A DNA stretch of 61,521 nt from an uncultured Kangiellaceae bacterium (lineage in GTDB: Bacteria > Pseudomonadota > Gammaproteobacteria > Enterobacterales > Kangiellaceae). Both the position numbers and the translations under genes were made by a program. The stretch spans positions 1-61,521 of the forward strand of contig CAJQOL010000125.1 of NCBI GenBank assembly GCA_905479925.1, written 5' to 3'. The notes under the pieces were generated by a model, which searched no databases, was not told where the DNA came from, and was given only the letters and a program-made list of their open reading frames with translations. Of this stretch, positions 1-61,521 are shown piece by piece (the first letter of the stretch is position 1; each line of letters opens with the position of its first letter).

Positions 1-1876
1 CATTATCAACCGGAGCGCTTAGTAGCCAAATACGGCTAACGCTAACCCGCAAACTGTAATAACCCAGTGGAGGCATGTCTGTTTTGCCGGTATTAAACTC
101 CTCTGCCGATGCGTTAACATGACCGTTGAAATACGCCCTTAACTCATTGCCAATTTCTTTCATTTGCGACAGGTTATAACTAGGTGGGGCAATCATCATA
201 GAGAAGGCTTTAGGCTCTTCTCCTTCAGGCAAGTATTCCGCAGCGGGCATTAACCAAAAAGCTAAACCCATAACGCCAATGACAAAACTGGTAGCTGCAA
301 TGGTTGCTCTCTTTTTGCTTTGAATAAAAAAATCGACGAACTTAAGCCATTTTTCCGAGAGTTGAATTTGCTGCGCTTGGTCGACCGTGTCTTTCTTGCT
401 GACATTGGCCAGCGCGACCGGAACAACAAAAAACGCAACCAACATTGACGTAATAATAGCGGCGGCTATTGCGATTGCTATATCAGAATAAAGCTGACCG
501 GCTTCTTGTTGTACAAACAAAATTGGCGCAAAAACTAATACGGTGGTTGTTGTAGAGGCGAGCACTGCAGGCCAAACTTCCTGTACACCAACTACTGCAG
601 CATTGAGGCGGGAAATACCTCTCTTTTTAGCCTGCATAATACTTTCTAGAACGACGATTGAGTTGTCGACGGTCATACCGATTGCAAAAGCGACACCGGC
701 TAATGAAATAACGTTGATGGTTCGCTCAAATAATAACAAGCCTAAAAACGCAGCGATGGTACAGAGAGGTATCCCCATAACACCAATGATGGTTGCTTGG
801 GTCGAACGCAAAAATAGGTACATGACCAAGGTTGCCAATAGCGCTCCTAAACATAAATTGAACCAGACATTTTGCAATGAACTCTCAACATATTTAACAT
901 CGTCGCTAGTGAGTTTTAATTCCAAGCCATTATGTTGTAATAGGTCCTGATTAATTTGTTCAACGACCACAAGCATCTGTTTTTTTATGTCGATTACGTT
1001 GGAGCCTGATTCACGTCGTACCGATAAGCTCAAAGTTCGTTCACCGTTAAAATAGGAGACCGAGCGGCTTTCAAAGTGATCGAGTTCGACGGTCGCAACG
1101 TCTCCAAGATAAATATTGGTATTGCCTTGGCGGGCTATAATCAAGGATTCTAATTCGTCGACCTGCTTAAATCGGCCAATCATTCGTATCAGAAAACGTT
1201 CCTTACCAGACTCAATATCACCCGCTGATGCGTCACGGTTTCGTTGTCGGATTGTATTACGTACTTGGGTTAAACTGATGCCTCGTTGTGCCAGTCTGGC
1301 GGGATCGACTTTTATTTGAATTTGTCTTGCTGCACCGCCGCCGACCCTTACTTCGGAAACACCTGTCACGGTTTCCATTCTAGGACGAACGTTATCTTCG
1401 GCATAATCGCGGATAAGATCCATATCTAGATCGAGAGGATTACCTTTGAGTGGTCTCAGGGTGAAATACATAAAAGCATTACTAGAAAAAGCGTTAGCTA
1501 ATATGCGGGGTTGGTCGACGTTTTCTGGGTAAGCAGGCACCTGACTGAGTGCATTATTAACATCCAATAAAGCGTCGCTAACCTCAACGCCAAATGGAAA
1601 CTCTAATTCAATGGATGCTGAGCCCATTTCCGCATTGGAAGTCATTCGCTTTAGATTTGGTAAATTGCGCAGGTATCGTTCTTGTTCAATCAATATTTCC
1701 TTTTCGACATCCTGTGGCGTTGCGCCAGGCCAACCGGTAGAGACACTAATGGTACGTACATCAAGATCCGGGATCATCTGAACCGGGATTTTTAAGGCGG
1801 CTACTACCCCTAAAATAGTGATAATAAATACGATGACGGCAACCAAAGTACCGTGCTTGGCGGCGGACTGAAACAC
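1..1876 (-). CDS. RND efflux permease, N-terminal ~625 residues (partial)
   Basis: Inner-membrane proton-driven RND exporter of the AcrB/HAE1 superfamily. The gene runs off the left edge, so only the first ~625 residues are present. Translation begins with a GTG whose first base is the last base of the adaptor's TAG stop (TAGTG), so the pair is translationally coupled. Visible marks are the first membrane segment followed by IPVQMIPDLDVRTISVSTGW, the porter-domain GWPGATP turn, and the TM4 proton-relay segment AIGMTVDNSIVVLE. That segment has Asp-Asn where AcrB has Asp-Asp. With the adaptor at 1876-3129 it would form two parts of a tripartite efflux pump; no outer-membrane channel gene is visible. 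The substrate cannot be told from sequence. Confidence 0.93.
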   Translation of the reverse strand, partial: MFQSAAKHGTLVAVIVFIITILGVVAALKIPVQMIPDLDVRTISVSTGWPGATPQDVEKEILIEQERYLRNLPNLKRMTSNAEMGSASIELEFPFGVEVSDALLDVNNALSQVPAYPENVDQPRILANAFSSNAFMYFTLRPLKGNPLDLDMDLIRDYAEDNVRPRMETVTGVSEVRVGGGAARQIQIKVDPARLAQRGISLTQVRNTIRQRNRDASAGDIESGKERFLIRMIGRFKQVDELESLIIARQGNTNIYLGDVATVELDHFESRSVSYFNGERTLSLSVRRESGSNVIDIKKQMLVVVEQINQDLLQHNGLELKLTSDDVKYVESSLQNVWFNLCLGALLATLVMYLFLRSTQATIIGVMGIPLCTIAAFLGLLLFERTINVISLAGVAFAIGMTVDNSIVVLESIMQAKKRGISRLNAAVVGVQEVWPAVLASTTTTVLVFAPILFVQQEAGQLYSDIAIAIAAAIITSMLVAFFVVPVALANVSKKDTVDQAQQIQLSEKWLKFVDFFIQSKKRATIAATSFVIGVMGLAFWLMPAAEYLPEGEEPKAFSMMIAPPSYNLSQMKEIGNELRAYFNGHVNASAEEFNTGKTDMPPLGYYSLRVSVSRIWLLSAPVDN

Positions 1877-3129
1877 TATTGACGTCCTTTGTTAGGATCG
1901 TTGTTTGCCGGGTCAGTTGCACCTGGACCCGTCTCACTTGAATCAGTCTCACTTGAAATAGCTGTGACTGACTGGTTGTCTTTAAGCAGTTCAATGCCTG
2001 ATAGGACGACTAGTGAATGAATCGGAAGGCCAGTAACAGCTACCCGATCCATGTCGCTTTTAATCATGGTGATTTTTCGACGTTTGACAGTTGCAAGGCT
2101 CTTAACGGGCAAACTATTCGTGGTATCGATGTTCTTGTTTTCTAGATGAACGGTAAACACACTACTACTGCCGTCAGGATGTCGCTTTAATGCGGTTCTA
2201 GGGATCCAGCTAAGCGTCCCCCGTGTATTCTCTGAATCTGTGTCTGCACTTGTACCTGAATTCGAACCTGAACTTGCACTTGAATTCGAACCGCCAGAGA
2301 GATTTATTCGAGCTCGCGCCGACATGCCTGGCAGCATTCCGGAATTGGTTGGTATATTGATTCTAACTTGCAGTGTTCGGCTAGATGGCTCAGATACTGG
2401 CACAATGCTGGCTATAGGAAGCGTATAGTGCTTATCTGGCATAACATCTGGGATGACTATCGCCTCTGTTCTTATTGAAATAGCGCTAAGGTGTTCTTGG
2501 GGTAAATTGACGATTAGGCGAACTGATTGGTCCGATACTAATTGGAAAACCCGATCTTGCCGACTTATCCATTCCCCTAGGTTCACATTTCGCTGCGCAA
2601 TGACCCCATCAAACGGAGCGATCAGCGTGTGACGTTTGACAATTTCATTTTGCAGAGCAACACGAGCTTGGGAGCTAGTCACTTGAGACTTGGCGCTCGC
2701 CAGGTTAGCTTTGCGCTCCGCTAACAGACTATCGGCTACTACCTTACTTTTTGCTAGCGACACAACTTCATCATATTGCCGCTGGGCTTCCTGTTGTTGC
2801 ACCAATGCAGATACATGGTCCGCTTCCTCTTGGGACAAGCGAAGTCTAGCCAAAGTATCATCGAGGGATAATAATGCTTGGCCTGCGACTACTTTATCGC
2901 CAGCTTCAACGAATAGCGCCTTGACCAAGCCCGCTTCTAAAGTCGCCAGCTGCGCATCTTGCTCTGCAACCACGGTTCCGCTTAGTTCGATGGTAACTCT
3001 ATGAGGCTCTTGTTGTGGTTTAAAGATTTTAACTTCAATTTTAACTTCAGCTTCAACTTTCTCTGCCATTGATATTAAGGGGCTCGAGAATAATAATAGG
3101 CTAACAAGTGGAATAATTGCCCGTCGCAT
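1876..3129 (-). CDS. RND periplasmic adaptor (membrane fusion protein), 417 aa
   Basis: Periplasmic adaptor that links the RND permease to an outer-membrane channel. The ATG at 3129 is preceded by AGGGGA at good spacing and opens a signal peptide (MRRAIIPLVSLLLFSSPLIS). An in-frame ATG at 3165 would add 12 residues before it, so 3129 is preferred. The order is a lipoyl/barrel-sandwich half with GDKVVAGQALLSLDD, a coiled-coil hairpin rich in Gln and Ala, the second lipoyl half with APFDGVIAQRNVNLGEWIS, a beta-barrel, and a membrane-proximal domain. Two Ser/Glu/Thr/Asp-rich low-complexity stretches are unusual: one of SGSNS type near residues 285-305 and the C-terminal tail. The permease follows with a one-base overlap. 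Confidence 0.92.
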   Translation of the reverse strand: MRRAIIPLVSLLLFSSPLISMAEKVEAEVKIEVKIFKPQQEPHRVTIELSGTVVAEQDAQLATLEAGLVKALFVEAGDKVVAGQALLSLDDTLARLRLSQEEADHVSALVQQQEAQRQYDEVVSLAKSKVVADSLLAERKANLASAKSQVTSSQARVALQNEIVKRHTLIAPFDGVIAQRNVNLGEWISRQDRVFQLVSDQSVRLIVNLPQEHLSAISIRTEAIVIPDVMPDKHYTLPIASIVPVSEPSSRTLQVRINIPTNSGMLPGMSARARINLSGGSNSSASSGSNSGTSADTDSENTRGTLSWIPRTALKRHPDGSSSVFTVHLENKNIDTTNSLPVKSLATVKRRKITMIKSDMDRVAVTGLPIHSLVVLSGIELLKDNQSVTAISSETDSSETGPGATDPANNDPNKGRQ

Positions 3130-3262
3130 GGAATCCCCTACTTTAAACGTGGTTGTGCTAATCATTTTCCAAATATTATGCCTTGATCTGGCTTTATCGA
3201 ACAGCGTTAATTATTATTGATAACGGGTATTGGTAAAATGACTTGAACAGGTGGAAAATACA

Positions 3263-3955
3263 ATGGGCAAAAAATCATTAGTTTGGGATCTACCGTTGAG
3301 AATCTTTCATTGGCTTTTTGCGGTGAGTATTTTGGCTTCTTGGTATACTTCCGAACAAGAGGGTGAAATGGTCAATATTCATATGCAGTTGGGCTATTTT
3401 ATACTGGGTCTTGTTATTTTTAGATTGGTATGGGGCTTTGTTGGGGCCAAGCATTCTCGTTTCAGTCAGTTTTTTCCTACCCCTTCTCGTATTAAAACCT
3501 ATATAGCCAAGTCAAATAGTGCAGATCATACTCATTATGCGGGTCACAACCCATTAGGCAGTCTGATGGTATTTTTAATGATTGTATTAGTACTTTTACA
3601 AGCAATCAGCGGCTTATTTATTAACGATGATATTTTTTCCTCCGGACCTTATTATGGAACCTTAAGCGAAGAGATGGGGAAAGTGATGAAGTATATTCAT
3701 CATAACGCATTTGACTTTATGATTATTGCAATGGCGTTACATATTGCGGCTATTGTGTATTACAAGTTTTACAAAAAAATTGATCTAGTGACGCCAATGA
3801 TAACCGGTAAAAAGCCAGCTGCGGATATTAAATCAGAAGATGTTATACCCCATTCAAAAATGCTAATCGGAATAGTTTTAGCGATAGCTATTGCCGCTTT
3901 TATTTATTGGCTTGTAATAATAAATGCCCCTGTTGAAGAGTCGTTTTATTATTAG
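3263..3955 (+). CDS. Cytochrome b561-family membrane protein, 230 aa
   Basis: Di-haem b-type cytochrome of the bacterial b561/Ni-Fe hydrogenase b-subunit type, expected to pass electrons between the quinone pool and a periplasmic partner. It opens with VWDLPLRIFHWLFA, the family's first-helix signature with its haem His. More His residues lie in the second helix (HMQLGYFILGL), in the HNPLGS helix and in the HHNAFDFMIIAMALHIAA helix, and a C-terminal membrane segment follows. The ATG at 3263 has AGGTGG eight bases upstream; an in-frame GTG at 3251 is possible but has no Shine-Dalgarno site. A class II cytochrome c gene converges on it from the right, a common pairing, so the two may exchange electrons. 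Confidence 0.9.
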   Translation: MGKKSLVWDLPLRIFHWLFAVSILASWYTSEQEGEMVNIHMQLGYFILGLVIFRLVWGFVGAKHSRFSQFFPTPSRIKTYIAKSNSADHTHYAGHNPLGSLMVFLMIVLVLLQAISGLFINDDIFSSGPYYGTLSEEMGKVMKYIHHNAFDFMIIAMALHIAAIVYYKFYKKIDLVTPMITGKKPAADIKSEDVIPHSKMLIGIVLAIAIAAFIYWLVIINAPVEESFYY

Positions 3956-4145
3956 TTAACCTGGAGTCGAAATAGTTTAGTCTTTCCAGTCATGCTAGTT
4001 TGGCGTCAAACGTATCAATGAAACCAGTCGCTTCTATTAATTGACAATAAAGAGAAAAATTATTTTGTGGAATTTTCTTAGTGGAACGGTCTTAGTGGAA
4101 TGGCTTTAGTGGAGTTATAACGAGTTGCGCTAAGGTAGTTTGACA

Positions 4146-4179
4146 AACAAAGGCAATCAATTGACCAATTGCCTTTGTT
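4146..4179. terminator. Hairpin between the convergent cytochrome genes
   Basis: A perfect 12-bp inverted repeat (AACAAAGGCAAT, 10-base loop, ATTGCCTTTGTT) lies between the stops of the cytochrome b561 gene (plus) and the cytochrome c gene (minus). It can fold on either transcript. T-runs after the stem are weak on both strands, so termination is likely but not certain. The rest of 3956-4271 holds short imperfect repeats of the type TTAGTGGAA around 4078-4115 and no gene. Confidence 0.55.
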
Positions 4180-4271
4180 CATTATTCAGGACTCTTTATT
4201 TCTGATGCTAGTTCTGTTGCTAGTTCTGGAGCTAAGTCTAAATTTAGTTTAGCTTCGAATCCTCGTTTAAA

Positions 4272-4742
4272 TTATTCTGCTTTAAAATCGTCATGGCAAC
4301 CGCCACAGCTTTTTCCAACACGGCCAATCGCTTTCTTGATAGCTGATTCATCACCAGAGTCCGCAGCAATTTTTAAGTTTTCAGATGCTTCAATCAGTGC
4401 TGAAATTCTCTTATTAAACTTTTCTTGCTCTTGCCAAATATTATCTAACGCGTCAGTTTCTAATTTAAATTTGGAGGTATCGGTTCGTAGGTAATCCTCA
4501 ATCATAAATGATAATTGGTTAATACGAGTGGCATTTTTTTTAGCAAGCTCTGCATTAACGGGTATTTTTCCTTTGGCCATGGCGCCAAGAGCACCCATAT
4601 TGCTACCAATCAATGTAAAAACGGATTGTCTCATTTTTAAGGTGCGATCCGCGTGCTTTTGAGATTTAGCTGTTTGCGCAGTAGCCGTTAGTGCAGTTAC
4701 TGCAAGTAGGCCGGTAATCAGTGATTTTGCTAGCAGTTTCAT
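4272..4742 (-). CDS. Class II cytochrome c (cytochrome c' family), 156 aa
   Basis: Periplasmic four-helix-bundle haem protein. A signal peptide (MKLLAKSLITGLLAVTALTATAQ) leads the chain, and the single haem-attachment motif CGGCH sits near the C-terminus inside SCGGCHDDFKAE, the normal place for the cytochrome c' / c556 group. Length is typical. The N-terminal helix RTLKMRQSVFTLIGSNMGALGAM matches the family's conserved RxxxMxxxxxxxxA start. The ATG has a purine-rich AAGGAGC a few bases upstream. The gene faces the cytochrome b561 gene, and an electron-transfer or NO-binding role is inferred from family and context only. Confidence 0.93.
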   Translation of the reverse strand: MKLLAKSLITGLLAVTALTATAQTAKSQKHADRTLKMRQSVFTLIGSNMGALGAMAKGKIPVNAELAKKNATRINQLSFMIEDYLRTDTSKFKLETDALDNIWQEQEKFNKRISALIEASENLKIAADSGDESAIKKAIGRVGKSCGGCHDDFKAE

Positions 4743-5171
4743 TAATGCTCCTTAATTGTCTTTATTTTAGGTCTTGTCATTTCGGTAGCCTAACATAACG
4801 CAAAATTGACGGTATGTAATCAATAAATTGTGACAATTCTTAAATGGTAAATCTCTAAATTGAGATGTTAGAAAGTACCACAGCGGTCAGAATCAGCGAT
4901 TTTCAGCCCGAAGGCGCACTGAATATTTGAAACATGATTCGGAGTAAATGAAACTTCAAATAGGCAAGATATCAAACAATCGAGTAATAAATGGTTGATG
5001 TGGCTCTATCTTATCTCTTGATTCATGGTTGGCTAGCCTTAACCCTAGGACATAAGCATAAGCCTACACATCCTTAATCTTGCAAGCTATAAAGGAGTTT
5101 CGTGACTAAGATCAAAAAGCTACACTGTTGCTTTGCTAATATTAAAACTGATTCTATTGTTGGAGATAACG
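4743..5171. other. Intergenic region, no gene seen
   Basis: This 429-bp stretch is AT-rich at its left end and must hold the divergent promoters for the cytochrome c gene (minus) and the TerB-like gene (plus). I found no convincing reading frame, RNA fold or repeat. Confidence 0.5.
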
Positions 5172-5597
5172 ATGTTTGAAGCCTATAAAAACTGGTTAAA
5201 AGCCAGTGAGCAACCTCAAAAACTATTCGACCATAATGATGATCAAGCGATCCACGTGGCACTAGCCCATTTGTTGTATCACATCATCAGCATTGATAAT
5301 CTCGAGAGCGAGCGTGAGAAGAGTAAGTTTAGTCAGATTATGAAAGATGAATTTGATTTAAATCACGACCAAGTTAGCCATTTATACCATTATGTTGAAG
5401 CATTAAATTCCAATTTTCATGACGACCTAGAAACAATCAATTCACATTTAGTTGATAATCCTCATTTACGAATGGAGTTTATGCAAAAGCTTATTCATAT
5501 GATGAGCCTAGATGGAGTGAGTAACGAAGAGTTAGATGTGTTTTATGAGGCGATGAGAGTTATATTTCCCGAATTACGAACGGGATCGGCAATATAG
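5172..5597 (+). CDS. TerB-like (TerB_N/DUF533 type) small protein, 141 aa
   Basis: All-helical acidic protein of the tellurite-resistance TerB superfamily, a cytoplasmic metal-binding fold of unclear biochemical role. It has the pattern of two repeated helix sets: AIHVALAHLLYHIISIDN with Glu-rich ESEREKSKF after it, then MQKLIHMMSLDGVSNEELD, where the acidic residues following each 'A/S-D-G' turn would be the metal ligands. The ATG at 5172 has GGAG eight bases upstream. A longer frame opening at 5133 adds a hydrophobic stretch that is not supported by a ribosome site. No other ter genes are nearby, so it stands alone. Confidence 0.8.
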   Translation: MFEAYKNWLKASEQPQKLFDHNDDQAIHVALAHLLYHIISIDNLESEREKSKFSQIMKDEFDLNHDQVSHLYHYVEALNSNFHDDLETINSHLVDNPHLRMEFMQKLIHMMSLDGVSNEELDVFYEAMRVIFPELRTGSAI

Positions 5598-5986
5598 AAA
5601 ACAATGGCAATCACGTAGGCAGGGAGCTACCTTTGAAACTGGTGGACGATTGCTGGCGGTCGATTACTAGTGGTTGATAACTCGCAGACCGTAAATCCAA
5701 GACTGTAAATTCTAGACCATGAATTCTAGACCATAACCTGCCATTGAACGTTTGGGTAAGACTAGAGACTACAAATCTAAGTGCTGCTTAGGTTAGCTTT
5801 CTTAAGAGAGCATTCCTATTGGAGCATTCTCACCGGTGCTTTTTATACTTCTCGTAAACTTATTCCTCCTTTAAGTACTTCTAAAACGTTCACAGACAAT
5901 ACTTTAGAATTAATAGTAACAATATTTATCTTGTTCAATATTTAAAGGCCATTTATCATATTCGTTTTAAATGTCTGAGAGTTACG
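5598..5986. other. Intergenic region with degenerate short repeats
   Basis: About 390 bp without a gene. Between about 5688 and 5745 there are imperfect repeats of the type GACCATGAATTCTA / GACTGTAAATTCTA. The right part (about 5850-5980) is AT-rich and must contain the promoter of the two-component genes. No sigma-54 element was recognised here. Confidence 0.45.
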
Positions 5987-7363
5987 ATGTCTAAATCGAA
6001 AATACTAATTGTCGATGACAGTCCAGAAATTCGTTTAAGTGCTGCCTTTATTTTGGAGGATCAGGGTTTTTCCGTGCTCGAAGCGGAAAATCATCATCGT
6101 GCAAAGGACATTTTAAATGATAAACGTGTCGATTTGATCTTGCTGGATATGAATTTCTCGTTAGATACAACGTCTGGCGAAGAAGGTTTGAGTTTTTTAA
6201 CCTGGTTAGCTCAGTCAAACTTTGTTATCCCGGTTATCGCCATGACCGGTTGGTCTAATGTTGATTTAGCCGTTAATGCTATGCGACTAGGCGCTTGTGA
6301 TTTTGTTGAGAAACCTTGGAATAACCAGAGATTAATTCAAATTATTCAGCAACAGCTGAAGATGGCTGGTTTGCAAGTGCAAAATCAAAGGCTCAAACAG
6401 CAGTTGGAGTCGGTGACAGAACAAGACTTTGTTTGGCAGTCGGCAGCTATGACAATGTTATTAAGTCAAATAGATGCTGTAGCTGCAACTGACGCCAGTA
6501 TTTTGTTAACCGGCGACAACGGCACTGGTAAAAGCCATATAGCACAGCGCATTCATCAGCAATCTGACCGTGCCGACAGTTCTTTTATTGCGGTCAATAT
6601 GGGGGCGATTTCAGAATCATTATTTGAAAGTGAAATGTTCGGTCATAAAAAAGGCGCATTTACCGATGCAAAACAAAATCGGATTGGTCGCTTTGAGCTT
6701 GCTAAACATGGAACGCTATTTCTAGATGAAATTGCCAATATCCCGCTGTCTCAACAGGCCAAGCTACTGCGGGTGTTGGAATCCGGTGAATATGAGGTGT
6801 TAGGCTCCAGTCAAACCCAGCAGGCTGATAGCCGAATTATTAGTGCAACCAACGGTGATATTGCCCAATTGATAGCGGATTCTGCGTTTCGGGAGGACCT
6901 TTATTTTCGTCTAAATACTATCGAATTGAGAGTGCCATCATTGAAAGAAAGGTTGAATGATATTACGCCGTTGGCTAGATATTTTATTGCCTTACATGGT
7001 AAGAAATATAAGCGTGAGGAAATAAGCCTTGCTCCCAGTGGAATAAGGGCGCTAGAACAATATCATTGGCCCGGTAATGTCCGTGAAATGAGCCACTTGA
7101 TGGAGCGTGCGGTTTTGTTAGCTAAAAATAACAGCCTAGGCCAAGAGGACTTAAATCTAACTAGCATTAAACCTGAAAATAACTTACCGATGATGACGCT
7201 AGAGCAAGCCGAGCAAATGCTGATCGAACAGGCATTGGCGTTAAATTCGAATAGTGTGCCAAAATCGGCGATAACATTGGGGCTGACTAAGTCATCTTTG
7301 TATCGTCGAATAGAAAAATATGGCATCAAGGAAAGTGTCGATGATGATGCTCCTACATCATAA
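5987..7363 (+). CDS. Sigma-54-dependent response regulator (NtrC family), 458 aa
   Basis: Transcriptional activator that on phosphorylation drives open-complex formation by sigma-54 RNA polymerase. The receiver domain (about 1-125) has D10-D11, the phosphoacceptor D54 in LILLDMN, the Thr of IAMTGWS and the Lys of FVEKPW. The AAA+ domain has Walker A GDNGTGKS, the sigma-54 contact loop as GAFTDA instead of the commoner GAFTGA, Walker B GTLFLDEI and the FREDLYFRL sensor region. A Fis-type helix-turn-helix ends the protein (LGLTKSSLYRRIEKYGI). The kinase gene follows after 15 bp. The adaptor/ABC operon further right carries a -24/-12 promoter, so it is the probable target. Confidence 0.95.
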   Translation: MSKSKILIVDDSPEIRLSAAFILEDQGFSVLEAENHHRAKDILNDKRVDLILLDMNFSLDTTSGEEGLSFLTWLAQSNFVIPVIAMTGWSNVDLAVNAMRLGACDFVEKPWNNQRLIQIIQQQLKMAGLQVQNQRLKQQLESVTEQDFVWQSAAMTMLLSQIDAVAATDASILLTGDNGTGKSHIAQRIHQQSDRADSSFIAVNMGAISESLFESEMFGHKKGAFTDAKQNRIGRFELAKHGTLFLDEIANIPLSQQAKLLRVLESGEYEVLGSSQTQQADSRIISATNGDIAQLIADSAFREDLYFRLNTIELRVPSLKERLNDITPLARYFIALHGKKYKREEISLAPSGIRALEQYHWPGNVREMSHLMERAVLLAKNNSLGQEDLNLTSIKPENNLPMMTLEQAEQMLIEQALALNSNSVPKSAITLGLTKSSLYRRIEKYGIKESVDDDAPTS

Positions 7364-7378
7364 TATGAGACAGGGCAT

Positions 7379-8686
7379 ATGAATCTTTTTCTCTTTAAAT
7401 CCTTAGAGCAGCTGTTAAAAACTTGTTTCGCGGTGACCACTTTTCTGTTGGTCGGCCTATGGTTAGTACTTGGGCTAACACTGCAGTGGACGTTACTCAA
7501 TATTGTGCTAACAAGCATGGCCATCTTAGTAGTCGTCTGGTTGTGTTTCGCAATTATCTATAAAAGAACTATCACTGCGTTTAAGCGCGCCAGCATGCAC
7601 CTTGAAGCGGTTCGAAATGATGACTATTGTCAGTATGCAAAGCCTGCTTTCGACAAAGGTAAGGTGGCTGATTTTCATCACGACCTTGAAAATTTGAGCA
7701 CTCATTTGCAGCTGCTAAAATCACGTTATGATCAACATGTTTTCCTAGTCTATCGACTTATAGAACAACTACACAGTCCCATTTTAGTCTTTGATCAACA
7801 TCCTCAACTGACGTATGCCAATAGCGCTTTTAATGAATTGTTTCCTCAGCCGTGGCAGATTTTTAGGCATGCTTCACCCAGTCTACTGGGGCTTAAATTT
7901 GAGAATGGTAGCTGGCGATTTAAACAAGAACAACAGGACCGCAAGTGGGAAATTCGTCACAGCGAATTTATCGAGCACGGAAAAAATCATCAATTATTAG
8001 TTTTCGTAAATATCGAATCGGCATTAAGACAAAGTCAGCTTAACGCATGGCAACAGCTAATTAGAGTACTTGGACACGAGATACGCAATTCATTGACACC
8101 GGTTTCAGCATTAGCTCAGGGACTGAGTTTAAAAGCTCAAGGCGATAGAGAAAAGCAGGCCTTAACCGTGATCACTGAGAGGTGTCAGCACTTGCAAGAT
8201 TTTGTTAGTCGCTATGCATCCATTACTAAACCACTTCACTTAAACTGCCAAATGCTTGCGGTTGATAGTGTGGCTAAACGAATTCAGGGCCTGCTTGAGG
8301 ATACCCCATTAGAGCTAGAGCTTAAATCAGAGCATTTTTGGGCCGACCCCGCTTTTATCGAACAGGTACTACTAAATCTGATTAAAAATGCCAAGGAAGC
8401 GTCTGGAGTTGGAGATAAAATAATCTTGCGGTTCCGTGAAAATGACAATACATCAGTCATTGAAGTTGTCGATAACGGTCACGGATTTGCTAATTTGGAT
8501 AATTTGTTTGTTCCTCTCTATTCAACCAAACAAAATGGTCAGGGAATTGGATTGAGTTTTTGTCGTAATATCATAGAGCATCACAAAGGGACTATTGAGC
8601 TAGTAAATAATGATCATTCACCGGGTGTCACGGTATCAATTTATTTACCTCTTCCGCCTAAAGACGGAGAGAGCTCTATAGAATAG
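7379..8686 (+). CDS. Sensor histidine kinase (NtrY-like), 435 aa
   Basis: Membrane sensor kinase partner of the preceding regulator. Two N-terminal membrane helices (about 15-65) enclose almost no periplasmic loop, so it probably senses within the membrane or cytoplasm. A HAMP-like linker and a PAS-like segment (SPILVFDQHPQLTYANSAF) follow. The H-box is VLGHEIRNSLTP with phospho-acceptor H233. The ATPase domain shows the N-box (LLNLIKNAKEAS), G1 (VVDNGHGF), F-box (PLYSTK) and G2 (GQGIGLSF). The gene is cotranscribed with the regulator. Confidence 0.94.
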   Translation: MNLFLFKSLEQLLKTCFAVTTFLLVGLWLVLGLTLQWTLLNIVLTSMAILVVVWLCFAIIYKRTITAFKRASMHLEAVRNDDYCQYAKPAFDKGKVADFHHDLENLSTHLQLLKSRYDQHVFLVYRLIEQLHSPILVFDQHPQLTYANSAFNELFPQPWQIFRHASPSLLGLKFENGSWRFKQEQQDRKWEIRHSEFIEHGKNHQLLVFVNIESALRQSQLNAWQQLIRVLGHEIRNSLTPVSALAQGLSLKAQGDREKQALTVITERCQHLQDFVSRYASITKPLHLNCQMLAVDSVAKRIQGLLEDTPLELELKSEHFWADPAFIEQVLLNLIKNAKEASGVGDKIILRFRENDNTSVIEVVDNGHGFANLDNLFVPLYSTKQNGQGIGLSFCRNIIEHHKGTIELVNNDHSPGVTVSIYLPLPPKDGESSIE

Positions 8687-8770
8687 ACTTCTCAAGGAGA
8701 GACCTCTCAAGAAAAGACTTTTCTAAGAAGAGACTTTTCTAAGAAGAGACTTTTCTAAGAAGAGACTAGG
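8685..8770. repeat. 16-bp tandem repeat after the kinase gene
   Basis: Three perfect copies of AGACTTTTCTAAGAAG occupy 8715-8762, with degenerate copies on both sides (from about 8685, and AGACTAGG at 8763). It begins at the stop codon of the kinase. The segment AGAAAAG-A-CTTTTCT (8710-8724) is a small palindrome. Confidence 0.85.
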
Positions 8771-9102
8771 CACTCATAAATTCTTTAAGCCACGCACTAC
8801 CGTTTTAGTTTCACCTAACCACTTTACTAAACCTTTCGATATCAACAAGTTAACTTGTTCGCGCTTTTTTTGTGTAAGTTCATTGCTCCCGTTGTTTGGG
8901 TTACACGCCTTATATCTGATTTCCACAAAACCTGCGCTATAAATGCCTGATCGTTAAGCATGCAATTGGCTTCTTTCGCGAAGGTTATTTCAACCTCTAG
9001 CGTTAGTTCGGTTATGGTTCAACTTAGTTCACCTGCGGACCATTGCCACTTTTTTTTTCCAACTGTTACGTCTAACCAACTGATTTATAAAGCAAATAAT
9101 AG
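8771..9102. other. Regulatory gap upstream of the efflux operon
   Basis: No gene is visible. The stretch lies between the two-component genes and the -24/-12 promoter, the normal place for upstream activator sites. AGGTTATTTCAACCT (about 8984-8998) is an imperfect dyad that could be such a site, but nothing else supports it. Confidence 0.35.
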
Positions 9103-9119
9103 TTGGCACAAATTTAGCT
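9103..9119 (+). promoter_or_regulatory. Sigma-54 (-24/-12) promoter of the adaptor/ABC operon
   Basis: TTGGCACAAATTTAGCT contains GG (9105-9106), exactly ten bases, then GC (9117-9118). The -24 box TGGCAC is perfect; the -12 box is TAGC against the consensus TTGC. Transcription would start near 9130, about 40 bp before the adaptor ATG. The NtrC-family regulator gene just upstream makes this the natural target. Confidence 0.7.
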
Positions 9120-9171
9120 TATTAAGTCAGTAATTGGTAGTAATCAAGTATTTAATTAAGGTGTTTTCGCA

Positions 9172-10425
9172 ATGGATGTAAAAAAAATCAAGCCCAAACA
9201 AAGCAGATTCAAAACAACACCAGTGATCGGTGGTTTGGCTGTTTGTTTGTTGGTTATAGCGACTTGGTATGTGAGTTCGCAAACTGGTGCGACGGTAGTT
9301 AAGCGAAGCGATATGCTTTTTAGTACCGTAAAAAAGGGCGATTTACAGGTAGAAATCGAAGGTTATGGTGCCCTGCGATCGGATAAACAACAGCTAATCA
9401 CTTCATTAACTACCGCAACAGTAAAGGAAATTGTGCTCAAACCCGGCGCCTTGGTAACTGCTGATAGCGTTATTGTTCAACTTGATAATCCGGAATTACA
9501 ACAGCAATTGGATAGTGCTGCGCGAGAATTATCCCAGCGTAAAGGAAATTTACGCCAATTAAAGCTCAATCAAAAACGCGAAATGCTTAATGAGAACGCT
9601 AGTCTTGCGGAAATGGAAGCACGTTATGAATCGGCTAAAGTAAAGATGGAGGCTCATTCTAGTTTGATTAAATCGGGCATCGTATCTGCTATGGACTACA
9701 AAGACAGTGTGGTTGAAGAAGAGCAACTAAAAAAACGAATACAAATTCATAAACAAAGAACGGCAGCGCTTAAATTAGTTAATCAAGAAACGATTAATAT
9801 TCAGCTTGAGCAAATCATGCAACAACAAGGGCAGGTGGATATTGCTCAAAACCGTCTTGATCGTTTAACGGTTAAAGCAGGATTTGATGGCGTTTTGCAG
9901 CGTTTATCCGTTGAGTTAGGTCAAAGCGTAGCTGCCGGTCAAGAAGTTGCATTGATAGGAAGTGTCGACGAACTTATCGCTTTAGTTCGAGTGCCACAAA
10001 GCAAAGCGCAGCAAATAATCATTGGTCAAAAAGCCATTGTTGATACGCGTCGAGACAAAATAAACGGTACCGTTTCACGCATCGATCCTGTTGTCGTAGA
10101 AAATACCGTTGAAGTTGAGATCGCGCTACCAAACAAACTGCCAGCTAGTGCTCGTCCGCAACTTAATGTTGATGCCACTATTGTCACCGATACATTAACC
10201 AATATCACTTATATGAATCGACCCGTTAACGCAAAAGCTAATTCTGGCAATCAGTTATTTCGAGTTGACGATTCAAATGATCACGCTGTGAGAACGGCGG
10301 TAAAATTTGGAAAAGAGGCGGGCCGTTATATCGAAATTATTGAAGGTGGCAAAGTCGATGACGTTTTTATCGTCTCGGACTTGTCACTGGTAAAGAATTC
10401 AGAACTGACCATAGAGAGCTTTTAA
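9172..10425 (+). CDS. HlyD/MacA-type periplasmic adaptor, 417 aa
   Basis: Membrane-anchored adaptor of an ABC-type tripartite exporter. An N-terminal basic stretch and a single membrane helix (about 20-37, GGLAVCLLVIATWYV) anchor it. Then come the first lipoyl half (VTADSVIVQLDNPELQQQLD), a long alpha-helical hairpin (about 110-225) and the second lipoyl half (AGFDGVLQRLSVELGQSVAA), followed by beta-barrel domains. The RBS AAGGTG lies 11 bases before the ATG. It is the first gene of an adaptor-ATPase-permease operon behind the -24/-12 promoter. Confidence 0.92.
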   Translation: MDVKKIKPKQSRFKTTPVIGGLAVCLLVIATWYVSSQTGATVVKRSDMLFSTVKKGDLQVEIEGYGALRSDKQQLITSLTTATVKEIVLKPGALVTADSVIVQLDNPELQQQLDSAARELSQRKGNLRQLKLNQKREMLNENASLAEMEARYESAKVKMEAHSSLIKSGIVSAMDYKDSVVEEEQLKKRIQIHKQRTAALKLVNQETINIQLEQIMQQQGQVDIAQNRLDRLTVKAGFDGVLQRLSVELGQSVAAGQEVALIGSVDELIALVRVPQSKAQQIIIGQKAIVDTRRDKINGTVSRIDPVVVENTVEVEIALPNKLPASARPQLNVDATIVTDTLTNITYMNRPVNAKANSGNQLFRVDDSNDHAVRTAVKFGKEAGRYIEIIEGGKVDDVFIVSDLSLVKNSELTIESF

Positions 10426-10492
10426 ATCAAGATTTTTCTGTGGCATTAATGACAAATATTTAGAAAATAACCCTCAATTTAAGGAAATGAAT

Positions 10493-11197
10493 ATGACTGA
10501 AATAAAGATAGAGATGAAAAGTATTAGCAAAGTTTTTGAAACGGATGACGTTGAAACTCACGCGCTGAAAGATGTTGATATTGTGATTCGTGCTGGTGAA
10601 TATGTTTCTATAGCTGGCCCATCAGGTTGCGGCAAGTCTACTTTGTTGTCTTTGTTAGGGTTGTTAGATATGGCTAGCTCCGGTACTTATTCTATTGAAG
10701 GTTTAGATGTTAGTGACCTTTCGCTTGATGAAGCCGCGGCAATTAGAAATGAAAAAATAGGATTTGTTTTCCAGTCGTTTAATCTCATTGATGAAATATC
10801 GGTTTTTGACAACGTCGCATTACCTTTGTCATATAAGAAGGATTTACCAACAGACGAGTTTATCAAGGAGAGAGTAGAAACCTGTTTGAAAATGGTAGAA
10901 ATGAGTCACCGGGCTGACCATAAGCCGAACCAGTTGTCGGGTGGTCAGCAACAGCGAATTGCAATTGCGCGCGCATTGGTCGCTGACCCAGCGATACTAT
11001 TAGTTGATGAGCCTACCGGTAACTTGGATTCGCAAAGTGGCGATACTGTGATGGCGGTATTAGCGGAGCTCAATAAAAATGGCACTACTATCTGTATGGT
11101 AACTCATGATGCTCGATACGCAGACATGGCTAACATTCAATTGAAATTGCTTGATGGACAAATCGTTAAGCAAGAAGATTTAAAGGTGGCAGTATGA
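10493..11197 (+). CDS. ABC exporter ATPase (LolD/MacB type), 234 aa
   Basis: Nucleotide-binding subunit of the adjacent exporter. It has Walker A GPSGCGKSTLL, Q-loop FVFQSFNLI, signature LSGGQQQRIAIARAL, Walker B ILLVDEPTGNLDS and the switch His in MVTHD. These are the features of the LolD/MacB/FtsE group that work mechanically across the membrane. Two ATGs occur, at 10487 and 10493; AAGGAA sits eight bases from the second and only about two from the first, so 10493 is preferred. The permease start overlaps its stop by four bases (ATGA). Confidence 0.95.
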   Translation: MTEIKIEMKSISKVFETDDVETHALKDVDIVIRAGEYVSIAGPSGCGKSTLLSLLGLLDMASSGTYSIEGLDVSDLSLDEAAAIRNEKIGFVFQSFNLIDEISVFDNVALPLSYKKDLPTDEFIKERVETCLKMVEMSHRADHKPNQLSGGQQQRIAIARALVADPAILLVDEPTGNLDSQSGDTVMAVLAELNKNGTTICMVTHDARYADMANIQLKLLDGQIVKQEDLKVAV

Positions 11198-13647
11198 GGA
11201 AATTAATTCTTCGACAGAAACAGGCGTGGGCAAGCCTGAAAAAGAAACCCGGTTTCATGCTAACCGTAATATTAACCATGGGTATTACCTTAGGTGCATT
11301 GTTATGTGCAATAACACTTAACTACTTATTATTGGTTGAGCCGATGCCCTACCCAGAGCAAGAGCGACTTTTTGTTGCTGAACACCGACTTAGTGGTGCA
11401 GAAAAAGAAACCAAAGGTGTTGCTTTTACTTATCCAGGGTTAGTGCATTTGTATAAAAGTAAAGAAGCGTTTGAACGAGCGTCAATGTTGATTTACGGCG
11501 GTGATGTGATCATCTCTCATAGTAGTCAACCACTCGTTAATACTGCTTATGTGACACCTGAATTTCATCAAATTTTATCCTCGCCGTTAGCCCTTGGCCG
11601 TATGTTTGAAGACAGTGAAGCCATTGATACTAACAACCCAGTCGCCATGTTGAGTTATGACACTTGGCAGCAGGAGTACAATGGCTCCGCGGATATTCTT
11701 GAGCAAAAAATCAATCTAAGTGGTGTCAGTTATCGAGTTGTTGGGGTTTTAGCTAAGAACTTTGTTGAGCCTGAGCTTGGCGCAATTGGACGTAAGACCC
11801 AGGTCTGGATACCATTTGATTACAATCAAACTGGTGAAGGAGCCCGGCAGAGTTTTGGTAATATCAGCGGTGCGCTCAACTTTATGGGGCATTTGAAGCA
11901 CGGTGTTAGTTCAAGTCAGGCGGTGCAGCTTTTAACTCCTTTAGTCAACGATCGTTGGATAGAAGGTGTTGCTGAGATTGATTTCTTTAAGGGCTGGTCT
12001 ATCGATATTCGGGTGCGCTCAGTTAAAGAGGTTATTCTTGGTGAGAGCGAATCTATTGCAGTTATGTTGTTAGCCGGAGTGCTCGGTTTGGTATTAATAG
12101 CTTGCGCTAATATCTCTAACTTGTTTATGTCTCGTACCGCGGAAAAGCAGCGTCAGATGGCAATTCAAGCGGCGATTGGAGCTACCAAAAATCATCTATT
12201 CAAAGCCATGTTTGCTGAAACCGGTTTGCTGATGTTTATGTCTATTATCGTCGCGCTGATACTCTCTCAAATAGGGTTCTATATTATGCAACAATATTTG
12301 GGTGCGATATTGCCGAGAGTTAACGAACTTGGGCTGAACGCGATAACCTTTGGAGCTGCGGTGTTAGTAACGGTCGTCTTTGCTATGTTTTTCGCTAAGT
12401 TAAGTACTCGTATGATTAACTACCGTGTGCTGAATACAACTTTGCAAAGTAGTGGCAAGGGGAGTGGTTTGCAGGTCTCGAAAAAAACTCGCAAGATATT
12501 GATTGCCAGTCAGGTAGCACTTGCGACGGTATTGGTATTTGCCAATTTCAGCTTGCTCAAAGACGCGGTAAAAACCATCAATGCACCTATTGGTTTTAGT
12601 ACTGAAAATATATCAACGTTGATTTTGAATTTCTCTTCAACGAATTTTCCGACACAAGAAGAAGCAATACCGATTATGAATGAGATTATGGAAAAGCTCG
12701 AGGCGTTGCCTCAGGTAGATTCATTGAGTCAATCGGGTTCACCGTTAGATGGCTTTAATGTTAGAGCATTAACTAATCTTGCTAACAATGAAAGATATAC
12801 GCCTTTTTTCAAAGGTATTGATCATAATTATTTTGATATGATTGAACAGCCGATGTTACAAGGTGACAATTTCACATTGGCCGACCGTAAAGATGGTGCT
12901 AACTTGATGATAGTCAATCAAGCTTTTGCCAAGCAGTTGAAAGCGGACGGGGATGTGTTAGGCATGCAAATATCAACGGGTCGTCCAGAGCCTTTGAAGA
13001 TCGTGGGCATCGTTAAGGATATTGCGATCCCTGGTGCTACTCCGATTGGAAGCAATGTTGCGTCCGCTGGTGTACCGAGAGCTTATGTACCTAATGGACT
13101 GGGTGGACAAACGTTTATGCTCAAGACCAAGCCGGGCCAAACCGTCAGTCGTGAGCAATTGGGCGCATTGTTAGCAGAGGTTGATGCTAGATATTCTGTG
13201 TTTAGTTTTAATGCTGCATCTGACATCCTTACCCAAAGTTTGTTTGCCGAAATCACTACGGCGACAACAACCGCTGTATTGGCCAGCTTAGTATTTTTAT
13301 TGGCAGGTATTGGTTTATATGGGATTTTGAGCTACGGAACACAACTGAGACGTTTTGAGTTGGGAGCGCGTATGGCAATTGGCGCAACGAGAAAACACTT
13401 AATTTCTTTGATTATTGGCGATAACACTAAAGCGGTGTTAGCTGGATTTGCAGGTAGCATTGTGTTGTTTGCACTCGCTTATATCGGTTTGAGTGATTAC
13501 ATCCAACCTCTACTTAGTTGGCAAGTATTGCCAATGATAGTAGCGACTTTGATATTGATTATTCTAGTGACTTTATTTGCTTGCTATTGGCCTCTAAGGC
13601 AATACATCAACCAGCCAGCAATATATAGTTTACGTGCTAATGACTAA
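11194..13647 (+). CDS. MacB/FtsX-type ABC permease, duplicated form, 817 aa
   Basis: Inner-membrane permease with two MacB-periplasmic-core plus FtsX units, the organisation of the long (~800 aa) single-chain 'ADOP'-type permeases. The first membrane helix is near residues 18-40, followed by the periplasmic PMPYPEQERLF segment typical of the family. FtsX helices lie near 285-310, 335-360 and 385-405. A second helix and periplasmic domain start near 430, and the final FtsX helices are between about 690 and 800 with the LGARMAIGATRKHL coupling motif. The start overlaps the ATPase stop and has AAAGGTGG upstream. Substrates of related pumps include peptides, macrolides and lipoproteins; this one is unknown. 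Confidence 0.93.
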   Translation: MRKLILRQKQAWASLKKKPGFMLTVILTMGITLGALLCAITLNYLLLVEPMPYPEQERLFVAEHRLSGAEKETKGVAFTYPGLVHLYKSKEAFERASMLIYGGDVIISHSSQPLVNTAYVTPEFHQILSSPLALGRMFEDSEAIDTNNPVAMLSYDTWQQEYNGSADILEQKINLSGVSYRVVGVLAKNFVEPELGAIGRKTQVWIPFDYNQTGEGARQSFGNISGALNFMGHLKHGVSSSQAVQLLTPLVNDRWIEGVAEIDFFKGWSIDIRVRSVKEVILGESESIAVMLLAGVLGLVLIACANISNLFMSRTAEKQRQMAIQAAIGATKNHLFKAMFAETGLLMFMSIIVALILSQIGFYIMQQYLGAILPRVNELGLNAITFGAAVLVTVVFAMFFAKLSTRMINYRVLNTTLQSSGKGSGLQVSKKTRKILIASQVALATVLVFANFSLLKDAVKTINAPIGFSTENISTLILNFSSTNFPTQEEAIPIMNEIMEKLEALPQVDSLSQSGSPLDGFNVRALTNLANNERYTPFFKGIDHNYFDMIEQPMLQGDNFTLADRKDGANLMIVNQAFAKQLKADGDVLGMQISTGRPEPLKIVGIVKDIAIPGATPIGSNVASAGVPRAYVPNGLGGQTFMLKTKPGQTVSREQLGALLAEVDARYSVFSFNAASDILTQSLFAEITTATTTAVLASLVFLLAGIGLYGILSYGTQLRRFELGARMAIGATRKHLISLIIGDNTKAVLAGFAGSIVLFALAYIGLSDYIQPLLSWQVLPMIVATLILIILVTLFACYWPLRQYINQPAIYSLRAND

Positions 13648-13683
13648 GAGAATTATTACTTGGTTATAAAAACTAGGCGCGAG

Positions 13684-13710
13684 AAAAGGTGGGTTTAACC
13701 CACCTTTTTT
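13684..13710 (+). terminator. Rho-independent terminator of the efflux operon
   Basis: AAAAGGTGGG and CCCACCTTTTTT form a strong stem with a five-base TTTAA loop and a run of six T, 37 bp after the permease stop. Confidence 0.9.
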
Positions 13711-14118
13711 ATCCGCTAAGTAGAGTGTGGGCGTATACCTAAACTCGAGATGACTTAGCCCGTTTAGCCAATTTAGCGATTCTGCTTTGGGCTTTTCCAC
13801 GATAGGCTTTTTGACAATAGCGAACAAATACTGCAAAAGGTTGCAGTGATTCTTATCAAATTGATATCACTGTTTCTAACCGTTATAAGAAGCTCCGCTG
13901 AATGCTTGGAACTAGCGTAAGGAACTACTTTATTTAACTTGAACTGATTTGATTTGAATTATAAGGCTAATTTATTCAGAGCTCAGGTTAAGTTAACAAA
14001 CAAAGCTATTTTAGATAAATACAAAAGGGAATTTTTAATTTAAACTATCGGCTAGCTTGATTCTAAGATTCAAGTGTCATGGCGCAACGGCTAGCCATCT
14101 TCAATACTAAGAGATTCA
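13711..14118. other. Intergenic region before the orphan ATPase
   Basis: About 400 bp without a supported gene. It must hold the promoter of the orphan ATPase. I looked for a GG-N10-GC element and found no convincing one. A short dyad around AACGGCTAGCC (about 14088-14098) is the only pattern noticed. Confidence 0.4.
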
Positions 14119-14811
14119 ATGACAACACCGATTATTAAAGTCCAACAGTTGGGCAAGATATTCAGCACAGAGGACATGCTTACTCATGCACTGCAAGGAA
14201 TTGATCTTGAAATTCAACAAGGTGAGTATCTTTCCATTTCGGGGCCTTCAGGTTGTGGTAAATCGACACTGCTTTCAATTATGGGGTTATTAGATTATCC
14301 CACCAAAGGTAAAGTATTTTTCGAAGGTGTTGACGTCAGTCTACTCAGTGAAGAAGAGGCTGCAAATATCAGGAATAGCAAAATTGGCTTTATCTTTCAG
14401 CAGTTTAATTTGATAGATGATCTGAGTGTTTATGAAAATGTTGCCCTACCATTACGTTATGCGCAACAGCCTATTAGCGATAAAAAAATTAAGGAAAAGG
14501 TCGATGACTGTTTGGAGCTGGTAGGCATGAGCTCAAAGGCTCTGCGAAGGCCAACGCAGATTTCCGGTGGACAACAACAGTGTGTCGCTATTGCACGGGC
14601 TTTAGCGGTTGAACCTTCTATTTTGTTGGTGGATGAAGCTACCGGTAACCTAGATTCAAAAAGAAGTGACCGGATAATGACAATACTGGAAGAACTAAAT
14701 AACCGGGGAACAGCGTTATGCGTTGTAACCCATGATATTGGTTATGCTGAAATGGCAAAACGTAAAATTTATTTACTTGATGGTCAAATATTAGGTCAAA
14801 CTCGCTTATAG
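14119..14811 (+). CDS. Orphan LolD/MacB-type ABC ATPase, 230 aa, variant motifs
   Basis: A paralogue of the ATPase at 10493, clearly alike along its length, but with no permease or adaptor beside it and its own terminator. Walker A GPSGCGKSTLL and the switch His (VVTHD) are intact. The signature reads ISGGQQQCVAIARAL, with Cys where the family has Arg, and Walker B runs into DEATGNLDS instead of DEPTGNLDS. The changes need not abolish ATP binding but hint at relaxed selection or another task. It may serve the upstream permease as an alternative subunit, or be a decaying duplicate. Confidence 0.9.
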   Translation: MTTPIIKVQQLGKIFSTEDMLTHALQGIDLEIQQGEYLSISGPSGCGKSTLLSIMGLLDYPTKGKVFFEGVDVSLLSEEEAANIRNSKIGFIFQQFNLIDDLSVYENVALPLRYAQQPISDKKIKEKVDDCLELVGMSSKALRRPTQISGGQQQCVAIARALAVEPSILLVDEATGNLDSKRSDRIMTILEELNNRGTALCVVTHDIGYAEMAKRKIYLLDGQILGQTRL

Positions 14812-14886
14812 TTATGCTTCTAAAAATATTTTTTATATCGACAATATTTTTTAAATTTTCTGAGTATAAAAAGTAACAATATAAAT

Positions 14887-14916
14887 AAGGCTAATTGACT
14901 CTAGTCAATTAGCCTT
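14887..14916. terminator. Bidirectional hairpin between convergent genes
   Basis: A 14-bp perfect stem, AAGGCTAATTGACT and AGTCAATTAGCCTT, with two bases between arms, lies between the orphan ATPase stop and the stop of the minus-strand VIT/VWA gene. Flanks are AT-rich on both strands. Confidence 0.75.
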
Positions 14917-14930
14917 CATTTAACCACACG

Positions 14931-17045
14931 CTATGCTTTTTTTCTTAGTGTTATAAGTGTCACTAAGCCAACTATTAATAACCAATTAAAACTACCGCTG
15001 CCACTACCGCCGGAGGATGGCCGACTTTTCTTAAACATCGGTTGACCACCGGGGTTTGTTGGTTTTTTTACTGGTTGACTAGCCCTTTGTTTTCTCGCCA
15101 ACGCTTCGGTTTCCACCCGACGTTTGTTACTGCGCTTGATGTTGTAAGTTGAGAATTGCTCGTCACTCAACACTAACATTGAGGTGTAATCTGTCACCAA
15201 ACCATATTCCAACGCAATTTCGGTGATTGCTTGTTTATGATCTTCGCCGGCGAAATCATTCATTCGTTCACTAAGGTTGTTAATTTTTGCATAGGCCCAT
15301 AATCTTTCTAGTTCAGGGTTTAGTTGTGAGTTTTCTGCAAAATTTACAACTGTAGAATACGCTTTTTGTTGACCGGAAAGCTTGGCGCTGAGAGTGACCT
15401 TCGCGTTGCCCGAACCCCAGTAATGTCCCATAACGATTAATTGCTGACCTTGGTAAAGACTGCCTATCGTTTTTGGAGTCACATCAGAAACCTTAATGCC
15501 GTCTACCTTAACCTCAACATCATGAAAGGCTTTATGGGAAAGCTTTTCGGTGGCTTGTAAAACACGACCGATAATGTCATCTGAATTAGATATATTTAGG
15601 GCGAAACCTCCTGAGTGTCGTGCAAGTGGTTCGAGTAGTGGCTGGTTAGCGCTATTGCCCATAATGAAGGTAAACAGTCGAACATCGCTCTTCTCCAAAA
15701 GCTTAAAAAAAGCCTCTTTTTTCGTGGTACCCACATTAGCGACACCGTCAGTTACTAAGATAATTCCCGTAGGTCTATCTGAGTCGACTAACTCAAGCCC
15801 TTGCTCAAGTCCGGCGTAAAGGTTAGTGCCATTATTCGGAGTTATGTTACCTAACTGAGCAAGGTAGTACTGTAGATTTTCCGGCGTAATGTCTGTATAT
15901 CCATTAGTTAATTCCCGCGCGCTGTTATTGAATAGAATAATACGGAATCGATCCTGTGGTCGCATTTTTCTTATGGAGCGACTAATGCCTTCAACCAAGC
16001 TTGAGAATTTACCTTCCATAGAGCCTGATATATCCAAAACGAAATTCCAGTCGGTTCCCTGGGTAATTGGTGTTAACTCATCACCGGGGGTAAAAACCAT
16101 CATAAATGTTCCTTTTTTATTTATGTCAGGACGATAACTAGTTAGTTCTAAACCACCAGGTAAACCATCTTGTAGGCGCCAATAAACGACCAGATCTTTG
16201 TCCAGATTGAACACCGCCTCGCCATTGTTATTCGACTGGTTTAGATTTGATTCTTGCTCCACTTCTAATGGATGGGCTTTAGCGTAAGTGGAGGCCATTT
16301 GCTGCGAAACGATATCATCATTAGATTCTTGTTTGACGCTAGTGTTTCCGTATTTTGACATTGAAACTTGCCATTCGTTATCGTTTATTTTAACTATCTT
16401 TGCCTGCGCATGATTAGGTAATCTAAGGGCGCTTATCGGATAGCTTGAGCGAATTTTGAAGTTAAAGGAAAAGGCCTTAGAGACTTTGGTATTGGTATCC
16501 CAAAAAGAAAGGGCCTGTTCATCAACGCCACCTTCTTCCAGTTGGTAGACCCACCTTCCAATCCCAAGGTCTATTTCCGCAGGTTGATAGTAGCGGATTT
16601 GTATTTTTGTATTTTGCCCAGCGCGAACCGGATAAACACTCGTTTCAAACGTCTTGAAACTGTTTTTTTCGGTAATACCTACCTCGTTACCCGCCGCTTT
16701 TTCTTGGTTATAGATTTCTCGCGCTTTTTCCTTTTTAACCACTTCACCAGTTACTTGTTTGCCGTCAATCCAAACGCTAAACTCACCGACGGCACCTTTA
16801 CTGGGAACGGGAAAACTGTAAATTGCCTCTAGATCGGTTGAATGACGATTGCTAAATATTTGAGTGACGCTAGTTATCGCATAGCCGTCTTCTATAAGTA
16901 CATCGACATGATGTTCGGATAATTCTAAAGGATCTAGGCCTCCTGATTTCGGCGTTAACAATCCTGCAGCGTTTGTGCTTAAGCTGAAAACTAGCAGTAT
17001 AAAAACACTCACTAATTTCCCCGCTATGATAAAAATGTTATTCAT
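14931..17045 (-). CDS. VIT and VWA domain surface protein with GlyGly-CTERM tail, 704 aa
   Basis: Exported protein of the inter-alpha-trypsin-inhibitor heavy-chain-like family. A signal peptide ends near residue 27 (STNAAG). A VIT domain follows (about 30-160, with IFSNRHSTDLEAIYSFPVP and the EKAREIYNQEKAAG segment). The von Willebrand A domain holds the MIDAS metal site DISGS at 338-342 and LVTDGVANVG further on. The C-terminus is a Gly/Ser run, a hydrophobic stretch (FNWLLIVGLVTLITL) and RKK, which is the GlyGly-CTERM form used for rhombosortase processing and surface delivery. A sortase-target relative of this family is common in marine proteobacteria. The gene neighbours the CHAT/caspase cluster in the same orientation as its left arm; functional linkage is unproven. 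Confidence 0.9.
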   Translation of the reverse strand: MNNIFIIAGKLVSVFILLVFSLSTNAAGLLTPKSGGLDPLELSEHHVDVLIEDGYAITSVTQIFSNRHSTDLEAIYSFPVPSKGAVGEFSVWIDGKQVTGEVVKKEKAREIYNQEKAAGNEVGITEKNSFKTFETSVYPVRAGQNTKIQIRYYQPAEIDLGIGRWVYQLEEGGVDEQALSFWDTNTKVSKAFSFNFKIRSSYPISALRLPNHAQAKIVKINDNEWQVSMSKYGNTSVKQESNDDIVSQQMASTYAKAHPLEVEQESNLNQSNNNGEAVFNLDKDLVVYWRLQDGLPGGLELTSYRPDINKKGTFMMVFTPGDELTPITQGTDWNFVLDISGSMEGKFSSLVEGISRSIRKMRPQDRFRIILFNNSARELTNGYTDITPENLQYYLAQLGNITPNNGTNLYAGLEQGLELVDSDRPTGIILVTDGVANVGTTKKEAFFKLLEKSDVRLFTFIMGNSANQPLLEPLARHSGGFALNISNSDDIIGRVLQATEKLSHKAFHDVEVKVDGIKVSDVTPKTIGSLYQGQQLIVMGHYWGSGNAKVTLSAKLSGQQKAYSTVVNFAENSQLNPELERLWAYAKINNLSERMNDFAGEDHKQAITEIALEYGLVTDYTSMLVLSDEQFSTYNIKRSNKRRVETEALARKQRASQPVKKPTNPGGQPMFKKSRPSSGGSGSGSFNWLLIVGLVTLITLRKKA

Positions 17046-17392
17046 GGTATTGCTCCTCGTATGAATGGTTCAGGAGCCAGTGTTGCAGAGTGGATTGTTG
17101 TTTGTTAGTAAAATGGCATGAGTATCAGATGATGATACTCCAAGTTAGTTTTTCAAATTGACTTATTCTCATTATCTTGTTGATTGTTAATGAGTAGCTG
17201 TCAGCGACATTGAGAAGATTATGAAGTTACGATAAGGAAGGGGAAAGGTTGAGCCAATATTGTTCAAAAAGATTTGAAGCCTCGCTGCCCGTGCACCGGT
17301 AATTAACTGCTGCTCAAGGAGGCATATCCGCTAAAGATTTGACTTTAACGGATACTAGAGCAAATAGATGATGAAAATCAATAAATGGCTGC
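17046..17392. other. Gap between the VIT/VWA and CHAT genes
   Basis: About 347 bp. It contains the VIT/VWA promoter region and, near the CHAT stop, an imperfect hairpin TATCCG-C-TAAAG / CTTTA-A-CGGATA (17325-17354) that may end the CHAT transcript, although no T-run follows on the minus strand. No gene is seen. Confidence 0.4.
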
Positions 17393-19585
17393 TTAGTTAA
17401 TTTCCTGGACTAAGGTCCAGCCATTTCGTTTTGACTCGATCACTTTTACAGATTCATTTGCCCGCAATACGCCTATCTTAGTGCCACTATTGGCATCTGC
17501 ATCTCGCATATTTTTACCTTGGGAATTGTTCTGGTAGGTTTCACCGTTAACGACTGTGTCAAGATAGACCCAACCACCACGAGCAGACAAAATCAATGTA
17601 ACCGGCTCGCTAGCGACAGCAGGTGAGCCGACGTTTGGCACAGTTTTGAAAACTTTGTTTTCGTTTCCATCAAGATTGAGTTGATATTGACTGGTAGCTG
17701 TTAGACCTACCGCTGTCAGTTTTACTTTGGCGTCTTCAAGGCTCAATGAGATGAGTTCTGGAACAGGAATTCCAGAGGTGCTCATATACAAGGTAAGCTC
17801 AGTATCATGAGGAATAATACCGTTAACATTCGGTTCGCTTCTTAAAAAGGTGCCTTCATCTTTATCCCCTATCTCGCTCTTGACCGTCGCAATAGACACG
17901 GGCATATCTTCCAACAGCGCTCTTATTTCTTGTTCATTTTTTCCCTCGAGAAGATTGTCTAGCTCGATAGTTCCGTTAGAAACAACTAACTTAATGGGTT
18001 TATCGGTATCGTAACTAGTTCCCTCTGGAGGGTCGGTTCTAAGAACAGTACCTTTTATCTCGGCGCTAGCTATACCGAATGTATCTGGCGCTACCATTAA
18101 GCCTTCCGCTTCAATAATGTCGCTTGCTTGCTTTATATTGTATCCCTTATCAGCAATCGCAGGGATCACCGCCTCAGACATCATGGAAATATACACAAAC
18201 ACCGCTAATGCTACCGCCGCTACTGTGGCTACAAGTCCTTTGACGGCACTTGATACTCCGGCTTTGGTGCTGATAGGCTGCGGCGACTCCTTAATAATTG
18301 CTTCTGCGTCATCAATGATATTCGATGGTCGGTTGATATTGGGTATGGTTGGGGTTTCGCTTGGGGTTGGTTCTTCTATATTAAATAACACGCCATTAGG
18401 TGAGCGCATAAACAGTACCGGAGTTGCCCATTCCATTGTAGAAGAATCTGCAAGCTTGATTGCCTTGCGGCCTTCTGCAACGGCTGCGTCAACCGGGTAG
18501 CCGGCAACAATGCGAGGATAAAAAGTACCAGCAAAACTCACCGCGGCCTTATCGGTAATGGGAAATTGCATGGCGACAACCGCCGGAATACCTGCCATGA
18601 CCATTGCTGTAGCGACTCCAGCAAAAGGATCTTGACCGGCTTGTTTGGTGGCTTTACCGGTATCACAGGCATTTAGAAACACCATTCGCAATGACTTAAC
18701 GTCTTGCAGAATAACGCCCCCTAGGGTCTGTCCGTCGAGCGCTAGCGGCTGATTATTTTCGTCTTCTAACAGTAATACTCCTTGACCGGTAGAGCGATCG
18801 AAGTCACCGTGCCCCATGTAATGCAATACGTGGTATTCTTTTTCACTTAACTTGTCGCTCAATCGTTTGGTGGTTGCCGGGCTTTCTAAAAAATCGACCT
18901 CAACCCCATTATTACGTGCCCATGACTGTTCAATAAGTTGTCGTTCCTGTTCTAGATTTAACGGCGCTACACCTTCGGGACTAGACATAACAACTAGAAT
19001 TCTAAATGGCAGTTCAAAAGACAGCGGGGCGAATGGGCGCTGCACATTGAGATAACGAACAAGTGGTGTACTACGTGATAAATTTAAATAGTCGCGTGTT
19101 TCTTCTCGATACAATAACTCCCATGGCAAACTGGCTAGTGCCGCTACATCAGAATCTGTTGGGTCAATTTGTAACTTGATTCGAAGACCGCTATCGACGC
19201 CACGAATCATGCCGATACTTTGATCAAACAAGGTTCTAGTTGCACCAACAAAAAGGTTCTCAAAAAGAGTTTTTGGGAGCTCTATTGAGGGAGCTGATGT
19301 AGGGCTTTCCATCTCCATTTCGCGAGTAGTTTCTTCATCAGCTTTGGTAGATGATGCGCTTCGAAATGTCCCCGCTAGATTTTGTAACATGTCAGCGGCA
19401 TCATCGAGCTCAAAAGGGAGGCGTAATTTAGAACTACCTTCCCCCGCAGGGGAGCGAATATTAATGATGTAGTCATCACCTTGTTTGGACTCGATTTCTA
19501 TGATGAAATCTTTATAGAGTATATTTTTCTTTGACTCTAAATTCTGCTGATTCATACTAGAAGAGTTGGATTCTGAATTATTCAT
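17393..19585 (-). CDS. CHAT protease - transmembrane - three PASTA - SH3-like protein, 730 aa
   Basis: Predicted caspase-like cysteine protease (clan CD, CHAT family) built as a membrane receptor. Residues about 100-430 form the CHAT domain, with the catalytic His in YMGHGDFD (H259) and the catalytic Cys in FLNACDTGKA (C307). One membrane helix follows near 455-480. Outside it lie three PASTA-type repeats (marked by RTDPPEGTSY, RSEPNVNGI and KTVPNVGSPA, each ending in a beta strand with S-G), and the last 60 residues resemble a bacterial SH3 domain. The ATG at 19585 has AGAGGG upstream; an in-frame TTG at 19600 is less likely. PASTA and SH3b modules usually bind cell-wall muropeptides, so an envelope signal may control the cytoplasmic protease. 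It follows the FlgO/TPR gene in the same direction after a 456-bp gap. Confidence 0.88.
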   Translation of the reverse strand: MNNSESNSSSMNQQNLESKKNILYKDFIIEIESKQGDDYIINIRSPAGEGSSKLRLPFELDDAADMLQNLAGTFRSASSTKADEETTREMEMESPTSAPSIELPKTLFENLFVGATRTLFDQSIGMIRGVDSGLRIKLQIDPTDSDVAALASLPWELLYREETRDYLNLSRSTPLVRYLNVQRPFAPLSFELPFRILVVMSSPEGVAPLNLEQERQLIEQSWARNNGVEVDFLESPATTKRLSDKLSEKEYHVLHYMGHGDFDRSTGQGVLLLEDENNQPLALDGQTLGGVILQDVKSLRMVFLNACDTGKATKQAGQDPFAGVATAMVMAGIPAVVAMQFPITDKAAVSFAGTFYPRIVAGYPVDAAVAEGRKAIKLADSSTMEWATPVLFMRSPNGVLFNIEEPTPSETPTIPNINRPSNIIDDAEAIIKESPQPISTKAGVSSAVKGLVATVAAVALAVFVYISMMSEAVIPAIADKGYNIKQASDIIEAEGLMVAPDTFGIASAEIKGTVLRTDPPEGTSYDTDKPIKLVVSNGTIELDNLLEGKNEQEIRALLEDMPVSIATVKSEIGDKDEGTFLRSEPNVNGIIPHDTELTLYMSTSGIPVPELISLSLEDAKVKLTAVGLTATSQYQLNLDGNENKVFKTVPNVGSPAVASEPVTLILSARGGWVYLDTVVNGETYQNNSQGKNMRDADANSGTKIGVLRANESVKVIESKRNGWTLVQEIN

Positions 19586-20041
19586 TGATTGCCCTCTCAA
19601 AAAACCTTGAAAACCTCAAGGGTTAAATACGTCCATGACCGGCACAATTGACGCCGAGCTTGTCGATATTTCATGTTTGTTATGACAAAACTTTCTTCGA
19701 GAAAAAACAATTCTGCAACCAACTAACTACAGGACAAAACTGTCACTGTGTTGAGAATATTTCGATACAACCAAGTTTACTTCAGTCAGACTTCGCTATT
19801 TTTACTGTTATGGCTATTTTTACTGTTATGGTTATTTTTCTGATGTAGCTATTAAAAAAACACTGCGCAACTTCAACTTATAAAGTCGAACTATCGGCTT
19901 ATTATTCACTATTAATTTTTCTATTAAATTTTTAACCAAATTTTATCAAAAAAAAACTTTTCTTGTAGACTAGAGTGTAGAGGTTAGGCACTGTGGTCCT
20001 CAAAAATACTGCCATCTAGACTCAGGCTTAAACACTCATTG
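19586..20041. other. Gap between CHAT and FlgO/TPR genes
   Basis: About 456 bp, AT-rich. It includes an 18-bp imperfect tandem (TTTTTACTGTTATGG-type, about 19799-19840). A 66-codon plus-strand frame overlaps this repeat but has no ribosome site and was not accepted. Confidence 0.4.
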
Positions 20042-22078
20042 TTAGGAGTTATCCGCGGGTAATAACGCAATAAATCGTGGTTCATCTTTTAAGCGTTTTA
20101 AGTCGGGGTCTAAAGCAATAAATTGTCGATAGTACTGCTCAAGTGCAACCGCTTCTTCTAACAATTCAATCGCTTGTTCCGAGTCATCTTTTTTGAGTAC
20201 CGCTAGCGCTTTAAAATAAAGAATTTCGGAGTTGCGTTGTGATTGCTCTATTGCTTTTTCAAGCAAATCCATCCCTTCTGACTGCTTATCCAAGTGAACC
20301 AAGTACAAACCTAACATCGCTCTGGTATACCAATCTTCATTATTAATAGTTAGGTTATCTCGGGATAATTCAGCCGCGCGTTTATAAGCAAATTGTGACA
20401 AAGATTCTTGACCCGAAATAAATCGATAACTCTCCGCTAATCGACCCCAAATTCGATGATCAGTTTCCGCGTATTCTAATGCTTTTAATTGCATGTCCGC
20501 TGCTTCTTGGAATTGGCCTGCATAATAATAGAACATTCCCAAATTGGTGTAGGCCTGCCGAGACGGACTCAATTCTAACGAACGCTCATAGGCTAACAAG
20601 GCTTGTTTTGTATCACCCAACATCCAATAGGCGGCACCTTTTCCTAGGTATCCAATGGTTGAATCCGGTGTAAGGCGGGAAACGACTTCATAGGTATTCG
20701 CCGAATCGGCATATTGTGCTCTGTCGTAATAGAAATCAGCCAAACTTTCATAGGCTTTCCAATAATTGGGTTTTAGTTCTATTGCGCGTATAAAAGTTTC
20801 TTCCGCTTTAACAAACTCTTTGTTACCTGCTTGCACTTCTCCAAGTTCAACATAGGCATTAACTTCGCTCGGAGATGCAGCGATTGCTTCACGCAATATA
20901 TCTTTAGATTTTTGGTATAAGCCGCGAAGACGATACAAGCGGCCTAGAGCCACATTAACTTCACTGTTACTGTCGGTGTTTAAGCTTTGTGCTTTTTCAC
21001 AAGCTATTTCAGCATAAGTAAAATCATCGACGCCGTTAGAGTTTTCATACAAGGCCAAATTCGCTTCACATATTCCCGCATAGGCGCGTGAAAACGCAGG
21101 GTCAATGGTCAAGGATTGATTGAAAAGTTCTTTAGCGGCTTTAAGCGATTCACTACCCTTTGAGCTACGTAACTTCTCTAAACCTTGCAAATACACAATA
21201 TAGGCTTCAATATTTTCAGATTGTGTTTGTTGTAATCGGTTTTGTGAACTAACCGACAGGGCAATTTTTGTTTGATTAACCACCGCTAACGCTATTTCGC
21301 GCTGAATCGCAAAAACATCATCTAGTTTACGGTCATAAGATTTACTCCACGCGTTAAATCCTTTTTCACCGTTGATTAATTGGGCGCTAATTCGAACACG
21401 ATCACCTTCTCGTCTTACGCTGCCTTCGAGGATGTAGCCAACATTTAACAGTTTTGCTACTTCACGTACATCAACCCGTTCACCACGGAATCTAAATGAG
21501 GAGGAGCGGGCTGCAACATTGAGTTCGCGAATACTCGATAAATGATTCAATATTTCTTCAGCGAGTCCGTCGGCAAAATAATCGGAGTTCTCTTTACCGT
21601 CAAAGTTTTCAAAGGCTAGTACAGCAATAGAGTTAGCAGGAAAACCGACCACAGTAACGTCTGGTTCAGATTGAGACGTTAAAGTCTCATCTTCAACCGC
21701 TTGAATTCTATTATCTAAGAAAACGACCAATGCCCAGGTGCCAGCTATGACCATTAAACCAAGACACAAGGCTATTGGTCGACTGGCTTTTTTCTGTTTC
21801 CGTGTGGCATTGCCTTTTACGTTCCATAGCGGGAGGTCAAACATCACTCCTTGAGATTTTATGTCAAATATCCACGTCAAGAAAACCACCGCAGGGAAGC
21901 CTGCAATAGTTATTATGATCAGTAAACGAACCACGCCAGCAGGCAGCCCTAATGGCTCAGAGGTTAATTCTACAACCTGTAAAATTAGCCAACCGGTGAC
22001 CGCATAGGTTACTACCACAGGTATTACTTCTCTGCGGCGTATCTCAGAAATCAGTTGGCTTATGAAGCGCGATAAAAT
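20042..22078 (-). CDS. Membrane-anchored FlgO-domain/TPR protein, 678 aa, probable ATT start
   Basis: Signal-linked scaffold protein. Two membrane helices at the N-terminus (around VVTYAVTGWLILQ and RLLIIITIAGFPAVVFL) and a third near residue 105-125 precede a FlgO-like domain (IAVLAFENF, SDYFADGLAEEIL, YILEGSVRREGDRVRISAQL) and then about nine TPR repeats to the C-terminus. This architecture is common beside adenylate-cyclase/CadC-type and kinase modules but here lacks a DNA-binding or cyclase domain. An in-frame GTG at 22018 would cut into the first helix and has no ribosome site. Twenty codons upstream an ATT at 22078 lies eight bases from a perfect AAGGAG, and the added residues (LSRFISQLISEIRRREVIP) match the basic amphipathic lead-in normal for this family. 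Confidence 0.85.
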   Translation of the reverse strand: MLSRFISQLISEIRRREVIPVVVTYAVTGWLILQVVELTSEPLGLPAGVVRLLIIITIAGFPAVVFLTWIFDIKSQGVMFDLPLWNVKGNATRKQKKASRPIALCLGLMVIAGTWALVVFLDNRIQAVEDETLTSQSEPDVTVVGFPANSIAVLAFENFDGKENSDYFADGLAEEILNHLSSIRELNVAARSSSFRFRGERVDVREVAKLLNVGYILEGSVRREGDRVRISAQLINGEKGFNAWSKSYDRKLDDVFAIQREIALAVVNQTKIALSVSSQNRLQQTQSENIEAYIVYLQGLEKLRSSKGSESLKAAKELFNQSLTIDPAFSRAYAGICEANLALYENSNGVDDFTYAEIACEKAQSLNTDSNSEVNVALGRLYRLRGLYQKSKDILREAIAASPSEVNAYVELGEVQAGNKEFVKAEETFIRAIELKPNYWKAYESLADFYYDRAQYADSANTYEVVSRLTPDSTIGYLGKGAAYWMLGDTKQALLAYERSLELSPSRQAYTNLGMFYYYAGQFQEAADMQLKALEYAETDHRIWGRLAESYRFISGQESLSQFAYKRAAELSRDNLTINNEDWYTRAMLGLYLVHLDKQSEGMDLLEKAIEQSQRNSEILYFKALAVLKKDDSEQAIELLEEAVALEQYYRQFIALDPDLKRLKDEPRFIALLPADNS

Positions 22079-22086
22079 GAGAGTAA

Positions 22087-22092
22087 CTCCTT
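22087..22092 (-). promoter_or_regulatory. Shine-Dalgarno site that fixes the ATT start
   Basis: AAGGAG on the minus strand, with eight bases to the ATT at 22078. No ATG, GTG or TTG in frame lies at a suitable distance, so this site is the argument for non-standard initiation. Confidence 0.6.
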
Positions 22093-22201
22093 GTTATTAT
22101 TAAAAGATAGGACCTACTATGTATCGAACCTATAATATAGCGTTTTCTTTGGTGTGAGTATATACTCGATTGTTCCATTTAATCACAAAGTGAGATTGGT
22201 A

Positions 22202-22426
22202 ATGTTAAATTCGCAAAACAACAACTATAACGCGTCATCAAATATTAACCTGATAATGGCACCATCTGAGAGTCCAGACCAGGCAGATCCTCGCCCAACG
22301 ATCCCTGATACACGTCCAGGCAGACCTGATACACGTCCGGGAAGACCCGATACTCGTCCTGGAAGGCCCGATACCCGTCCAGGTAGACCGGATACCCGTC
22401 CAGGTAGACCCGATACTCGAGAATAG
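22202..22426 (+). CDS. Small Pro/Arg repeat protein, 74 aa
   Basis: Unrecognised small protein. A polar Asn-rich head (MLNSQNNNYNASSNINLIM) is followed by APSESPDQADPRPTIP and five exact copies of Asp-Thr-Arg-Pro-Gly-Arg-Pro, ending DTRE. It is strongly basic and Pro-rich and has no signal peptide. The start is uncertain: ATG 22202 is chosen, but GTG 22154 (90 aa) is also open and neither has a strong ribosome site. A good terminator at 22504-22527 makes a real transcript plausible. It lies between the divergent FlgO/TPR gene and the caspase-STAND gene. Metacaspase-like proteases cleave after basic residues, so it might be a substrate or ligand, but each Arg here is followed by Pro, which usually blocks cleavage. 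An adaptor role through polyproline-type structure is equally possible. Confidence 0.6.
   Translation: MLNSQNNNYNASSNINLIMAPSESPDQADPRPTIPDTRPGRPDTRPGRPDTRPGRPDTRPGRPDTRPGRPDTRE
22307..22420 (+). repeat. 21-bp tandem repeat coding for a seven-residue unit
   Basis: Five complete 21-bp units (22307-22411) plus a partial one. Third-codon positions differ between units (ACA/ACT/ACC, CCT/CCC/CCG), yet every unit keeps the same amino acids, which points to selection on the protein. Confidence 0.9.
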
Positions 22427-22503
22427 GGGCGAAAAAAACCGTATTTAAATGACACATGCGTTGAAGTAGCATGCGCAGTTTTGTCCATGTCGATTTCAAG
22501 TGC

Positions 22504-22527
22504 GGCATGGACTTCCATGCCTTTTTT
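22504..22527 (+). terminator. Terminator after the repeat-protein gene, with a competing fold
   Basis: GGCATGG (22504-22510), ACTT loop, CCATGCC (22515-22521), then six T. An alternative stem, GTCCATG (22483-22489) with CATGGAC (22506-22512), would use the same bases as the terminator's left arm, so the two folds exclude each other. That is the form of an attenuator. The caspase-STAND gene begins 85 bp after it. Confidence 0.8.
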
Positions 22528-22612
22528 ATAAAGCAAGCCTGTAGTTAATTATCATAATTTTCTAAATGGATTTATTTTGCTAAATGGATTTGAATGTTAA
22601 AAGGGTAGCTAA

Positions 22613-25600
22613 ATGATCTCTGAGGCCATCGAGAGCCGCTTCGGTCGAAGCATTGCGATCATTATCGGTATCGATAATTACGAGAACGGAATTCCGTCGC
22701 TTAAAACCGCCGCTAATGACGCTCGCCGTTTGGCCACGACACTCAATGAACTTCATAATTTTGAAATAAACCTCTTTCTCAACGAAGATGCTTCCAAAGA
22801 GCGCCTCAGCCAATTACTTAATGAGCAACTGGGCAATGAGCTTGGCGCCGATGACCGTTTGATATTCTATTTTGCTGGACATGGCGTTGCTTTAGACGGT
22901 GATGATGGACCAAATGGTTATTTGCTTCCTCAGGATGCACGTCGTGGCGAAGAAGACACTTATTTATTTATGCCGTTTGTGCATGACGCTCTTCTTTCTT
23001 TGCCGGTTCGCCATGCGCTGATTATTATGGACAGTTGCTTTTCGGGGGCATTTCGATGGGCTGCAACGCGGGATCTGATTGCTATGCCCGAGGTCGTGCA
23101 CGAGGAGCGTTATGACCGTTTTGTGAAAGATCCTGCGTGGCAAGTCATTACATCAGCTGCACACGATCAGAAAGCCATGGACCAGCTTTCGAGCGGCAGT
23201 CTTGGGACTCGACCAAACGAGCAAGGGCATTCGCCGTTTGCTCTAGCACTTTTTGAAGCATTAGAAGGTAAAGCGGATGTTGTACCAGCGGATGGTGGGG
23301 ATGGATTAATCACGGCCACCGAGCTGTATCTCTATCTTGAAAGTCGTCTACAACCAGAATCCATTGAACAAGGCTTGCGCCAAACACCGGGTTTTTGGCC
23401 GCTGGCCCGACATGATAAAGGCGAGTTTGTTTTTGCCGCTCCGGGTGCAAGTTTAAGGCTACCACCTGCACCGCCACTTAATTACGCTAATAATCCTTAT
23501 CGAGGTTTAGAGTCTTTCGAAAAGCAGCATGCTGAACTGTTTTTTGGTCGCGATGAAGTTATTAATGACCTTGAAAAGTGTATCGATAATCAAAACTTAA
23601 CCGTTATTCTTGGCGCATCAGGAACAGGAAAATCAAGTTTGGTAAAAGCGGGACTTTTGCCTAGGCTAGAACTGCGGCATGGCTTATTAGTTTTACCTAC
23701 TGTCCGACCAGGTGTAAATCCGATCTTGTCATTAAGCCGGGCGCTTGATACGGCGGCGAATGTTGTCGCCATTGAGACAAGAGTTTCTGAGCTTTGTGAA
23801 TTGAATCCAAGAACTATCTTGTTCATAGATCAGTTTGAAGAGTTGATTACCATGAATAATTCTGCAGACGAACGCGAGACCACGCTGCAATTATTATCAC
23901 GTTTGTTGCAACGGTATTCGGACAAACTCGATATTGTCGTTACGCTACGGACCGATTTCGAACCGCAATTTAGTCGCGGCGAGCTCAATAAATTTTGGAA
24001 GTCCGGACGCTATATTATTCCACCGATGAGTCAAAATGATCTACGTGAATGCATTATGAAACCGGCGACTGCTAGAGTTATGTATTTTAAACCAAACGAA
24101 CTGGTTGAGGAGCTGATTAACGAAGTAGTCGCGACCCCAGGGGCTTTGCCACTGTTATCGTTCGCTCTGAGTGAGATGTATATCCATTATCTAGAGCGCG
24201 CGAGTAATGACCGCGCCATTGAACGGATTGATTATGAGGCGGTTGGTGGTGTAGTCGGAGCCTTGCGAAGTCGTGCCAATGCTGAGTACGAAGCGTTGGA
24301 GGATGAAGAACAGCGCCAAATAATGCGTCTTATTATGCTGCGCATGGTCGCTGCTGGTAGCGGTAGTGTCGCCCGTCGCAGAGTCCTTCAGTCTGAGCTC
24401 GATTTTGAGTCTGCGGAACGAAATGCCATGGTTAAGTCCATCATTAACCGCTTGGTAAACGCACGGCTAGTGGTAACTGGCAACGAACGTTCTGATGATG
24501 GTTTAGGTGCCGGTGATGATTACGTTGAACCCGCTCATGATGCATTAGTAAGGGCGTGGGGGCGTCTATTGAGATGGGTGCATAAAGAAAACGAACGTGA
24601 TCCAGATGATCTTCGTTTTCAACGTAAGCTGACAACGGATGCCAAGTTATGGAACGAAACTGAGGTAAAATCTGAGAAAAAAGGGCTGCTGTGGAACGAT
24701 GCGGCGAGAAGTGCATCACTAAAGAGCCTTCTTAAAAGTAACGTGGATTGGCTCAGTCGAGTTGAACTGTTGTTCGCCAATAATAGTGTGTTGGCGAGGC
24801 GACGTATTAGACAGTTTTGGACTTCCGCGATGCTGATTGTTGTCGCGCTGGCGGTTTTGGCTATTTGGCAGGCTCAGGTTGCAACTCAGCAAAGCAAGCG
24901 AGCAATTACTCGCGGAATTGCGACTGAAATTAGAGCAAGTCTAGCGGAAGGAAATTTGTATCGTGCTTTACAAGTCGCGCGGCGAAGCGTTGTAGAATTC
25001 AAATTTCCTGAGGAGACGGCCATTGCTATGAGAGCAATAGCGACTTATGAATCACCGTTACTCACTAGTTTCACAATGCCCTCAAATGCACACGCATTAC
25101 TTAGCTTAGATGACCGCTGGATCATTGCTTATAATAAGCCCGATCAGCGCAGTATGAACATGCCTTTCAATGTCTCGACGATGGATTGGAGCGGAAATCA
25201 AACGGCAATCAGCGATGACGCAACCACCGTTACTCTTTCCCCCTTAGGAACATGGCTGATGGTGACTGGATACAATAGCGGCGATTCTTCAAATGCACTG
25301 GGTAGCGACATTGATTGTGAGTTAAATGGTTTTACGGATATTTTTGAAATCTCCGAATTGGGCATTCTCAAAGCACCGCATTTGCCTGCTATTCCAACCA
25401 GTTTTTTGTTGTCTCCCAAAATCGGCGATCAAGACTCGGCTGTGGCGATTGCTTGTGAAACCGCCATTATTTCGATTAACGTTTCCGACCTTTTATCGAA
25501 TGCTTCTGGCAACTCTGTTGCGAGTCCCCCTGATAAATTCGATACAGGTATTAAGGTAAAAAGTGTCTTTTTTGATAATAATGGCCAGCTTGTTGTGGTG

Positions 25601-27034
25601 CATGATAATTCAACCAGCGTTTATACCCGTGCAGGTAATCTACTGTTCAGAATTGAAGGCGAGGCCGCCGCGGCTTCTGCAGATGGACGGCTAGTAACCG
25701 CTGTTAACTCGCGCGGAGAATCTAATTTGCGGACGGAAGAGTCTAAAATTTTACTCTATGATTCTAATGGTCAGCTTACAGCAAGGTTCGATGGCAGAAG
25801 ACCTGTGTTATCTCTTGATGGTCAACGCTTGGCTTTTGAAAACGTTGGAGCAGAAAAGGGTAGCACCGTTGTTAATCTAGAGTCTGAGGTGACAAAAGAC
25901 GAGATTTATACCTTGAGTGATGGTCGCAAAGAGAGTCTTCGAATATTTGAGACGAGATATACACTCCAAGGGGTGAGACCTCGTTTTTCTGCCGATGGAA
26001 GACTTGTGATGACGTTACATGGTGGAAGGCATGAAAGCGGACGTGACGGCTCAAGTGCAGAAAAAACGTCGGTGACCAACGCCGCATCCGGAAGTCTTCT
26101 TTTTGAAGTTGCCGGTGAGGGAGTCGCATTCGCGCGAAACAGGCCTGTTCTGATGACAATCAGCGGTGCAGAAATTTCTCTTTGGGACATGCGCCGCTTC
26201 CCGACGAAGGCGCCTTTACTATGGGATGAAAAGTGGCCGAGTATCGATAAAGAAGCATTCGTTGCGTTGAGCTCCGGTGGCGGGAAAGAATGTGACGAGT
26301 GGGTCGAATCTTGTTTTTCGCCGGACGAAAAAACTCGGGTTACAAGGAAAGAATACTACCCGAAGAATTCTTCTGCTGCTTCTGGATACGAATATGTTGT
26401 TACCCCGGATATCGCATCGCCGCTGCCAAAGGTGGTGAATTTTTCGCCTAAATTGGTAGAAGACTTTATTTGTGGGTGGACAACGGGTGTCCAGTTTTCA
26501 CGCTCCAGGCCGTGGGTCCTATTGGGGTGTGAAAATGGCATTCAGTTGGCCCATTTAAACGGCGAAATTCTTCAATCATGGAATTCCTGTAGTGGACAGG
26601 CAATCGCGGCTTGCAGTCGAGTAGACCATGCGTATTTTAGTGAAGATGGTAAAACTATTTTTGAAATTCGAGCGGATCGTCGAGTGTGGGTGCACACGCC
26701 GGGCGAATCAAAAGAGCAATCGCTCTTGCTGGGCCCTCACGAGGCATTTGTTAGCGCTGTTGACAAGCATGATTCAGGAACGATTGCTATTGCTACCGGC
26801 AACGGAACGATTCAAGTCTACGATGTTAAAGGAGAATTAATACAAACGATGCATATCGATGTGAAGTCATCTCCAATTAAGCAAGTAAAATTCTCGAAAG
26901 ATGGTCAGGTATTGTTTGCCCGAGATCATCAGCAAATGATTCATCGTTGGAGCATCTCAACAGAGTATCAGCTGGAATTGTACAATTGGCTTGATGCATT
27001 ATCCGATAAAGAGTGGAATCAATTGACAGAATAA
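22613..27034 (+). CDS. Caspase (C14) - STAND ATPase - transmembrane - WD40-like protein, 1473 aa
   Basis: Large NLR/apoptosome-like protein. Residues 1-260 are a caspase-fold protease with catalytic His in YFAGHG (H90) and Cys in DSCFSGA (C142). A linker NPYRGLESFEKQHAELFFGR (about 309-328) opens a STAND ATPase of the nSTAND1 type: Walker A GASGTGKSS (334-342), Walker B-like LFIDQFEEL (D406), then winged-helix and helical parts to about 725. A membrane helix (about 734-755) follows, then the conserved RGIATEIRASLAEGNLYRALQVARRS segment and about 650 residues of degenerate WD40/beta-propeller repeats. The ATG has AAGGG seven bases upstream. In the family model, ligand binding by the propeller releases ATP-dependent oligomerisation and activates the protease. 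It is the core of the candidate locus. Confidence 0.93.
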   Translation: MISEAIESRFGRSIAIIIGIDNYENGIPSLKTAANDARRLATTLNELHNFEINLFLNEDASKERLSQLLNEQLGNELGADDRLIFYFAGHGVALDGDDGPNGYLLPQDARRGEEDTYLFMPFVHDALLSLPVRHALIIMDSCFSGAFRWAATRDLIAMPEVVHEERYDRFVKDPAWQVITSAAHDQKAMDQLSSGSLGTRPNEQGHSPFALALFEALEGKADVVPADGGDGLITATELYLYLESRLQPESIEQGLRQTPGFWPLARHDKGEFVFAAPGASLRLPPAPPLNYANNPYRGLESFEKQHAELFFGRDEVINDLEKCIDNQNLTVILGASGTGKSSLVKAGLLPRLELRHGLLVLPTVRPGVNPILSLSRALDTAANVVAIETRVSELCELNPRTILFIDQFEELITMNNSADERETTLQLLSRLLQRYSDKLDIVVTLRTDFEPQFSRGELNKFWKSGRYIIPPMSQNDLRECIMKPATARVMYFKPNELVEELINEVVATPGALPLLSFALSEMYIHYLERASNDRAIERIDYEAVGGVVGALRSRANAEYEALEDEEQRQIMRLIMLRMVAAGSGSVARRRVLQSELDFESAERNAMVKSIINRLVNARLVVTGNERSDDGLGAGDDYVEPAHDALVRAWGRLLRWVHKENERDPDDLRFQRKLTTDAKLWNETEVKSEKKGLLWNDAARSASLKSLLKSNVDWLSRVELLFANNSVLARRRIRQFWTSAMLIVVALAVLAIWQAQVATQQSKRAITRGIATEIRASLAEGNLYRALQVARRSVVEFKFPEETAIAMRAIATYESPLLTSFTMPSNAHALLSLDDRWIIAYNKPDQRSMNMPFNVSTMDWSGNQTAISDDATTVTLSPLGTWLMVTGYNSGDSSNALGSDIDCELNGFTDIFEISELGILKAPHLPAIPTSFLLSPKIGDQDSAVAIACETAIISINVSDLLSNASGNSVASPPDKFDTGIKVKSVFFDNNGQLVVVHDNSTSVYTRAGNLLFRIEGEAAAASADGRLVTAVNSRGESNLRTEESKILLYDSNGQLTARFDGRRPVLSLDGQRLAFENVGAEKGSTVVNLESEVTKDEIYTLSDGRKESLRIFETRYTLQGVRPRFSADGRLVMTLHGGRHESGRDGSSAEKTSVTNAASGSLLFEVAGEGVAFARNRPVLMTISGAEISLWDMRRFPTKAPLLWDEKWPSIDKEAFVALSSGGGKECDEWVESCFSPDEKTRVTRKEYYPKNSSAASGYEYVVTPDIASPLPKVVNFSPKLVEDFICGWTTGVQFSRSRPWVLLGCENGIQLAHLNGEILQSWNSCSGQAIAACSRVDHAYFSEDGKTIFEIRADRRVWVHTPGESKEQSLLLGPHEAFVSAVDKHDSGTIAIATGNGTIQVYDVKGELIQTMHIDVKSSPIKQVKFSKDGQVLFARDHQQMIHRWSISTEYQLELYNWLDALSDKEWNQLTE

Positions 27035-27158
27035 TTGGTGGGTACAGGGTCGAAAATAATCAGTTGCTAGTTACGTTAAATAACGTTAGAAAGATTTGAG
27101 CAAGCTGTATTGCGTTAGCCTGAATTGCATAAATAAGTGATGTGTATTAATCTGATTT
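27035..27158. other. Spacer after the caspase-STAND gene
   Basis: No gene or terminator recognised. Together with 27425-27687, which is A-rich and also empty, it flanks the MITE-like element; the downstream metacaspase promoter could lie in 27425-27687. Confidence 0.35.
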
Positions 27159-27424
27159 TATACCCATCCCACCTCAAGATGCATATTTCAGAGCTTCACC
27201 AGAAAGCTTGAACGAGGCGCAGCTTGTAGGGAATGGCTAGCCCTTGGCAAAAGCTATAACGCTGTGCAAGTTTTCTGGTGAAGCTCCCGTAGGGCGCGGC
27301 AATAAGCTATCATCTTCTTCGTTACTGCAACTTGAATTAGAGTGACTAATACGGCATTGCAGCGCCTTAAATATGACAGCTTATTGCCACGCTGAAGTAT
27401 CCATCTTGAGGTGGGATGGGTATA
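27159..27424. mobile_element. MITE-like element, 266 bp, no coding capacity
   Basis: The ends form a perfect 23-bp terminal inverted repeat: 27159-27181 (starts TATACCCATCCCACC) and 27402-27424 (ends GGTGGGATGGGTATA), extended imperfectly by about ten more bases. Two further internal stems exist: 27193-27210 with 27267-27284 (17 of 18 paired) and 27298-27313 with 27373-27388 (15 of 16). The ends lie in TATA context, so a TA-type target duplication is possible. No transposase gene is present, so it would have moved in trans. It separates the caspase-STAND and metacaspase genes. Confidence 0.8.
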
Positions 27425-27687
27425 TATGGATTTGGAAGCGCCGAAGCGTATTATCTATTTTATCGGTAAACTGTAAGGTAAATCGATAATCTAGAACCGA
27501 GTTAAGAAAAGTCGCTATTGAATATTACTTAGGTCCTGCAGCTAAAAATAAGATAAAAAAAGAATAAGAAAAGAAATAAAAACGAACCAAAAACAAGCAA
27601 TTATTCAACGCACATTATTTAACGCAGTATGTTTTCTAATTTTGCCAATTTAACGCCCGTTTGTTCGGGAAGAAACGGAGATCAACT

Positions 27688-29688
27688 ATGTCTGAACACA
27701 CGCCAAAGAAACATGCCTTGCTTATCGGAATTGATGAATACAGTAACTTTGAAGAACAATACCAACTGAGAGGTTGTGTCAATGATGCAAAGTTAATGAA
27801 AAGTGTATTGGTCGACCATTTTAATTTTTCTGAATCTAATATTACGGAACTTCACAATGCCGCTGCAAGCCAGCAAGGTATTCTGGATGCCATGGAAAAT
27901 TTGGTTAATAAAATAGACCAAAATGATATAGTCGTCTTTCATTTTAGCGGACATGGTTCGCAGCGAAAATCAGCTGATACCGATGAGGGGACGGGGATGA
28001 ATAGTACTATCTCTACCGCTGATAGTGGCTACATGGACCCCTATCCAAATTTGGATATTATCGACAATGTGATTAATGACTGGCTAACTCGCTTGACCAA
28101 GAAAACACCCTACATTTCGTTAACTTTTGACTGTTGTCATTCAGGAACCATTACTCGAGACGCTCTCGGTGCAAAAGCAAGAGGTCTTCCTGAGGATACT
28201 CGCTCTCTAAGTGCGATGGGCGTCGGGAAACAATTGCCACCTGTAACTCGCTCCACAAGTAGCGCGGCAGGTAACACAAATAAGTCTAGTGCTTGGCTCG
28301 CGCTTAACAATAATTATGTTGTCATGTCAGGATGCAGAGACGATGAATATTCCTACGAGTTCGAAACCGAAGGGGGCGGAGAGCCAATTAGGAACGGCGC
28401 TTTAACTCACTTTTTGACTAACGCATTATTAAAGGCTAAACCGGGCTCGACCTATCGAGATATATTTGAACTGGCCAGAAATGGGGTTAACTCAAAATTT
28501 AATTTACAGCATCCACAAATTGAAGGAGCTCAGGACAGGGAAATTTTTGGGGTTAAAGATATCGAACCGTTACGTTTTATTTCTGTGGCTTCAGTAGCAG
28601 GTAAAACGGTAACTTTGGCGGGTGGCGCCGCGCACGGACTTTGCGTTGATTCACTTTGGACAGTTTATCCTCCTGGAACCAAACAAGCCGAAGGCACAGA
28701 ACCGCTTGCAACCATTGAAATAACCCAGGTTGACGCACTTAGCGCTTTAGGTGTTATCAAGGATAATAATGGTGAAGTAACCACTGGTGCGAGATGTATA
28801 GAGTCAGCGACATCCGCGGTCGCATTATTGCTTGCCGTGGATATCAGCCAGCTTGAAGGTTTAGCCGCTAAGGAGTTGTTGTCAAAGATCGAAGAGTCTC
28901 GCTTGCTTACGCTAGCAAAAACAACAAAAACCGCGGACGTATGTGCCTATATCATTAACTCAGAAGAAGATTTACCTGAGGGTTTAAGCTTGCCATCAGA
29001 CGCCAGTATCAGTGAGCCAACTTGGATATTTGTTGATCGTACAAGATGCTTAACCATGCCTTTACATGCGATAAGCGAGGAAAGCGTCATCGAGTTAGTG
29101 GTCGACAACCTTGAAGCAATGGCGCGCTATAGAAATGCGTTAAAACTAGATAATTCTGGTAGCAAGCTTAATGTTGAGTTTAATATTTTTCACGTAGACG
29201 AAGCGGGTGAACTACATAATATTAATGATGAAGACTTTGTCTTTGAGGAAGGTCAAAACTTGGCGTTTGAAATAACTAATCACGAGCCACATAATGTTTT
29301 CTTTTCGTTATTGGATTTTGGTTTGACTGGAAAAATTTCGCTGTTTTATCCGCGAAAAACTAGTAGTGAAATGATAGCTCCCGGGATTACTATAAAAATT
29401 GGTGCGGACGAGCGAAAAATTAAACTCAGTGTCCTTGACGAATTTTTCGGCAATAAAGGTACCGAAACCGTTAAAGCAATTATCACCAGTGAAGAGTCGG
29501 ATTTTCGTTGGTTACAGCAAGAAGGAACACGTTCAGTTGGTATGAAACGATCTTCGTTGCGACAGCAATTTGAAGCCGCCTATAATGGTCCACCTACAAG
29601 AAATATGTCGTTTGAAACTGAAGAGGATGAGGATGAAAATGAAGATTGGAAAGCGATCACTCGCTCTTTTCAATTGAAGCGTAAGTGA
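27688..29688 (+). CDS. Type I metacaspase-like protease with C-terminal DUF4384-like region, 666 aa
   Basis: Caspase-fold cysteine protease of the metacaspase group, expected to cleave after Arg or Lys. The p20 part holds LLIGIDEY, the catalytic His in FSGHGSQ (H89) and the catalytic Cys in FDCCHSGT (C149-C150, the second being the usual nucleophile). NNNYVVMSGCRDDEYSYE and the TYRDIFELARNGV segment complete the protease fold to about residue 290. The rest is predicted beta-rich with a stretch LAFEITNHEPHNVFFSLLDF like the DUF4384 modules often found behind prokaryotic caspases. The end is acidic (about FETEEDEDENEDW). The ATG at 27688 has GGAG eight bases upstream; an in-frame TTG at 27661 is less likely. 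The small membrane protein follows after 67 bp. Confidence 0.92.
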   Translation: MSEHTPKKHALLIGIDEYSNFEEQYQLRGCVNDAKLMKSVLVDHFNFSESNITELHNAAASQQGILDAMENLVNKIDQNDIVVFHFSGHGSQRKSADTDEGTGMNSTISTADSGYMDPYPNLDIIDNVINDWLTRLTKKTPYISLTFDCCHSGTITRDALGAKARGLPEDTRSLSAMGVGKQLPPVTRSTSSAAGNTNKSSAWLALNNNYVVMSGCRDDEYSYEFETEGGGEPIRNGALTHFLTNALLKAKPGSTYRDIFELARNGVNSKFNLQHPQIEGAQDREIFGVKDIEPLRFISVASVAGKTVTLAGGAAHGLCVDSLWTVYPPGTKQAEGTEPLATIEITQVDALSALGVIKDNNGEVTTGARCIESATSAVALLLAVDISQLEGLAAKELLSKIEESRLLTLAKTTKTADVCAYIINSEEDLPEGLSLPSDASISEPTWIFVDRTRCLTMPLHAISEESVIELVVDNLEAMARYRNALKLDNSGSKLNVEFNIFHVDEAGELHNINDEDFVFEEGQNLAFEITNHEPHNVFFSLLDFGLTGKISLFYPRKTSSEMIAPGITIKIGADERKIKLSVLDEFFGNKGTETVKAIITSEESDFRWLQQEGTRSVGMKRSSLRQQFEAAYNGPPTRNMSFETEEDEDENEDWKAITRSFQLKRK

Positions 29689-29755
29689 GTTAGCTAGCTA
29701 AGTTTGCTAATCACGTTGGCTAACTATTTAGAAATTTTAAAATGGAGAATAAAAA

Positions 29756-30217
29756 ATGGGACGTTCAATAATAACAACTGCGCCTAAGGCGACGGTTTCC
29801 GCTCGATCGGCACCGGGAAGAGAGCCTCAAGAAGAGCCTGCCGTAGATGGTTATTCCGAAGCACTATTAAAACTCATTCCGGCGGAAGTGATTGGCGTTT
29901 ATTTGGCGATGCAATCAATCTTGGTAAACTCAGAACCAAAACCTGGCTGGGAGGCTATTTTGGTTGTTTTTATGTTTGGTATGTTTGCTACGTATTTTTA
30001 TCTAAGGGTTAGTCTTAAAGTAACCAATAACCTTCAATTAGCACTATCGGTCGGTGCATTTTGTGTATGGGCTTATTCGATGCTGCCTCAAGATTTTAAC
30101 TCTATGTTACCTCCAGGTTACAGCATATATAATGGTACTTATGCGGGATTGTTGTTGATTGCGTACACGTTTATTGCACCGAAAATACCATTAGATATTA
30201 AAAAGAAGTCTTCATAA
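29756..30217 (+). CDS. Small membrane protein downstream of the metacaspase, 153 aa
   Basis: Function unknown. A 35-residue soluble head rich in Ala, Arg and Pro precedes LLKLIPAEVIGVYLAM and then three to four membrane helices (about 42-58, 66-85, 92-110, 130-147), ending in KKKSS. The 'LIPAEVI' opening with compact helices is a pattern I associate with small membrane partners of effector or conflict systems, but I cannot name a family. The RBS GGAG lies eight bases before the ATG. Its 67-bp distance from the metacaspase gene suggests one transcript, so it may be a membrane target, anchor or inhibitor of the protease. Confidence 0.8.
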   Translation: MGRSIITTAPKATVSARSAPGREPQEEPAVDGYSEALLKLIPAEVIGVYLAMQSILVNSEPKPGWEAILVVFMFGMFATYFYLRVSLKVTNNLQLALSVGAFCVWAYSMLPQDFNSMLPPGYSIYNGTYAGLLLIAYTFIAPKIPLDIKKKSS

Positions 30218-30296
30218 CTAAGGGACTTTTTAACTAGAAAGCTTTTAAAACAGAAGCCTTCTTAACTAAAAGCTTTCTTAACTATAAGGGTATTGA

Positions 30297-30341
30297 TTGC
30301 TCCGTTTAAAATGCTAGTCTGTTAGCTTTTTAACGGAGCAA
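30297..30341. terminator. Bidirectional hairpin closing the protease cluster
   Basis: TTGCTCCGTT (30297-30306) pairs with AACGGAGCAA (30332-30341), with TAAAA/TTTTT extending the stem and an inner GCTA/TAGC pair. It lies between the convergent small membrane protein gene and the minus-strand gene at 30352. The 30230-30290 stretch before it holds degenerate repeats of AAGCTTTCTTAACTA type. Confidence 0.7.
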
Positions 30342-30351
30342 CCACTTACTT

Positions 30352-30627
30352 TTAGTGATTTTCTCGTTCGTATTCATCGTATAGTTTAGTGACGTTGACG
30401 AATAGCTCTGTTGCTATTTTTTCAATTTCACCCAACTCGTCCGCATACGCTTTTGTCATAGTGACATCATCCACACCACGTAGTGCCGTGAGCGCCATTA
30501 GTGCAGCATAATCTAAATTGAACTTCATAATATTGCCGCTCCACTCCGTAATAGGTAAGTCAGTGGGCAGCTTTGACATTGATAATACTCTGTCATGTGC
30601 CATTTTGGCTATTACTTGTACTAGCAT
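30352..30627 (-). CDS. Conserved-looking small hypothetical protein, 91 aa
   Basis: Unrecognised cytoplasmic, mostly helical protein with an acidic, Tyr/Glu-rich C-terminus (VNVTKLYDEYERENH). Start by spacing: AAGGA lies about seven bases from the ATG at 30627 and almost touches the ATG at 30633, so the second is preferred. It faces the protease cluster across a bidirectional terminator and is its own unit. Confidence 0.7.
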   Translation of the reverse strand: MLVQVIAKMAHDRVLSMSKLPTDLPITEWSGNIMKFNLDYAALMALTALRGVDDVTMTKAYADELGEIEKIATELFVNVTKLYDEYERENH

Positions 30628-30870
30628 TAACATTCCTTTCTCATGAGTTAAAAATTACTACTTAAGTCGTTACTTGATGGTAACCGTTGGGCAGCAAATT
30701 GAATAGATGTATAGGTTGTCGTAATTAAACAGGCCGCATAGATTATCGTTAGTTGCTCCATTAGAATCAATAGTTGGAAACAATTAATGCAGTGTGTCGC
30801 TGCAATGAGTTGTAAAAGGCGCTAATATATAGTCGAGTCTGTGCCTGATACTTGTTATTGGAGATAAACC

Positions 30871-31767
30871 ATTAATCCATTGCTGTTAATTAAACGTTTA
30901 AAAGCTTTCAAACTTAGATGGAAACTGCTGTTGCTTTTTTTACTGCTGTTAGTCATTCTTAATATCTACTATTTGCTAACGACTGCAACCAATCAGGGGC
31001 CTTGGAAAAGAGTTTATGAAAAAACGGCTAGCGTAGAATTCGGTTCTTCCGTGGCATTAAATGAAACAACCGCCACCATTCGAAATTTTCGTCGAGCGCG
31101 CTACGAACAGTCCGGAGTTGCCAAAACAGTCAATTGGTCGGACCGTCAGATAGATTTAAATAAACTTGAAAGTGTTTGGTATGGAATTTCTGTGTTCTCT
31201 GCTCCAGCATTGGCCCATACGTTTTTATCATTTGATTTTGGCGATGGTGATCCGGTCGTTATATCGGTGGAAGCGAGAATGCGGCCCGAACAGACCTATA
31301 GCCCACTAAAAGGTGCGCTGGACCATTATCATTTGATCTATGTTATAGCTGATGAAAGGGACATCATTGGTGTAAGAAGTCACAAGCGAAATGAAGAAGT
31401 TTATTTTATGCCAGTCATTGCTGATCTGAAACGTCGTCAACAACTGTTTATTGACATGAGTAACCGCGTAAACAGTCTGCAGAATCAACCTGAGTTTTAT
31501 AATACCTTCACGTCGAACTGTACCAATAGTATTATCAAAGAAACTAAGGTGCCCGGTTGGCAAACCTATTTTGATCCTCGAATTATCTTACCCGGGTTTT
31601 CGGATCGTATTGCGTACCAATATGGCGTACTAGATCAAGACTATCCAAGAGAAACCATACGACAGGCCGCCTTTATTCAGGCAGAAGGTTTCAGCGATGA
31701 CGACCCAGAGTTCTATGACATTATTCGACGAAATTATTATGAAAGGCTGCAAGCAGTAAAAAAATAG
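30871..31767 (+). CDS. DUF4105 (Lnb N-terminal periplasmic domain-like) protein, 298 aa, possible ATT start
   Basis: Membrane-anchored periplasmic protein of unknown biochemistry. One membrane helix (LLLLFLLLLVILNIYYLL) precedes the DUF4105 core, which carries AHTFLSFDFGDGDPVVISVE, YHLIYVIADERDIIGVRSHK, YFMPV and FTSNCTN with an invariant Cys; the His and Cys pattern suggests a papain-like cysteine enzyme. Start choice is odd. A TAA lies in frame just upstream, and only ATT (30871) and TTG (30880) can begin a full helix. GGAG at 30860-30863 is seven bases from the ATT but 16 from the TTG, so ATT is favoured. If TTG is used, the protein is 295 aa. Confidence 0.85.
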   Translation: MNPLLLIKRLKAFKLRWKLLLLFLLLLVILNIYYLLTTATNQGPWKRVYEKTASVEFGSSVALNETTATIRNFRRARYEQSGVAKTVNWSDRQIDLNKLESVWYGISVFSAPALAHTFLSFDFGDGDPVVISVEARMRPEQTYSPLKGALDHYHLIYVIADERDIIGVRSHKRNEEVYFMPVIADLKRRQQLFIDMSNRVNSLQNQPEFYNTFTSNCTNSIIKETKVPGWQTYFDPRIILPGFSDRIAYQYGVLDQDYPRETIRQAAFIQAEGFSDDDPEFYDIIRRNYYERLQAVKK

Positions 31768-31810
31768 AATAATGACAACCTAGCTCAAGCAGCATAATGG
31801 TTTTAGTTAA

Positions 31811-33199
31811 TTACTCTCCATCATTTATAATTTCTAATAATTTTACTAGAACAGAGTCTTTTTTACTCTTAAGTTGACTTTTTATAAAAATATCGGGAGC
31901 TAAGCCTTTTGCTGTTTTGTCGCCATTTAGCCTGACAATGTAACCCTTTGAACTATTGACGCTAATTTGTGTGTTTGGCAATTGATATTTAAACTGCGAC
32001 GCATATAACGATGGATATTCTCCAGTTGTTTCACCTACTAAAGTGGCGTAACCCAAATCTTTAAGTTGTGCCGCGGTCACAGTCGATTGTGAATGTGAAT
32101 GCCTATTGATTAATACATATACTTTACCTTTATAGCGACCGCCTTCTTTCTGAGGAATATAGTCTTTAAATTCATACTGATAAACCTCTCCATTCTTTTT
32201 AGCCAGAATTTGTTTAAAGTAGTCTTTCTCTAAGTCATTATTTAATCGTGTATGATTCTTTAGTGGTTGACTTGTCTTAAGCCAAAATCCAGAGGTCCAT
32301 TGAAATGGTTTTTCTGCAATGAAAGATACTAAGTAGTCACTAAAATGGTTGTCGCCTCCAGCGTTATTTCGAAAATCTAATATAAGTGACGAGATATTTT
32401 TTTCATTGATAGCAAGGAAAGCGCGGTCAATAAAAGCCTTAAATTTTTGTTCGTCACCCGAAAAGCTACCAGGGTTTAGGTAAGCGATATTTTTATTAAA
32501 CTCGATTTTCATTTCAGAGTGCAGTAGCTCGTTGCGCTTCATTTCAAAGTCATCAATCAAGTCGATTGCCGGGATGTTGAATTCTCGCTCTTGGTCACCC
32601 TGTCTAATTTTTAGTTTGAATTGATCAACTTTTCCGAAAACCTGCCAATAGAGCCTCGGGAAAGAAGCCGCTTCAATTTTTGCTAGTTTAAAATAGTGGT
32701 TCTCGGCTGAAATAAGAGGAGTGATTTGACTCAATATTGAATCAATGCTTTCACCATTAATGCTTAAAATCTCGTCTCCAATTCTAGGCTCAGTACTTTG
32801 GGAAAAGTTTTTCTTGATTAAGGCCTTATTATCGTTAAATAGTAGTTCTAGGGGAAAAAGAGTACCGCCTGAGTACGCGTAATTTCGATACAATTCGGAA
32901 GGGAAGTCGATGTTGGTGTGCCCGATATTTGCGGCAGAAATGACTGACTGAAGTAGCGCAGTGGCTTCTATTGAACTGTATGAGTCTTTACGAATGGTGG
33001 ACTTAACTAATTCGAAATTAGAATCAAATTTTGATTTTTCAACGTAAGCGAACAAGTCATAGTTAGTCTCAATTAAACTGTTATACAGATAGTCCATATC
33101 TTCCAAAAGTAGCTTTTTGGAGATGTCTTCTGTAGCGGGCTGAGCAAATGACCAGAAAGGAAGTAAATAGATAGCAATTAGTAACGGTTTAAATTTCAT
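31811..33199 (-). CDS. Secreted S41-family peptidase-like protein, 462 aa
   Basis: Exported serine-peptidase-fold protein of the tail-specific/tricorn-core S41 group. A signal peptide (MKFKPLLIAIYLLPFWSFAQ) opens the ATG at 33199, which has GGTGGA upstream; a longer frame from 33307 adds 36 residues that are not signal-like. A helical N-domain follows, then a PDZ-like segment (EPRIGDEILSINGESIDSI), and the S41 core with ISSLILDFRNNAGGD and a catalytic-site strand KVYVLINRHSHSQSTVTAAQ, where the Ser is one of the SHSQS group. GETTGEYPSLYA follows. Related proteins are found singly in many marine Bacteroidetes and gammaproteobacteria, so the substrate is open. Confidence 0.87.
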   Translation of the reverse strand: MKFKPLLIAIYLLPFWSFAQPATEDISKKLLLEDMDYLYNSLIETNYDLFAYVEKSKFDSNFELVKSTIRKDSYSSIEATALLQSVISAANIGHTNIDFPSELYRNYAYSGGTLFPLELLFNDNKALIKKNFSQSTEPRIGDEILSINGESIDSILSQITPLISAENHYFKLAKIEAASFPRLYWQVFGKVDQFKLKIRQGDQEREFNIPAIDLIDDFEMKRNELLHSEMKIEFNKNIAYLNPGSFSGDEQKFKAFIDRAFLAINEKNISSLILDFRNNAGGDNHFSDYLVSFIAEKPFQWTSGFWLKTSQPLKNHTRLNNDLEKDYFKQILAKKNGEVYQYEFKDYIPQKEGGRYKGKVYVLINRHSHSQSTVTAAQLKDLGYATLVGETTGEYPSLYASQFKYQLPNTQISVNSSKGYIVRLNGDKTAKGLAPDIFIKSQLKSKKDSVLVKLLEIINDGE

Positions 33200-33645
33200 A
33201 ATTTTCCACCAGCAGCAAATATTGTATTGAGTCGGGATAGAGGCATAAAAAGTTTGAATTTTAGGTCGAGATGAGCCGCTTTCATATAAATGCAAACGTT
33301 TGCGCAAGTATTAAATCACATCAGGGATTAAAGGAGAAATGCAGGGGAAGGGGAATTGTCGTGGTATTTTAAGATTTAAGTTAGAAATAGAAACTATCAC
33401 CGCAATATTAAGCGAAAGGTCCTATTGTTAGTATGGTGGAACTAGTCTCAATTAAGGCAAACCCACTCAATGGGTGGCGACTAAATACTTTATTAACGGG
33501 GAACAGTTCAATATTGATGTGGTGTTATATCAATATTGAACTATATCAATCGTAATTATTGTTCCAGCTCTCTGAGTTCTAGCGCTCTGACCAGTTTTGT
33601 TTACTAATTAGATAAACTGCAGAGCACTAGATAAATGTGTGCAGA
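33200..33645. other. Gap between the S41 and beta-lactamase-fold genes
   Basis: No gene recognised. The right half contains the 14-bp inverted repeat listed separately; the left half, next to the S41 start, must hold its promoter. Confidence 0.4.
33505..33542. terminator. 14-bp perfect inverted repeat downstream of the beta-lactamase-fold gene
   Basis: AGTTCAATATTGAT (33505-33518) pairs with ATCAATATTGAACT (33529-33542) across a ten-base loop. It lies 100 bp after the stop of the minus-strand lipoprotein gene. There is no T-run, so it is either a stem that protects the transcript end or a protein-binding palindrome. Confidence 0.45.
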
Positions 33646-35196
33646 CTATTCCCTAATCCCTGTCTGACCATAGAGAACTATGTTCTGCTTATTTTTATCA
33701 ACACTAAAAGATGCCTTGGTTCCAGTAATAGCATGGATAAAGGCCTGTTTATCCCCGACGATTGGCGTCATTTGATAACGGTCATTATTTGGAAATACGA
33801 TAATGATTTGATTGTCCGGTTTTGAATATTCAATGTCTATCTTCCAGCTTTTGAACTTGTATTGTCCAGCAAGTTGTTGCAGTTTCTCTGCTGAAGTGTT
33901 GCGGCGTTTAACCGTTTGAAGTTTAAAATTTGGCCAATTGTAGGTATCTGATACTGCGAATCGAATTTCCGAATTAAGTGAGTTTCCGTTGTAATCTGAA
34001 CTAGCTAAGTAGCTGATCCCATCTCCGGATTCCAGGTAAATATGCATTCCAGTACTATAGCCAGCGTTTCCACCATAATGACTGAGCATTAAACTGTCTC
34101 CTGTACCACTGATAATAAAACCATAAACGTGCTGCTCGCGAGGCTGGCTTAATAATTCAGTGACCATAGCTTGACTAAATATACTACTTTGTCCTTTATA
34201 ACCTTTATAACCTTTATGGATTTCAATCATAAACAACGCCATATCTGTTGCAGTTGCCCAAAGCCCTGCAGCAGCCTGCTCGGGATAAGAGTGCCAACCA
34301 CCCTTAACCATTGAACCATCGGATCGATGACCGCGGGCTACTTGCTTGTGTTTGGCTTGCGGTAATGGCTGAGAAAAATCTGCATTTTTCATCTTTATAG
34401 GGTTAAGAATCCAGAGGTCCATTAACTGTTTGAAGCTCTGTTGCATGATATCTTGCATCGCAACCTCTGCAACCGTATAGCCGCCTCCCGAATAGGCCAG
34501 TTTTTCGCCCGGTAGGTTAACAACTTCTACCAGCTTAGAGTTAGTTACCCCTTTTTTGGTTAATACCTCGATATCAGTCGGAAAGCCTTCCTCCTCCTTA
34601 TATCCTCTATATCCACCGGATGTTATCCCTGAAGTGTGGTCAAGGATATTTCGAAAGGTAACTGGGTTATCTAAGGTTTGTTTACCCGCAGGCAGCTGGT
34701 AGCTTGTTAGGTACTGATTAATGTCTTTATCAAGGTCAATTTTTCCAGCCTGCTGCATTCTCATGGCAGCCATTAGGGTCACCGGTTTGGAGAGAGAGGC
34801 CGCTTGGAATAATGTATCGCAGTCCACCGCTTGCTGACTTTCGTGCGATTTCACACCGTAGGCTTGTGACCAATCAAGTGCACCTTGCTTAATGACGGCG
34901 AGTGATACCGCCGGCACTTGATAAAATTTCATACGTTCTGCAATAGAAAAACGCTTTAACGATTCTCCTTCAAAAGCAATCGGACCACGTAAGTAGGACT
35001 CAACCAAATGCCGTCTGCCTTTAGTATTATCCGTTGAATTTCGTTGCACACACCCTTGAGGATGCTGTGCATTAGTATCGACAACTGATGGAGTATTCTC
35101 TACCTCAGTTGTGCAACTTGTCAGTAAAAGCTGAGCTATTGCTAACTTAATAACAAGCAGAGCTTTGTGAAGCTTTAGGGAATTGTGCTTTCTCAT
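33646..35196 (-). CDS. Class C beta-lactamase-fold serine hydrolase, lipoprotein, 516 aa
   Basis: Predicted lipoprotein (lipobox LLTSC, Cys at residue 28) with the penicillin-binding/esterase class C fold. The SxxK motif is S134-L-S-K137 in LFQAASLSKPVT, the Tyr motif is YSGGGYTVAE, and the third box region has HYGGNAGYSTG. This group covers peptidases, esterases and D-aminopeptidases as well as lactamases, so 'beta-lactamase' names the fold only. A long C-terminal beta domain (residues about 440-516) is seen in many members. The RBS AAGGAAAT precedes the ATG. It is a single-gene unit between divergent promoters. Confidence 0.9.
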   Translation of the reverse strand: MRKHNSLKLHKALLVIKLAIAQLLLTSCTTEVENTPSVVDTNAQHPQGCVQRNSTDNTKGRRHLVESYLRGPIAFEGESLKRFSIAERMKFYQVPAVSLAVIKQGALDWSQAYGVKSHESQQAVDCDTLFQAASLSKPVTLMAAMRMQQAGKIDLDKDINQYLTSYQLPAGKQTLDNPVTFRNILDHTSGITSGGYRGYKEEEGFPTDIEVLTKKGVTNSKLVEVVNLPGEKLAYSGGGYTVAEVAMQDIMQQSFKQLMDLWILNPIKMKNADFSQPLPQAKHKQVARGHRSDGSMVKGGWHSYPEQAAAGLWATATDMALFMIEIHKGYKGYKGQSSIFSQAMVTELLSQPREQHVYGFIISGTGDSLMLSHYGGNAGYSTGMHIYLESGDGISYLASSDYNGNSLNSEIRFAVSDTYNWPNFKLQTVKRRNTSAEKLQQLAGQYKFKSWKIDIEYSKPDNQIIIVFPNNDRYQMTPIVGDKQAFIHAITGTKASFSVDKNKQNIVLYGQTGIRE

Positions 35197-35507
35197 AGGT
35201 ATTTCCTTGTTTAGTATTATTCGCCAAAAATTGATGTAAACAAGGTTAATAATTGTTAAGTCAAATGTAGTGATCTAAAGGTGACTATTGATGATTTCTT
35301 ATGACTAAACGGCTAGAGCCCTTAAGAATTGATGATTTTTCCTTAAAAATAAAAGGCCTTCAAGAAAGCAATACTAGACTGCCGCTAAACTCGCTTTCGC
35401 ACTCTATACGCAATTATGCCTGATGGTCTGCAGTAGGTCGTGTATATATCTAGTTCCTTCGAGGGATGAGTCCAAAAAGCACGTCTAAATACTTATTGGC
35501 GAATATT
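35197..35507. other. Gap, no gene seen
   Basis: AT-rich spacer of about 310 bp that must carry the lipoprotein gene promoter. No repeats or folds stood out. Confidence 0.4.
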
Positions 35508-35780
35508 ATGAGAATGAAAATTGATTTGTTATCTGTAGCAAGCTCGGCAGTAAACGCCGCCAGTAAGCCGGAGACTTTAGATAGCCCGGCTAAGGGGAGT
35601 TTAAATAAACAACCAGTGAAAATTAGTCAATCGGTTGCTGAATCCATAGAGGCGAAAGCAACATTGTTTACAAAGAGCAAGCAAGCTGTCAGAGCGGCGT
35701 TTAAAGCAAAGGTAAGCCTCGCAATTAGAAAGACTGCTGTGGACAACGTAATTATTTCCGAGAAGAGAGTTCCTAGATAG
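35508..35780 (+). CDS. Small Ala/Lys/Ser-rich hypothetical protein, 90 aa
   Basis: Not recognised. The chain MRMKIDLLSVASSAVN... is amphipathic and helical, with SQSVAESIEAKATLF and SKQAVRAAFKAK, and composition like a DNA-binding or structural protein. No signal peptide or Cys. An in-frame ATG at 35466 would add 14 residues; none of the starts has a strong ribosome site. It stands alone, so it may be a false frame. Confidence 0.4.
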   Translation: MRMKIDLLSVASSAVNAASKPETLDSPAKGSLNKQPVKISQSVAESIEAKATLFTKSKQAVRAAFKAKVSLAIRKTAVDNVIISEKRVPR

Positions 35781-35883
35781 AACCGATGATTGATAAGTCT
35801 GGCCTGTTGTCCAATTTATTACTTTTAGATAACGGACTAGTTTTTAAATATGACTACTTTAAAAACTACCAATTTAAATATCA

Positions 35884-36159
35884 CTATTTTAAATAACTCT
35901 TTAATACCGAGATAACCTGTTCTACTTCTTGCTGTCGCTGCGCTTGGGTTAGGTCATCGGTGACTAAGTGTTCACGTAAGTGTCCTTCTAGAACTTCTTT
36001 CATTAGCCCGTTGACAGCTCCTTTTATGGCGGCAACCTGTTGCAAAATAACCATACAGTCCGCTTCGCTCTCTAGCGATTTCTCTACTGCCGATGATTGA
36101 CCGATTATTCGTCGCACCCGGCTAAGTAGTTTCTTCTTATTTCCACTGATATGAGCCAT
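35884..36159 (-). CDS. dmeR: DmeR/RcnR-type nickel/cobalt repressor, 91 aa
   Basis: Small all-helical CsoR/RcnR-family repressor. The metal fingerprint is H3, C35, H60 and H64, the exact ligand set of RcnR, so nickel or cobalt is the expected signal, not copper or formaldehyde. GGAGG lies five bases before the ATG at 36159; the TTG just before is not needed. The gene diverges from the CDF exporter gene with a palindromic operator between them (36180-36205). In this family metal binding releases the operator and opens exporter expression. Symbol given by operator and context; rcnR would be an alternative name. Confidence 0.9.
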   Translation of the reverse strand: MAHISGNKKKLLSRVRRIIGQSSAVEKSLESEADCMVILQQVAAIKGAVNGLMKEVLEGHLREHLVTDDLTQAQRQQEVEQVISVLKSYLK

Positions 36160-36179
36160 CAATTCCTCCGCTTTTAAAA

Positions 36180-36205
36180 ATATAGTATACTAGGGTATAG
36201 TATAT
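36180..36205. promoter_or_regulatory. Palindromic DmeR-type operator
   Basis: ATATAGTATA, six bases (CTAGGG), TATAGTATAT. The two ten-base arms match, from memory, the arms of the palindrome reported in front of rhizobial dmeRF, where the middle is a C-run. It lies between the divergent repressor and exporter genes. Another TAGTATAT half (about 36211-36219) follows. Confidence 0.75.
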
Positions 36206-36275
36206 AGCTGTAGTATATTGGGTTTGATCGGCATTAGCCATTAATTGGCAAAATTAAGTCGTTACAGGGGAAAAA

Positions 36276-37253
36276 ATGCAAATAGACTCTCGTATTCAAT
36301 GGGCTCACGGCCATGACTTTGGTGTTGACAATCAACATCGAGAAGCTAAAGTCAAAAATGTTTTTTGGCTAACAACCGTAGTAATGGTCCTAGAGATTAG
36401 TGCTGGTACTTGGTCTGGCTCAATGGCGTTATTAGCGGATGGTTGGCATATGGGGACTCATTCTGCGGCTTTTGCGATCACCATTTTTGCTTATAGCTAT
36501 GCGAAAAAACATGCTAATAACAGCGAGTTTAGTTTTGGGACTGGAAAGGTTAACTACCTTGGAGGTTTTGCAAGCGCGGTCGCTTTAGCAATTGTCGCGT
36601 TAATGATGGCAATTGAATCCGTGCAACGTTTAGTTGAACCCCAACAGATTCAATTTAATGAAGCCATTGTGGTTGCTATTATTGGCTTGAGCGTCAATGT
36701 TATTTCTGTTTTTATGCTACATGATGACCATCATCACCACGACCACGACCACGACCACGACCATAATATGAAAGCGGCTTATTTTCATGTGTTAGCGGAT
36801 ACATTGACCTCGGTACTGGCTATTGTCGCTCTGTTAGCCGGAAAATATTTTGACCTGATCTGGATGGATGCGGTTATGGGGATCGTAGGTGCGGTGGTAA
36901 TTTCCCGTTGGTCCTATGGATTGATTAAACAGTCAAGCGCAATGCTTCTTGATAAATCGGTTGATTCGACGGTGCTCAAGAAAGCCGTTGATAAGCTTAG
37001 TAACGATGGTGAAACTATTATTAGAGATATACATGTTTGGCATGTCGCCGCCTCACACCAAGCAGCAATATTATCAGTTGCCGCAAAAACGCCGCAGGCG
37101 GTTGAATATTATGCTGAGGCTCTGCAGTCTTGTCTGCCCAAGTTATGCCATATGTCTATAGAGATTCATAGCTTAAGAACTCAAAAATCAGAAATTCAAA
37201 GCTCAGAAATACAAGAGTCAGAAATACAAGAGTCAGAAATACAAAATGATTGA
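36276..37253 (+). CDS. dmeF: CDF-family Co/Ni (or Cd/Zn) exporter, DmeF-like, 325 aa
   Basis: Six-helix cation diffusion facilitator that exports divalent metal against protons. The opening WAHGHDFGVDNQHREAK is the DmeF signature. Metal-site residues appear in ALLADGWHMGTHS and AAYFHVLADTLTS, and a His/Asp-rich loop HDDHHHHDHDHDHDH lies between helices 4 and 5. A cytoplasmic metal-binding domain follows. The end is a run of SEIQE-type repeats (15-bp tandem at about 37190-37242). Regulation is by the adjacent repressor and operator. The mntP gene begins inside its last codons. Confidence 0.93.
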   Translation: MQIDSRIQWAHGHDFGVDNQHREAKVKNVFWLTTVVMVLEISAGTWSGSMALLADGWHMGTHSAAFAITIFAYSYAKKHANNSEFSFGTGKVNYLGGFASAVALAIVALMMAIESVQRLVEPQQIQFNEAIVVAIIGLSVNVISVFMLHDDHHHHDHDHDHDHNMKAAYFHVLADTLTSVLAIVALLAGKYFDLIWMDAVMGIVGAVVISRWSYGLIKQSSAMLLDKSVDSTVLKKAVDKLSNDGETIIRDIHVWHVAASHQAAILSVAAKTPQAVEYYAEALQSCLPKLCHMSIEIHSLRTQKSEIQSSEIQESEIQESEIQND

Positions 37254-37785
37254 AGTCATATTTCTAGCAATAGCCTTAAGTATGGATGCTTTTGCGGTTT
37301 CTATTGGTCTAGGTTCAAGAGCAAATAATCAACGCATCGCTCTAGCCATGTCTTGTGCGATTTATTTTGGTTTATTTCAAGGGCTGATGCCTTTGATAGG
37401 CTATTTTGGCGGTAAAAGTGTTTTAGGCATGGTTGACGCGTACGCTTCGCTAATCGCTTTTATTCTATTGCTTTTGGTTGGAGGGAAGATGATTTTCGAA
37501 TCATTCTCCGGAGCTGAAAACGCTGAGGTCAACAAGGTTACCCATCGGTTGATGTTAGTGTTGGCGGTCGCAACAAGTATTGATGCTATGGCTGCCGGCT
37601 TTGTTCTTAATTTATTTGAGGTAAACGTCATGGTGGCATGCAGTATTATTGGCGTAACAACTTTTATATTTTCCTATGCTGGAGTAATTATAGGGACCAA
37701 AAGCAGCGAGTGGCTGGGGAGTAGGTCGGAGTTATTTGGTGGAGTTGTACTGATACTGATTGGGTTAAAAATTCTGTTTAATTGA
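37246..37785 (+). CDS. mntP: MntP-type manganese efflux pump, 179 aa
   Basis: Small six-helix membrane exporter with the duplicated acidic helix: ALSMDAFAVSIGLG near residue 10 and ATSIDAMAAGFVL near residue 107, each with the Asp that is essential in MntP. Length is normal. Its ATG overlaps the last eight bases of the CDF exporter gene, so the two are cotranslated and would share the Ni/Co-responsive promoter. No Mn riboswitch is seen ahead of it, unlike the usual mntP arrangement. Confidence 0.9.
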   Translation: MIEVIFLAIALSMDAFAVSIGLGSRANNQRIALAMSCAIYFGLFQGLMPLIGYFGGKSVLGMVDAYASLIAFILLLLVGGKMIFESFSGAENAEVNKVTHRLMLVLAVATSIDAMAAGFVLNLFEVNVMVACSIIGVTTFIFSYAGVIIGTKSSEWLGSRSELFGGVVLILIGLKILFN

Positions 37786-37900
37786 GGTTGAAGCGGTCAC
37801 AGCACGTACACTTTAAAAATCTAACCGCGCTCACAAAATTGAGCTTTTTCCACTAGCAGTCTTACCCTGGGTTCTTACCTCTGGCTCCTACCTCGCTCTT

Positions 37901-39292
37901 TTACCTTACAATTCCAACTCTTACCCATTTTTGCCATTGCAGCGTTTCTTTTTTCAGTACTCGTTTTAGGCTTCTGACTAAAGCTTGAAATTCAACAACA
38001 TCAATAAAATAGAAAATGATCCAAGCTACCGGCGCTAACGCTAATAAATTCAAGTGAAAACGTTTTTTGCTATCAAACATTATCTGCATGCATATCATAC
38101 CGCTGGTAAATAGAATCATCATAGCCATTGGAAAATAGTCTTGGGCGATAATCGTATACCCATAAAAGATAGTGAGTAGAAACCCTTCTAACAGTAACGC
38201 TACTTCGGCGTAAACCGCTAGCGGCAGTAAGAAGGCTGTTAAGTAAATACTCGGTTGTTGATCGAAGCTGAAAAATAAGTTTCGGTGCTTAAGAAAAGTC
38301 ATTAAACGACCATACTTCCAGCGTAACCTTTGATTGCAAAGACTTTTAAAGTCAGAGGGACCTTCCGTGTAAACAACGGCATTGGCGGCATAACGAGTTT
38401 TATAACCATGGCTTAGAATTCGCAGAGACATTTCAATATCTTCAGTTATTATTTCATGGTCAAAACCGCCAACGGCTTCCAATGTTGAACGTCGGTAGGC
38501 GGCAGCTGCGCCTCCAATAATAAATACAGAGTCAAAATTAGAATCCGCTCGTCGAAAGAAAAATCCGCATAAGTATTCTAGTTGCTGAATAAGCTCGATT
38601 GGCTTCTTGCGGTTGCCAACCACCACATTGCCGGCGACAGCTCCCACATCGGTATGTTTAAAGCCGCTTACCATTTGGCTGATTGCGTGCTGGTCAACGA
38701 CACAATCAGCATCAATGGTAATGATAATTTCGCCACTGGCAATTTGCAGGCCTTGATTAAGCGCTTTCGCTTTGCCCCCGTTCATTAAACGGCGGTAGTG
38801 AATATTATGTTTATAGCTTCTATCTTGTTGAGCATGATGAATATAGTCCAAAATTTGCTGCTCGGTGGCGTCCTCGGAGCCATCGTTTAAAACCACGACT
38901 TCAAAATCGTGGTAATCAGACGCCATAACAGACTTAATGGTTTTTGCTATTCCGACTTCTTCATTGTATGCAGGAATAATGACTGAAACTTTTCCAGTAA
39001 ACGGCCGCAGATTTCTGCCTTCCCGAAGGGACTCGATAACCGGATATAAAATCGAAGATAATAGTTGAATAGCAAATTTTAATAGAATAGGCGAAAGGAA
39101 CCAAAAAATTACCGTGCTAATGCCTTTGAGCTCGCTGGTAGTGTCGAACTCGGTGGTAAAGGCTTGGTAAAAAACAAAAATAGAAACAAGGTATAAAGCA
39201 AATACTGTGATGCAACTGTAGCCAACAGAACTTGGATTGACCCAATCTAACAAACCGGCAACCTTGCTGGTACTGGGGAATACGGTTTTCAT
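37901..39292 (-). CDS. Family 2 processive glycosyltransferase (PgaC/IcaA-like), 463 aa
   Basis: Inner-membrane synthase that likely polymerises a surface polysaccharide. Two N-terminal helices (about 20-85) lead to the GT-A domain with VSVIIPAYNEE, NDGSEDAT, the DxD-type TIDADC, ITEDIEMS and the Q-R-L-R-W motif (NQRLRWKYG). Three to four helices follow near 345-440. The processive motifs Asp, Asp-x-Asp, Asp and QxxRW are all present. It is a lone gene without PgaB, PgaD or a deacetylase next to it, so the polymer cannot be named. Confidence 0.9.
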   Translation of the reverse strand: MKTVFPSTSKVAGLLDWVNPSSVGYSCITVFALYLVSIFVFYQAFTTEFDTTSELKGISTVIFWFLSPILLKFAIQLLSSILYPVIESLREGRNLRPFTGKVSVIIPAYNEEVGIAKTIKSVMASDYHDFEVVVLNDGSEDATEQQILDYIHHAQQDRSYKHNIHYRRLMNGGKAKALNQGLQIASGEIIITIDADCVVDQHAISQMVSGFKHTDVGAVAGNVVVGNRKKPIELIQQLEYLCGFFFRRADSNFDSVFIIGGAAAAYRRSTLEAVGGFDHEIITEDIEMSLRILSHGYKTRYAANAVVYTEGPSDFKSLCNQRLRWKYGRLMTFLKHRNLFFSFDQQPSIYLTAFLLPLAVYAEVALLLEGFLLTIFYGYTIIAQDYFPMAMMILFTSGMICMQIMFDSKKRFHLNLLALAPVAWIIFYFIDVVEFQALVRSLKRVLKKETLQWQKWVRVGIVR

Positions 39293-39357
39293 GGTTTAAA
39301 TGTCCCAAATCAACTCTAATTCAAAGAGTTATCGACGGCCTAACGACCGTGTTCTTT

Positions 39358-39552
39358 TTATTGGGCGCGAGTATGCCAGCGATTGCAGAAAGTAAGTAGG
39401 GGCGAGTTAGAACCTTTATGTATTTTGTGAACCGATGCACTAAATCCATCAATTTTATAGGGTTTTTGAGATGGATTTGGGTGTGAACTGACTTCACTAA
39501 CTCGGTTGATGAAGTCTTTGTATGCTAATAATTGATGACTAAAAGCCACCAT
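39358..39552 (-). CDS. Possible small protein, 64 aa
   Basis: In the 360-bp space before the AbgT gene, a frame starts at an ATG with AGGA four bases before it. It has no recognised domain; the end SPLLTFCNRWHTRAQ looks globular. Without comparison to other genomes it cannot be called a gene with confidence. Confidence 0.3.
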   Translation of the reverse strand: MVAFSHQLLAYKDFINRVSEVSSHPNPSQKPYKIDGFSASVHKIHKGSNSPLLTFCNRWHTRAQ

Positions 39553-39652
39553 TAGTCCTGTTTTGGCATGATATGACTCGAGTTTCTTGTCGAACCATTA
39601 TAAACTCACTCTTTTGAAACAAAAGCGGGATGTTGATTTGTCTAAGAACTCA

Positions 39653-41245
39653 ATGAATAGTATGGCACAAACGGCCAATACCGGTTGGTTTAACCGGTTC
39701 TTATCGATGGTCGAATGGTTAGGAAATTTGCTTCCTCACCCGGTAACTTTGTTTGCTATGTTTGCAACGGCAATCGTTTTACTTAGTGGCGTATTAGGTT
39801 ATTTTGAAGTGAGCGTAGCGGATCCAAGACCCGAAGGAGCCTCAGGTCGAGCGGCTGACGGTATTATTAGAGTCGTTTCTTTAATGAATGCTGAGGGCCT
39901 GCAGCGTATTGTTACTGGGTTGGTCACTAACTTTACTGGGTTTGCGCCCTTAGGAACGGTATTGGTCGCCATGTTAGGTGTTGCCGTTGCAGAACATTCT
40001 GGCATGTTGTCCACTGCAATGCGTGCAATGGTCATGAATGCTTCAAAGCGTATGGTAACAGTAACGATTGTTTTCGCCGCTATCATTTCGAATACAGCGT
40101 CTGAGTTAGGCTATGTGGTTTTAATTCCGTTAGCCGCCATGATATTTCATTCGCTAGGGCGCCACCCCCTTGCAGGACTTGCTGCCGCATTTGCTGGAGT
40201 TTCTGGTGGTTATAGTGCAAACCTTTTATTGGGTACCGTTGACCCGCTGCTGTCTGGTATTACCGAGTCTGCTGCTCACCTTTTAGATCCTAACTATGTA
40301 GTAGGGCCTGAAGTTAATTGGTACTTCATGATTGTCAGTACCTTCGTTATTGCCGCAGCCGGCGCTTACGTAACCGAAAAAATAGTCGAACCTAGGCTTG
40401 GAGAATATGACAATGGTCAAGCTTCAATCGACTTAGGTGAGCAGAAAATGGATAAACCTACGGCGCAAGAAATGCGTGGCTTAAAGTTCGCGGGTTTGGC
40501 GTTTATTGTTGTTGTACTTGTCTTGTCAATAACTGTCATTCCAGGTGTTGATTTACCCGGTTTTGGTATTCTATTGAACCCAGAAACGGGATCAATTGCT
40601 GGTTCGCCTTTTTTAAAAGGGATTGTTGTTTTTATCTTTATTGTTTTTGCAATTGTTGGTTTTGTTTATGGTCGGGTTGCCGGCACCATGAAAAATGACC
40701 GAGATGTGATCGATGCAATGTCAAAAAGCATCGGAAGCTTAGGTTTATATATCACATTAATATTTTTTGCTGCTCAATTTGTGGCATTTTTTAAGTGGAC
40801 TAATCTTGGTACTGTTCTTGCCGTAAAAGGTGCCGCCTTCTTGCAGTATCTTGGTTTAGACGGACCAGAAGTATTTATCTTGTTTATTATAATGTGTGCG
40901 ATGATCAATTTGAGTCTAGGTAGTGCATCGGCGCAGTGGGCTGTTACCGCGCCAATATTTGTGCCTATGTTAATGCTGATAGGATTTGCGCCGGAAGTTA
41001 TTCAAGCGGCATATCGAATTGGTGATTCTGTTTCAAATCTAATTACACCGATGATGAGCTATTTCGGATTGATTTTGGCAATGGCCACTCGTTATCAGAA
41101 AAACTTAGGCATGGGGACTTTGATTGCTATGATGCTCCCGTATTCTATGGTTTTCTTTTTAGTGTGGACGATATTATTTTATGTTTGGGTCTTTTTATTA
41201 GGCATGCCGGTTGGCCCTGGCTCAGCAACTTATTACACACAGTAG
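39653..41245 (+). CDS. AbgT-family transporter, 530 aa
   Basis: Inner-membrane secondary transporter of the AbgT family, known for p-aminobenzoyl-glutamate uptake and in some members sulfonamide efflux. The start WFNRFLSMVEWLGNLLPHPV is the family opening. Nine to eleven helices and two re-entrant hairpins are visible, with the conserved SAGGFSAN-like turn FAGVSGGYSANLLLGTVDP and SASAQWAVTAPIFVPM. The start at 39653 has weak AAGAA upstream; an in-frame TTG at 39587 has no ribosome site. The amidohydrolase lipoprotein 215 bp downstream suggests joint use of an amide or dipeptide-like compound. Confidence 0.92.
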   Translation: MNSMAQTANTGWFNRFLSMVEWLGNLLPHPVTLFAMFATAIVLLSGVLGYFEVSVADPRPEGASGRAADGIIRVVSLMNAEGLQRIVTGLVTNFTGFAPLGTVLVAMLGVAVAEHSGMLSTAMRAMVMNASKRMVTVTIVFAAIISNTASELGYVVLIPLAAMIFHSLGRHPLAGLAAAFAGVSGGYSANLLLGTVDPLLSGITESAAHLLDPNYVVGPEVNWYFMIVSTFVIAAAGAYVTEKIVEPRLGEYDNGQASIDLGEQKMDKPTAQEMRGLKFAGLAFIVVVLVLSITVIPGVDLPGFGILLNPETGSIAGSPFLKGIVVFIFIVFAIVGFVYGRVAGTMKNDRDVIDAMSKSIGSLGLYITLIFFAAQFVAFFKWTNLGTVLAVKGAAFLQYLGLDGPEVFILFIIMCAMINLSLGSASAQWAVTAPIFVPMLMLIGFAPEVIQAAYRIGDSVSNLITPMMSYFGLILAMATRYQKNLGMGTLIAMMLPYSMVFFLVWTILFYVWVFLLGMPVGPGSATYYTQ

Positions 41246-41273
41246 TTCAAAAAGCACGCAGACTAAACTTTGC

Positions 41274-41301
41274 TTAATGCTTAATGCTTAATGCTTAATG
41301 C
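41274..41301. repeat. 7-bp tandem repeat
   Basis: Four exact copies of TTAATGC in the space between the AbgT and amidohydrolase genes. An AAGC-rich stretch (about 41361-41388) follows. Confidence 0.85.
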
Positions 41302-41460
41302 TGGATTCTATTCAAGCTAATATCGAATTGAACAGGCATTAGGCAAAGCAACTAGTTTCATAAAGCCAAGCCAAGCTAAGTTAAGCTGTTAGGCCATACT
41401 GGCTAAGCAATATGTATTACCTTATACTGGCCCATTAAAATTTTAATAACTGGTATAATA

Positions 41461-43626
41461 ATGAATAAAATTACCTTAACGCTTTTCGCTTGCTCGGTAC
41501 TTCTTTCTGGCTGCCAACAATCTGACTCTAATCAACAAGAAACCTCTCAAGATGCATTAGAAGTACCATCAGAAAAACATGAAGCATTGACTGCTGAAAA
41601 GCTTTCGAATAAACCGCTCTTGCAGGAAACTATACCCGTTGCTGCCACCCAATCTTATTTGACGATTCTTAATGGTGTTGTCATAGGCAGCATGGAAGTA
41701 GAAACCGAGGTAGATAAAAATACCAAACAAAACAGTATTAGTGTTGACTATAGTTACAGCAACAATGGTCGTGGTGCAAGCTACAAAGAAACAATCCAGC
41801 TAGATAGCAATGGTTTTCCAATTAATTGGACGGTCGATGGTCATTCTGTGTTTGGGAATCGTATAAAAGAGTCCTATACGTTGATTGAAGACACAGCCAA
41901 CTGGACTGACGCTACCGGGGCAGGAACAGCGAAAGTCAATGAGCCCACCTTGTATATCCCTCAGTACGGCGGTGATTACCAATCGTTTGTTCTTGCCAAT
42001 GTATTATTGCTTGATGACGACCAGCAACTACCGTTGCTTCCGGCGGGGGAAATCAAATTAGAACCGATGGAAGTGGTCGAGATTAATAAAGACGAGCAAG
42101 TATATTCTTTATCTAGTTTTGCATTGAGTGGGGCAAATTTAAATCCCTCTTATTTTATTCTCGATCAGCAGCGACATTTGTTTGCTTATATTACCCCAAG
42201 TTTTATCACCATTCGTAAAGGCTTTGAAACGCACGAAGCAGAATTTAGAGCACTTGCGGAAAAATATTCAGCGCAGCGTTACGAGCAAATCCAGTCGGAA
42301 GTTGCGCATCGATACCATACTCCGGTGAGAATTCGAAACGTAAAGTTGTTTGATCCACATTCATTATCTCTGACAGAAGCGGTATCTGTGGTTGTAAAGG
42401 GTGATACCATTTCAGCAATCGATCCTTTAACGGTAGCCACCGGCGATAATGAAACGGAAATTGACGGTAATGGTGGAACGCTGGTGGCCGGTCTTTACGA
42501 TATGCATGGCCATATGGGAGATCAGCAAGCGTTATTAAACGTGTTAGCTGGAGTAACTTCAGTACGGGATATGGGAAATGCTAATGATGTTCTTGATAAT
42601 TTGATTCAAAAAATCGATAAAGGAATTTTGGCGGGTCCTAGAATTACTCGTTATGGGTTTATTGAGGGAAAAAGTTCATTTAGTGCTAATGGCGGGATTC
42701 TGGTCGAGTCCCAACAACAGGCAATAGAAGCTGTAAGAAGCTACTCGAAAAAGGGATTTCCCGCGGTAAAGCTATACAACAGTATGAAGGGAGAGTGGGC
42801 CCCGGCAATAGCTAAGGAGGCTCACAAGCTAAATATGTCAGTCGCTGGACATGTCCCCGCTTTTTCAAATGCTAATGCCATGATTGACGCTGGTTATGAT
42901 GAATTAACTCACATAAATCAAGTTATGTTGGGATGGGTTTTAAAGCCAGATGAGGACACTAGAACTTTGTTTCGAATTACTGGAATGAGTCGCTTCACGG
43001 CATTAGATTTGGCGAGTGACTCTGTACAGAATACGATCAATAAAATGGTCAAAAATAATGTCGCTATTGACCCAACAATGGCTATTCATGAGTATGGATT
43101 AACCGCTCGTAACGGCGAAGTTCGCGCTGGAGTTATCGATTATTTTGACCACATGCCACCGGGGGTTAAACGAAACTACAAAGTAGCGCTTTTGAAAGTT
43201 GAGACGGAAAAAGAGCATAAAGATTATAGTGAGGCTTACCAGAAAATAATTGCAACTGTAAAAATGATGAAAGAAAGGGGCATTCAGTTAATCCCTGGTA
43301 CGGACTTGGGTGGCGGTTTCACGCTACATCGCGAGCTTGAAATTTACCAAATATTTGGAATGACTCCTGCGGAAGTTATTAAACTTGGTAGTAGTGATAT
43401 GGCAAACTATTTGGGTCACGAACGATTGGGAAGCATCGAAGTTAACAAGTTAGCGGACTTCTTTTTAGTTCCTGGCGATCCCACCAAGGATTTTAAGGAA
43501 ATCAAAAAAATATCGATGGTTGCTAAAGGTGGTACTTTCTATTACCCAACAGAGGTCTACCCAAAATTTGGTATTAAACCTTTTGTAGAGCAACCAAATG
43601 TAAAAGAGGCTGCTCAATCGAAATAG
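41461..43626 (+). CDS. Amidohydrolase lipoprotein, 721 aa
   Basis: Exported metal-dependent amidohydrolase. The N-terminus MNKITLTLFACSVLLSGC is a lipoprotein signal with lipobox LSGC. After a 270-residue domain of its own the amidohydrolase barrel starts: GLYDMHGHMGD (metal ligands), VRDMGN, KLYNSMKGEW (bridging Lys), VAGHVPAF and ELTHINQV His sites, and LIPGTDLGG (Asp). The end GHERLGSIEVNKLADFFLV is the usual small beta domain. Related enzymes cleave imides, dipeptides or cyclic amides. The long front domain is uncommon. It pairs with the AbgT transporter upstream. Confidence 0.9.
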   Translation: MNKITLTLFACSVLLSGCQQSDSNQQETSQDALEVPSEKHEALTAEKLSNKPLLQETIPVAATQSYLTILNGVVIGSMEVETEVDKNTKQNSISVDYSYSNNGRGASYKETIQLDSNGFPINWTVDGHSVFGNRIKESYTLIEDTANWTDATGAGTAKVNEPTLYIPQYGGDYQSFVLANVLLLDDDQQLPLLPAGEIKLEPMEVVEINKDEQVYSLSSFALSGANLNPSYFILDQQRHLFAYITPSFITIRKGFETHEAEFRALAEKYSAQRYEQIQSEVAHRYHTPVRIRNVKLFDPHSLSLTEAVSVVVKGDTISAIDPLTVATGDNETEIDGNGGTLVAGLYDMHGHMGDQQALLNVLAGVTSVRDMGNANDVLDNLIQKIDKGILAGPRITRYGFIEGKSSFSANGGILVESQQQAIEAVRSYSKKGFPAVKLYNSMKGEWAPAIAKEAHKLNMSVAGHVPAFSNANAMIDAGYDELTHINQVMLGWVLKPDEDTRTLFRITGMSRFTALDLASDSVQNTINKMVKNNVAIDPTMAIHEYGLTARNGEVRAGVIDYFDHMPPGVKRNYKVALLKVETEKEHKDYSEAYQKIIATVKMMKERGIQLIPGTDLGGGFTLHRELEIYQIFGMTPAEVIKLGSSDMANYLGHERLGSIEVNKLADFFLVPGDPTKDFKEIKKISMVAKGGTFYYPTEVYPKFGIKPFVEQPNVKEAAQSK

Positions 43627-43693
43627 GCTGAAACGCTTTATCGTCTAAATACAACCAAGCAATTAAATTAGCCGACTGTTTAAGGAGATAATA

Positions 43694-44236
43694 GTGAGCG
43701 AAGAAACACTAATAAAAAAGGCGGAGTTTACTCAAAAGGTTTGCTCTTATTGGCTAGTGCAAGGGGCCTTGGTACTAGTTTTGACCTTGGCGGGTATTCC
43801 GTTATTGTTGCTTTGGATACCGTTGGGATTATTATTGACTCGCCATTATTTAAGCCGAATGGAGTGCTTGTTGACTAACAAAGCGCTTAAGGTAAAAAAA
43901 GGAATGTTGGTTAGGGTTGAGAAGACAATTCCTTTAGAAAAAATTACCGACATGGGACTTGTTCAAGGACCTTTAATGCGCTTTTTTGGGCTTTACAAAT
44001 TGAGTGTTGAAACTGCTGGACAATCAGGGCCAGGAGCACTTGTATCTTTGACTGGTATTATCGACACTAAAGCATTTAGGGCGATGGTCTTACAGCAAAG
44101 AGAAGAAATGTTGGTCAAATCCGAAAGCAGCAATACTGATGTTGCATCTAATGATTCAGCGGATCAGCTGACTTTACTTAGCGAGATTCGTGACACTTTG
44201 CAGCGAATAGAACAGCAAATGAAACAGAAAAGTTAA
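43694..44236 (+). CDS. bPH2 (YdbS/DUF304-like) membrane protein, 180 aa
   Basis: Two membrane helices near residues 20-55, then a bacterial pleckstrin-homology-like domain with LTNKALKVKKGMLVRVEKTIPLEKITDM, the DUF304 signature, and a coiled coil at the C-terminus (LLSEIRDTLQRIEQQMKQ). Start is GTG with a strong AAGGAG upstream. Such proteins are found singly or in YdbS/YdbT-like pairs; function unclear. Confidence 0.87.
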   Translation: MSEETLIKKAEFTQKVCSYWLVQGALVLVLTLAGIPLLLLWIPLGLLLTRHYLSRMECLLTNKALKVKKGMLVRVEKTIPLEKITDMGLVQGPLMRFFGLYKLSVETAGQSGPGALVSLTGIIDTKAFRAMVLQQREEMLVKSESSNTDVASNDSADQLTLLSEIRDTLQRIEQQMKQKS

Positions 44237-44437
44237 TTTGTTTACTTTGATTGAACGGGATGATTTAGGTGATTCAACAGGTTAAGCAATTTGTTAATGC
44301 TCTCAGTTTGTAGATACTTCAATTGAACCTGGTTTTTTTTAAGTTAACCGCTAACGTTTGAATTTTTAGCGTCTTTTCTCTTCACGAATAAACCATTATA
44401 CTGCCCAACCAAAGAACTTGATTTAAGGAATTTTAAA

Positions 44438-45052
44438 GTGCCAACATCATTTATGGTCGTCGATGATTTTCTAGATAATCCCGAACAATTACGCGAGGCG
44501 GCGCTAGCGGCTGAATACCCTCAGGTTCAAGGACCGTATCCGGGTAGAAATTCTGCTCAACGTATAAATCTCGAAGGTTTAAATGACGCGGTTTCTCGAT
44601 TTGTTGGCGAGCCGCTAGTTGCTATGGCTCATAATCAAGCCCATGGAAAGTTTAGAATGGCTCAAGCAAATGACACCGGCTCAGCTAAGGTGCATGTTGA
44701 TAGTTCACACTGGTCTGGCATTTTATATTTATCGCGGCCAGAAGATTGTAAAGGGGGAACAGAGTTCTTTCGGCATAAAGCGACAGGGACGGAACGTGCA
44801 CCCTATAATGACCGTGAAGCGATGCAAAAATTCGGTGCTCCATCTGCTAAACAATGGGTTTCTGATATTCTCGCCAAGGATTCAAACGATGACTCAAAGT
44901 GGGAAATGACCCTTCGAATTCCAATGCGTTACAACCGGTTAATCTTGCTAAGACCGTGGTTGTGGCATACCGCCGGCGAGTCATTCGGAAATAGCCCAGA
45001 GAACTCTAGATTGGTCTATCTAATGTTCTTTGGTTCTAAGGGCATGGTTTAA
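44438..45052 (+). CDS. DUF6445-like putative Fe(II)/2-oxoglutarate dioxygenase, 204 aa
   Basis: Probable non-haem iron hydroxylase-fold enzyme of unknown substrate. H86-x-D88 (VHVDSSHWSGILYLS) and distal H177 (LRPWLWHTAGESFG) give the 2-His-1-carboxylate metal site; no clear 2-oxoglutarate Arg is assigned. GTG start with AAGGAATT. Relatives lie beside tryptophan halogenase and flavin-enzyme loci in other bacteria; here none is present. Confidence 0.82.
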   Translation: MPTSFMVVDDFLDNPEQLREAALAAEYPQVQGPYPGRNSAQRINLEGLNDAVSRFVGEPLVAMAHNQAHGKFRMAQANDTGSAKVHVDSSHWSGILYLSRPEDCKGGTEFFRHKATGTERAPYNDREAMQKFGAPSAKQWVSDILAKDSNDDSKWEMTLRIPMRYNRLILLRPWLWHTAGESFGNSPENSRLVYLMFFGSKGMV

Positions 45053-45105
45053 CGGTGAATTCTGCTTCTTTACAAGCTTGTATACCAGAACAAGCTGGGT
45101 CTAGT

Positions 45106-45456
45106 TTAGTTTTGCGCTTGAACTTCTGCGTCGTTTTTCCAGAGTTTGACGGTAAGCAACACGGTTAGTGAAAATATAACTGTGGCAATGATGGTCATTG
45201 GCCATTCTTGATGCATTATATGGGTGGCTATTGCGCCAATCATTAAAGCGGACAACGCTGGAGCTGCAAGTTTTCGTAATAGATTCGCCGCAAGCGCTAT
45301 TCCACCAGCAACTTCAGCAAGTCCAGTAAAATACATAAACCATAATGGATAACCCCATCGCTCGAAGGCCGTTATTTCAAACTCAAGCCCTGCCAGTTTT
45401 GCTGCACCAGAAAGAAAGTATATTGCCGCTAAAAAATAGATAAGAATTTTTACCAT
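45106..45456 (-). CDS. DoxX-family membrane protein, 116 aa
   Basis: Four predicted helices in a small DoxX-like protein: helix 1 IYFLAAIYFLSGAAKLAG, then YPLWFMYFTGLAEVAGGIAL, LSALMIGAIATHIMHQEW and TIIATVIFSLTVLLTV. The 'SGAAKLAG' start and the 'GLAEVAGGIAL' second helix are typical. Family members act in respiration or stress resistance, and some are annotated as thiosulfate-quinone oxidoreductase subunits; no partner gene is here. Confidence 0.85.
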   Translation of the reverse strand: MVKILIYFLAAIYFLSGAAKLAGLEFEITAFERWGYPLWFMYFTGLAEVAGGIALAANLLRKLAAPALSALMIGAIATHIMHQEWPMTIIATVIFSLTVLLTVKLWKNDAEVQAQN

Positions 45457-45680
45457 TTTAGTATCCTAATAATTGAGGCTAAATGACTGTTAGCTTGCAA
45501 CGCGGCTAAAAATTCGGTTACAGCTGTAATTACTTAGATAGACCGCTCTCATGAGCTAAATGTTACATCAAGGGTTAGATTGAGCGATCGTTCAAAGGTT
45601 AAAGACTTTGATTGCTAGTTGAGTTTCGAACACTTAGAATCAACATGAATTAATGGCCCTCAACGACTAGGCAGTGGGAA

Positions 45681-46442
45681 ATGTGTATACTTTTTTTAGC
45701 GGTCAATCAACATAGCGACTACCCACTTATTGTCTGTGCGAATCGTGATGAATTTCATAATCGACCAACACGTGATGCGCAGTTTTGGCAGGAAAGTCCC
45801 TATCTATTAGCCGGTAAAGATTTACAAGCTGGTGGAAGCTGGTTAGGGGTTAATACCTACGGATCTTTTGCTGCAATAACAAATATCCGTATTAACAAAC
45901 AAATCTCATCAAACAAAAAGTCACGAGGCGAATTAGTGACGATGGCATTGCAGCCTAATTCTATTATTGATTTTGAGTGGTTGAAAAAACACAGTGATGA
46001 ATATAGCCCGTTTAATTTAACCTATGGTTCATTAGGAAAATTGAGTTGCTATAACAGCTTACAAAAAACACAAACCCCAATATCCGACGGTTTTCATGCG
46101 ATATCTAACGGAGCGTTAGATGACGTATGGCCCAAAATGGCGAAGGGAGAGCTGCAACTTGAAAAACTTGTTTCGTCAAACGATGCGGTGCAAAGAGAGG
46201 AACTTTTTTCTATTTTAAAAGACCAAACCCAAGCTGATGATACTGAACTACCAGATACTGGTATTCCAATGGAGTGGGAAAAAAAGCTTTCTTCTATCTT
46301 TATTAAAAGTCCAAATTACGGTACTCGCTCAAGTTGTATTCTGCTGCAAAATGTTAACGGGGAAATTGAGTTTGTTGAGCGAACTTATGATGAAAAAGGG
46401 ACGCAAAATTCCGAGAGTGAATTTGGCTTAGACAAATTTTAA
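45681..46442 (+). CDS. NRDE (TANGO2-like) family protein, 253 aa
   Basis: N-terminal-nucleophile-fold protein with MCILFLAVNQH and the signature ANRDEFHNRPT, followed by GGSWLGVNTYGSFAAITN. Cys2 directly after the initiator Met would be the nucleophile. Length is normal. The eukaryotic relative TANGO2 is tied to haem or lipid metabolism, but the bacterial role is unknown. The next gene lies 380 bp to the right. Confidence 0.92.
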   Translation: MCILFLAVNQHSDYPLIVCANRDEFHNRPTRDAQFWQESPYLLAGKDLQAGGSWLGVNTYGSFAAITNIRINKQISSNKKSRGELVTMALQPNSIIDFEWLKKHSDEYSPFNLTYGSLGKLSCYNSLQKTQTPISDGFHAISNGALDDVWPKMAKGELQLEKLVSSNDAVQREELFSILKDQTQADDTELPDTGIPMEWEKKLSSIFIKSPNYGTRSSCILLQNVNGEIEFVERTYDEKGTQNSESEFGLDKF

Positions 46443-46824
46443 ATAGAATATTTTGTTTAACCTGTTGCTAGGACTTCTATTAATATGTGTGAATTCAACG
46501 AAAAAGTGAGCGTTACTTTGAGTGCCTCCTCATATGTTTTGACAGACAATTGTTTCATTTTCTTTACCTGATGGAAAAAACGATTGTTAATTTGACTAAA
46601 TTTTCATTCCTACCCTTTAAAATTATCTGCATTTAGTAATAAAAAGTAATCTTTACAAGTTACATATAATAAATTGATGTTTTTTTGAACAATTTCTAAA
46701 TCTCCGTTGCTACACTGGTCGGGCTTGTCAAGACGTCCGACCACTCTCCATAAGCTTTTAAGCGAAGCACGCTGTTTGTAGGTGGACCTAATAACAAACA
46801 ATGACAGAAACGAGGTTTAACCCA
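46443..46824. other. Gap upstream of the polyester-hydrolase gene
   Basis: AT-rich spacer of about 380 bp, without a supported gene. It should carry the hydrolase promoter and leader. Confidence 0.4.
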
Positions 46825-47793
46825 ATGAAAAATAAGGAATTAAAAACACAGCTCATTAAAAACAGATTTCTAAAACCGATAGTACTCTTATCCCTTTCGT
46901 TTTTTATCGCTTTCCCAGCATTAAGCTCGGGCGGCGGTGGCGGCGGAGGAGATGATGACGATTTACCACTACCTGATAGCTGTACATCTAATTGTGGATA
47001 CGAAACAGGACCCGACCCAGATTTAAGTTTTCTTGAAGCATCGATAGGGCCACAGTCGTATACGACAACATCAGTATCTAGCTCGGTTGACGGTTTTGGT
47101 GGTGGAACCATCTATTACCCAACGAGCATTTCCGAACAAATGGCTACCATCTCAATAGCCCCTGGTTTTACCAATACCCAAAGCGCCGTTTCTTGGTGGG
47201 GACCTATTTTAGCCTCACATGGTTTTGTTGTGATAACCATCAATACTAATTCTCGATTTGATCAGCCCGAAAGTCGCAGCAGGCAGTTAGATAGTGCGTT
47301 GAACTATTTGATAGACCAAGCGAATATTTCAAGTAGCCCTATTGCCGGTTTAGTCGACGAAAACCGACTTGCAACCATGGGATTTTCTATGGGGGGCGGC
47401 GGAGCGTTGCGAAGTGCATCACGTAATAGATTAAGTGCTTCGGTACCTCTTGCGCCATGGAATAGTGGTGGCAATGACTTTGATCAAATTGGTGTTCCGA
47501 CCATGATAATGGCTTGCGAAAACGATGGTACTGCGTCGGTTAATTCTCATGCTAGTCCATTCTATAACACGATACCGGGGAGTACCGATAAAGCCTATCT
47601 AGAGCTTGAAAGTGGACCTCATAACTGCGCAACCGGTCAAAGTGTTGCTTACCAACCGACCATATCGACCTATGGACTTTCTTGGATGAAACGATTCTTA
47701 GATAAAGATAATCGTTTTGAACCCTTCCTGTGTGGTCCAAATCACGAAGCGAACAGCAACATTTCAGAGTACCGAGATAACTGTAACTACTAA
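46825..47793 (+). CDS. Secreted PETase-like polyester hydrolase (cutinase-type), 322 aa
   Basis: Alpha/beta hydrolase of the bacterial cutinase/PETase group (dienelactone-hydrolase superfamily), expected to cleave polyester or wax-like esters outside the cell. After the signal peptide comes a Gly7-Asp4 linker, then a mature domain alignable from memory with Ideonella PETase over its whole length (LEASIGP, WWGPILASHGFVVITINTN, MKRFLDKDNRF). Triad: S188 in GFSMGG, D234 in CENDG, H266 in GPHNC. C231-C268 matches the extra disulfide of type II PETases, and a C-terminal Cys pair is also kept. W212 matches W185. Two differences: Phe115 replaces the oxyanion-site Tyr, and Phe precedes the nucleophile where PETase has Trp. 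The ATG at 46825 has GAGG upstream. Two foldase-like genes follow. Confidence 0.92.
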   Translation: MKNKELKTQLIKNRFLKPIVLLSLSFFIAFPALSSGGGGGGGDDDDLPLPDSCTSNCGYETGPDPDLSFLEASIGPQSYTTTSVSSSVDGFGGGTIYYPTSISEQMATISIAPGFTNTQSAVSWWGPILASHGFVVITINTNSRFDQPESRSRQLDSALNYLIDQANISSSPIAGLVDENRLATMGFSMGGGGALRSASRNRLSASVPLAPWNSGGNDFDQIGVPTMIMACENDGTASVNSHASPFYNTIPGSTDKAYLELESGPHNCATGQSVAYQPTISTYGLSWMKRFLDKDNRFEPFLCGPNHEANSNISEYRDNCNY

Positions 47794-47882
47794 GTGAAAA
47801 GGAAAGGCATCTAAACCGAAAGTGTGGAGATTTTATTAACACGATAGCTAATTTTGTACAGCCATCAATTCGGCATAGATAC

Positions 47883-47922
47883 AAAGCAGAGAAGGGTTGC
47901 AATCTTCTCTGCTTTTAGTTTT
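47883..47922 (+). terminator. Rho-independent terminator after the hydrolase
   Basis: AAAGCAGAGAAG, nine-base loop, CTTCTCTGCTTT, then TTAGTTTT. It lies 90 bp after the stop and separates the hydrolase from the foldase-like genes on the transcript. Confidence 0.88.
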
Positions 47923-47998
47923 AAAAAACTACGTTAACGTGGTAAAAGCAGATAATGAGAAACTTTCAGAATATTAAACAAACAATAAAAAAGAAGCG

Positions 47999-48931
47999 AT
48001 GAAACGACAAATGGAACCAAAAATCAAATACGCCATATTATCCTTATTGGTAATTACTTTTGTAGTTATAGCCGTATGGGTATTAAAACCAAATTCTTTA
48101 CACAAAAGCGGTTCGCCCGCCAATAATGATAATCATACAGATACATCAAATGCACATTCTGCAACAATAGCGACCGAATGGTTATGGTCAAAAAACGAAA
48201 ATAGAACCGATAGTTATAATGACTCGACAAGGCTATTTCCATTTACGTCTAAATCAGTGTTTAGGGCTCTACAGGCAGTAAAACTCGACGCTAACGGCAA
48301 TGTTATCCTCGACCATGACGCGTTGTTATCGCTTGATGAGGCGCTAGAAAGAATCTATGGAAAACTAGACAGTGAGTCTTTAATCGTATTGCAGCAATTA
48401 ATAAAAGATGCGTTGCCTGGACAAGCGGGGGAGCAAACGGCAAAGCTGGTTGGCGACTATTATCAGTTCTTAGTCGCCAAAAATGAATTTAGTCAAATAA
48501 ATGAAGCTATGGCGGATAGTAATAATGATATGACCGCGGATTCTATTCAAGCTAATGAGTTACTCTATAAAGAGCTGCAAGAGTTAAGAAAGGTTCATTT
48601 AGGCAGCGGTTCAACCAATAAGCTCTTTCGAATCTCAGACGCCCATGCGAAATACATGTTCGATAGTATGAAGTTGGAAAGTAATCAGGAATTGAGTGTC
48701 GAACAAAAGCAACAGATGCGACTAGAAATTCAAGAGCAGCATATTAGTCAATCGATCAATATCAGGGACTGGCCGGTTCGTTATCAACAGTTTAAAACGA
48801 GCAAAAAAATGATCCTTGACTCCGAATTAACCGTTGAGAAAAAGAAGGCCAAACTGAAAAAATTACTTGAAGCGACCTTTACTATTAAAGAGCTAGAACA
48901 ATTGGCTCACCTAGGTTTAGGGCGGTTGTGA
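47999..48931 (+). CDS. Lipase-specific foldase (Lif)-like protein 1, 310 aa
   Basis: Membrane-anchored periplasmic helical protein resembling lipase chaperones (LifO/Lif). A single helix (about 10-28) precedes a low-complexity Ser/Asn/His linker. Then come the family elements in order: VKLDANGNVILDHD (Lif: VDASGNLLITRD type), the first helical minidomain (LIKDALPGQAGEQTAKLVGDYYQFL), LRKVHLGSGSTNKLFRISDAHAKYMFD (Lif: LRARIFS...AYFAEEE..Y type), and a second minidomain with RYQQFKTSKKMILDSELT. The family's strict RxxFDYxLSAxGE box is replaced by LLSLDEALERIYG. The nearest candidate client is the polyester hydrolase 200 bp upstream. Annotation rests on my alignment by eye. Confidence 0.72.
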   Translation: MKRQMEPKIKYAILSLLVITFVVIAVWVLKPNSLHKSGSPANNDNHTDTSNAHSATIATEWLWSKNENRTDSYNDSTRLFPFTSKSVFRALQAVKLDANGNVILDHDALLSLDEALERIYGKLDSESLIVLQQLIKDALPGQAGEQTAKLVGDYYQFLVAKNEFSQINEAMADSNNDMTADSIQANELLYKELQELRKVHLGSGSTNKLFRISDAHAKYMFDSMKLESNQELSVEQKQQMRLEIQEQHISQSINIRDWPVRYQQFKTSKKMILDSELTVEKKKAKLKKLLEATFTIKELEQLAHLGLGRL

Positions 48932-49228
48932 ACAAATGGTTAGTCGCTAAAACTTCTTCAAAGTGGAAGCGCCTGAGTTAGAGTTAGAGGCAGAGCTAGA
49001 TTAATATCGCAGCATAATAGTTCCCTAACGTCAAAATGAATAAGGTTCGTCAAACGTTAAATGAAGATTAACGTAAAAATTAAAATAAAAATTTAGGTAA
49101 AGATAGAAGCAAAAATTTATCAAAATACTAAGTAAGGCTTTAATCAAAACCTAGTGAAATCCATAAAAAGCTATGACAAAAAATGCAATTCATAACACTA
49201 TCGGTTTATGACAGAAGGTACACACCTA

Positions 49229-50020
49229 ATGAGGAATCAAGCAAAGGATAGCAATGAGAATAGGCTGACGTGGCGCCTTTCAAACCGATTGTTTCTTATA
49301 CTAGTATATGGCCCGCTATTTGGCCTGTTTGGCTTTATGGCTATTGTTCGTTTGCAACTACCTGAAAACGCGAGCCCGCAAAAGCGAGTCTTCGATGATA
49401 AGCAGTGGGTGCAGCCTCTTGCTCTTGATAGTCAATTCCCTGACCCCCTAAGCAATAAATACTGGTCTTTTGATTTTTCGCTGTTTGAGCGGAGGTTATG
49501 GTTATCGAAATATGTCGGGTTAGAAAGCTGGAGTACTGACTCGGACGCGCTAGAGCTAATAAATATAGCCGCTGCCGAGATAGGAAAGGATTTAACAGAA
49601 GATAAAATTGGTCGTTTTCGTTTTCTTCTAAGTAAGGGGACGTCACCGAAATTCGCTAATGAGTTTTCTGATTTACTCAAAAAGTATGTTAGCTATCAAA
49701 AGGATTACTTAAGAGATTACCAAAGCAATCTAGAAAATCTAAGATTTGCTAAAGAAGAAGAGCGTTTCTTATTGCTAAAACAAATGCAAAGTACCAAACA
49801 ACAATTACAAGCCAAACACTTTGGTTCAGAGTTAGCTAAAAAACTTTTCTATCGAAAAAATTTAACCGCGAATTATTTCAATCAAAGGGGACTTATTCAA
49901 ATGGACCGCTCTTTAGATTTAGAAGCTAAGGTTTATCAATTGGAGCTGTTAAAGAAACGCTATTCCGCTCAATTGAAAACCATTCGGATAAAACAAGATA
50001 TCCGGCTAAAGCAAGATTAG
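49229..50020 (+). CDS. Lipase-specific foldase (Lif)-like protein 2, shorter, 264 aa
   Basis: Second, divergent foldase-like protein. One membrane helix (LFLILVYGPLFGLFGFMAIV) precedes a periplasmic helical domain with FANEFSDLLKKYVSYQKDYLR and MQSTKQQLQAKHFGSELAKKLFYRKNLTANYFN, matching the middle part of Lif (kxLRxxxFG...LF..E..Y). It stops where the second minidomain would begin, so it is about one domain shorter than Lif 1. The ATG at 49229 has AGAAGGT upstream; an ATG at 49208 has none. The Lnt-like gene follows after 32 bp, so those two probably share a transcript. Confidence 0.65.
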   Translation: MRNQAKDSNENRLTWRLSNRLFLILVYGPLFGLFGFMAIVRLQLPENASPQKRVFDDKQWVQPLALDSQFPDPLSNKYWSFDFSLFERRLWLSKYVGLESWSTDSDALELINIAAAEIGKDLTEDKIGRFRFLLSKGTSPKFANEFSDLLKKYVSYQKDYLRDYQSNLENLRFAKEEERFLLLKQMQSTKQQLQAKHFGSELAKKLFYRKNLTANYFNQRGLIQMDRSLDLEAKVYQLELLKKRYSAQLKTIRIKQDIRLKQD

Positions 50021-50052
50021 TTTCGACTCATTAGTTTAAAGAAGATAAGTCA

Positions 50053-51804
50053 TTGAACTATATGTTATCTATAAATAGACGTAACGACACTGTTTTATCG
50101 GTTAACAGAGTTGTCGGCAAATTGGTCAAACAGCTATCTTTAATTCTGTTATTTAGCGTAATAATATCCGTTGCGTTTTTAGATATGCAGCGCTTCTATT
50201 TAGCGTGGCTGGCGTTTGTGCCGCTATTTTTTGCCATCGAAGGAGCAACGCTTTCACGTACTTATTGCTTGGGGACGCTCGCTGGTATTGCTGCATTTGC
50301 CAGTGGTAAATATTGGATAGTCGATTTTATTACTCTAGCTAAGGGCAGCGATAGCGGTACCAATTATTGGTTAGCATTTTTATACTGGTTGTATTGCTCA
50401 CAAATGTTAGCACTACTATTGACGGCTTTTAACTGGTTAAGAAAAAACACTAATATTCACGATTTTATTCTGTTTCCGGTTCTACTAGCTTCCTTTACCG
50501 TAGCTTATCCAATGCTATTTACTATGCGACTCGCGGATTCTCAGGTCAATTTTTATAGTGCTATACAGGCAACGGAACTTCTTGGAAGTTATGCGCTGGA
50601 TGCTCTGATAGCGCTAGTTAATATTATGGGGTATTACTTGTTGGTTAAGCTTCGAAGCTATTTTGTTAGCCGTTCTATTGATCGCAATAATAGATTTAAG
50701 GAAGGTTCTCAAATGCAAGCCCGCTCTCTATTAAACCAGCCAACAGCGCAAATTGATTCTGCAAGTTCTTCAAAGTTGCCATGGTTGTTCGGTTGTTCGC
50801 TGATCTCTCTATGGTTTATCTACGGATTTAGTGCGTACTGGCAGTGGGAGAAAAAGGTTAATAGTTGGTCAACGATGGATATAGGTATTGTCCAGCCAAA
50901 TGAGATCCCTCAATTGACTAAAAAGAAGCCGTACCCTGGATACAGTAATAGCCACCCTCCGGAAATGGAAATGACCGAACGTTTAGCATCCCTCGACGTA
51001 AAGCTTGTTATATGGCCAGAAGCAAACCCGAAACTCTATAGGGATAATTTGCAAATTAGAAATGCCTATCAAAAAACGGTTAAAGACTTAGGTACAGCAT
51101 TGCTTTTTCAGGATATCAGTAGGCTCGATATTTCTGATGAAGGCAGGCAACAACACCATAATTCTGCGATTATGTTGAACTCCGAGGGGCGGCAAGTTGG
51201 TTTGTACCATAAAATTAAACGTATTCCTTTTGGTGAATATATTCCGTTGCTAGCTGACGGTTCCCGTTTAAATAGTTGGGTGGAGGACGTTTTGGGTAAT
51301 TTCTTGAATCATTATGTCGCAGGGGAGCAACATCAACGATTTACTCACCCCCAAGCCAACATTATTCCTTTGATATGTTATGAAACGACTTTCTCAGAGT
51401 TTGTGGCTAATGCTGTTCATAAAACAGCTAATGACAGGCAAGAAAAAAATAAGGAAGACGCAAATGGATTGATCCTTGTCGGACTCTCAAATGACGGTTG
51501 GTTTGGTTCTACCCATCAGCCCTACCAGCATATTATGGGTTCGGTATTACGAGCGGTTGAGAATCGGTTGCCGCTAGTCCATGTGGCTAACAACGGGCCG
51601 TCTATCGTCGTCTCGCCCAGTGGAAAAGTTCTTTTCAGTACGGATTTTCAACAAGCTGGTGGTTATGTGACAAAAGTACCCTATTCGAATACAGCGCAAG
51701 GTAGCTTCTATAGCCATTATCCGTGGTTATTTAAAGGCATTCTATATCTTTGCTCCTTAGTATTTTTTGTTTATGGTGTAATCGGATATAGGCGAAAAAG
51801 ATAA
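50053..51804 (+). CDS. Apolipoprotein N-acyltransferase (Lnt)-like protein, 583 aa
   Basis: Polytopic membrane enzyme with a C-terminal nitrilase domain, the fold of Lnt, which adds the third acyl chain to lipoproteins. About seven helices precede the periplasmic catalytic part: E323 in VIWPEANP, K387 in YHKIKRIPFGEY and C442 in LICYETTF make the triad, with LSNDGWFGST and HVANNGPSIV as in Lnt. There is a long polar insert near 205-245 before the nitrilase part, unlike standard Lnt. The neighbourhood lacks the usual ybeX/corC, so it may be a second, specialised copy. Start is taken as TTG 50053; ATG 50062 is the alternative. Confidence 0.88.
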   Translation: MNYMLSINRRNDTVLSVNRVVGKLVKQLSLILLFSVIISVAFLDMQRFYLAWLAFVPLFFAIEGATLSRTYCLGTLAGIAAFASGKYWIVDFITLAKGSDSGTNYWLAFLYWLYCSQMLALLLTAFNWLRKNTNIHDFILFPVLLASFTVAYPMLFTMRLADSQVNFYSAIQATELLGSYALDALIALVNIMGYYLLVKLRSYFVSRSIDRNNRFKEGSQMQARSLLNQPTAQIDSASSSKLPWLFGCSLISLWFIYGFSAYWQWEKKVNSWSTMDIGIVQPNEIPQLTKKKPYPGYSNSHPPEMEMTERLASLDVKLVIWPEANPKLYRDNLQIRNAYQKTVKDLGTALLFQDISRLDISDEGRQQHHNSAIMLNSEGRQVGLYHKIKRIPFGEYIPLLADGSRLNSWVEDVLGNFLNHYVAGEQHQRFTHPQANIIPLICYETTFSEFVANAVHKTANDRQEKNKEDANGLILVGLSNDGWFGSTHQPYQHIMGSVLRAVENRLPLVHVANNGPSIVVSPSGKVLFSTDFQQAGGYVTKVPYSNTAQGSFYSHYPWLFKGILYLCSLVFFVYGVIGYRRKR

Positions 51805-52098
51805 GCTTAAATACTCACTTACAGCGGTTTGATGGATACGAATAGAAAAACAGCGATAAAAGTTCACTAGCTGGGTTCTGTTTAAGCTAGTGCCGTTTAT
51901 CAAGATTACCGATTGGCTTAACATGCTTCATTTAGCAGCCATCATCACCCAAATTCAACGCGTGCCAGTAATGACTGTTGCTGAGTTATTGCTTTTTCAA
52001 ACCCAAATCCAGGTTTTTCCGACTATGCTTAGTGTATAAAGTTGTTTTAATTAGCTTTAAATAGCTTACTATCGCTTATTGTTGTTAGTGGAGACCGC

Positions 52099-53511
52099 AT
52101 GGATAAACAAATTAGTTCTCGTAGTAATAGGGATAAGGCATTGCGCCTTAATTTAGATGAAAAAAAATATGGAACGATTGCTGAGATAGGCGCAGGGCAG
52201 GAGGTTGCAAGGAATTTTTTTGTAGCTGGAGCCGCCGCGGGCACTGTAGCGAAGACGATATCTGCTTACGACATGAAATTCTCCAATGCAATATACGGCG
52301 TTCAAAAAGACGGGCGTTATGTCAGTAAGGCTAGAGTAATAGCAATGATGGAGCAGGAATTTGACTTAGTGCTTGAGCGAGTTGGGGATGTTCGTTCTAA
52401 ATCATCTCGCTTTTTCACTTATGCGGCAACAGTAGCTGCCAAGAGTTTCAATAGGGATAACGAATGCCATGCGTGGTGTGGTATTAGAGTTCAGATGTAT
52501 CCTGGCGCAGCGCCATCTGACATTGTAGTTCATGTGCGCATGTTTGATGACAACGCTGAGGCACAGCAGCAGGCTTTAGGTATCTTAGGTGTCAATTTAA
52601 TATACGCGGGTTATTACTACTTTGAGGACCCAAAGCAGATTATAGATTCTTTAACCGATAATATGAAAGCCGACAGAATTGAAATTGACTCAATTGAATT
52701 TCGCGGGCCTTATTTTGAAGATGTCGATAATCGGGCTAAAAACATTCATTTGATCCGCAGCTGGAAAACTCGAGCAGTAATGTTTACACCGGATGGAAGC
52801 GTCGCCATTCCGGCCGAACTTCTCTATAAGAAAAATGTTTTAACTACCAGAGGCTCGTTTAAGCCAGTAACCAAGCTCAACGTTGATATGATTGAGCAAG
52901 GTAAAAGTGCATTTTTAAAAATGGAGCACGTGAGTAACGATAATTCAGTGCTAATTGCTGAAATATCAATTAATGATGCCCATGGCAATGATGCCAACGT
53001 GTCGGAAGAAGATTTATTAGAACGAGTAAAGTTGCTCAACTTGCTCGGTTACAACGTCATTGTCTCGGACTATACGCGGTACTTTTCATTACGCGCTTAT
53101 TTCCGACAGTTTACAGAGCTACAAATTGGAATTGTCGTTGGCATGATAAATATTCATCAGATCTTTAATGAGAATTTTTATCAAAGTTTGGAAGGTGGTA
53201 TCTTAGAAGGTTTTGGGAAGTTATTTCCGGACCATACTCGTCTTTTTGTTTATCCCGAAATCGATAAAGAGGGTGAGCTTAACGATTTGACCAACGTACG
53301 CGTACCGGACAATTTACGTCACCTATATCTTCATCTTTTGGATAACGGTTTTATCCAGGGAATTGACTGTAGCGATCCTAAGCTATTCGATATTTACTCG
53401 AGAGAGGTCTTGAAGCAAATTGATATGGGCAAAGATAATTGGCAACAATCGCTGCCTGAAGGCGTCGCTGAAGAAATTATTAAGAATAGATATTTTGGAT
53501 TTAGAGGTTAG
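52099..53511 (+). CDS. Conserved 470-aa protein of unknown function
   Basis: Well-conserved-looking cytoplasmic protein with GTIAEIGAGQEVARNFFVAGAAAGTVAK and DMKFSNAIYG near the N-terminus. I recognise this as a widespread family that automated annotation calls nicotinamide-mononucleotide adenylyltransferase or TonB-dependent receptor; neither fits, because there is no nucleotidyl-transfer HxGH motif, no signal peptide and no beta-barrel. Rossmann-like patterns appear around residues 310-330. The ATG is 294 bp after the Lnt-like gene, so it may stand alone. Confidence 0.85.
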   Translation: MDKQISSRSNRDKALRLNLDEKKYGTIAEIGAGQEVARNFFVAGAAAGTVAKTISAYDMKFSNAIYGVQKDGRYVSKARVIAMMEQEFDLVLERVGDVRSKSSRFFTYAATVAAKSFNRDNECHAWCGIRVQMYPGAAPSDIVVHVRMFDDNAEAQQQALGILGVNLIYAGYYYFEDPKQIIDSLTDNMKADRIEIDSIEFRGPYFEDVDNRAKNIHLIRSWKTRAVMFTPDGSVAIPAELLYKKNVLTTRGSFKPVTKLNVDMIEQGKSAFLKMEHVSNDNSVLIAEISINDAHGNDANVSEEDLLERVKLLNLLGYNVIVSDYTRYFSLRAYFRQFTELQIGIVVGMINIHQIFNENFYQSLEGGILEGFGKLFPDHTRLFVYPEIDKEGELNDLTNVRVPDNLRHLYLHLLDNGFIQGIDCSDPKLFDIYSREVLKQIDMGKDNWQQSLPEGVAEEIIKNRYFGFRG

Positions 53512-54055
53512 TTGTGTATAAATCTCAATTTCATTAATAATCGCTTTAGGGCCTTCAAAGCGCAGTTCGTGTTGTTCGTTTATTACGCAGCGCCTTAGCT
53601 ATACGCCCCCAGTTCTAGCTTATTTTCCTATTCACAGACTTTGATAATAATCAACGCTACCTTGTTTAGTCCTGCCCCCAAAAAGCTGCCGTAATTGAAA
53701 ACTTCTAGCGTTTGATAAATCGAACCTCGGTACTTTCTTTTCGTAGCCGGTATGCTTTGTTAGGGTTAAAATTTTAAGATTTTTGTGCCTAAAAGTAGCT
53801 GCGATGTTCATAACGGCTTAGCGGTTGCTGTTTGAGCTTCACTAGGGTTATGAATTTCTTTGCCACTAACAACCCGTTAATCTACTTAAATCGACGTTTT
53901 TGATGTCTTAGTGTTATTAAAACCACTAATTTTAGAAATAAAATTGCATATGTGATTCAAAGTAAAGACGCCGCTAGCCGAACAATATTATACTCTTGGG
54001 GAACGATCAAAGAAGAAAAAATTGAAGTTTCTAGTTAAACGGTTTGAAGAAAAAG
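53512..54055. other. Gap before the diguanylate cyclase
   Basis: About 540 bp with no supported gene, fold or repeat. The right end is A-rich and should hold the cyclase promoter. Confidence 0.4.
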
Positions 54056-55132
54056 ATGTCGAGAGAACTACATATTATTGCTGATACACCCCTTGATACC
54101 GCTCAGCTATCAACGGAACAGCTGAACCAATTGCTGGTGATTCAAAAGGACATTCTTGAGCTTGTTATTACTAGCAGTGATTACCAATCTACCTTAAATG
54201 CTTTGTGTCGAGCCGCTGAAAGCATAGTCTCGAATTCGGCGACTTCGATAATGCTTTATAACCCAGACAAGACTCATCTAGATGTGCGTGCCGCACCCAA
54301 TATCTCTTCACTGGCTGCTGATCAGCTTTCAGGTTTAGTCCCCGGTGAAAATGCGGGGTCTTGTGGAACCGCGGTATTTAAGCAGCAACCTCAATATATC
54401 AGTGATACATCGGTTGACAAGCGTTGGGTGAATTTTAGGGTGTTTGCCGAGGAATTTAATATTCAAGCTTGTTGGTCGATGCCAATCATCAATACCAGAA
54501 ATGCTGTTATTGGTTCATTTGCTGTTTCGAGTTTTGAAAAGCGAAAGCCAAGTAAATTCCAGCAGTTACTGCTGCAAATTTGTGCATCGTTGGCTAGTCT
54601 GATTCTAATGAGAGAGCGCGACGATTTGGCTATGAAAAAAGCTGCCTATCTCGATCCGTTGACCCAGTTACCTAATAGAATGCTTTTTAATATGCGTGCG
54701 GAGCAAGCTAAGGCAAGAGCCGATCGAAGTAATAAAGAGATTGCCATTTTCTTTATCGACCTTGATCGCTTTAAGCAAGTTAACGATGAATATGGTCATG
54801 AGCTAGGGGATAAAATACTTGAGTCAATTTCTGAGCATATGACAGAGCGCATCCGTAAGGAGGATACTTTAGCTCGTTTCGGTGGTGATGAGTTTGTTCT
54901 ATTGGTTGAAGGAATATCGGATAGGGAGGAGCTTTATTCGATTGCTAATAAACTATTGAGCGGCTATCAATACATAAGCGAGAATCAATCGTTAAAGTTT
55001 GCGGTATCCGCCAGTGTTGGTATTAGTCTTTATCCAAAAGATGGGAATACTATCGATAGGGTAATCCAATGTGCGGACAAAGCTATGTATTGTGCGAAAA
55101 AATCTAATAAAAAAATCGCTGAGTTCTATTAG
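54056..55132 (+). CDS. GAF-GGDEF diguanylate cyclase, 358 aa
   Basis: Cytoplasmic signalling enzyme making cyclic di-GMP. A GAF domain (about 30-180; SIMLYNPDKTHLDVRAAPN, GENAGSCGTAVFKQQPQYISD, ACWSMPIIN) may sense a small ligand. The GGDEF domain has LDPLTQLPNR, FIDLDRFKQVND, the catalytic RFGGDEF, and RxxD (RKED) five residues before it, so product inhibition is likely kept. The ATG at 54056 follows AAGAAA. A terminator-like hairpin follows the gene. Confidence 0.94.
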   Translation: MSRELHIIADTPLDTAQLSTEQLNQLLVIQKDILELVITSSDYQSTLNALCRAAESIVSNSATSIMLYNPDKTHLDVRAAPNISSLAADQLSGLVPGENAGSCGTAVFKQQPQYISDTSVDKRWVNFRVFAEEFNIQACWSMPIINTRNAVIGSFAVSSFEKRKPSKFQQLLLQICASLASLILMRERDDLAMKKAAYLDPLTQLPNRMLFNMRAEQAKARADRSNKEIAIFFIDLDRFKQVNDEYGHELGDKILESISEHMTERIRKEDTLARFGGDEFVLLVEGISDREELYSIANKLLSGYQYISENQSLKFAVSASVGISLYPKDGNTIDRVIQCADKAMYCAKKSNKKIAEFY

Positions 55133-55160
55133 CTATTCTAAATAGCTAACCGTCAATATC

Positions 55161-55187
55161 CTAGAGCTTCAGCTGTTGAAGCTCTAG
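55161..55187. terminator. Hairpin between the convergent cyclase and small secreted protein genes
   Basis: CTAGAGCTTCA, GCTGT loop, TGAAGCTCTAG: an 11-bp perfect stem in the space between convergent genes. Confidence 0.7.
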
Positions 55188-55242
55188 CTATCTTTGCGGC
55201 AGGATGCCTGGGATCTCTCGAACGTCTTAGATAATCGCACGC

Positions 55243-55641
55243 TTAGGGTCTCAGCCCTGAAGCGCTTTTACTTCTTGCCATTTCAATACGGTTGACTTTT
55301 ATACGAGTGGGGCATTGCACCGTATTTGCAGTTATTTTTTTGCCTGCTTTACAACTTCTTGCTGCATTTAGGATCATCTTTGTCGCTTTAGTAGCAGTTG
55401 GTCTGCCTCCAGAGCCACCCGCGATTCCGCCATGTCCTTCGCATAAAGATGGAGCGACTATTCCAATTCCGCTAGCGCTACCTGAGTAGGAAAATATCTG
55501 TCCGTCAGCGCATACAATGGCATAGTAGTTTTGTTTCAATTGGTAAACAGTATAAGCCGATGCTACCGGTGAAAAGACGCCGGTGATCCCGAACGCTAGT
55601 ACTAAGAAACCCATTTTTTTGAATAATGATAAGTTTTTCAT
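55243..55641 (-). CDS. Small secreted Cys-containing protein, 132 aa
   Basis: Signal peptide (MKNLSLFKKMGFLVLAFGIT ... FSPVASA) and a mature part with four Cys (IVCADGQIFSYSG, PSLCEGHGG, ARSCKAGK, TVQCPTRIK) and a Gly-rich middle (GGIAGGSGGRP). A strong AGGAGG lies six bases before the ATG. No family is recognised. The Cys count suggests two disulfides in the periplasm or outside the cell. Confidence 0.78.
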   Translation of the reverse strand: MKNLSLFKKMGFLVLAFGITGVFSPVASAYTVYQLKQNYYAIVCADGQIFSYSGSASGIGIVAPSLCEGHGGIAGGSGGRPTATKATKMILNAARSCKAGKKITANTVQCPTRIKVNRIEMARSKSASGLRP

Positions 55642-55916
55642 GTTGCCTCCTAAGGCTAATAAGTAAGTGTCACTCTATGAGTCGTATCAATTCGGTTGGC
55701 GGTTCAAAATTTTTTCATAGCTTCATTGACGCCTTGGCATTACTTATTAGCAGCGATCAAAAAATGGCTATAGGGAGATATGGACCAGTAGCAGCGGTTC
55801 GGGGAAATGATTTCTGGAAAATAGCTGTTCGGAGTAAGGAAATTGCGATTTCAGTGGAATAGTTAGTTGTCTGGTTCGTTTATTGAATACATGCACAAAA
55901 AAAATGAGGATAGACA

Positions 55917-56006
55917 ATGAGTACAATACTTTTACTTGGATGTTTACTATACTTTTTTTTAACGGTATTTATACTAATTAAGCTAGCAACAAAAGATGAG
56001 GAGTGA
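55917..56006 (+). CDS. Single-helix membrane miniprotein, 29 aa
   Basis: MSTILLLGCLLYFFLTVFIL then IKLATKDEE: one helix with a charged C-terminal tail. GAGGATAGA precedes the ATG. It resembles small subunit proteins of the KdpF/CydX kind, but no such operon follows, so it stands alone. A false frame is possible. Confidence 0.5.
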   Translation: MSTILLLGCLLYFFLTVFILIKLATKDEE

Positions 56007-56163
56007 CACCTCTTTGGTACACTTTTCGGTTCTTCTATTTTCTGGTAATAGTTTCCTATGCCACTGACAAACAAAAAGACGCGACTAAAGACCTACTAAT
56101 TTCACATCATTGATTAACTAAGTGTTAATGCCGATTCCTGCAAATCTCTTGAGCCATTATTTA

Positions 56164-56211
56164 TAACCGTATAACCGTATAACCATATAACCATATAACC
56201 ATATAACCATA
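56164..56211. repeat. 8-bp tandem repeat
   Basis: Six copies of TAACC[G/A]TA: two with G, then four with A. It lies between the small membrane frame and the DUF4407 gene terminator. Confidence 0.9.
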
Positions 56212-56298
56212 TAAGTACACTCTAAAATATCTAATTGAAACACAGTTTTATAAAAGTAGGTTACATGAAGGCAAACGATTAACAAAAAATTCTAAACT

Positions 56299-56336
56299 AA
56301 AAATGAGAGAGCTTGTTAGAACTCTCTCATTTTTTA
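56299..56336. terminator. Bidirectional terminator downstream of the DUF4407 gene
   Basis: AAAAATGAGAGAG, ten-base loop, CTCTCTCATTTTT: T-runs occur after the stem on both strands. It lies just downstream of the minus-strand stop at 56371. Confidence 0.88.
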
Positions 56337-56370
56337 TCAATAGTATAGGTAGATATTTCTTGCCACCTAT

Positions 56371-57825
56371 TTAAGCCGTTTCCCGTTCCTCCATGTTTAT
56401 TGGTTTTCCATATTTTTCTCTCGCGACTCTTAGCTTCTCCTCTTCTTCCAAAAGAGCAATCTGCATTTTTCGGTGCATTTTTAACGAGTAGAAACTAAAG
56501 GGAGAGAAAAATAGTTTAATGATTACCGGCATTAGCTCAATAGCTATAAAAAATATTTTTAGTAGCCAGCTAAATAGAAAGGCCGCTTCGCCAATTTCAG
56601 GATCTTTGTGGATGTTCTTTAGTGCTAAATAACGGCGTAACATACCTGTTTTTACGGCATAGAATAAACCATCCTTTTCTAACTTTTCTCGATAAACATC
56701 CATTTTTTTCAGCTTATCATCGATAGATTCGTTTAAAACAGACTTAGCGATTAATAGGGAATCTTCGAGATTGACAATTGTTTGTTTGTTTTGTTCGTAG
56801 TTAGCTTCTGTCATTTGAAAGTCATTAACTTCTTTTTGAACTTGATTAAGGCCTGTTAAAGCTGCGTCAATATCAGGTTTTAATGAGTCAATCGCTTGCT
56901 GAGTTTCATTTAGGTCTTTTTCTAACAACGCTATTTGGTTATTCAGGTCCGTATAGGTGGCAACCGCTCTTTTATACTTTGGGCCTTCGGTTGGTGCGCG
57001 ACCATCTTTTCCTGTACGTTCAAGAAGCGCTTCGTTAAACCAAAAGTTATAGTCTTCACGAGCTTTTGCGAGTTGTTCATTAATTGAAGCTAACTTGGTA
57101 TAAAGAACCTGTTGAGACCGTTGTAGCTCGGTAGAGTTTAGTTGTTTTAATGCCAGTGTATTATTCAATGTGTCGGAATTATTAGCGTTAGTAGCCTGTT
57201 CATAACGACTATTTTGTTCGTTCAACTGCTGAATACTGAGTTGTATATCTTCAACTTTATTTCGGTCTACAGTAATGCCGGTTTCCAGCTCTTTTTCATA
57301 TTTCTCCAGTTTTTCAAAGTACTCACGATTTTTTTCATTTGATTCCTGCTGGATCTGCTCATCGATTGCGTTTGCCTGCAGACTGATTTCGGCCAAGGTT
57401 GCTAGCCCAACTGCAATAATAAGCGAGTAAACAATACGAGGAACAAGGCCTAATAGAGCACGAAATGGTAAACCCTTTTTGAATGGATTTCTTAGTGCCC
57501 AGTCGGAACCAATAATGGCTTGATCAAGAAAAAATAGGGTGAGAGAAAATATAATACCAACCGCAATAGCAGCTTCAAATCCTAAAAACAGAGAAACACC
57601 GTAGGTAAATAACAAACAAGTGAATGCAAACGTTACTAGTTGTCGAAATACCATGGCGTAAACTAGGGTACGGTCGTACTTACTGCACTCTCGTAGTACT
57701 TGGTAATCGGTCAGTGAGAGAAAAGCGAAAATCTTGAATAATAAGCTGTCCTTGCGATGTTTTTTATCAAACTCGTTGTTTACCGCCATAACCGGCTTAT
57801 TCTCGGGTTTGTTATTATCCGACAT
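56371..57825 (-). CDS. DUF4407 membrane/coiled-coil protein, 484 aa
   Basis: Two N-terminal helices (about 62-102) after an Asp/Tyr-rich lead, SLTDYQVLRECSKYDRTLVYAM, which is the DUF4407 signature, then a third helix (about 132-150). A long coiled coil (about 155-385) carries many Gln/Asn/Glu heptads and leads to the C-terminal helix pair (FLFSWLLKIFFIAIELMPVIIKLF). Function unknown; some relatives occur near conflict and surface systems. The ATG has GAGGACAA upstream. Confidence 0.9.
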   Translation of the reverse strand: MSDNNKPENKPVMAVNNEFDKKHRKDSLLFKIFAFLSLTDYQVLRECSKYDRTLVYAMVFRQLVTFAFTCLLFTYGVSLFLGFEAAIAVGIIFSLTLFFLDQAIIGSDWALRNPFKKGLPFRALLGLVPRIVYSLIIAVGLATLAEISLQANAIDEQIQQESNEKNREYFEKLEKYEKELETGITVDRNKVEDIQLSIQQLNEQNSRYEQATNANNSDTLNNTLALKQLNSTELQRSQQVLYTKLASINEQLAKAREDYNFWFNEALLERTGKDGRAPTEGPKYKRAVATYTDLNNQIALLEKDLNETQQAIDSLKPDIDAALTGLNQVQKEVNDFQMTEANYEQNKQTIVNLEDSLLIAKSVLNESIDDKLKKMDVYREKLEKDGLFYAVKTGMLRRYLALKNIHKDPEIGEAAFLFSWLLKIFFIAIELMPVIIKLFFSPFSFYSLKMHRKMQIALLEEEEKLRVAREKYGKPINMEERETA

Positions 57826-58231
57826 AAATTGTCCTCATTGTTTTGCAGAGCTTAATAGAGTCGCTTATGACTCATTATAAAAACTCAATATTAATAGGAC
57901 GGCAGATGGCAGTGTTAAGTTGTTTAAAATTTGTAAGTGTATATGTAGGAACAACGAAGAGAATGAACTACCTGCCAAAATTGATTAATCGCAGCGGGCT
58001 GTTTAGGAAAGCTTTAACAAGCTCGGTATGGCTGAGTGGTCGATAATTTCAAATCGAACAGTCTTATAGCGCTATTTTAAGGAAGTTGTAGGTTTTGCAA
58101 TAACAGCAATGACTGAGTTATAGTCACATCATCACAAGAACAGCCAATCGCCGGTTTAGTGAATTGATATCAACCCTTTACAGTTAGACGCTTGCAACAC
58201 AACAACACGTTCGATGAGGAGTTAGTTAAGA
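57826..58231. other. Divergent promoter gap
   Basis: About 400 bp between the DUF4407 start and the permease start. A plus-strand frame (57843-58046) has no ribosome site and no domain and was not accepted. Nothing else was seen. Confidence 0.4.
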
Positions 58232-59530
58232 GTGATTAGTAATAATACAGGCATAAAAAAACTATTTGATAAGTTGGCGAACGTTCACTCAAATGAGCTA
58301 ACCGCAACCCTTGTTTCATTTGCGATCGTTTTTATTCTAATGGCAAGCTACTTTGTATTACGACCCGTTCGAGATGCAATGGCGAGTGATTGGTCTGATA
58401 CAGAAGTCAGCCAACTGTGGAATTTACAGTTCTTTGTTAGTGCCGGTATTGTTTCACTGTATGGTCTTATTATTTCCAAGATTAAGTTTAAAAATGTGGT
58501 GCCATTGGTTTATACCTGTTTTGCCTTAAGCTTTATGCTGTTTTATTTCTTGGCTCCCACCTTTACTGATCCAACACTGATAGAAAAAACCTTCTATATT
58601 TGGGTTAGCGCATTTAGCCTCTTTCACCTGTCTGTGTTTTGGAGTTTTATGTCAGATACTTTTAATAAAGAGCAAAGTAAACGTTTATTTTCGATTATTG
58701 GTTCGGGAGCAAGTGCTGGAGCGATAGTTGGCCCTCTTATTCCTGCGTTGTTTGCAGAGTCTATAGGCATTGACTCATTAATGTTAATCGCATCACTCGG
58801 GTTGTTAACCGTTGTTCCGCTGGTTCTTTTTATGTATCGACTCAAGTCTAAACAACTTCACAACGAGGATGTTACTGCGGATTTGTCTTCGGCGACGTTG
58901 AACTCACAATGGTGGAGTGGCTTCAAAGCGGTTGTCACAAATAAGACTTTGATGGCCATCAGCCTATTTATTTTGCTGTATGTTTTTATAGGGTCATTCG
59001 TTTATTTTGAGCAAAAAAATCTGCTGGCTGATTATACGCGACCAGAAAGAGCGGAGATTTTGGCAAGCATTGACTGGTTGGTAAATTCATTAACTTTTTT
59101 CTTAGCGTTTTTTGTTACTGGTAGAATGGTAACTAAAATGGGCATGGCGGCAACGCTTGGTCTTCTGCCAGTACTTATTATGTTGGGCATGTTTATCTTG
59201 GCATTCGCACCACTACTTGTCATTGTGCTAGGAATTCAAGTAGCCAGGCGGGCCGGAAATTATGCCGTTACACGACCAGCAAGAGAAATGCTATTTACTG
59301 ATGTCACCGCTGATGAAAGGTTTAAAGCCAAGCCTGTGATCGATATTGTCGTTTATCGCGGTGGTGATGCAGTAAGTTCAAGCTTGTTCGCGTTACTGAG
59401 TGAAGGTCTTGGATTAGGACTCGCAGCCATATCGGCGATTGGAGCCTTTATCGCCGCTATTTGGGGCGGCGTTGCTGTTTTCCTTGGACGTCGCTATGAC
59501 GCTAATGGAAAATCGGTGCCAACGGATTAA
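58232..59530 (+). CDS. MFS/ADP-ATP-carrier-like (NTT-related) permease, 432 aa
   Basis: Twelve-helix transporter with ASYFVLRPVRDAMASDWSD, LFSIIGSGASAGAIVGP and YAVTRPAREMLFTDVTADER. This signature group is related to plastid/rickettsial nucleotide carriers but in free-living bacteria has unknown substrates. The GTG start is about ten bases after GAGGAG. Lone gene. Confidence 0.85.
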   Translation: MISNNTGIKKLFDKLANVHSNELTATLVSFAIVFILMASYFVLRPVRDAMASDWSDTEVSQLWNLQFFVSAGIVSLYGLIISKIKFKNVVPLVYTCFALSFMLFYFLAPTFTDPTLIEKTFYIWVSAFSLFHLSVFWSFMSDTFNKEQSKRLFSIIGSGASAGAIVGPLIPALFAESIGIDSLMLIASLGLLTVVPLVLFMYRLKSKQLHNEDVTADLSSATLNSQWWSGFKAVVTNKTLMAISLFILLYVFIGSFVYFEQKNLLADYTRPERAEILASIDWLVNSLTFFLAFFVTGRMVTKMGMAATLGLLPVLIMLGMFILAFAPLLVIVLGIQVARRAGNYAVTRPAREMLFTDVTADERFKAKPVIDIVVYRGGDAVSSSLFALLSEGLGLGLAAISAIGAFIAAIWGGVAVFLGRRYDANGKSVPTD

Positions 59531-59635
59531 ATTCAGAATCCGCGAACACCATTCGAATTCAATCGTCGGCGATACTAAAACGGCTGCGCCTTGCAATGGC
59601 AAGCCGGCGGCGCTAACGCCTATTGATTTTTCCTA

Positions 59636-59980
59636 CTATCCAGCTTTTTGAAGAGGCTGATTAGAACCTTTGTTTTTGTTAAAGTCTAAGATGATTCTGC
59701 CGTCAATAAGCCTTTCGGTTATTTGATATTGTTTGAGCTCATCTTTTAACAAGGTAACCTCAGTTTGTAAGGTTTTAATTTGGGATTTCAGTAACGCCGG
59801 TGAAGTCGATTTGTTTTGACGGCTAACGACTTTATTAATGCTCTTTTTATCACTCTCTTTCAGCCAAGCGAACAACTTTCGGCGAGAGATGCCAAATTCG
59901 AGTGAAACATCAGCGATTAATCGGTTGTCTTGAGTAACGGCATTAACTGCTCTGGTCTTTAAACTATCTAGCATTGTCAT
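59636..59980 (-). CDS. Orphan transposase-type HTH protein (IS3 OrfA-like), 114 aa
   Basis: An HTH_Tnp_1-like N-terminus (RLIADVSLEFGISRRKLFAWL) and a coiled coil (LLKSQIKTLQTEVTLLKDELKQYQI) resemble OrfA of IS3-type elements. There is no OrfB, inverted repeat or frameshift site nearby, and a good AAGGATT lies upstream. It is either a relic or a small regulator adopted from a transposase. Confidence 0.7.
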   Translation of the reverse strand: MTMLDSLKTRAVNAVTQDNRLIADVSLEFGISRRKLFAWLKESDKKSINKVVSRQNKSTSPALLKSQIKTLQTEVTLLKDELKQYQITERLIDGRIILDFNKNKGSNQPLQKAG

Positions 59981-60370
59981 AACGTTTAATCCTTTGTTGC
60001 TTTAAATGATAGGTGACATCTTTCTATAGGAAAAATCGTGCCAATTGCCCATGAGAGAACCGCTTTATCTATTTTATTTAATAAATACAATAAGTTAAGT
60101 TGTTGTCTAAGAGTTGTGTAAGGGGCTTTTTGGTGTGTAATTACCGCACCAGCTAAGCGCTTTGTTACAGTTTACCTGTTAAACCCTGCACCAAAATGGC
60201 ATCACCGAAAGAATCTTATCCGATACTTAGTTTAGTCAAATAACCTAGTTAAGTGCTGTGGCTTGGGCTGATGAATTTACTTGGAAAAGCAACTAGCGCG
60301 TTACAAAAGGAATGTACATGGAGCAAAAAATAGCAGTAAAACTAATGGTTTAGTCAGTAAAAAAGTAACG
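59981..60370. other. Gap, no gene seen
   Basis: About 390 bp of mixed sequence. An 11-codon frame with an AAAAGGAATG start (60318) is too short to call. Otherwise nothing. Confidence 0.4.
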
Positions 60371-60529
60371 TTAGCGTTTCTTAATCCAGCCTGCTAATTT
60401 GTATTTTTGTCGGTGTTTTTGCTTTAACCGCTTTTTAAATGTTGCGTCAAAAACACCATTTCCTGTGCTGTTTACTAGCTTTGCATGGCTAGGCTCACTA
60501 TTATTGCTAGACATAGTTTCTGTACTCAT
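60371..60529 (-). CDS. Small basic protein, 52 aa
   Basis: MSTETMSSNNSEPSHAKLVN ... then a Lys/Arg-rich end (FKKRLKQKHRQKYKLAGWIKKR). A perfect AAAAGGAG lies upstream of the ATG. It overlaps the previous gene (60507-60683) by 23 bases in another frame. Nucleic-acid binding is guessed from charge. Confidence 0.65.
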   Translation of the reverse strand: MSTETMSSNNSEPSHAKLVNSTGNGVFDATFKKRLKQKHRQKYKLAGWIKKR

Positions 60530-60683
60530 TGAGCTCCTTTTGTAACTTCATTTTTTCCTTCAAAATTTCAATTCGTCTCCAATAGTATTTTCGAGAAGAC
60601 GACTTAAGTGTCTTTTCTCTAAAGCTATTGGTATTTACAAAAACTTCTTCAAGTACGCGGTTGTCACTGTTTAAGTCATACAT
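60507..60683 (-). CDS. Small DUF3545/PA3496-like protein, 58 aa
   Basis: MYDLNSDNRVLEEVFVNTNS, followed by SSRKYYWRRIEILKEKMKLQKELNEY. The 'WRRIE-LKEK--LQKEL' run resembles small DUF3545/PA3496 proteins. AGGA lies nine bases upstream of the ATG. It overlaps the next gene on the same strand, so the pair is probably cotranslated. Confidence 0.62.
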   Translation of the reverse strand: MYDLNSDNRVLEEVFVNTNSFREKTLKSSSRKYYWRRIEILKEKMKLQKELNEYRNYV

Positions 60684-60886
60684 TAGTCAATTCCTACCAT
60701 TTTGAACTCGGTGTATCTTGTTGGCTACTTCAGTCCAAAAAATGTTGCGTGTAAGGCTATAAGTAGTCAACGTTGGTTAATTTGTGAACAGATGATAAAC
60801 ACCGTTTGTGACCGTTGTTTGACAACTATTTGTCAATTATATTTCAGGTTAGAATTAACGACTTTCAAAGAGAGCACTAGAAGCAT

Positions 60887-60934
60887 AAGAACAAGAACAA
60901 GAACAAGAACAAGAACTAGAGCAAGAACAAGATC
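60887..60934. repeat. AAGAAC hexanucleotide tandem repeat
   Basis: Five perfect copies of AAGAAC (60887-60916), then TAGAGC, AAGAAC and AAGATC. In one plus-strand frame it reads as Arg-Thr repeats, which is probably a coincidence. Confidence 0.88.
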
Positions 60935-60943
60935 GCTTACGGT

Positions 60944-61300
60944 TTAGCGCGTACCTAAAAGGCGACCTAAATAGCTAAGGACTGCGTTAGTTTTCTTTAA
61001 GGGATAAACATCAACCCCAAGGTACTGTGTTAGATCTAATTGAATCGCCAGCTTGGTAAATAGACGATTGCGTGTTTTAAGTGTTATTTTGCAGTGTATT
61101 TCAATTTTTTTAAGTTGAAGAATATACTTTGTCGGGTTTTCCAGGGTATATATAGCACAACAAGAGAAACCCTTGGGCTCGAGAAGCGTTACTATTTTAT
61201 TCAAGTTACTTCTATCAATACTCTCGAAAAAATAGTGCCACGCGAGTTCTTGGTGGTCGGAAAATAGGTGGTTATGTTTGGGGTTCAGAAAGCGATTCAA
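60944..61300 (-). CDS. RraB/DUF695-like protein, 118 aa
   Basis: Cytoplasmic small protein with WHYFFESIDRSNLNKIVTLL, EPKGFSCCAIY and a C-terminal beta part, a pattern like the RNase E-inhibitor RraB fold; similarity is weak. Start choice: AGGA lies seven bases before the TTG at 61300. The upstream ATG at 61336 lies inside a 13-bp hairpin and has no ribosome site, so 61300 is preferred. Confidence 0.6.
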   Translation of the reverse strand: MNRFLNPKHNHLFSDHQELAWHYFFESIDRSNLNKIVTLLEPKGFSCCAIYTLENPTKYILQLKKIEIHCKITLKTRNRLFTKLAIQLDLTQYLGVDVYPLKKTNAVLSYLGRLLGTR

Positions 61301-61319
61301 TGGATTTTCCTGAATTTCT

Positions 61320-61358
61320 CTTAAACACAAGCACATAGTTCGTGCGCTTGTGTTTAAG
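61320..61358. terminator. 13-bp perfect inverted repeat
   Basis: CTTAAACACAAGC (61320-61332) pairs with GCTTGTGTTTAAG (61346-61358). It stands just behind the stop of the partial minus-strand gene and just before the RraB-like gene. It lacks a T-run. It may be a processing or stop stem. Confidence 0.55.
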
Positions 61359-61387
61359 TTACTGGTATTGCCGATGGCTGGGGGTGT

Positions 61388-61521
61388 TTATAGGGATTGT
61401 GAGTGTAGAACCTTTTCTATCCAGCTGAGAGTTGCTTCGCCAATACGCGGCTCAAATTTATCTTCGGGACGACCCGGGTTATATCGGTTATTAGCTCTTG
61501 CAGCCACATATTCTGCGATAT
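61388..61521 (-). CDS. C-terminal end of an unrecognised gene (partial)
   Basis: The last 44 codons of a minus-strand gene that enters from the right edge. It reads IAEYVAARANNRYNPGRPED ... GEATLSWIEKVLHSQSL. I do not recognise it. The Arg/Asn/Pro-rich part looks like a surface loop. Confidence 0.75.
   Translation of the reverse strand, partial: IAEYVAARANNRYNPGRPEDKFEPRIGEATLSWIEKVLHSQSL

What the first reader, a model, noticed from the sequence alone, without database searches (positions are those of the whole stretch)
14931..30217. Cluster of three caspase-clan proteases with membrane and repeat partners
A CHAT protease (17393-19585), a C14 caspase-STAND protein (22613-27034) and a metacaspase (27688-29688) lie within 12.3 kb with a FlgO/TPR membrane scaffold, a Pro/Arg repeat protein, a small membrane protein and, at the left end, a VIT/VWA GlyGly-CTERM protein. 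Seen directly: all catalytic His/Cys pairs are intact (H259/C307, H90/C142, H89/C150) and so is the STAND Walker A. Known: caspase-STAND-propeller proteins act as ligand-triggered switches, and CHAT and metacaspase proteins are frequent executioners in bacterial conflict. Inference: a layered protease cascade with an envelope-sensing receptor (PASTA/SH3) and a cytoplasmic switch, for cell death, anti-phage defence or envelope-stress response. I know of no described system with this combination.
Basis: partly seen in the sequence, partly recalled or inferred. Interest (0 to 1): 0.86.

Follow-up and report, generated by a model that had tools for sequence, protein, structure and literature searches.

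The report
Caspase cluster with repeat-peptide partner
Three caspase-type protease genes in a marine bacterium belong to a gene set that recurs whole in one close relative and in pieces in more distant ones, together with a small membrane protein and a tiny repeat peptide that likely act as the proteases' target and decoy, so bacteria may hold caspases in check with a built-in decoy.

Summary
The cluster is real: three caspase-fold proteases with intact catalytic pairs (CHAT-TM-PASTA, C14-nSTAND1-TM-WD40, C14-DUF4384), a membrane TPR protein (P3), a repeat micro-protein (P7) and a 4-TM protein (P6). All six genes recur together in one congener (60-79% identity) with other flanks. P3, P5, P6 and P7 recur in all five further gammaproteobacterial genomes found through P6, sometimes dispersed; C14-STAND and CHAT genes in four and three of these. 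The VIT/VWA gene is not part of the set.

Two new findings carry the mechanism. (1) P7, the 'Pro/Arg repeat', is protein-coding: its units differ at codon positions 1/2/3 by 19/22/179 pairwise changes. (2) P6 has one Arg motif (R-[GAST]-[GAVS]-[PL]) in a variable tail (104 of 111; 6.6 in shuffles). After this Arg, P6 has G/A/S in 105 of 111 and never Pro or Val; P7 has only Pro or Val.

I infer that metacaspase P5 cleaves P6's tail and that P7 is a cleavage-resistant decoy. Distant P6 homologues in cyanobacteria lie beside trypsin-like proteases. Cleavage, inhibition and defence are untested. New variant of protease-based bacterial conflict systems.

The parts
17393..19585 (-). P2: CHAT protease, one TM helix (456-474 counted from the TTG at 19600), PASTA repeats, weak SH3-like end
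   Evidence: CHAT 104 bits, PASTA 53 bits; TM; orthologues in G001, G464, G468; CHAT relative in G466
20042..22078 (-). P3: membrane TPR protein; ORF from GTG ends at 22018, probable start at ATT 22078-22076
   Evidence: three TM segments; orthologues; start
22202..22426 (+). P7: repeat micro-protein, units DTRPGRP, divergent from P3
22613..27034 (+). P4: C14 caspase - nSTAND1 - TM - WD40-like protein
27601..27646 (+). conserved leader block upstream of P5, near-identical in G000, G001 and G003, weaker in G464
   Evidence: alignment A5; coordinates counted from the sequence printed
27688..29688 (+). P5: metacaspase-like C14 protease with DUF4384-like C-terminal part
29756..30217 (+). P6: 4-TM protein with disordered-looking N-terminal tail
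29804..29815 (+). Arg motif R17-S-A-P20 of the P6 tail, predicted cleavage or docking site

Best explanation
The locus encodes a conserved membrane-linked multi-protease system whose metacaspase-type protease (P5) is predicted to cut the N-terminal tail of a 4-TM protein (P6) after a conserved arginine, while the repeat micro-protein P7 would act as a cleavage-resistant decoy that holds the protease in check. Shown: gene content, recurrence, intact catalytic residues, protein-level constraint on P7, the single Arg motif in P6 tails, and the different residues that follow Arg in P6 and P7. Inferred: the C14-STAND-WD40 protein, the CHAT-PASTA protein and the TPR protein P3 each cross the inner membrane and act as sensors; on a trigger they free or activate P5; P5 cleaves P6 after R17; the freed 4-TM protein disturbs the membrane and stops growth or kills the cell, most likely as defence.
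For: Clustering: six genes kept in G001 with different flanks. P3 orthologues (E <= 1e-80) in 2 of 99 relatives (window genome counted), exactly the two with the full cluster, and in 5 of 5 further gammaproteobacterial P6 genomes G464-G468, not in the incomplete G471/G003. P5 beside P6 in 8 of 8 gammaproteobacterial loci, in one of them (L054) with a CHAT gene between. 38 of 81 listed P6 rows on contigs >= 2500 b share their contig length with a listed P5 row; of 98 control CHAT rows 0 share one with P6 and 1 with P5. P5/P6 distances over these 38 correlate, r = 0.76, permuted maximum 0.31. P7: pairwise codon-position changes 19/22/179 over seven genomes, window 0/0/34. P6 tail motif in 104 of 111 tails against 6.6 +/- 2.6 shuffled. 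Residue after Arg: P6 G56 A31 S18 E3 T1 N1 D1 of 111; P7 P25 V6 of 31 units. P5 aligns to solved metacaspases over the NDA and D-x-C-H-S-G motifs; D42 and D157 invariant in 31 P5 rows. P6 tail cytoplasmic by charge counts. Distant P6 homologues beside trypsin-like proteases, two of these loci with EAD1 domains.
Against: No cleavage, binding or phenotype data. The P6 regex was chosen after seeing the alignment, and the Arg was picked by R-x-x-[PLMR]. P7 and P6 motifs differ in spacing (R-x-G-x-P against R-x-x-P), so recognition by one pocket is not shown. P7 is tied to P3 more tightly than to P5: in Paraglaciecola and Glaciecola P7 and P3 lie away from P5, so P3 may be its partner. Three of seven P7s hold R-V units that may be cleavable. 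P7 was not found in five cyanobacterial P6 loci, nor on the short G003 contig. The four cyanobacterial tails read in full lack the R-[GAS]-x-P motif. Membrane side of the P4 and P2 sensor parts is not settled by charge (4 against 3, 2 against 1). No structure prediction. No phage or viral-contig relative of P6. The distance correlation does not remove shared species history.
Confidence: 0.38

Rival explanations
1. The Arg motifs are docking sites, not cleavage sites: P7 is a multivalent scaffold and the P6 tail a single anchor that bring a protease or P3 to the membrane, with no cut at R17.
For: P7 keeps company with P3 in 6 of 6 contiguous loci and repeats a short motif, as scaffolds do; motif spacing differs from P6.
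Against: The residue after Arg differs cleanly between P6 (G/A/S in 105 of 111) and P7 (P/V in 31 of 31), which pure docking does not predict.
Confidence: 0.25
2. The set is an envelope-stress or regulatory proteolysis module, not a death or defence system; P6 is a regulated membrane protein and not a killer.
For: PASTA, TPR and WD40-like parts next to TM helices; no phage link.
Against: Patchy presence, likely transfer into Paraglaciecola, and P6 relatives inside EAD1/VMAP-type operons of cyanobacteria.
Confidence: 0.2
3. P7 is a multi-core propeptide that the metacaspase cuts into short signal peptides sensed by the neighbouring receptors.
For: Tandem Arg-bearing units beside an Arg-type protease gene.
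Against: 25 of 31 unit Args are followed by Pro, which Arg-specific proteases do not cut (recalled); the P7 sequence shows no signal peptide by eye.
Confidence: 0.08
4. Chance grouping of common genes.
For: Pieces are dispersed in Aliiglaciecola, Glaciecola and Paraglaciecola; C14, CHAT and TPR genes are common in general.
Against: Six genes kept in G001; orthologue co-occurrence; P7 specific to P3-orthologue loci.
Confidence: 0.02

Closest known systems
canu (caspase-nuclease) antiphage system, PMC12799240 (passages seen)
   Same: A caspase-family protease gene beside a partner held inactive by disordered insertions; TPR parts in some loci.
   Different: Partner there is an MBL-fold nuclease; here a 4-TM protein with a conserved Arg in its tail, plus CHAT and C14-STAND proteins and a repeat peptide.
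EACC1-caspase two-gene membrane systems, PMC7159879 (passages seen)
   Same: Small TM protein gene paired with a caspase gene; STAND fusions occur.
   Different: EACC1 has one conserved TM helix; P6 has four hydrophobic segments, and the NCBIfam EACC1-caspase model scores 70 and 42 against a cut-off of 140.
EAD1/VMAP ternary conflict systems, PMC7159879 (passages seen)
   Same: Distant P6 homologues lie inside such operons in Okeania and on a Fischerella plasmid.
   Different: No EAD1, VMAP or MoxR domain found in the window's cluster genes.
Bacterial gasdermin-protease pairs (listing and abstract start of PMC9079055; rest recalled)
   Same: Protease beside a membrane-active target.
   Different: P6 is a short 4-TM protein without a Pfam match; gasdermins are larger soluble precursors (recalled).
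Craspase TPR-CHAT (listing)
   Same: A CHAT protease in a multi-gene conflict setting.
   Different: No CRISPR gene among the 20 window proteins scanned; the CHAT protein carries TM and PASTA.

Membership tests
EACC1-caspase system | constant caspase of EACC1-associated type | tested here: not met
   NF047832: 70.4 (P4) and 42.1 (P5) bits against a cut-off of 140
EACC1-caspase system | small partner with one TM helix | tested here: not met
   P6 family has four hydrophobic segments
canu | MBL-fold nuclease partner | tested here: not met
   none among the 20 window proteins scanned, 5987-43626
canu | caspase with Ig-like C-terminal fold | not testable with these tools
   structure prediction switched off; P5 has a sub-threshold DUF4384 match
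EAD1/VMAP ternary system | MoxR, vWA and VMAP genes | tested here: not met
   not in P2-P6; the neighbouring VWA gene P1 is a VIT/VWA protein that does not travel with the set
bacterial gasdermin | gasdermin fold of the target | tested here: inconclusive
   no Pfam or NCBIfam match for P6; no fold model
metacaspase / C14 protease (P5) | His-Cys dyad and basic-residue (Arg/Lys) pocket motifs | tested here: met
   H98/C159, D42 and D157 invariant in 31 rows; aligned to solved metacaspases; role of the Asp residues recalled
anti-phage defence system | protection against phage | not testable with these tools
   PADLOC models match single domains only: SAVED_CHAT 79.5, PD-T4-6 51.8, caspase 37.9 and 90.1 bits

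The most novel reading that the evidence does not exclude
P7 is a genome-encoded multivalent caspase pseudosubstrate: a tandem array of cleavage-resistant Arg-Pro/Arg-Val motifs that titrates a bacterial Arg-specific caspase away from the single cleavable Arg site of a 4-TM membrane effector. That would be a bacterial caspase inhibitor built from short linear motifs, and the 4-TM family would be a non-gasdermin, protease-gated membrane effector shared by caspase systems of gammaproteobacteria and trypsin/STAND systems of cyanobacteria.
Probability: 0.27. Interest if true: 0.88.

Novelty: new variant of a known kind. Interest (0 to 1): 0.72.

Why it matters
Bacterial caspases are known to activate nucleases and gasdermins, but how they are kept silent is poorly known (recalled). 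This locus offers a compact, testable answer: a target (4-TM tail) and a putative decoy (repeat peptide) that differ at the residue after the Arg. It also adds an unnamed 4-TM family, without a Pfam or NCBIfam match at a curated cut-off, that keeps company with proteases in two phyla.

Tried and rejected
Chance grouping: rejected by G001 and by co-occurrence elsewhere. VIT/VWA as part: rejected, no homologue beside the G001 cluster. EACC1 system: rejected, model far below cut-off. Structure prediction of P6 and P5: switched off, so no fold search was made. P6 in phages and viral contigs: none; in plasmids one weak hit, a Fischerella plasmid. P6 in a class-wide sample: 1 of 369, the window genome itself. 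P5 in the order of Aliiglaciecola: 1 of 393 at 1e-60, Aliiglaciecola itself; in the order of G465: 5 of 397 at 1e-40, of which only G465 itself has a full-strength match (889 bits; the other four genomes 305 or less). So an out-of-sample test of P7 on new P5 genomes was not possible; those four genomes, a weaker second site in G465 and G094 served as controls instead. Shared DNA motif between upstream regions: one 11-mer only, between the stretches upstream of P4 and P2. Chance hits in the repeat scan, looked at and not counted as P7: L126 (RARPR), L120 (RPGQR), L060 (CGRWP), and antisense frames of the true repeats. In the looser scan many frames, mostly GC-rich (in L053, L067, L069, L074, L089, L096, L100, and a few in L058, L059, L060), were flagged and set aside.
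Full report
Observation. The window is contig C125 of an unnamed assembly (4.49 Mb, 224 contigs). Its nearest held relative with the whole cluster, G001, is the record titled Kangiella sp. NORP56. The genes are: P1 VIT/VWA 14931-17045 (-); P2 CHAT-TM-PASTA 17393-19585 (-); P3 TPR membrane protein 20042-22018 or, more likely, to 22078 (-); P7 repeat micro-protein 22202-22426 (+); P4 C14-nSTAND1-TM-WD40 22613-27034 (+); P5 C14-DUF4384 27688-29688 (+); P6 small membrane protein 29756-30217 (+). The catalytic His/Cys pairs and the Walker A are intact.

It is a set. In 99 relatives (the window genome counted), orthologues of P2, P4, P5 and P6 by high bit score, and of P3 at E <= 1e-80, are found only in same-genus genomes: P2, P3 and P4 in 2 of 99 (G000, G001), P5 and P6 in 3 of 99 (G000, G001, G003). 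Weaker relatives of P2, P4 and P5 occur in other genomes of those searches. In G001 all lie in one run in the same order, although the CHAT gene is turned round; identities are P2 71%, P3 76%, P4 79% over its first 874 residues and 60% over the end, P5 75%, P6 66%. Of the flanking G001 frames none matches a window frame at 1e-5 except a beta-lactamase-fold gene at 26%. G003 is a 75% complete MAG whose contig begins about 700 bases before P5.

It recurs elsewhere. A scan of GTDB contigs with a P6 alignment gave 11 loci, so these genomes were chosen for holding P6. Contexts: Lysobacter sp. CAU 1642 (G465; the P6 protein list calls it Pseudomarimonas): P3 - P7 - P5 - P6 and, after a LytTR gene and a 509-aa frame, a C14-nSTAND1 protein. 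MAG G466: P7 - P5 - CHAT - P6, with P3 on another contig. Aliiglaciecola (G467) and Glaciecola (G468): P5 - P6 - short C14-STAND operons, with P3 - P7 elsewhere (in G467 beside a second P5) and a long C14-STAND elsewhere. Paraglaciecola (G464): P5 - P6 at one site, P7 - P3 - CHAT-PASTA with a P4 remnant at another; its P3 is interrupted. Over the seven genomes G000, G001 and G464-G468: P3, P5, P6 and P7 in 7 of 7; a C14-STAND relative of P4 in 6 of 7 (none at 1e-15 in G466); CHAT with more than 340 bits to P2 in 5 of 7 (not G465, G467; in G466 without a PASTA match). The set is modular and partly dispersed, but it co-occurs. P3 orthologues score 636-1440 bits; apart from a second piece of the interrupted G464 gene (232 bits) the best other match in those genomes is 199 bits. 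The Paraglaciecola copies are nearer to the Kangiella-like ones (P5 77-79%, P3 74-79%, P6 74-76%) than to those of Aliiglaciecola and Glaciecola (P5 41-43%, P3 58-61%, P6 39-41%), which I recall as members of its own family Alteromonadaceae. That suggests horizontal transfer between families. NCBI puts Paraglaciecola and Kangiella in different orders; the genome search seems to place them in one order, judging by the like genome sizes. G465 was searched in an order of its own.

P7 is a gene. In each of the seven genomes a short frame holds tandem units: DTRPGRP (window, G464), DTR[PV]GKP (G001), DNR[PV]G[KR]P (G467, G468), ATRPGPPDEN (G465), DERPGPP (G466). Between units of the same genome, pairwise changes at codon positions 1/2/3 sum to 19/22/179, and to 0/0/34 in the window: the peptide, not the DNA, is conserved. 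P7 lies head to head with P3 in 6 of 6 contiguous loci. In G466 it is cut by contig ends: one end beside P5 (L054) shows the repeats, the end beside P3 (L106) shows what reads as the P7 start (MTMMLPPGPPD). The scan found no P7 in 9 other regions with parts of the system (L106 among them, since one unit is below the scan's threshold), in 13 regions with P3 paralogues, in 6 regions with other C14 genes or in 5 cyanobacterial P6 loci; three chance hits there are told under Tried and rejected. G003 could not be judged.

P6 and its tail. P6 has no Pfam or NCBIfam match, nor do distant members at any curated cut-off. It has four hydrophobic segments, with Lys/Arg in loop 2 and the C-terminus, so the N-terminal tail should be cytoplasmic. 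The protein search found 144 relatives (120 listed), for P5 620 (120 listed). Of the 120 P6 rows, 111 have a readable tail; 104 of 111 carry R-[GAST]-[GAVS]-[PL], a pattern set after seeing the alignment, where shuffled tails give 6.6 +/- 2.6. In a 37-row alignment R17 is 95% and P20 92% identical, while no other position from 8 to 30 exceeds 54%. The residue after this Arg (picked by R-x-x-[PLMR]) is G, A or S in 105 of 111, and never P or V; in P7 it is P (25) or V (6) in 31 units. Arg-specific proteases do not cut before Pro and cut poorly before Val (recalled). P5 matches metacaspases among solved structures (7qp0, 4f6o, 4afr); orthocaspases are described as cutting after basic residues (PMC6426788, abstract start in the listing; PMC8283722, passages). 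That the Asp of NDA and D-x-C line the S1 pocket is recalled.

P6 with other proteases. In Okeania (L057) P6 lies between an EAD1-trypsin and an EAD1-STAND-trypsin gene; on a Fischerella plasmid (L112) between EAD1-trypsin and EAD1-VMAP-C, followed by AAA and FGE-sulfatase genes; in Nodosilinea (L060) and strain CCT1 (L059) just before a trypsin-NB-ARC-TPR gene; in Leptolyngbya (L058) before a gene cut by the contig end whose trypsin score is 27.0 against a cut-off of 27.6. So 5 of 5 cyanobacterial loci have a trypsin-like neighbour, one of them marginal. Two of them resemble the EAD/VMAP conflict systems of PMC7159879 (passages). The four tails read there in full (L057-L060) lack the R-[GAS]-x-P motif, so the cleavage site, if any, differs.

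Mechanism. I commit to a protease-gated membrane effector with a decoy: P5 cuts P6 after R17, and P7 occupies P5 until a sensor fires. P2, P4 and P3 have TM segments between or before their sensory parts; the charge balance places the P3 TPR part outside (6 against 1) but does not settle P4 (4 against 3) or P2 (2 against 1). The nearest tested precedent is the canu system, in which a caspase activates a pro-nuclease by way of disordered gating insertions (PMC12799240, passages); here the gated partner would be a membrane protein. Which protease acts first, what is sensed, and whether phages are the trigger are not known. Patchy presence (P6 1 of 369 in the class; P5 1 of 393 and 5 of 397, the latter with one full-strength match) and likely transfer fit defence but do not prove it.

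Novelty. Searches of the held papers for DUF4384 with caspase (three papers), CHAT domain with PASTA domain and caspase (none), bacterial caspase with membrane protein and anti-phage (none), FlgO/CHAT/caspase sets, conflict-system terms and pseudosubstrate/tandem repeat/caspase showed no title or listed abstract start on this combination; of full texts I saw only the passages named above (also PMC8195603). I file it as a new variant of protease-based bacterial conflict systems.

Noticed in passing
window 27159-27424: Inverted-repeat element (33-nt arms, 94% complementary, with nested hairpins) between P4 and P5; looks MITE-like. The gap between the two genes is only about 190 bases in G001.
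   Followed up: partly
window 22076-22078 (-): P3 probably starts at an in-frame ATT codon 7-8 bases after an AGGAG/GGGAG site; the same is seen in G001 and G464.
   Followed up: partly
L082 4707-9233 (G464, Paraglaciecola): The P3 gene is interrupted by another open frame and P4 survives only as a C-terminal remnant: the system seems to be decaying at this site.
   Followed up: no
L028 82-216 (-) (G003): A short caspase-like N-terminal fragment (27.6 bits to P4, 67-aa frame) lies just upstream of P5 on the other strand.
   Followed up: no
L029 (G094:C32): A contig of another family with at least four caspase-like matches in about 23 kb, without P6 or P7 in the 20 kb read.
   Followed up: no
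L027 7257-8303 and L028 3239-4285: The same 348-aa gene (reads as an HTH-membrane protein, by eye) follows P6 in G001 and G003 but not in the window.
   Followed up: no
window 14931-17045 (-): VIT/VWA protein with a glycine-serine-rich, hydrophobic C-terminus; TIGR03788 marine sortase target scores 212 against a cut-off of 552.
   Followed up: no
L112 7872-14690 (Fischerella plasmid): A complete-looking EAD1-trypsin / P6-like / EAD1-VMAP-C / AAA / FGE-sulfatase operon, all annotated as hypothetical proteins, near a reverse-transcriptase gene.
   Followed up: partly
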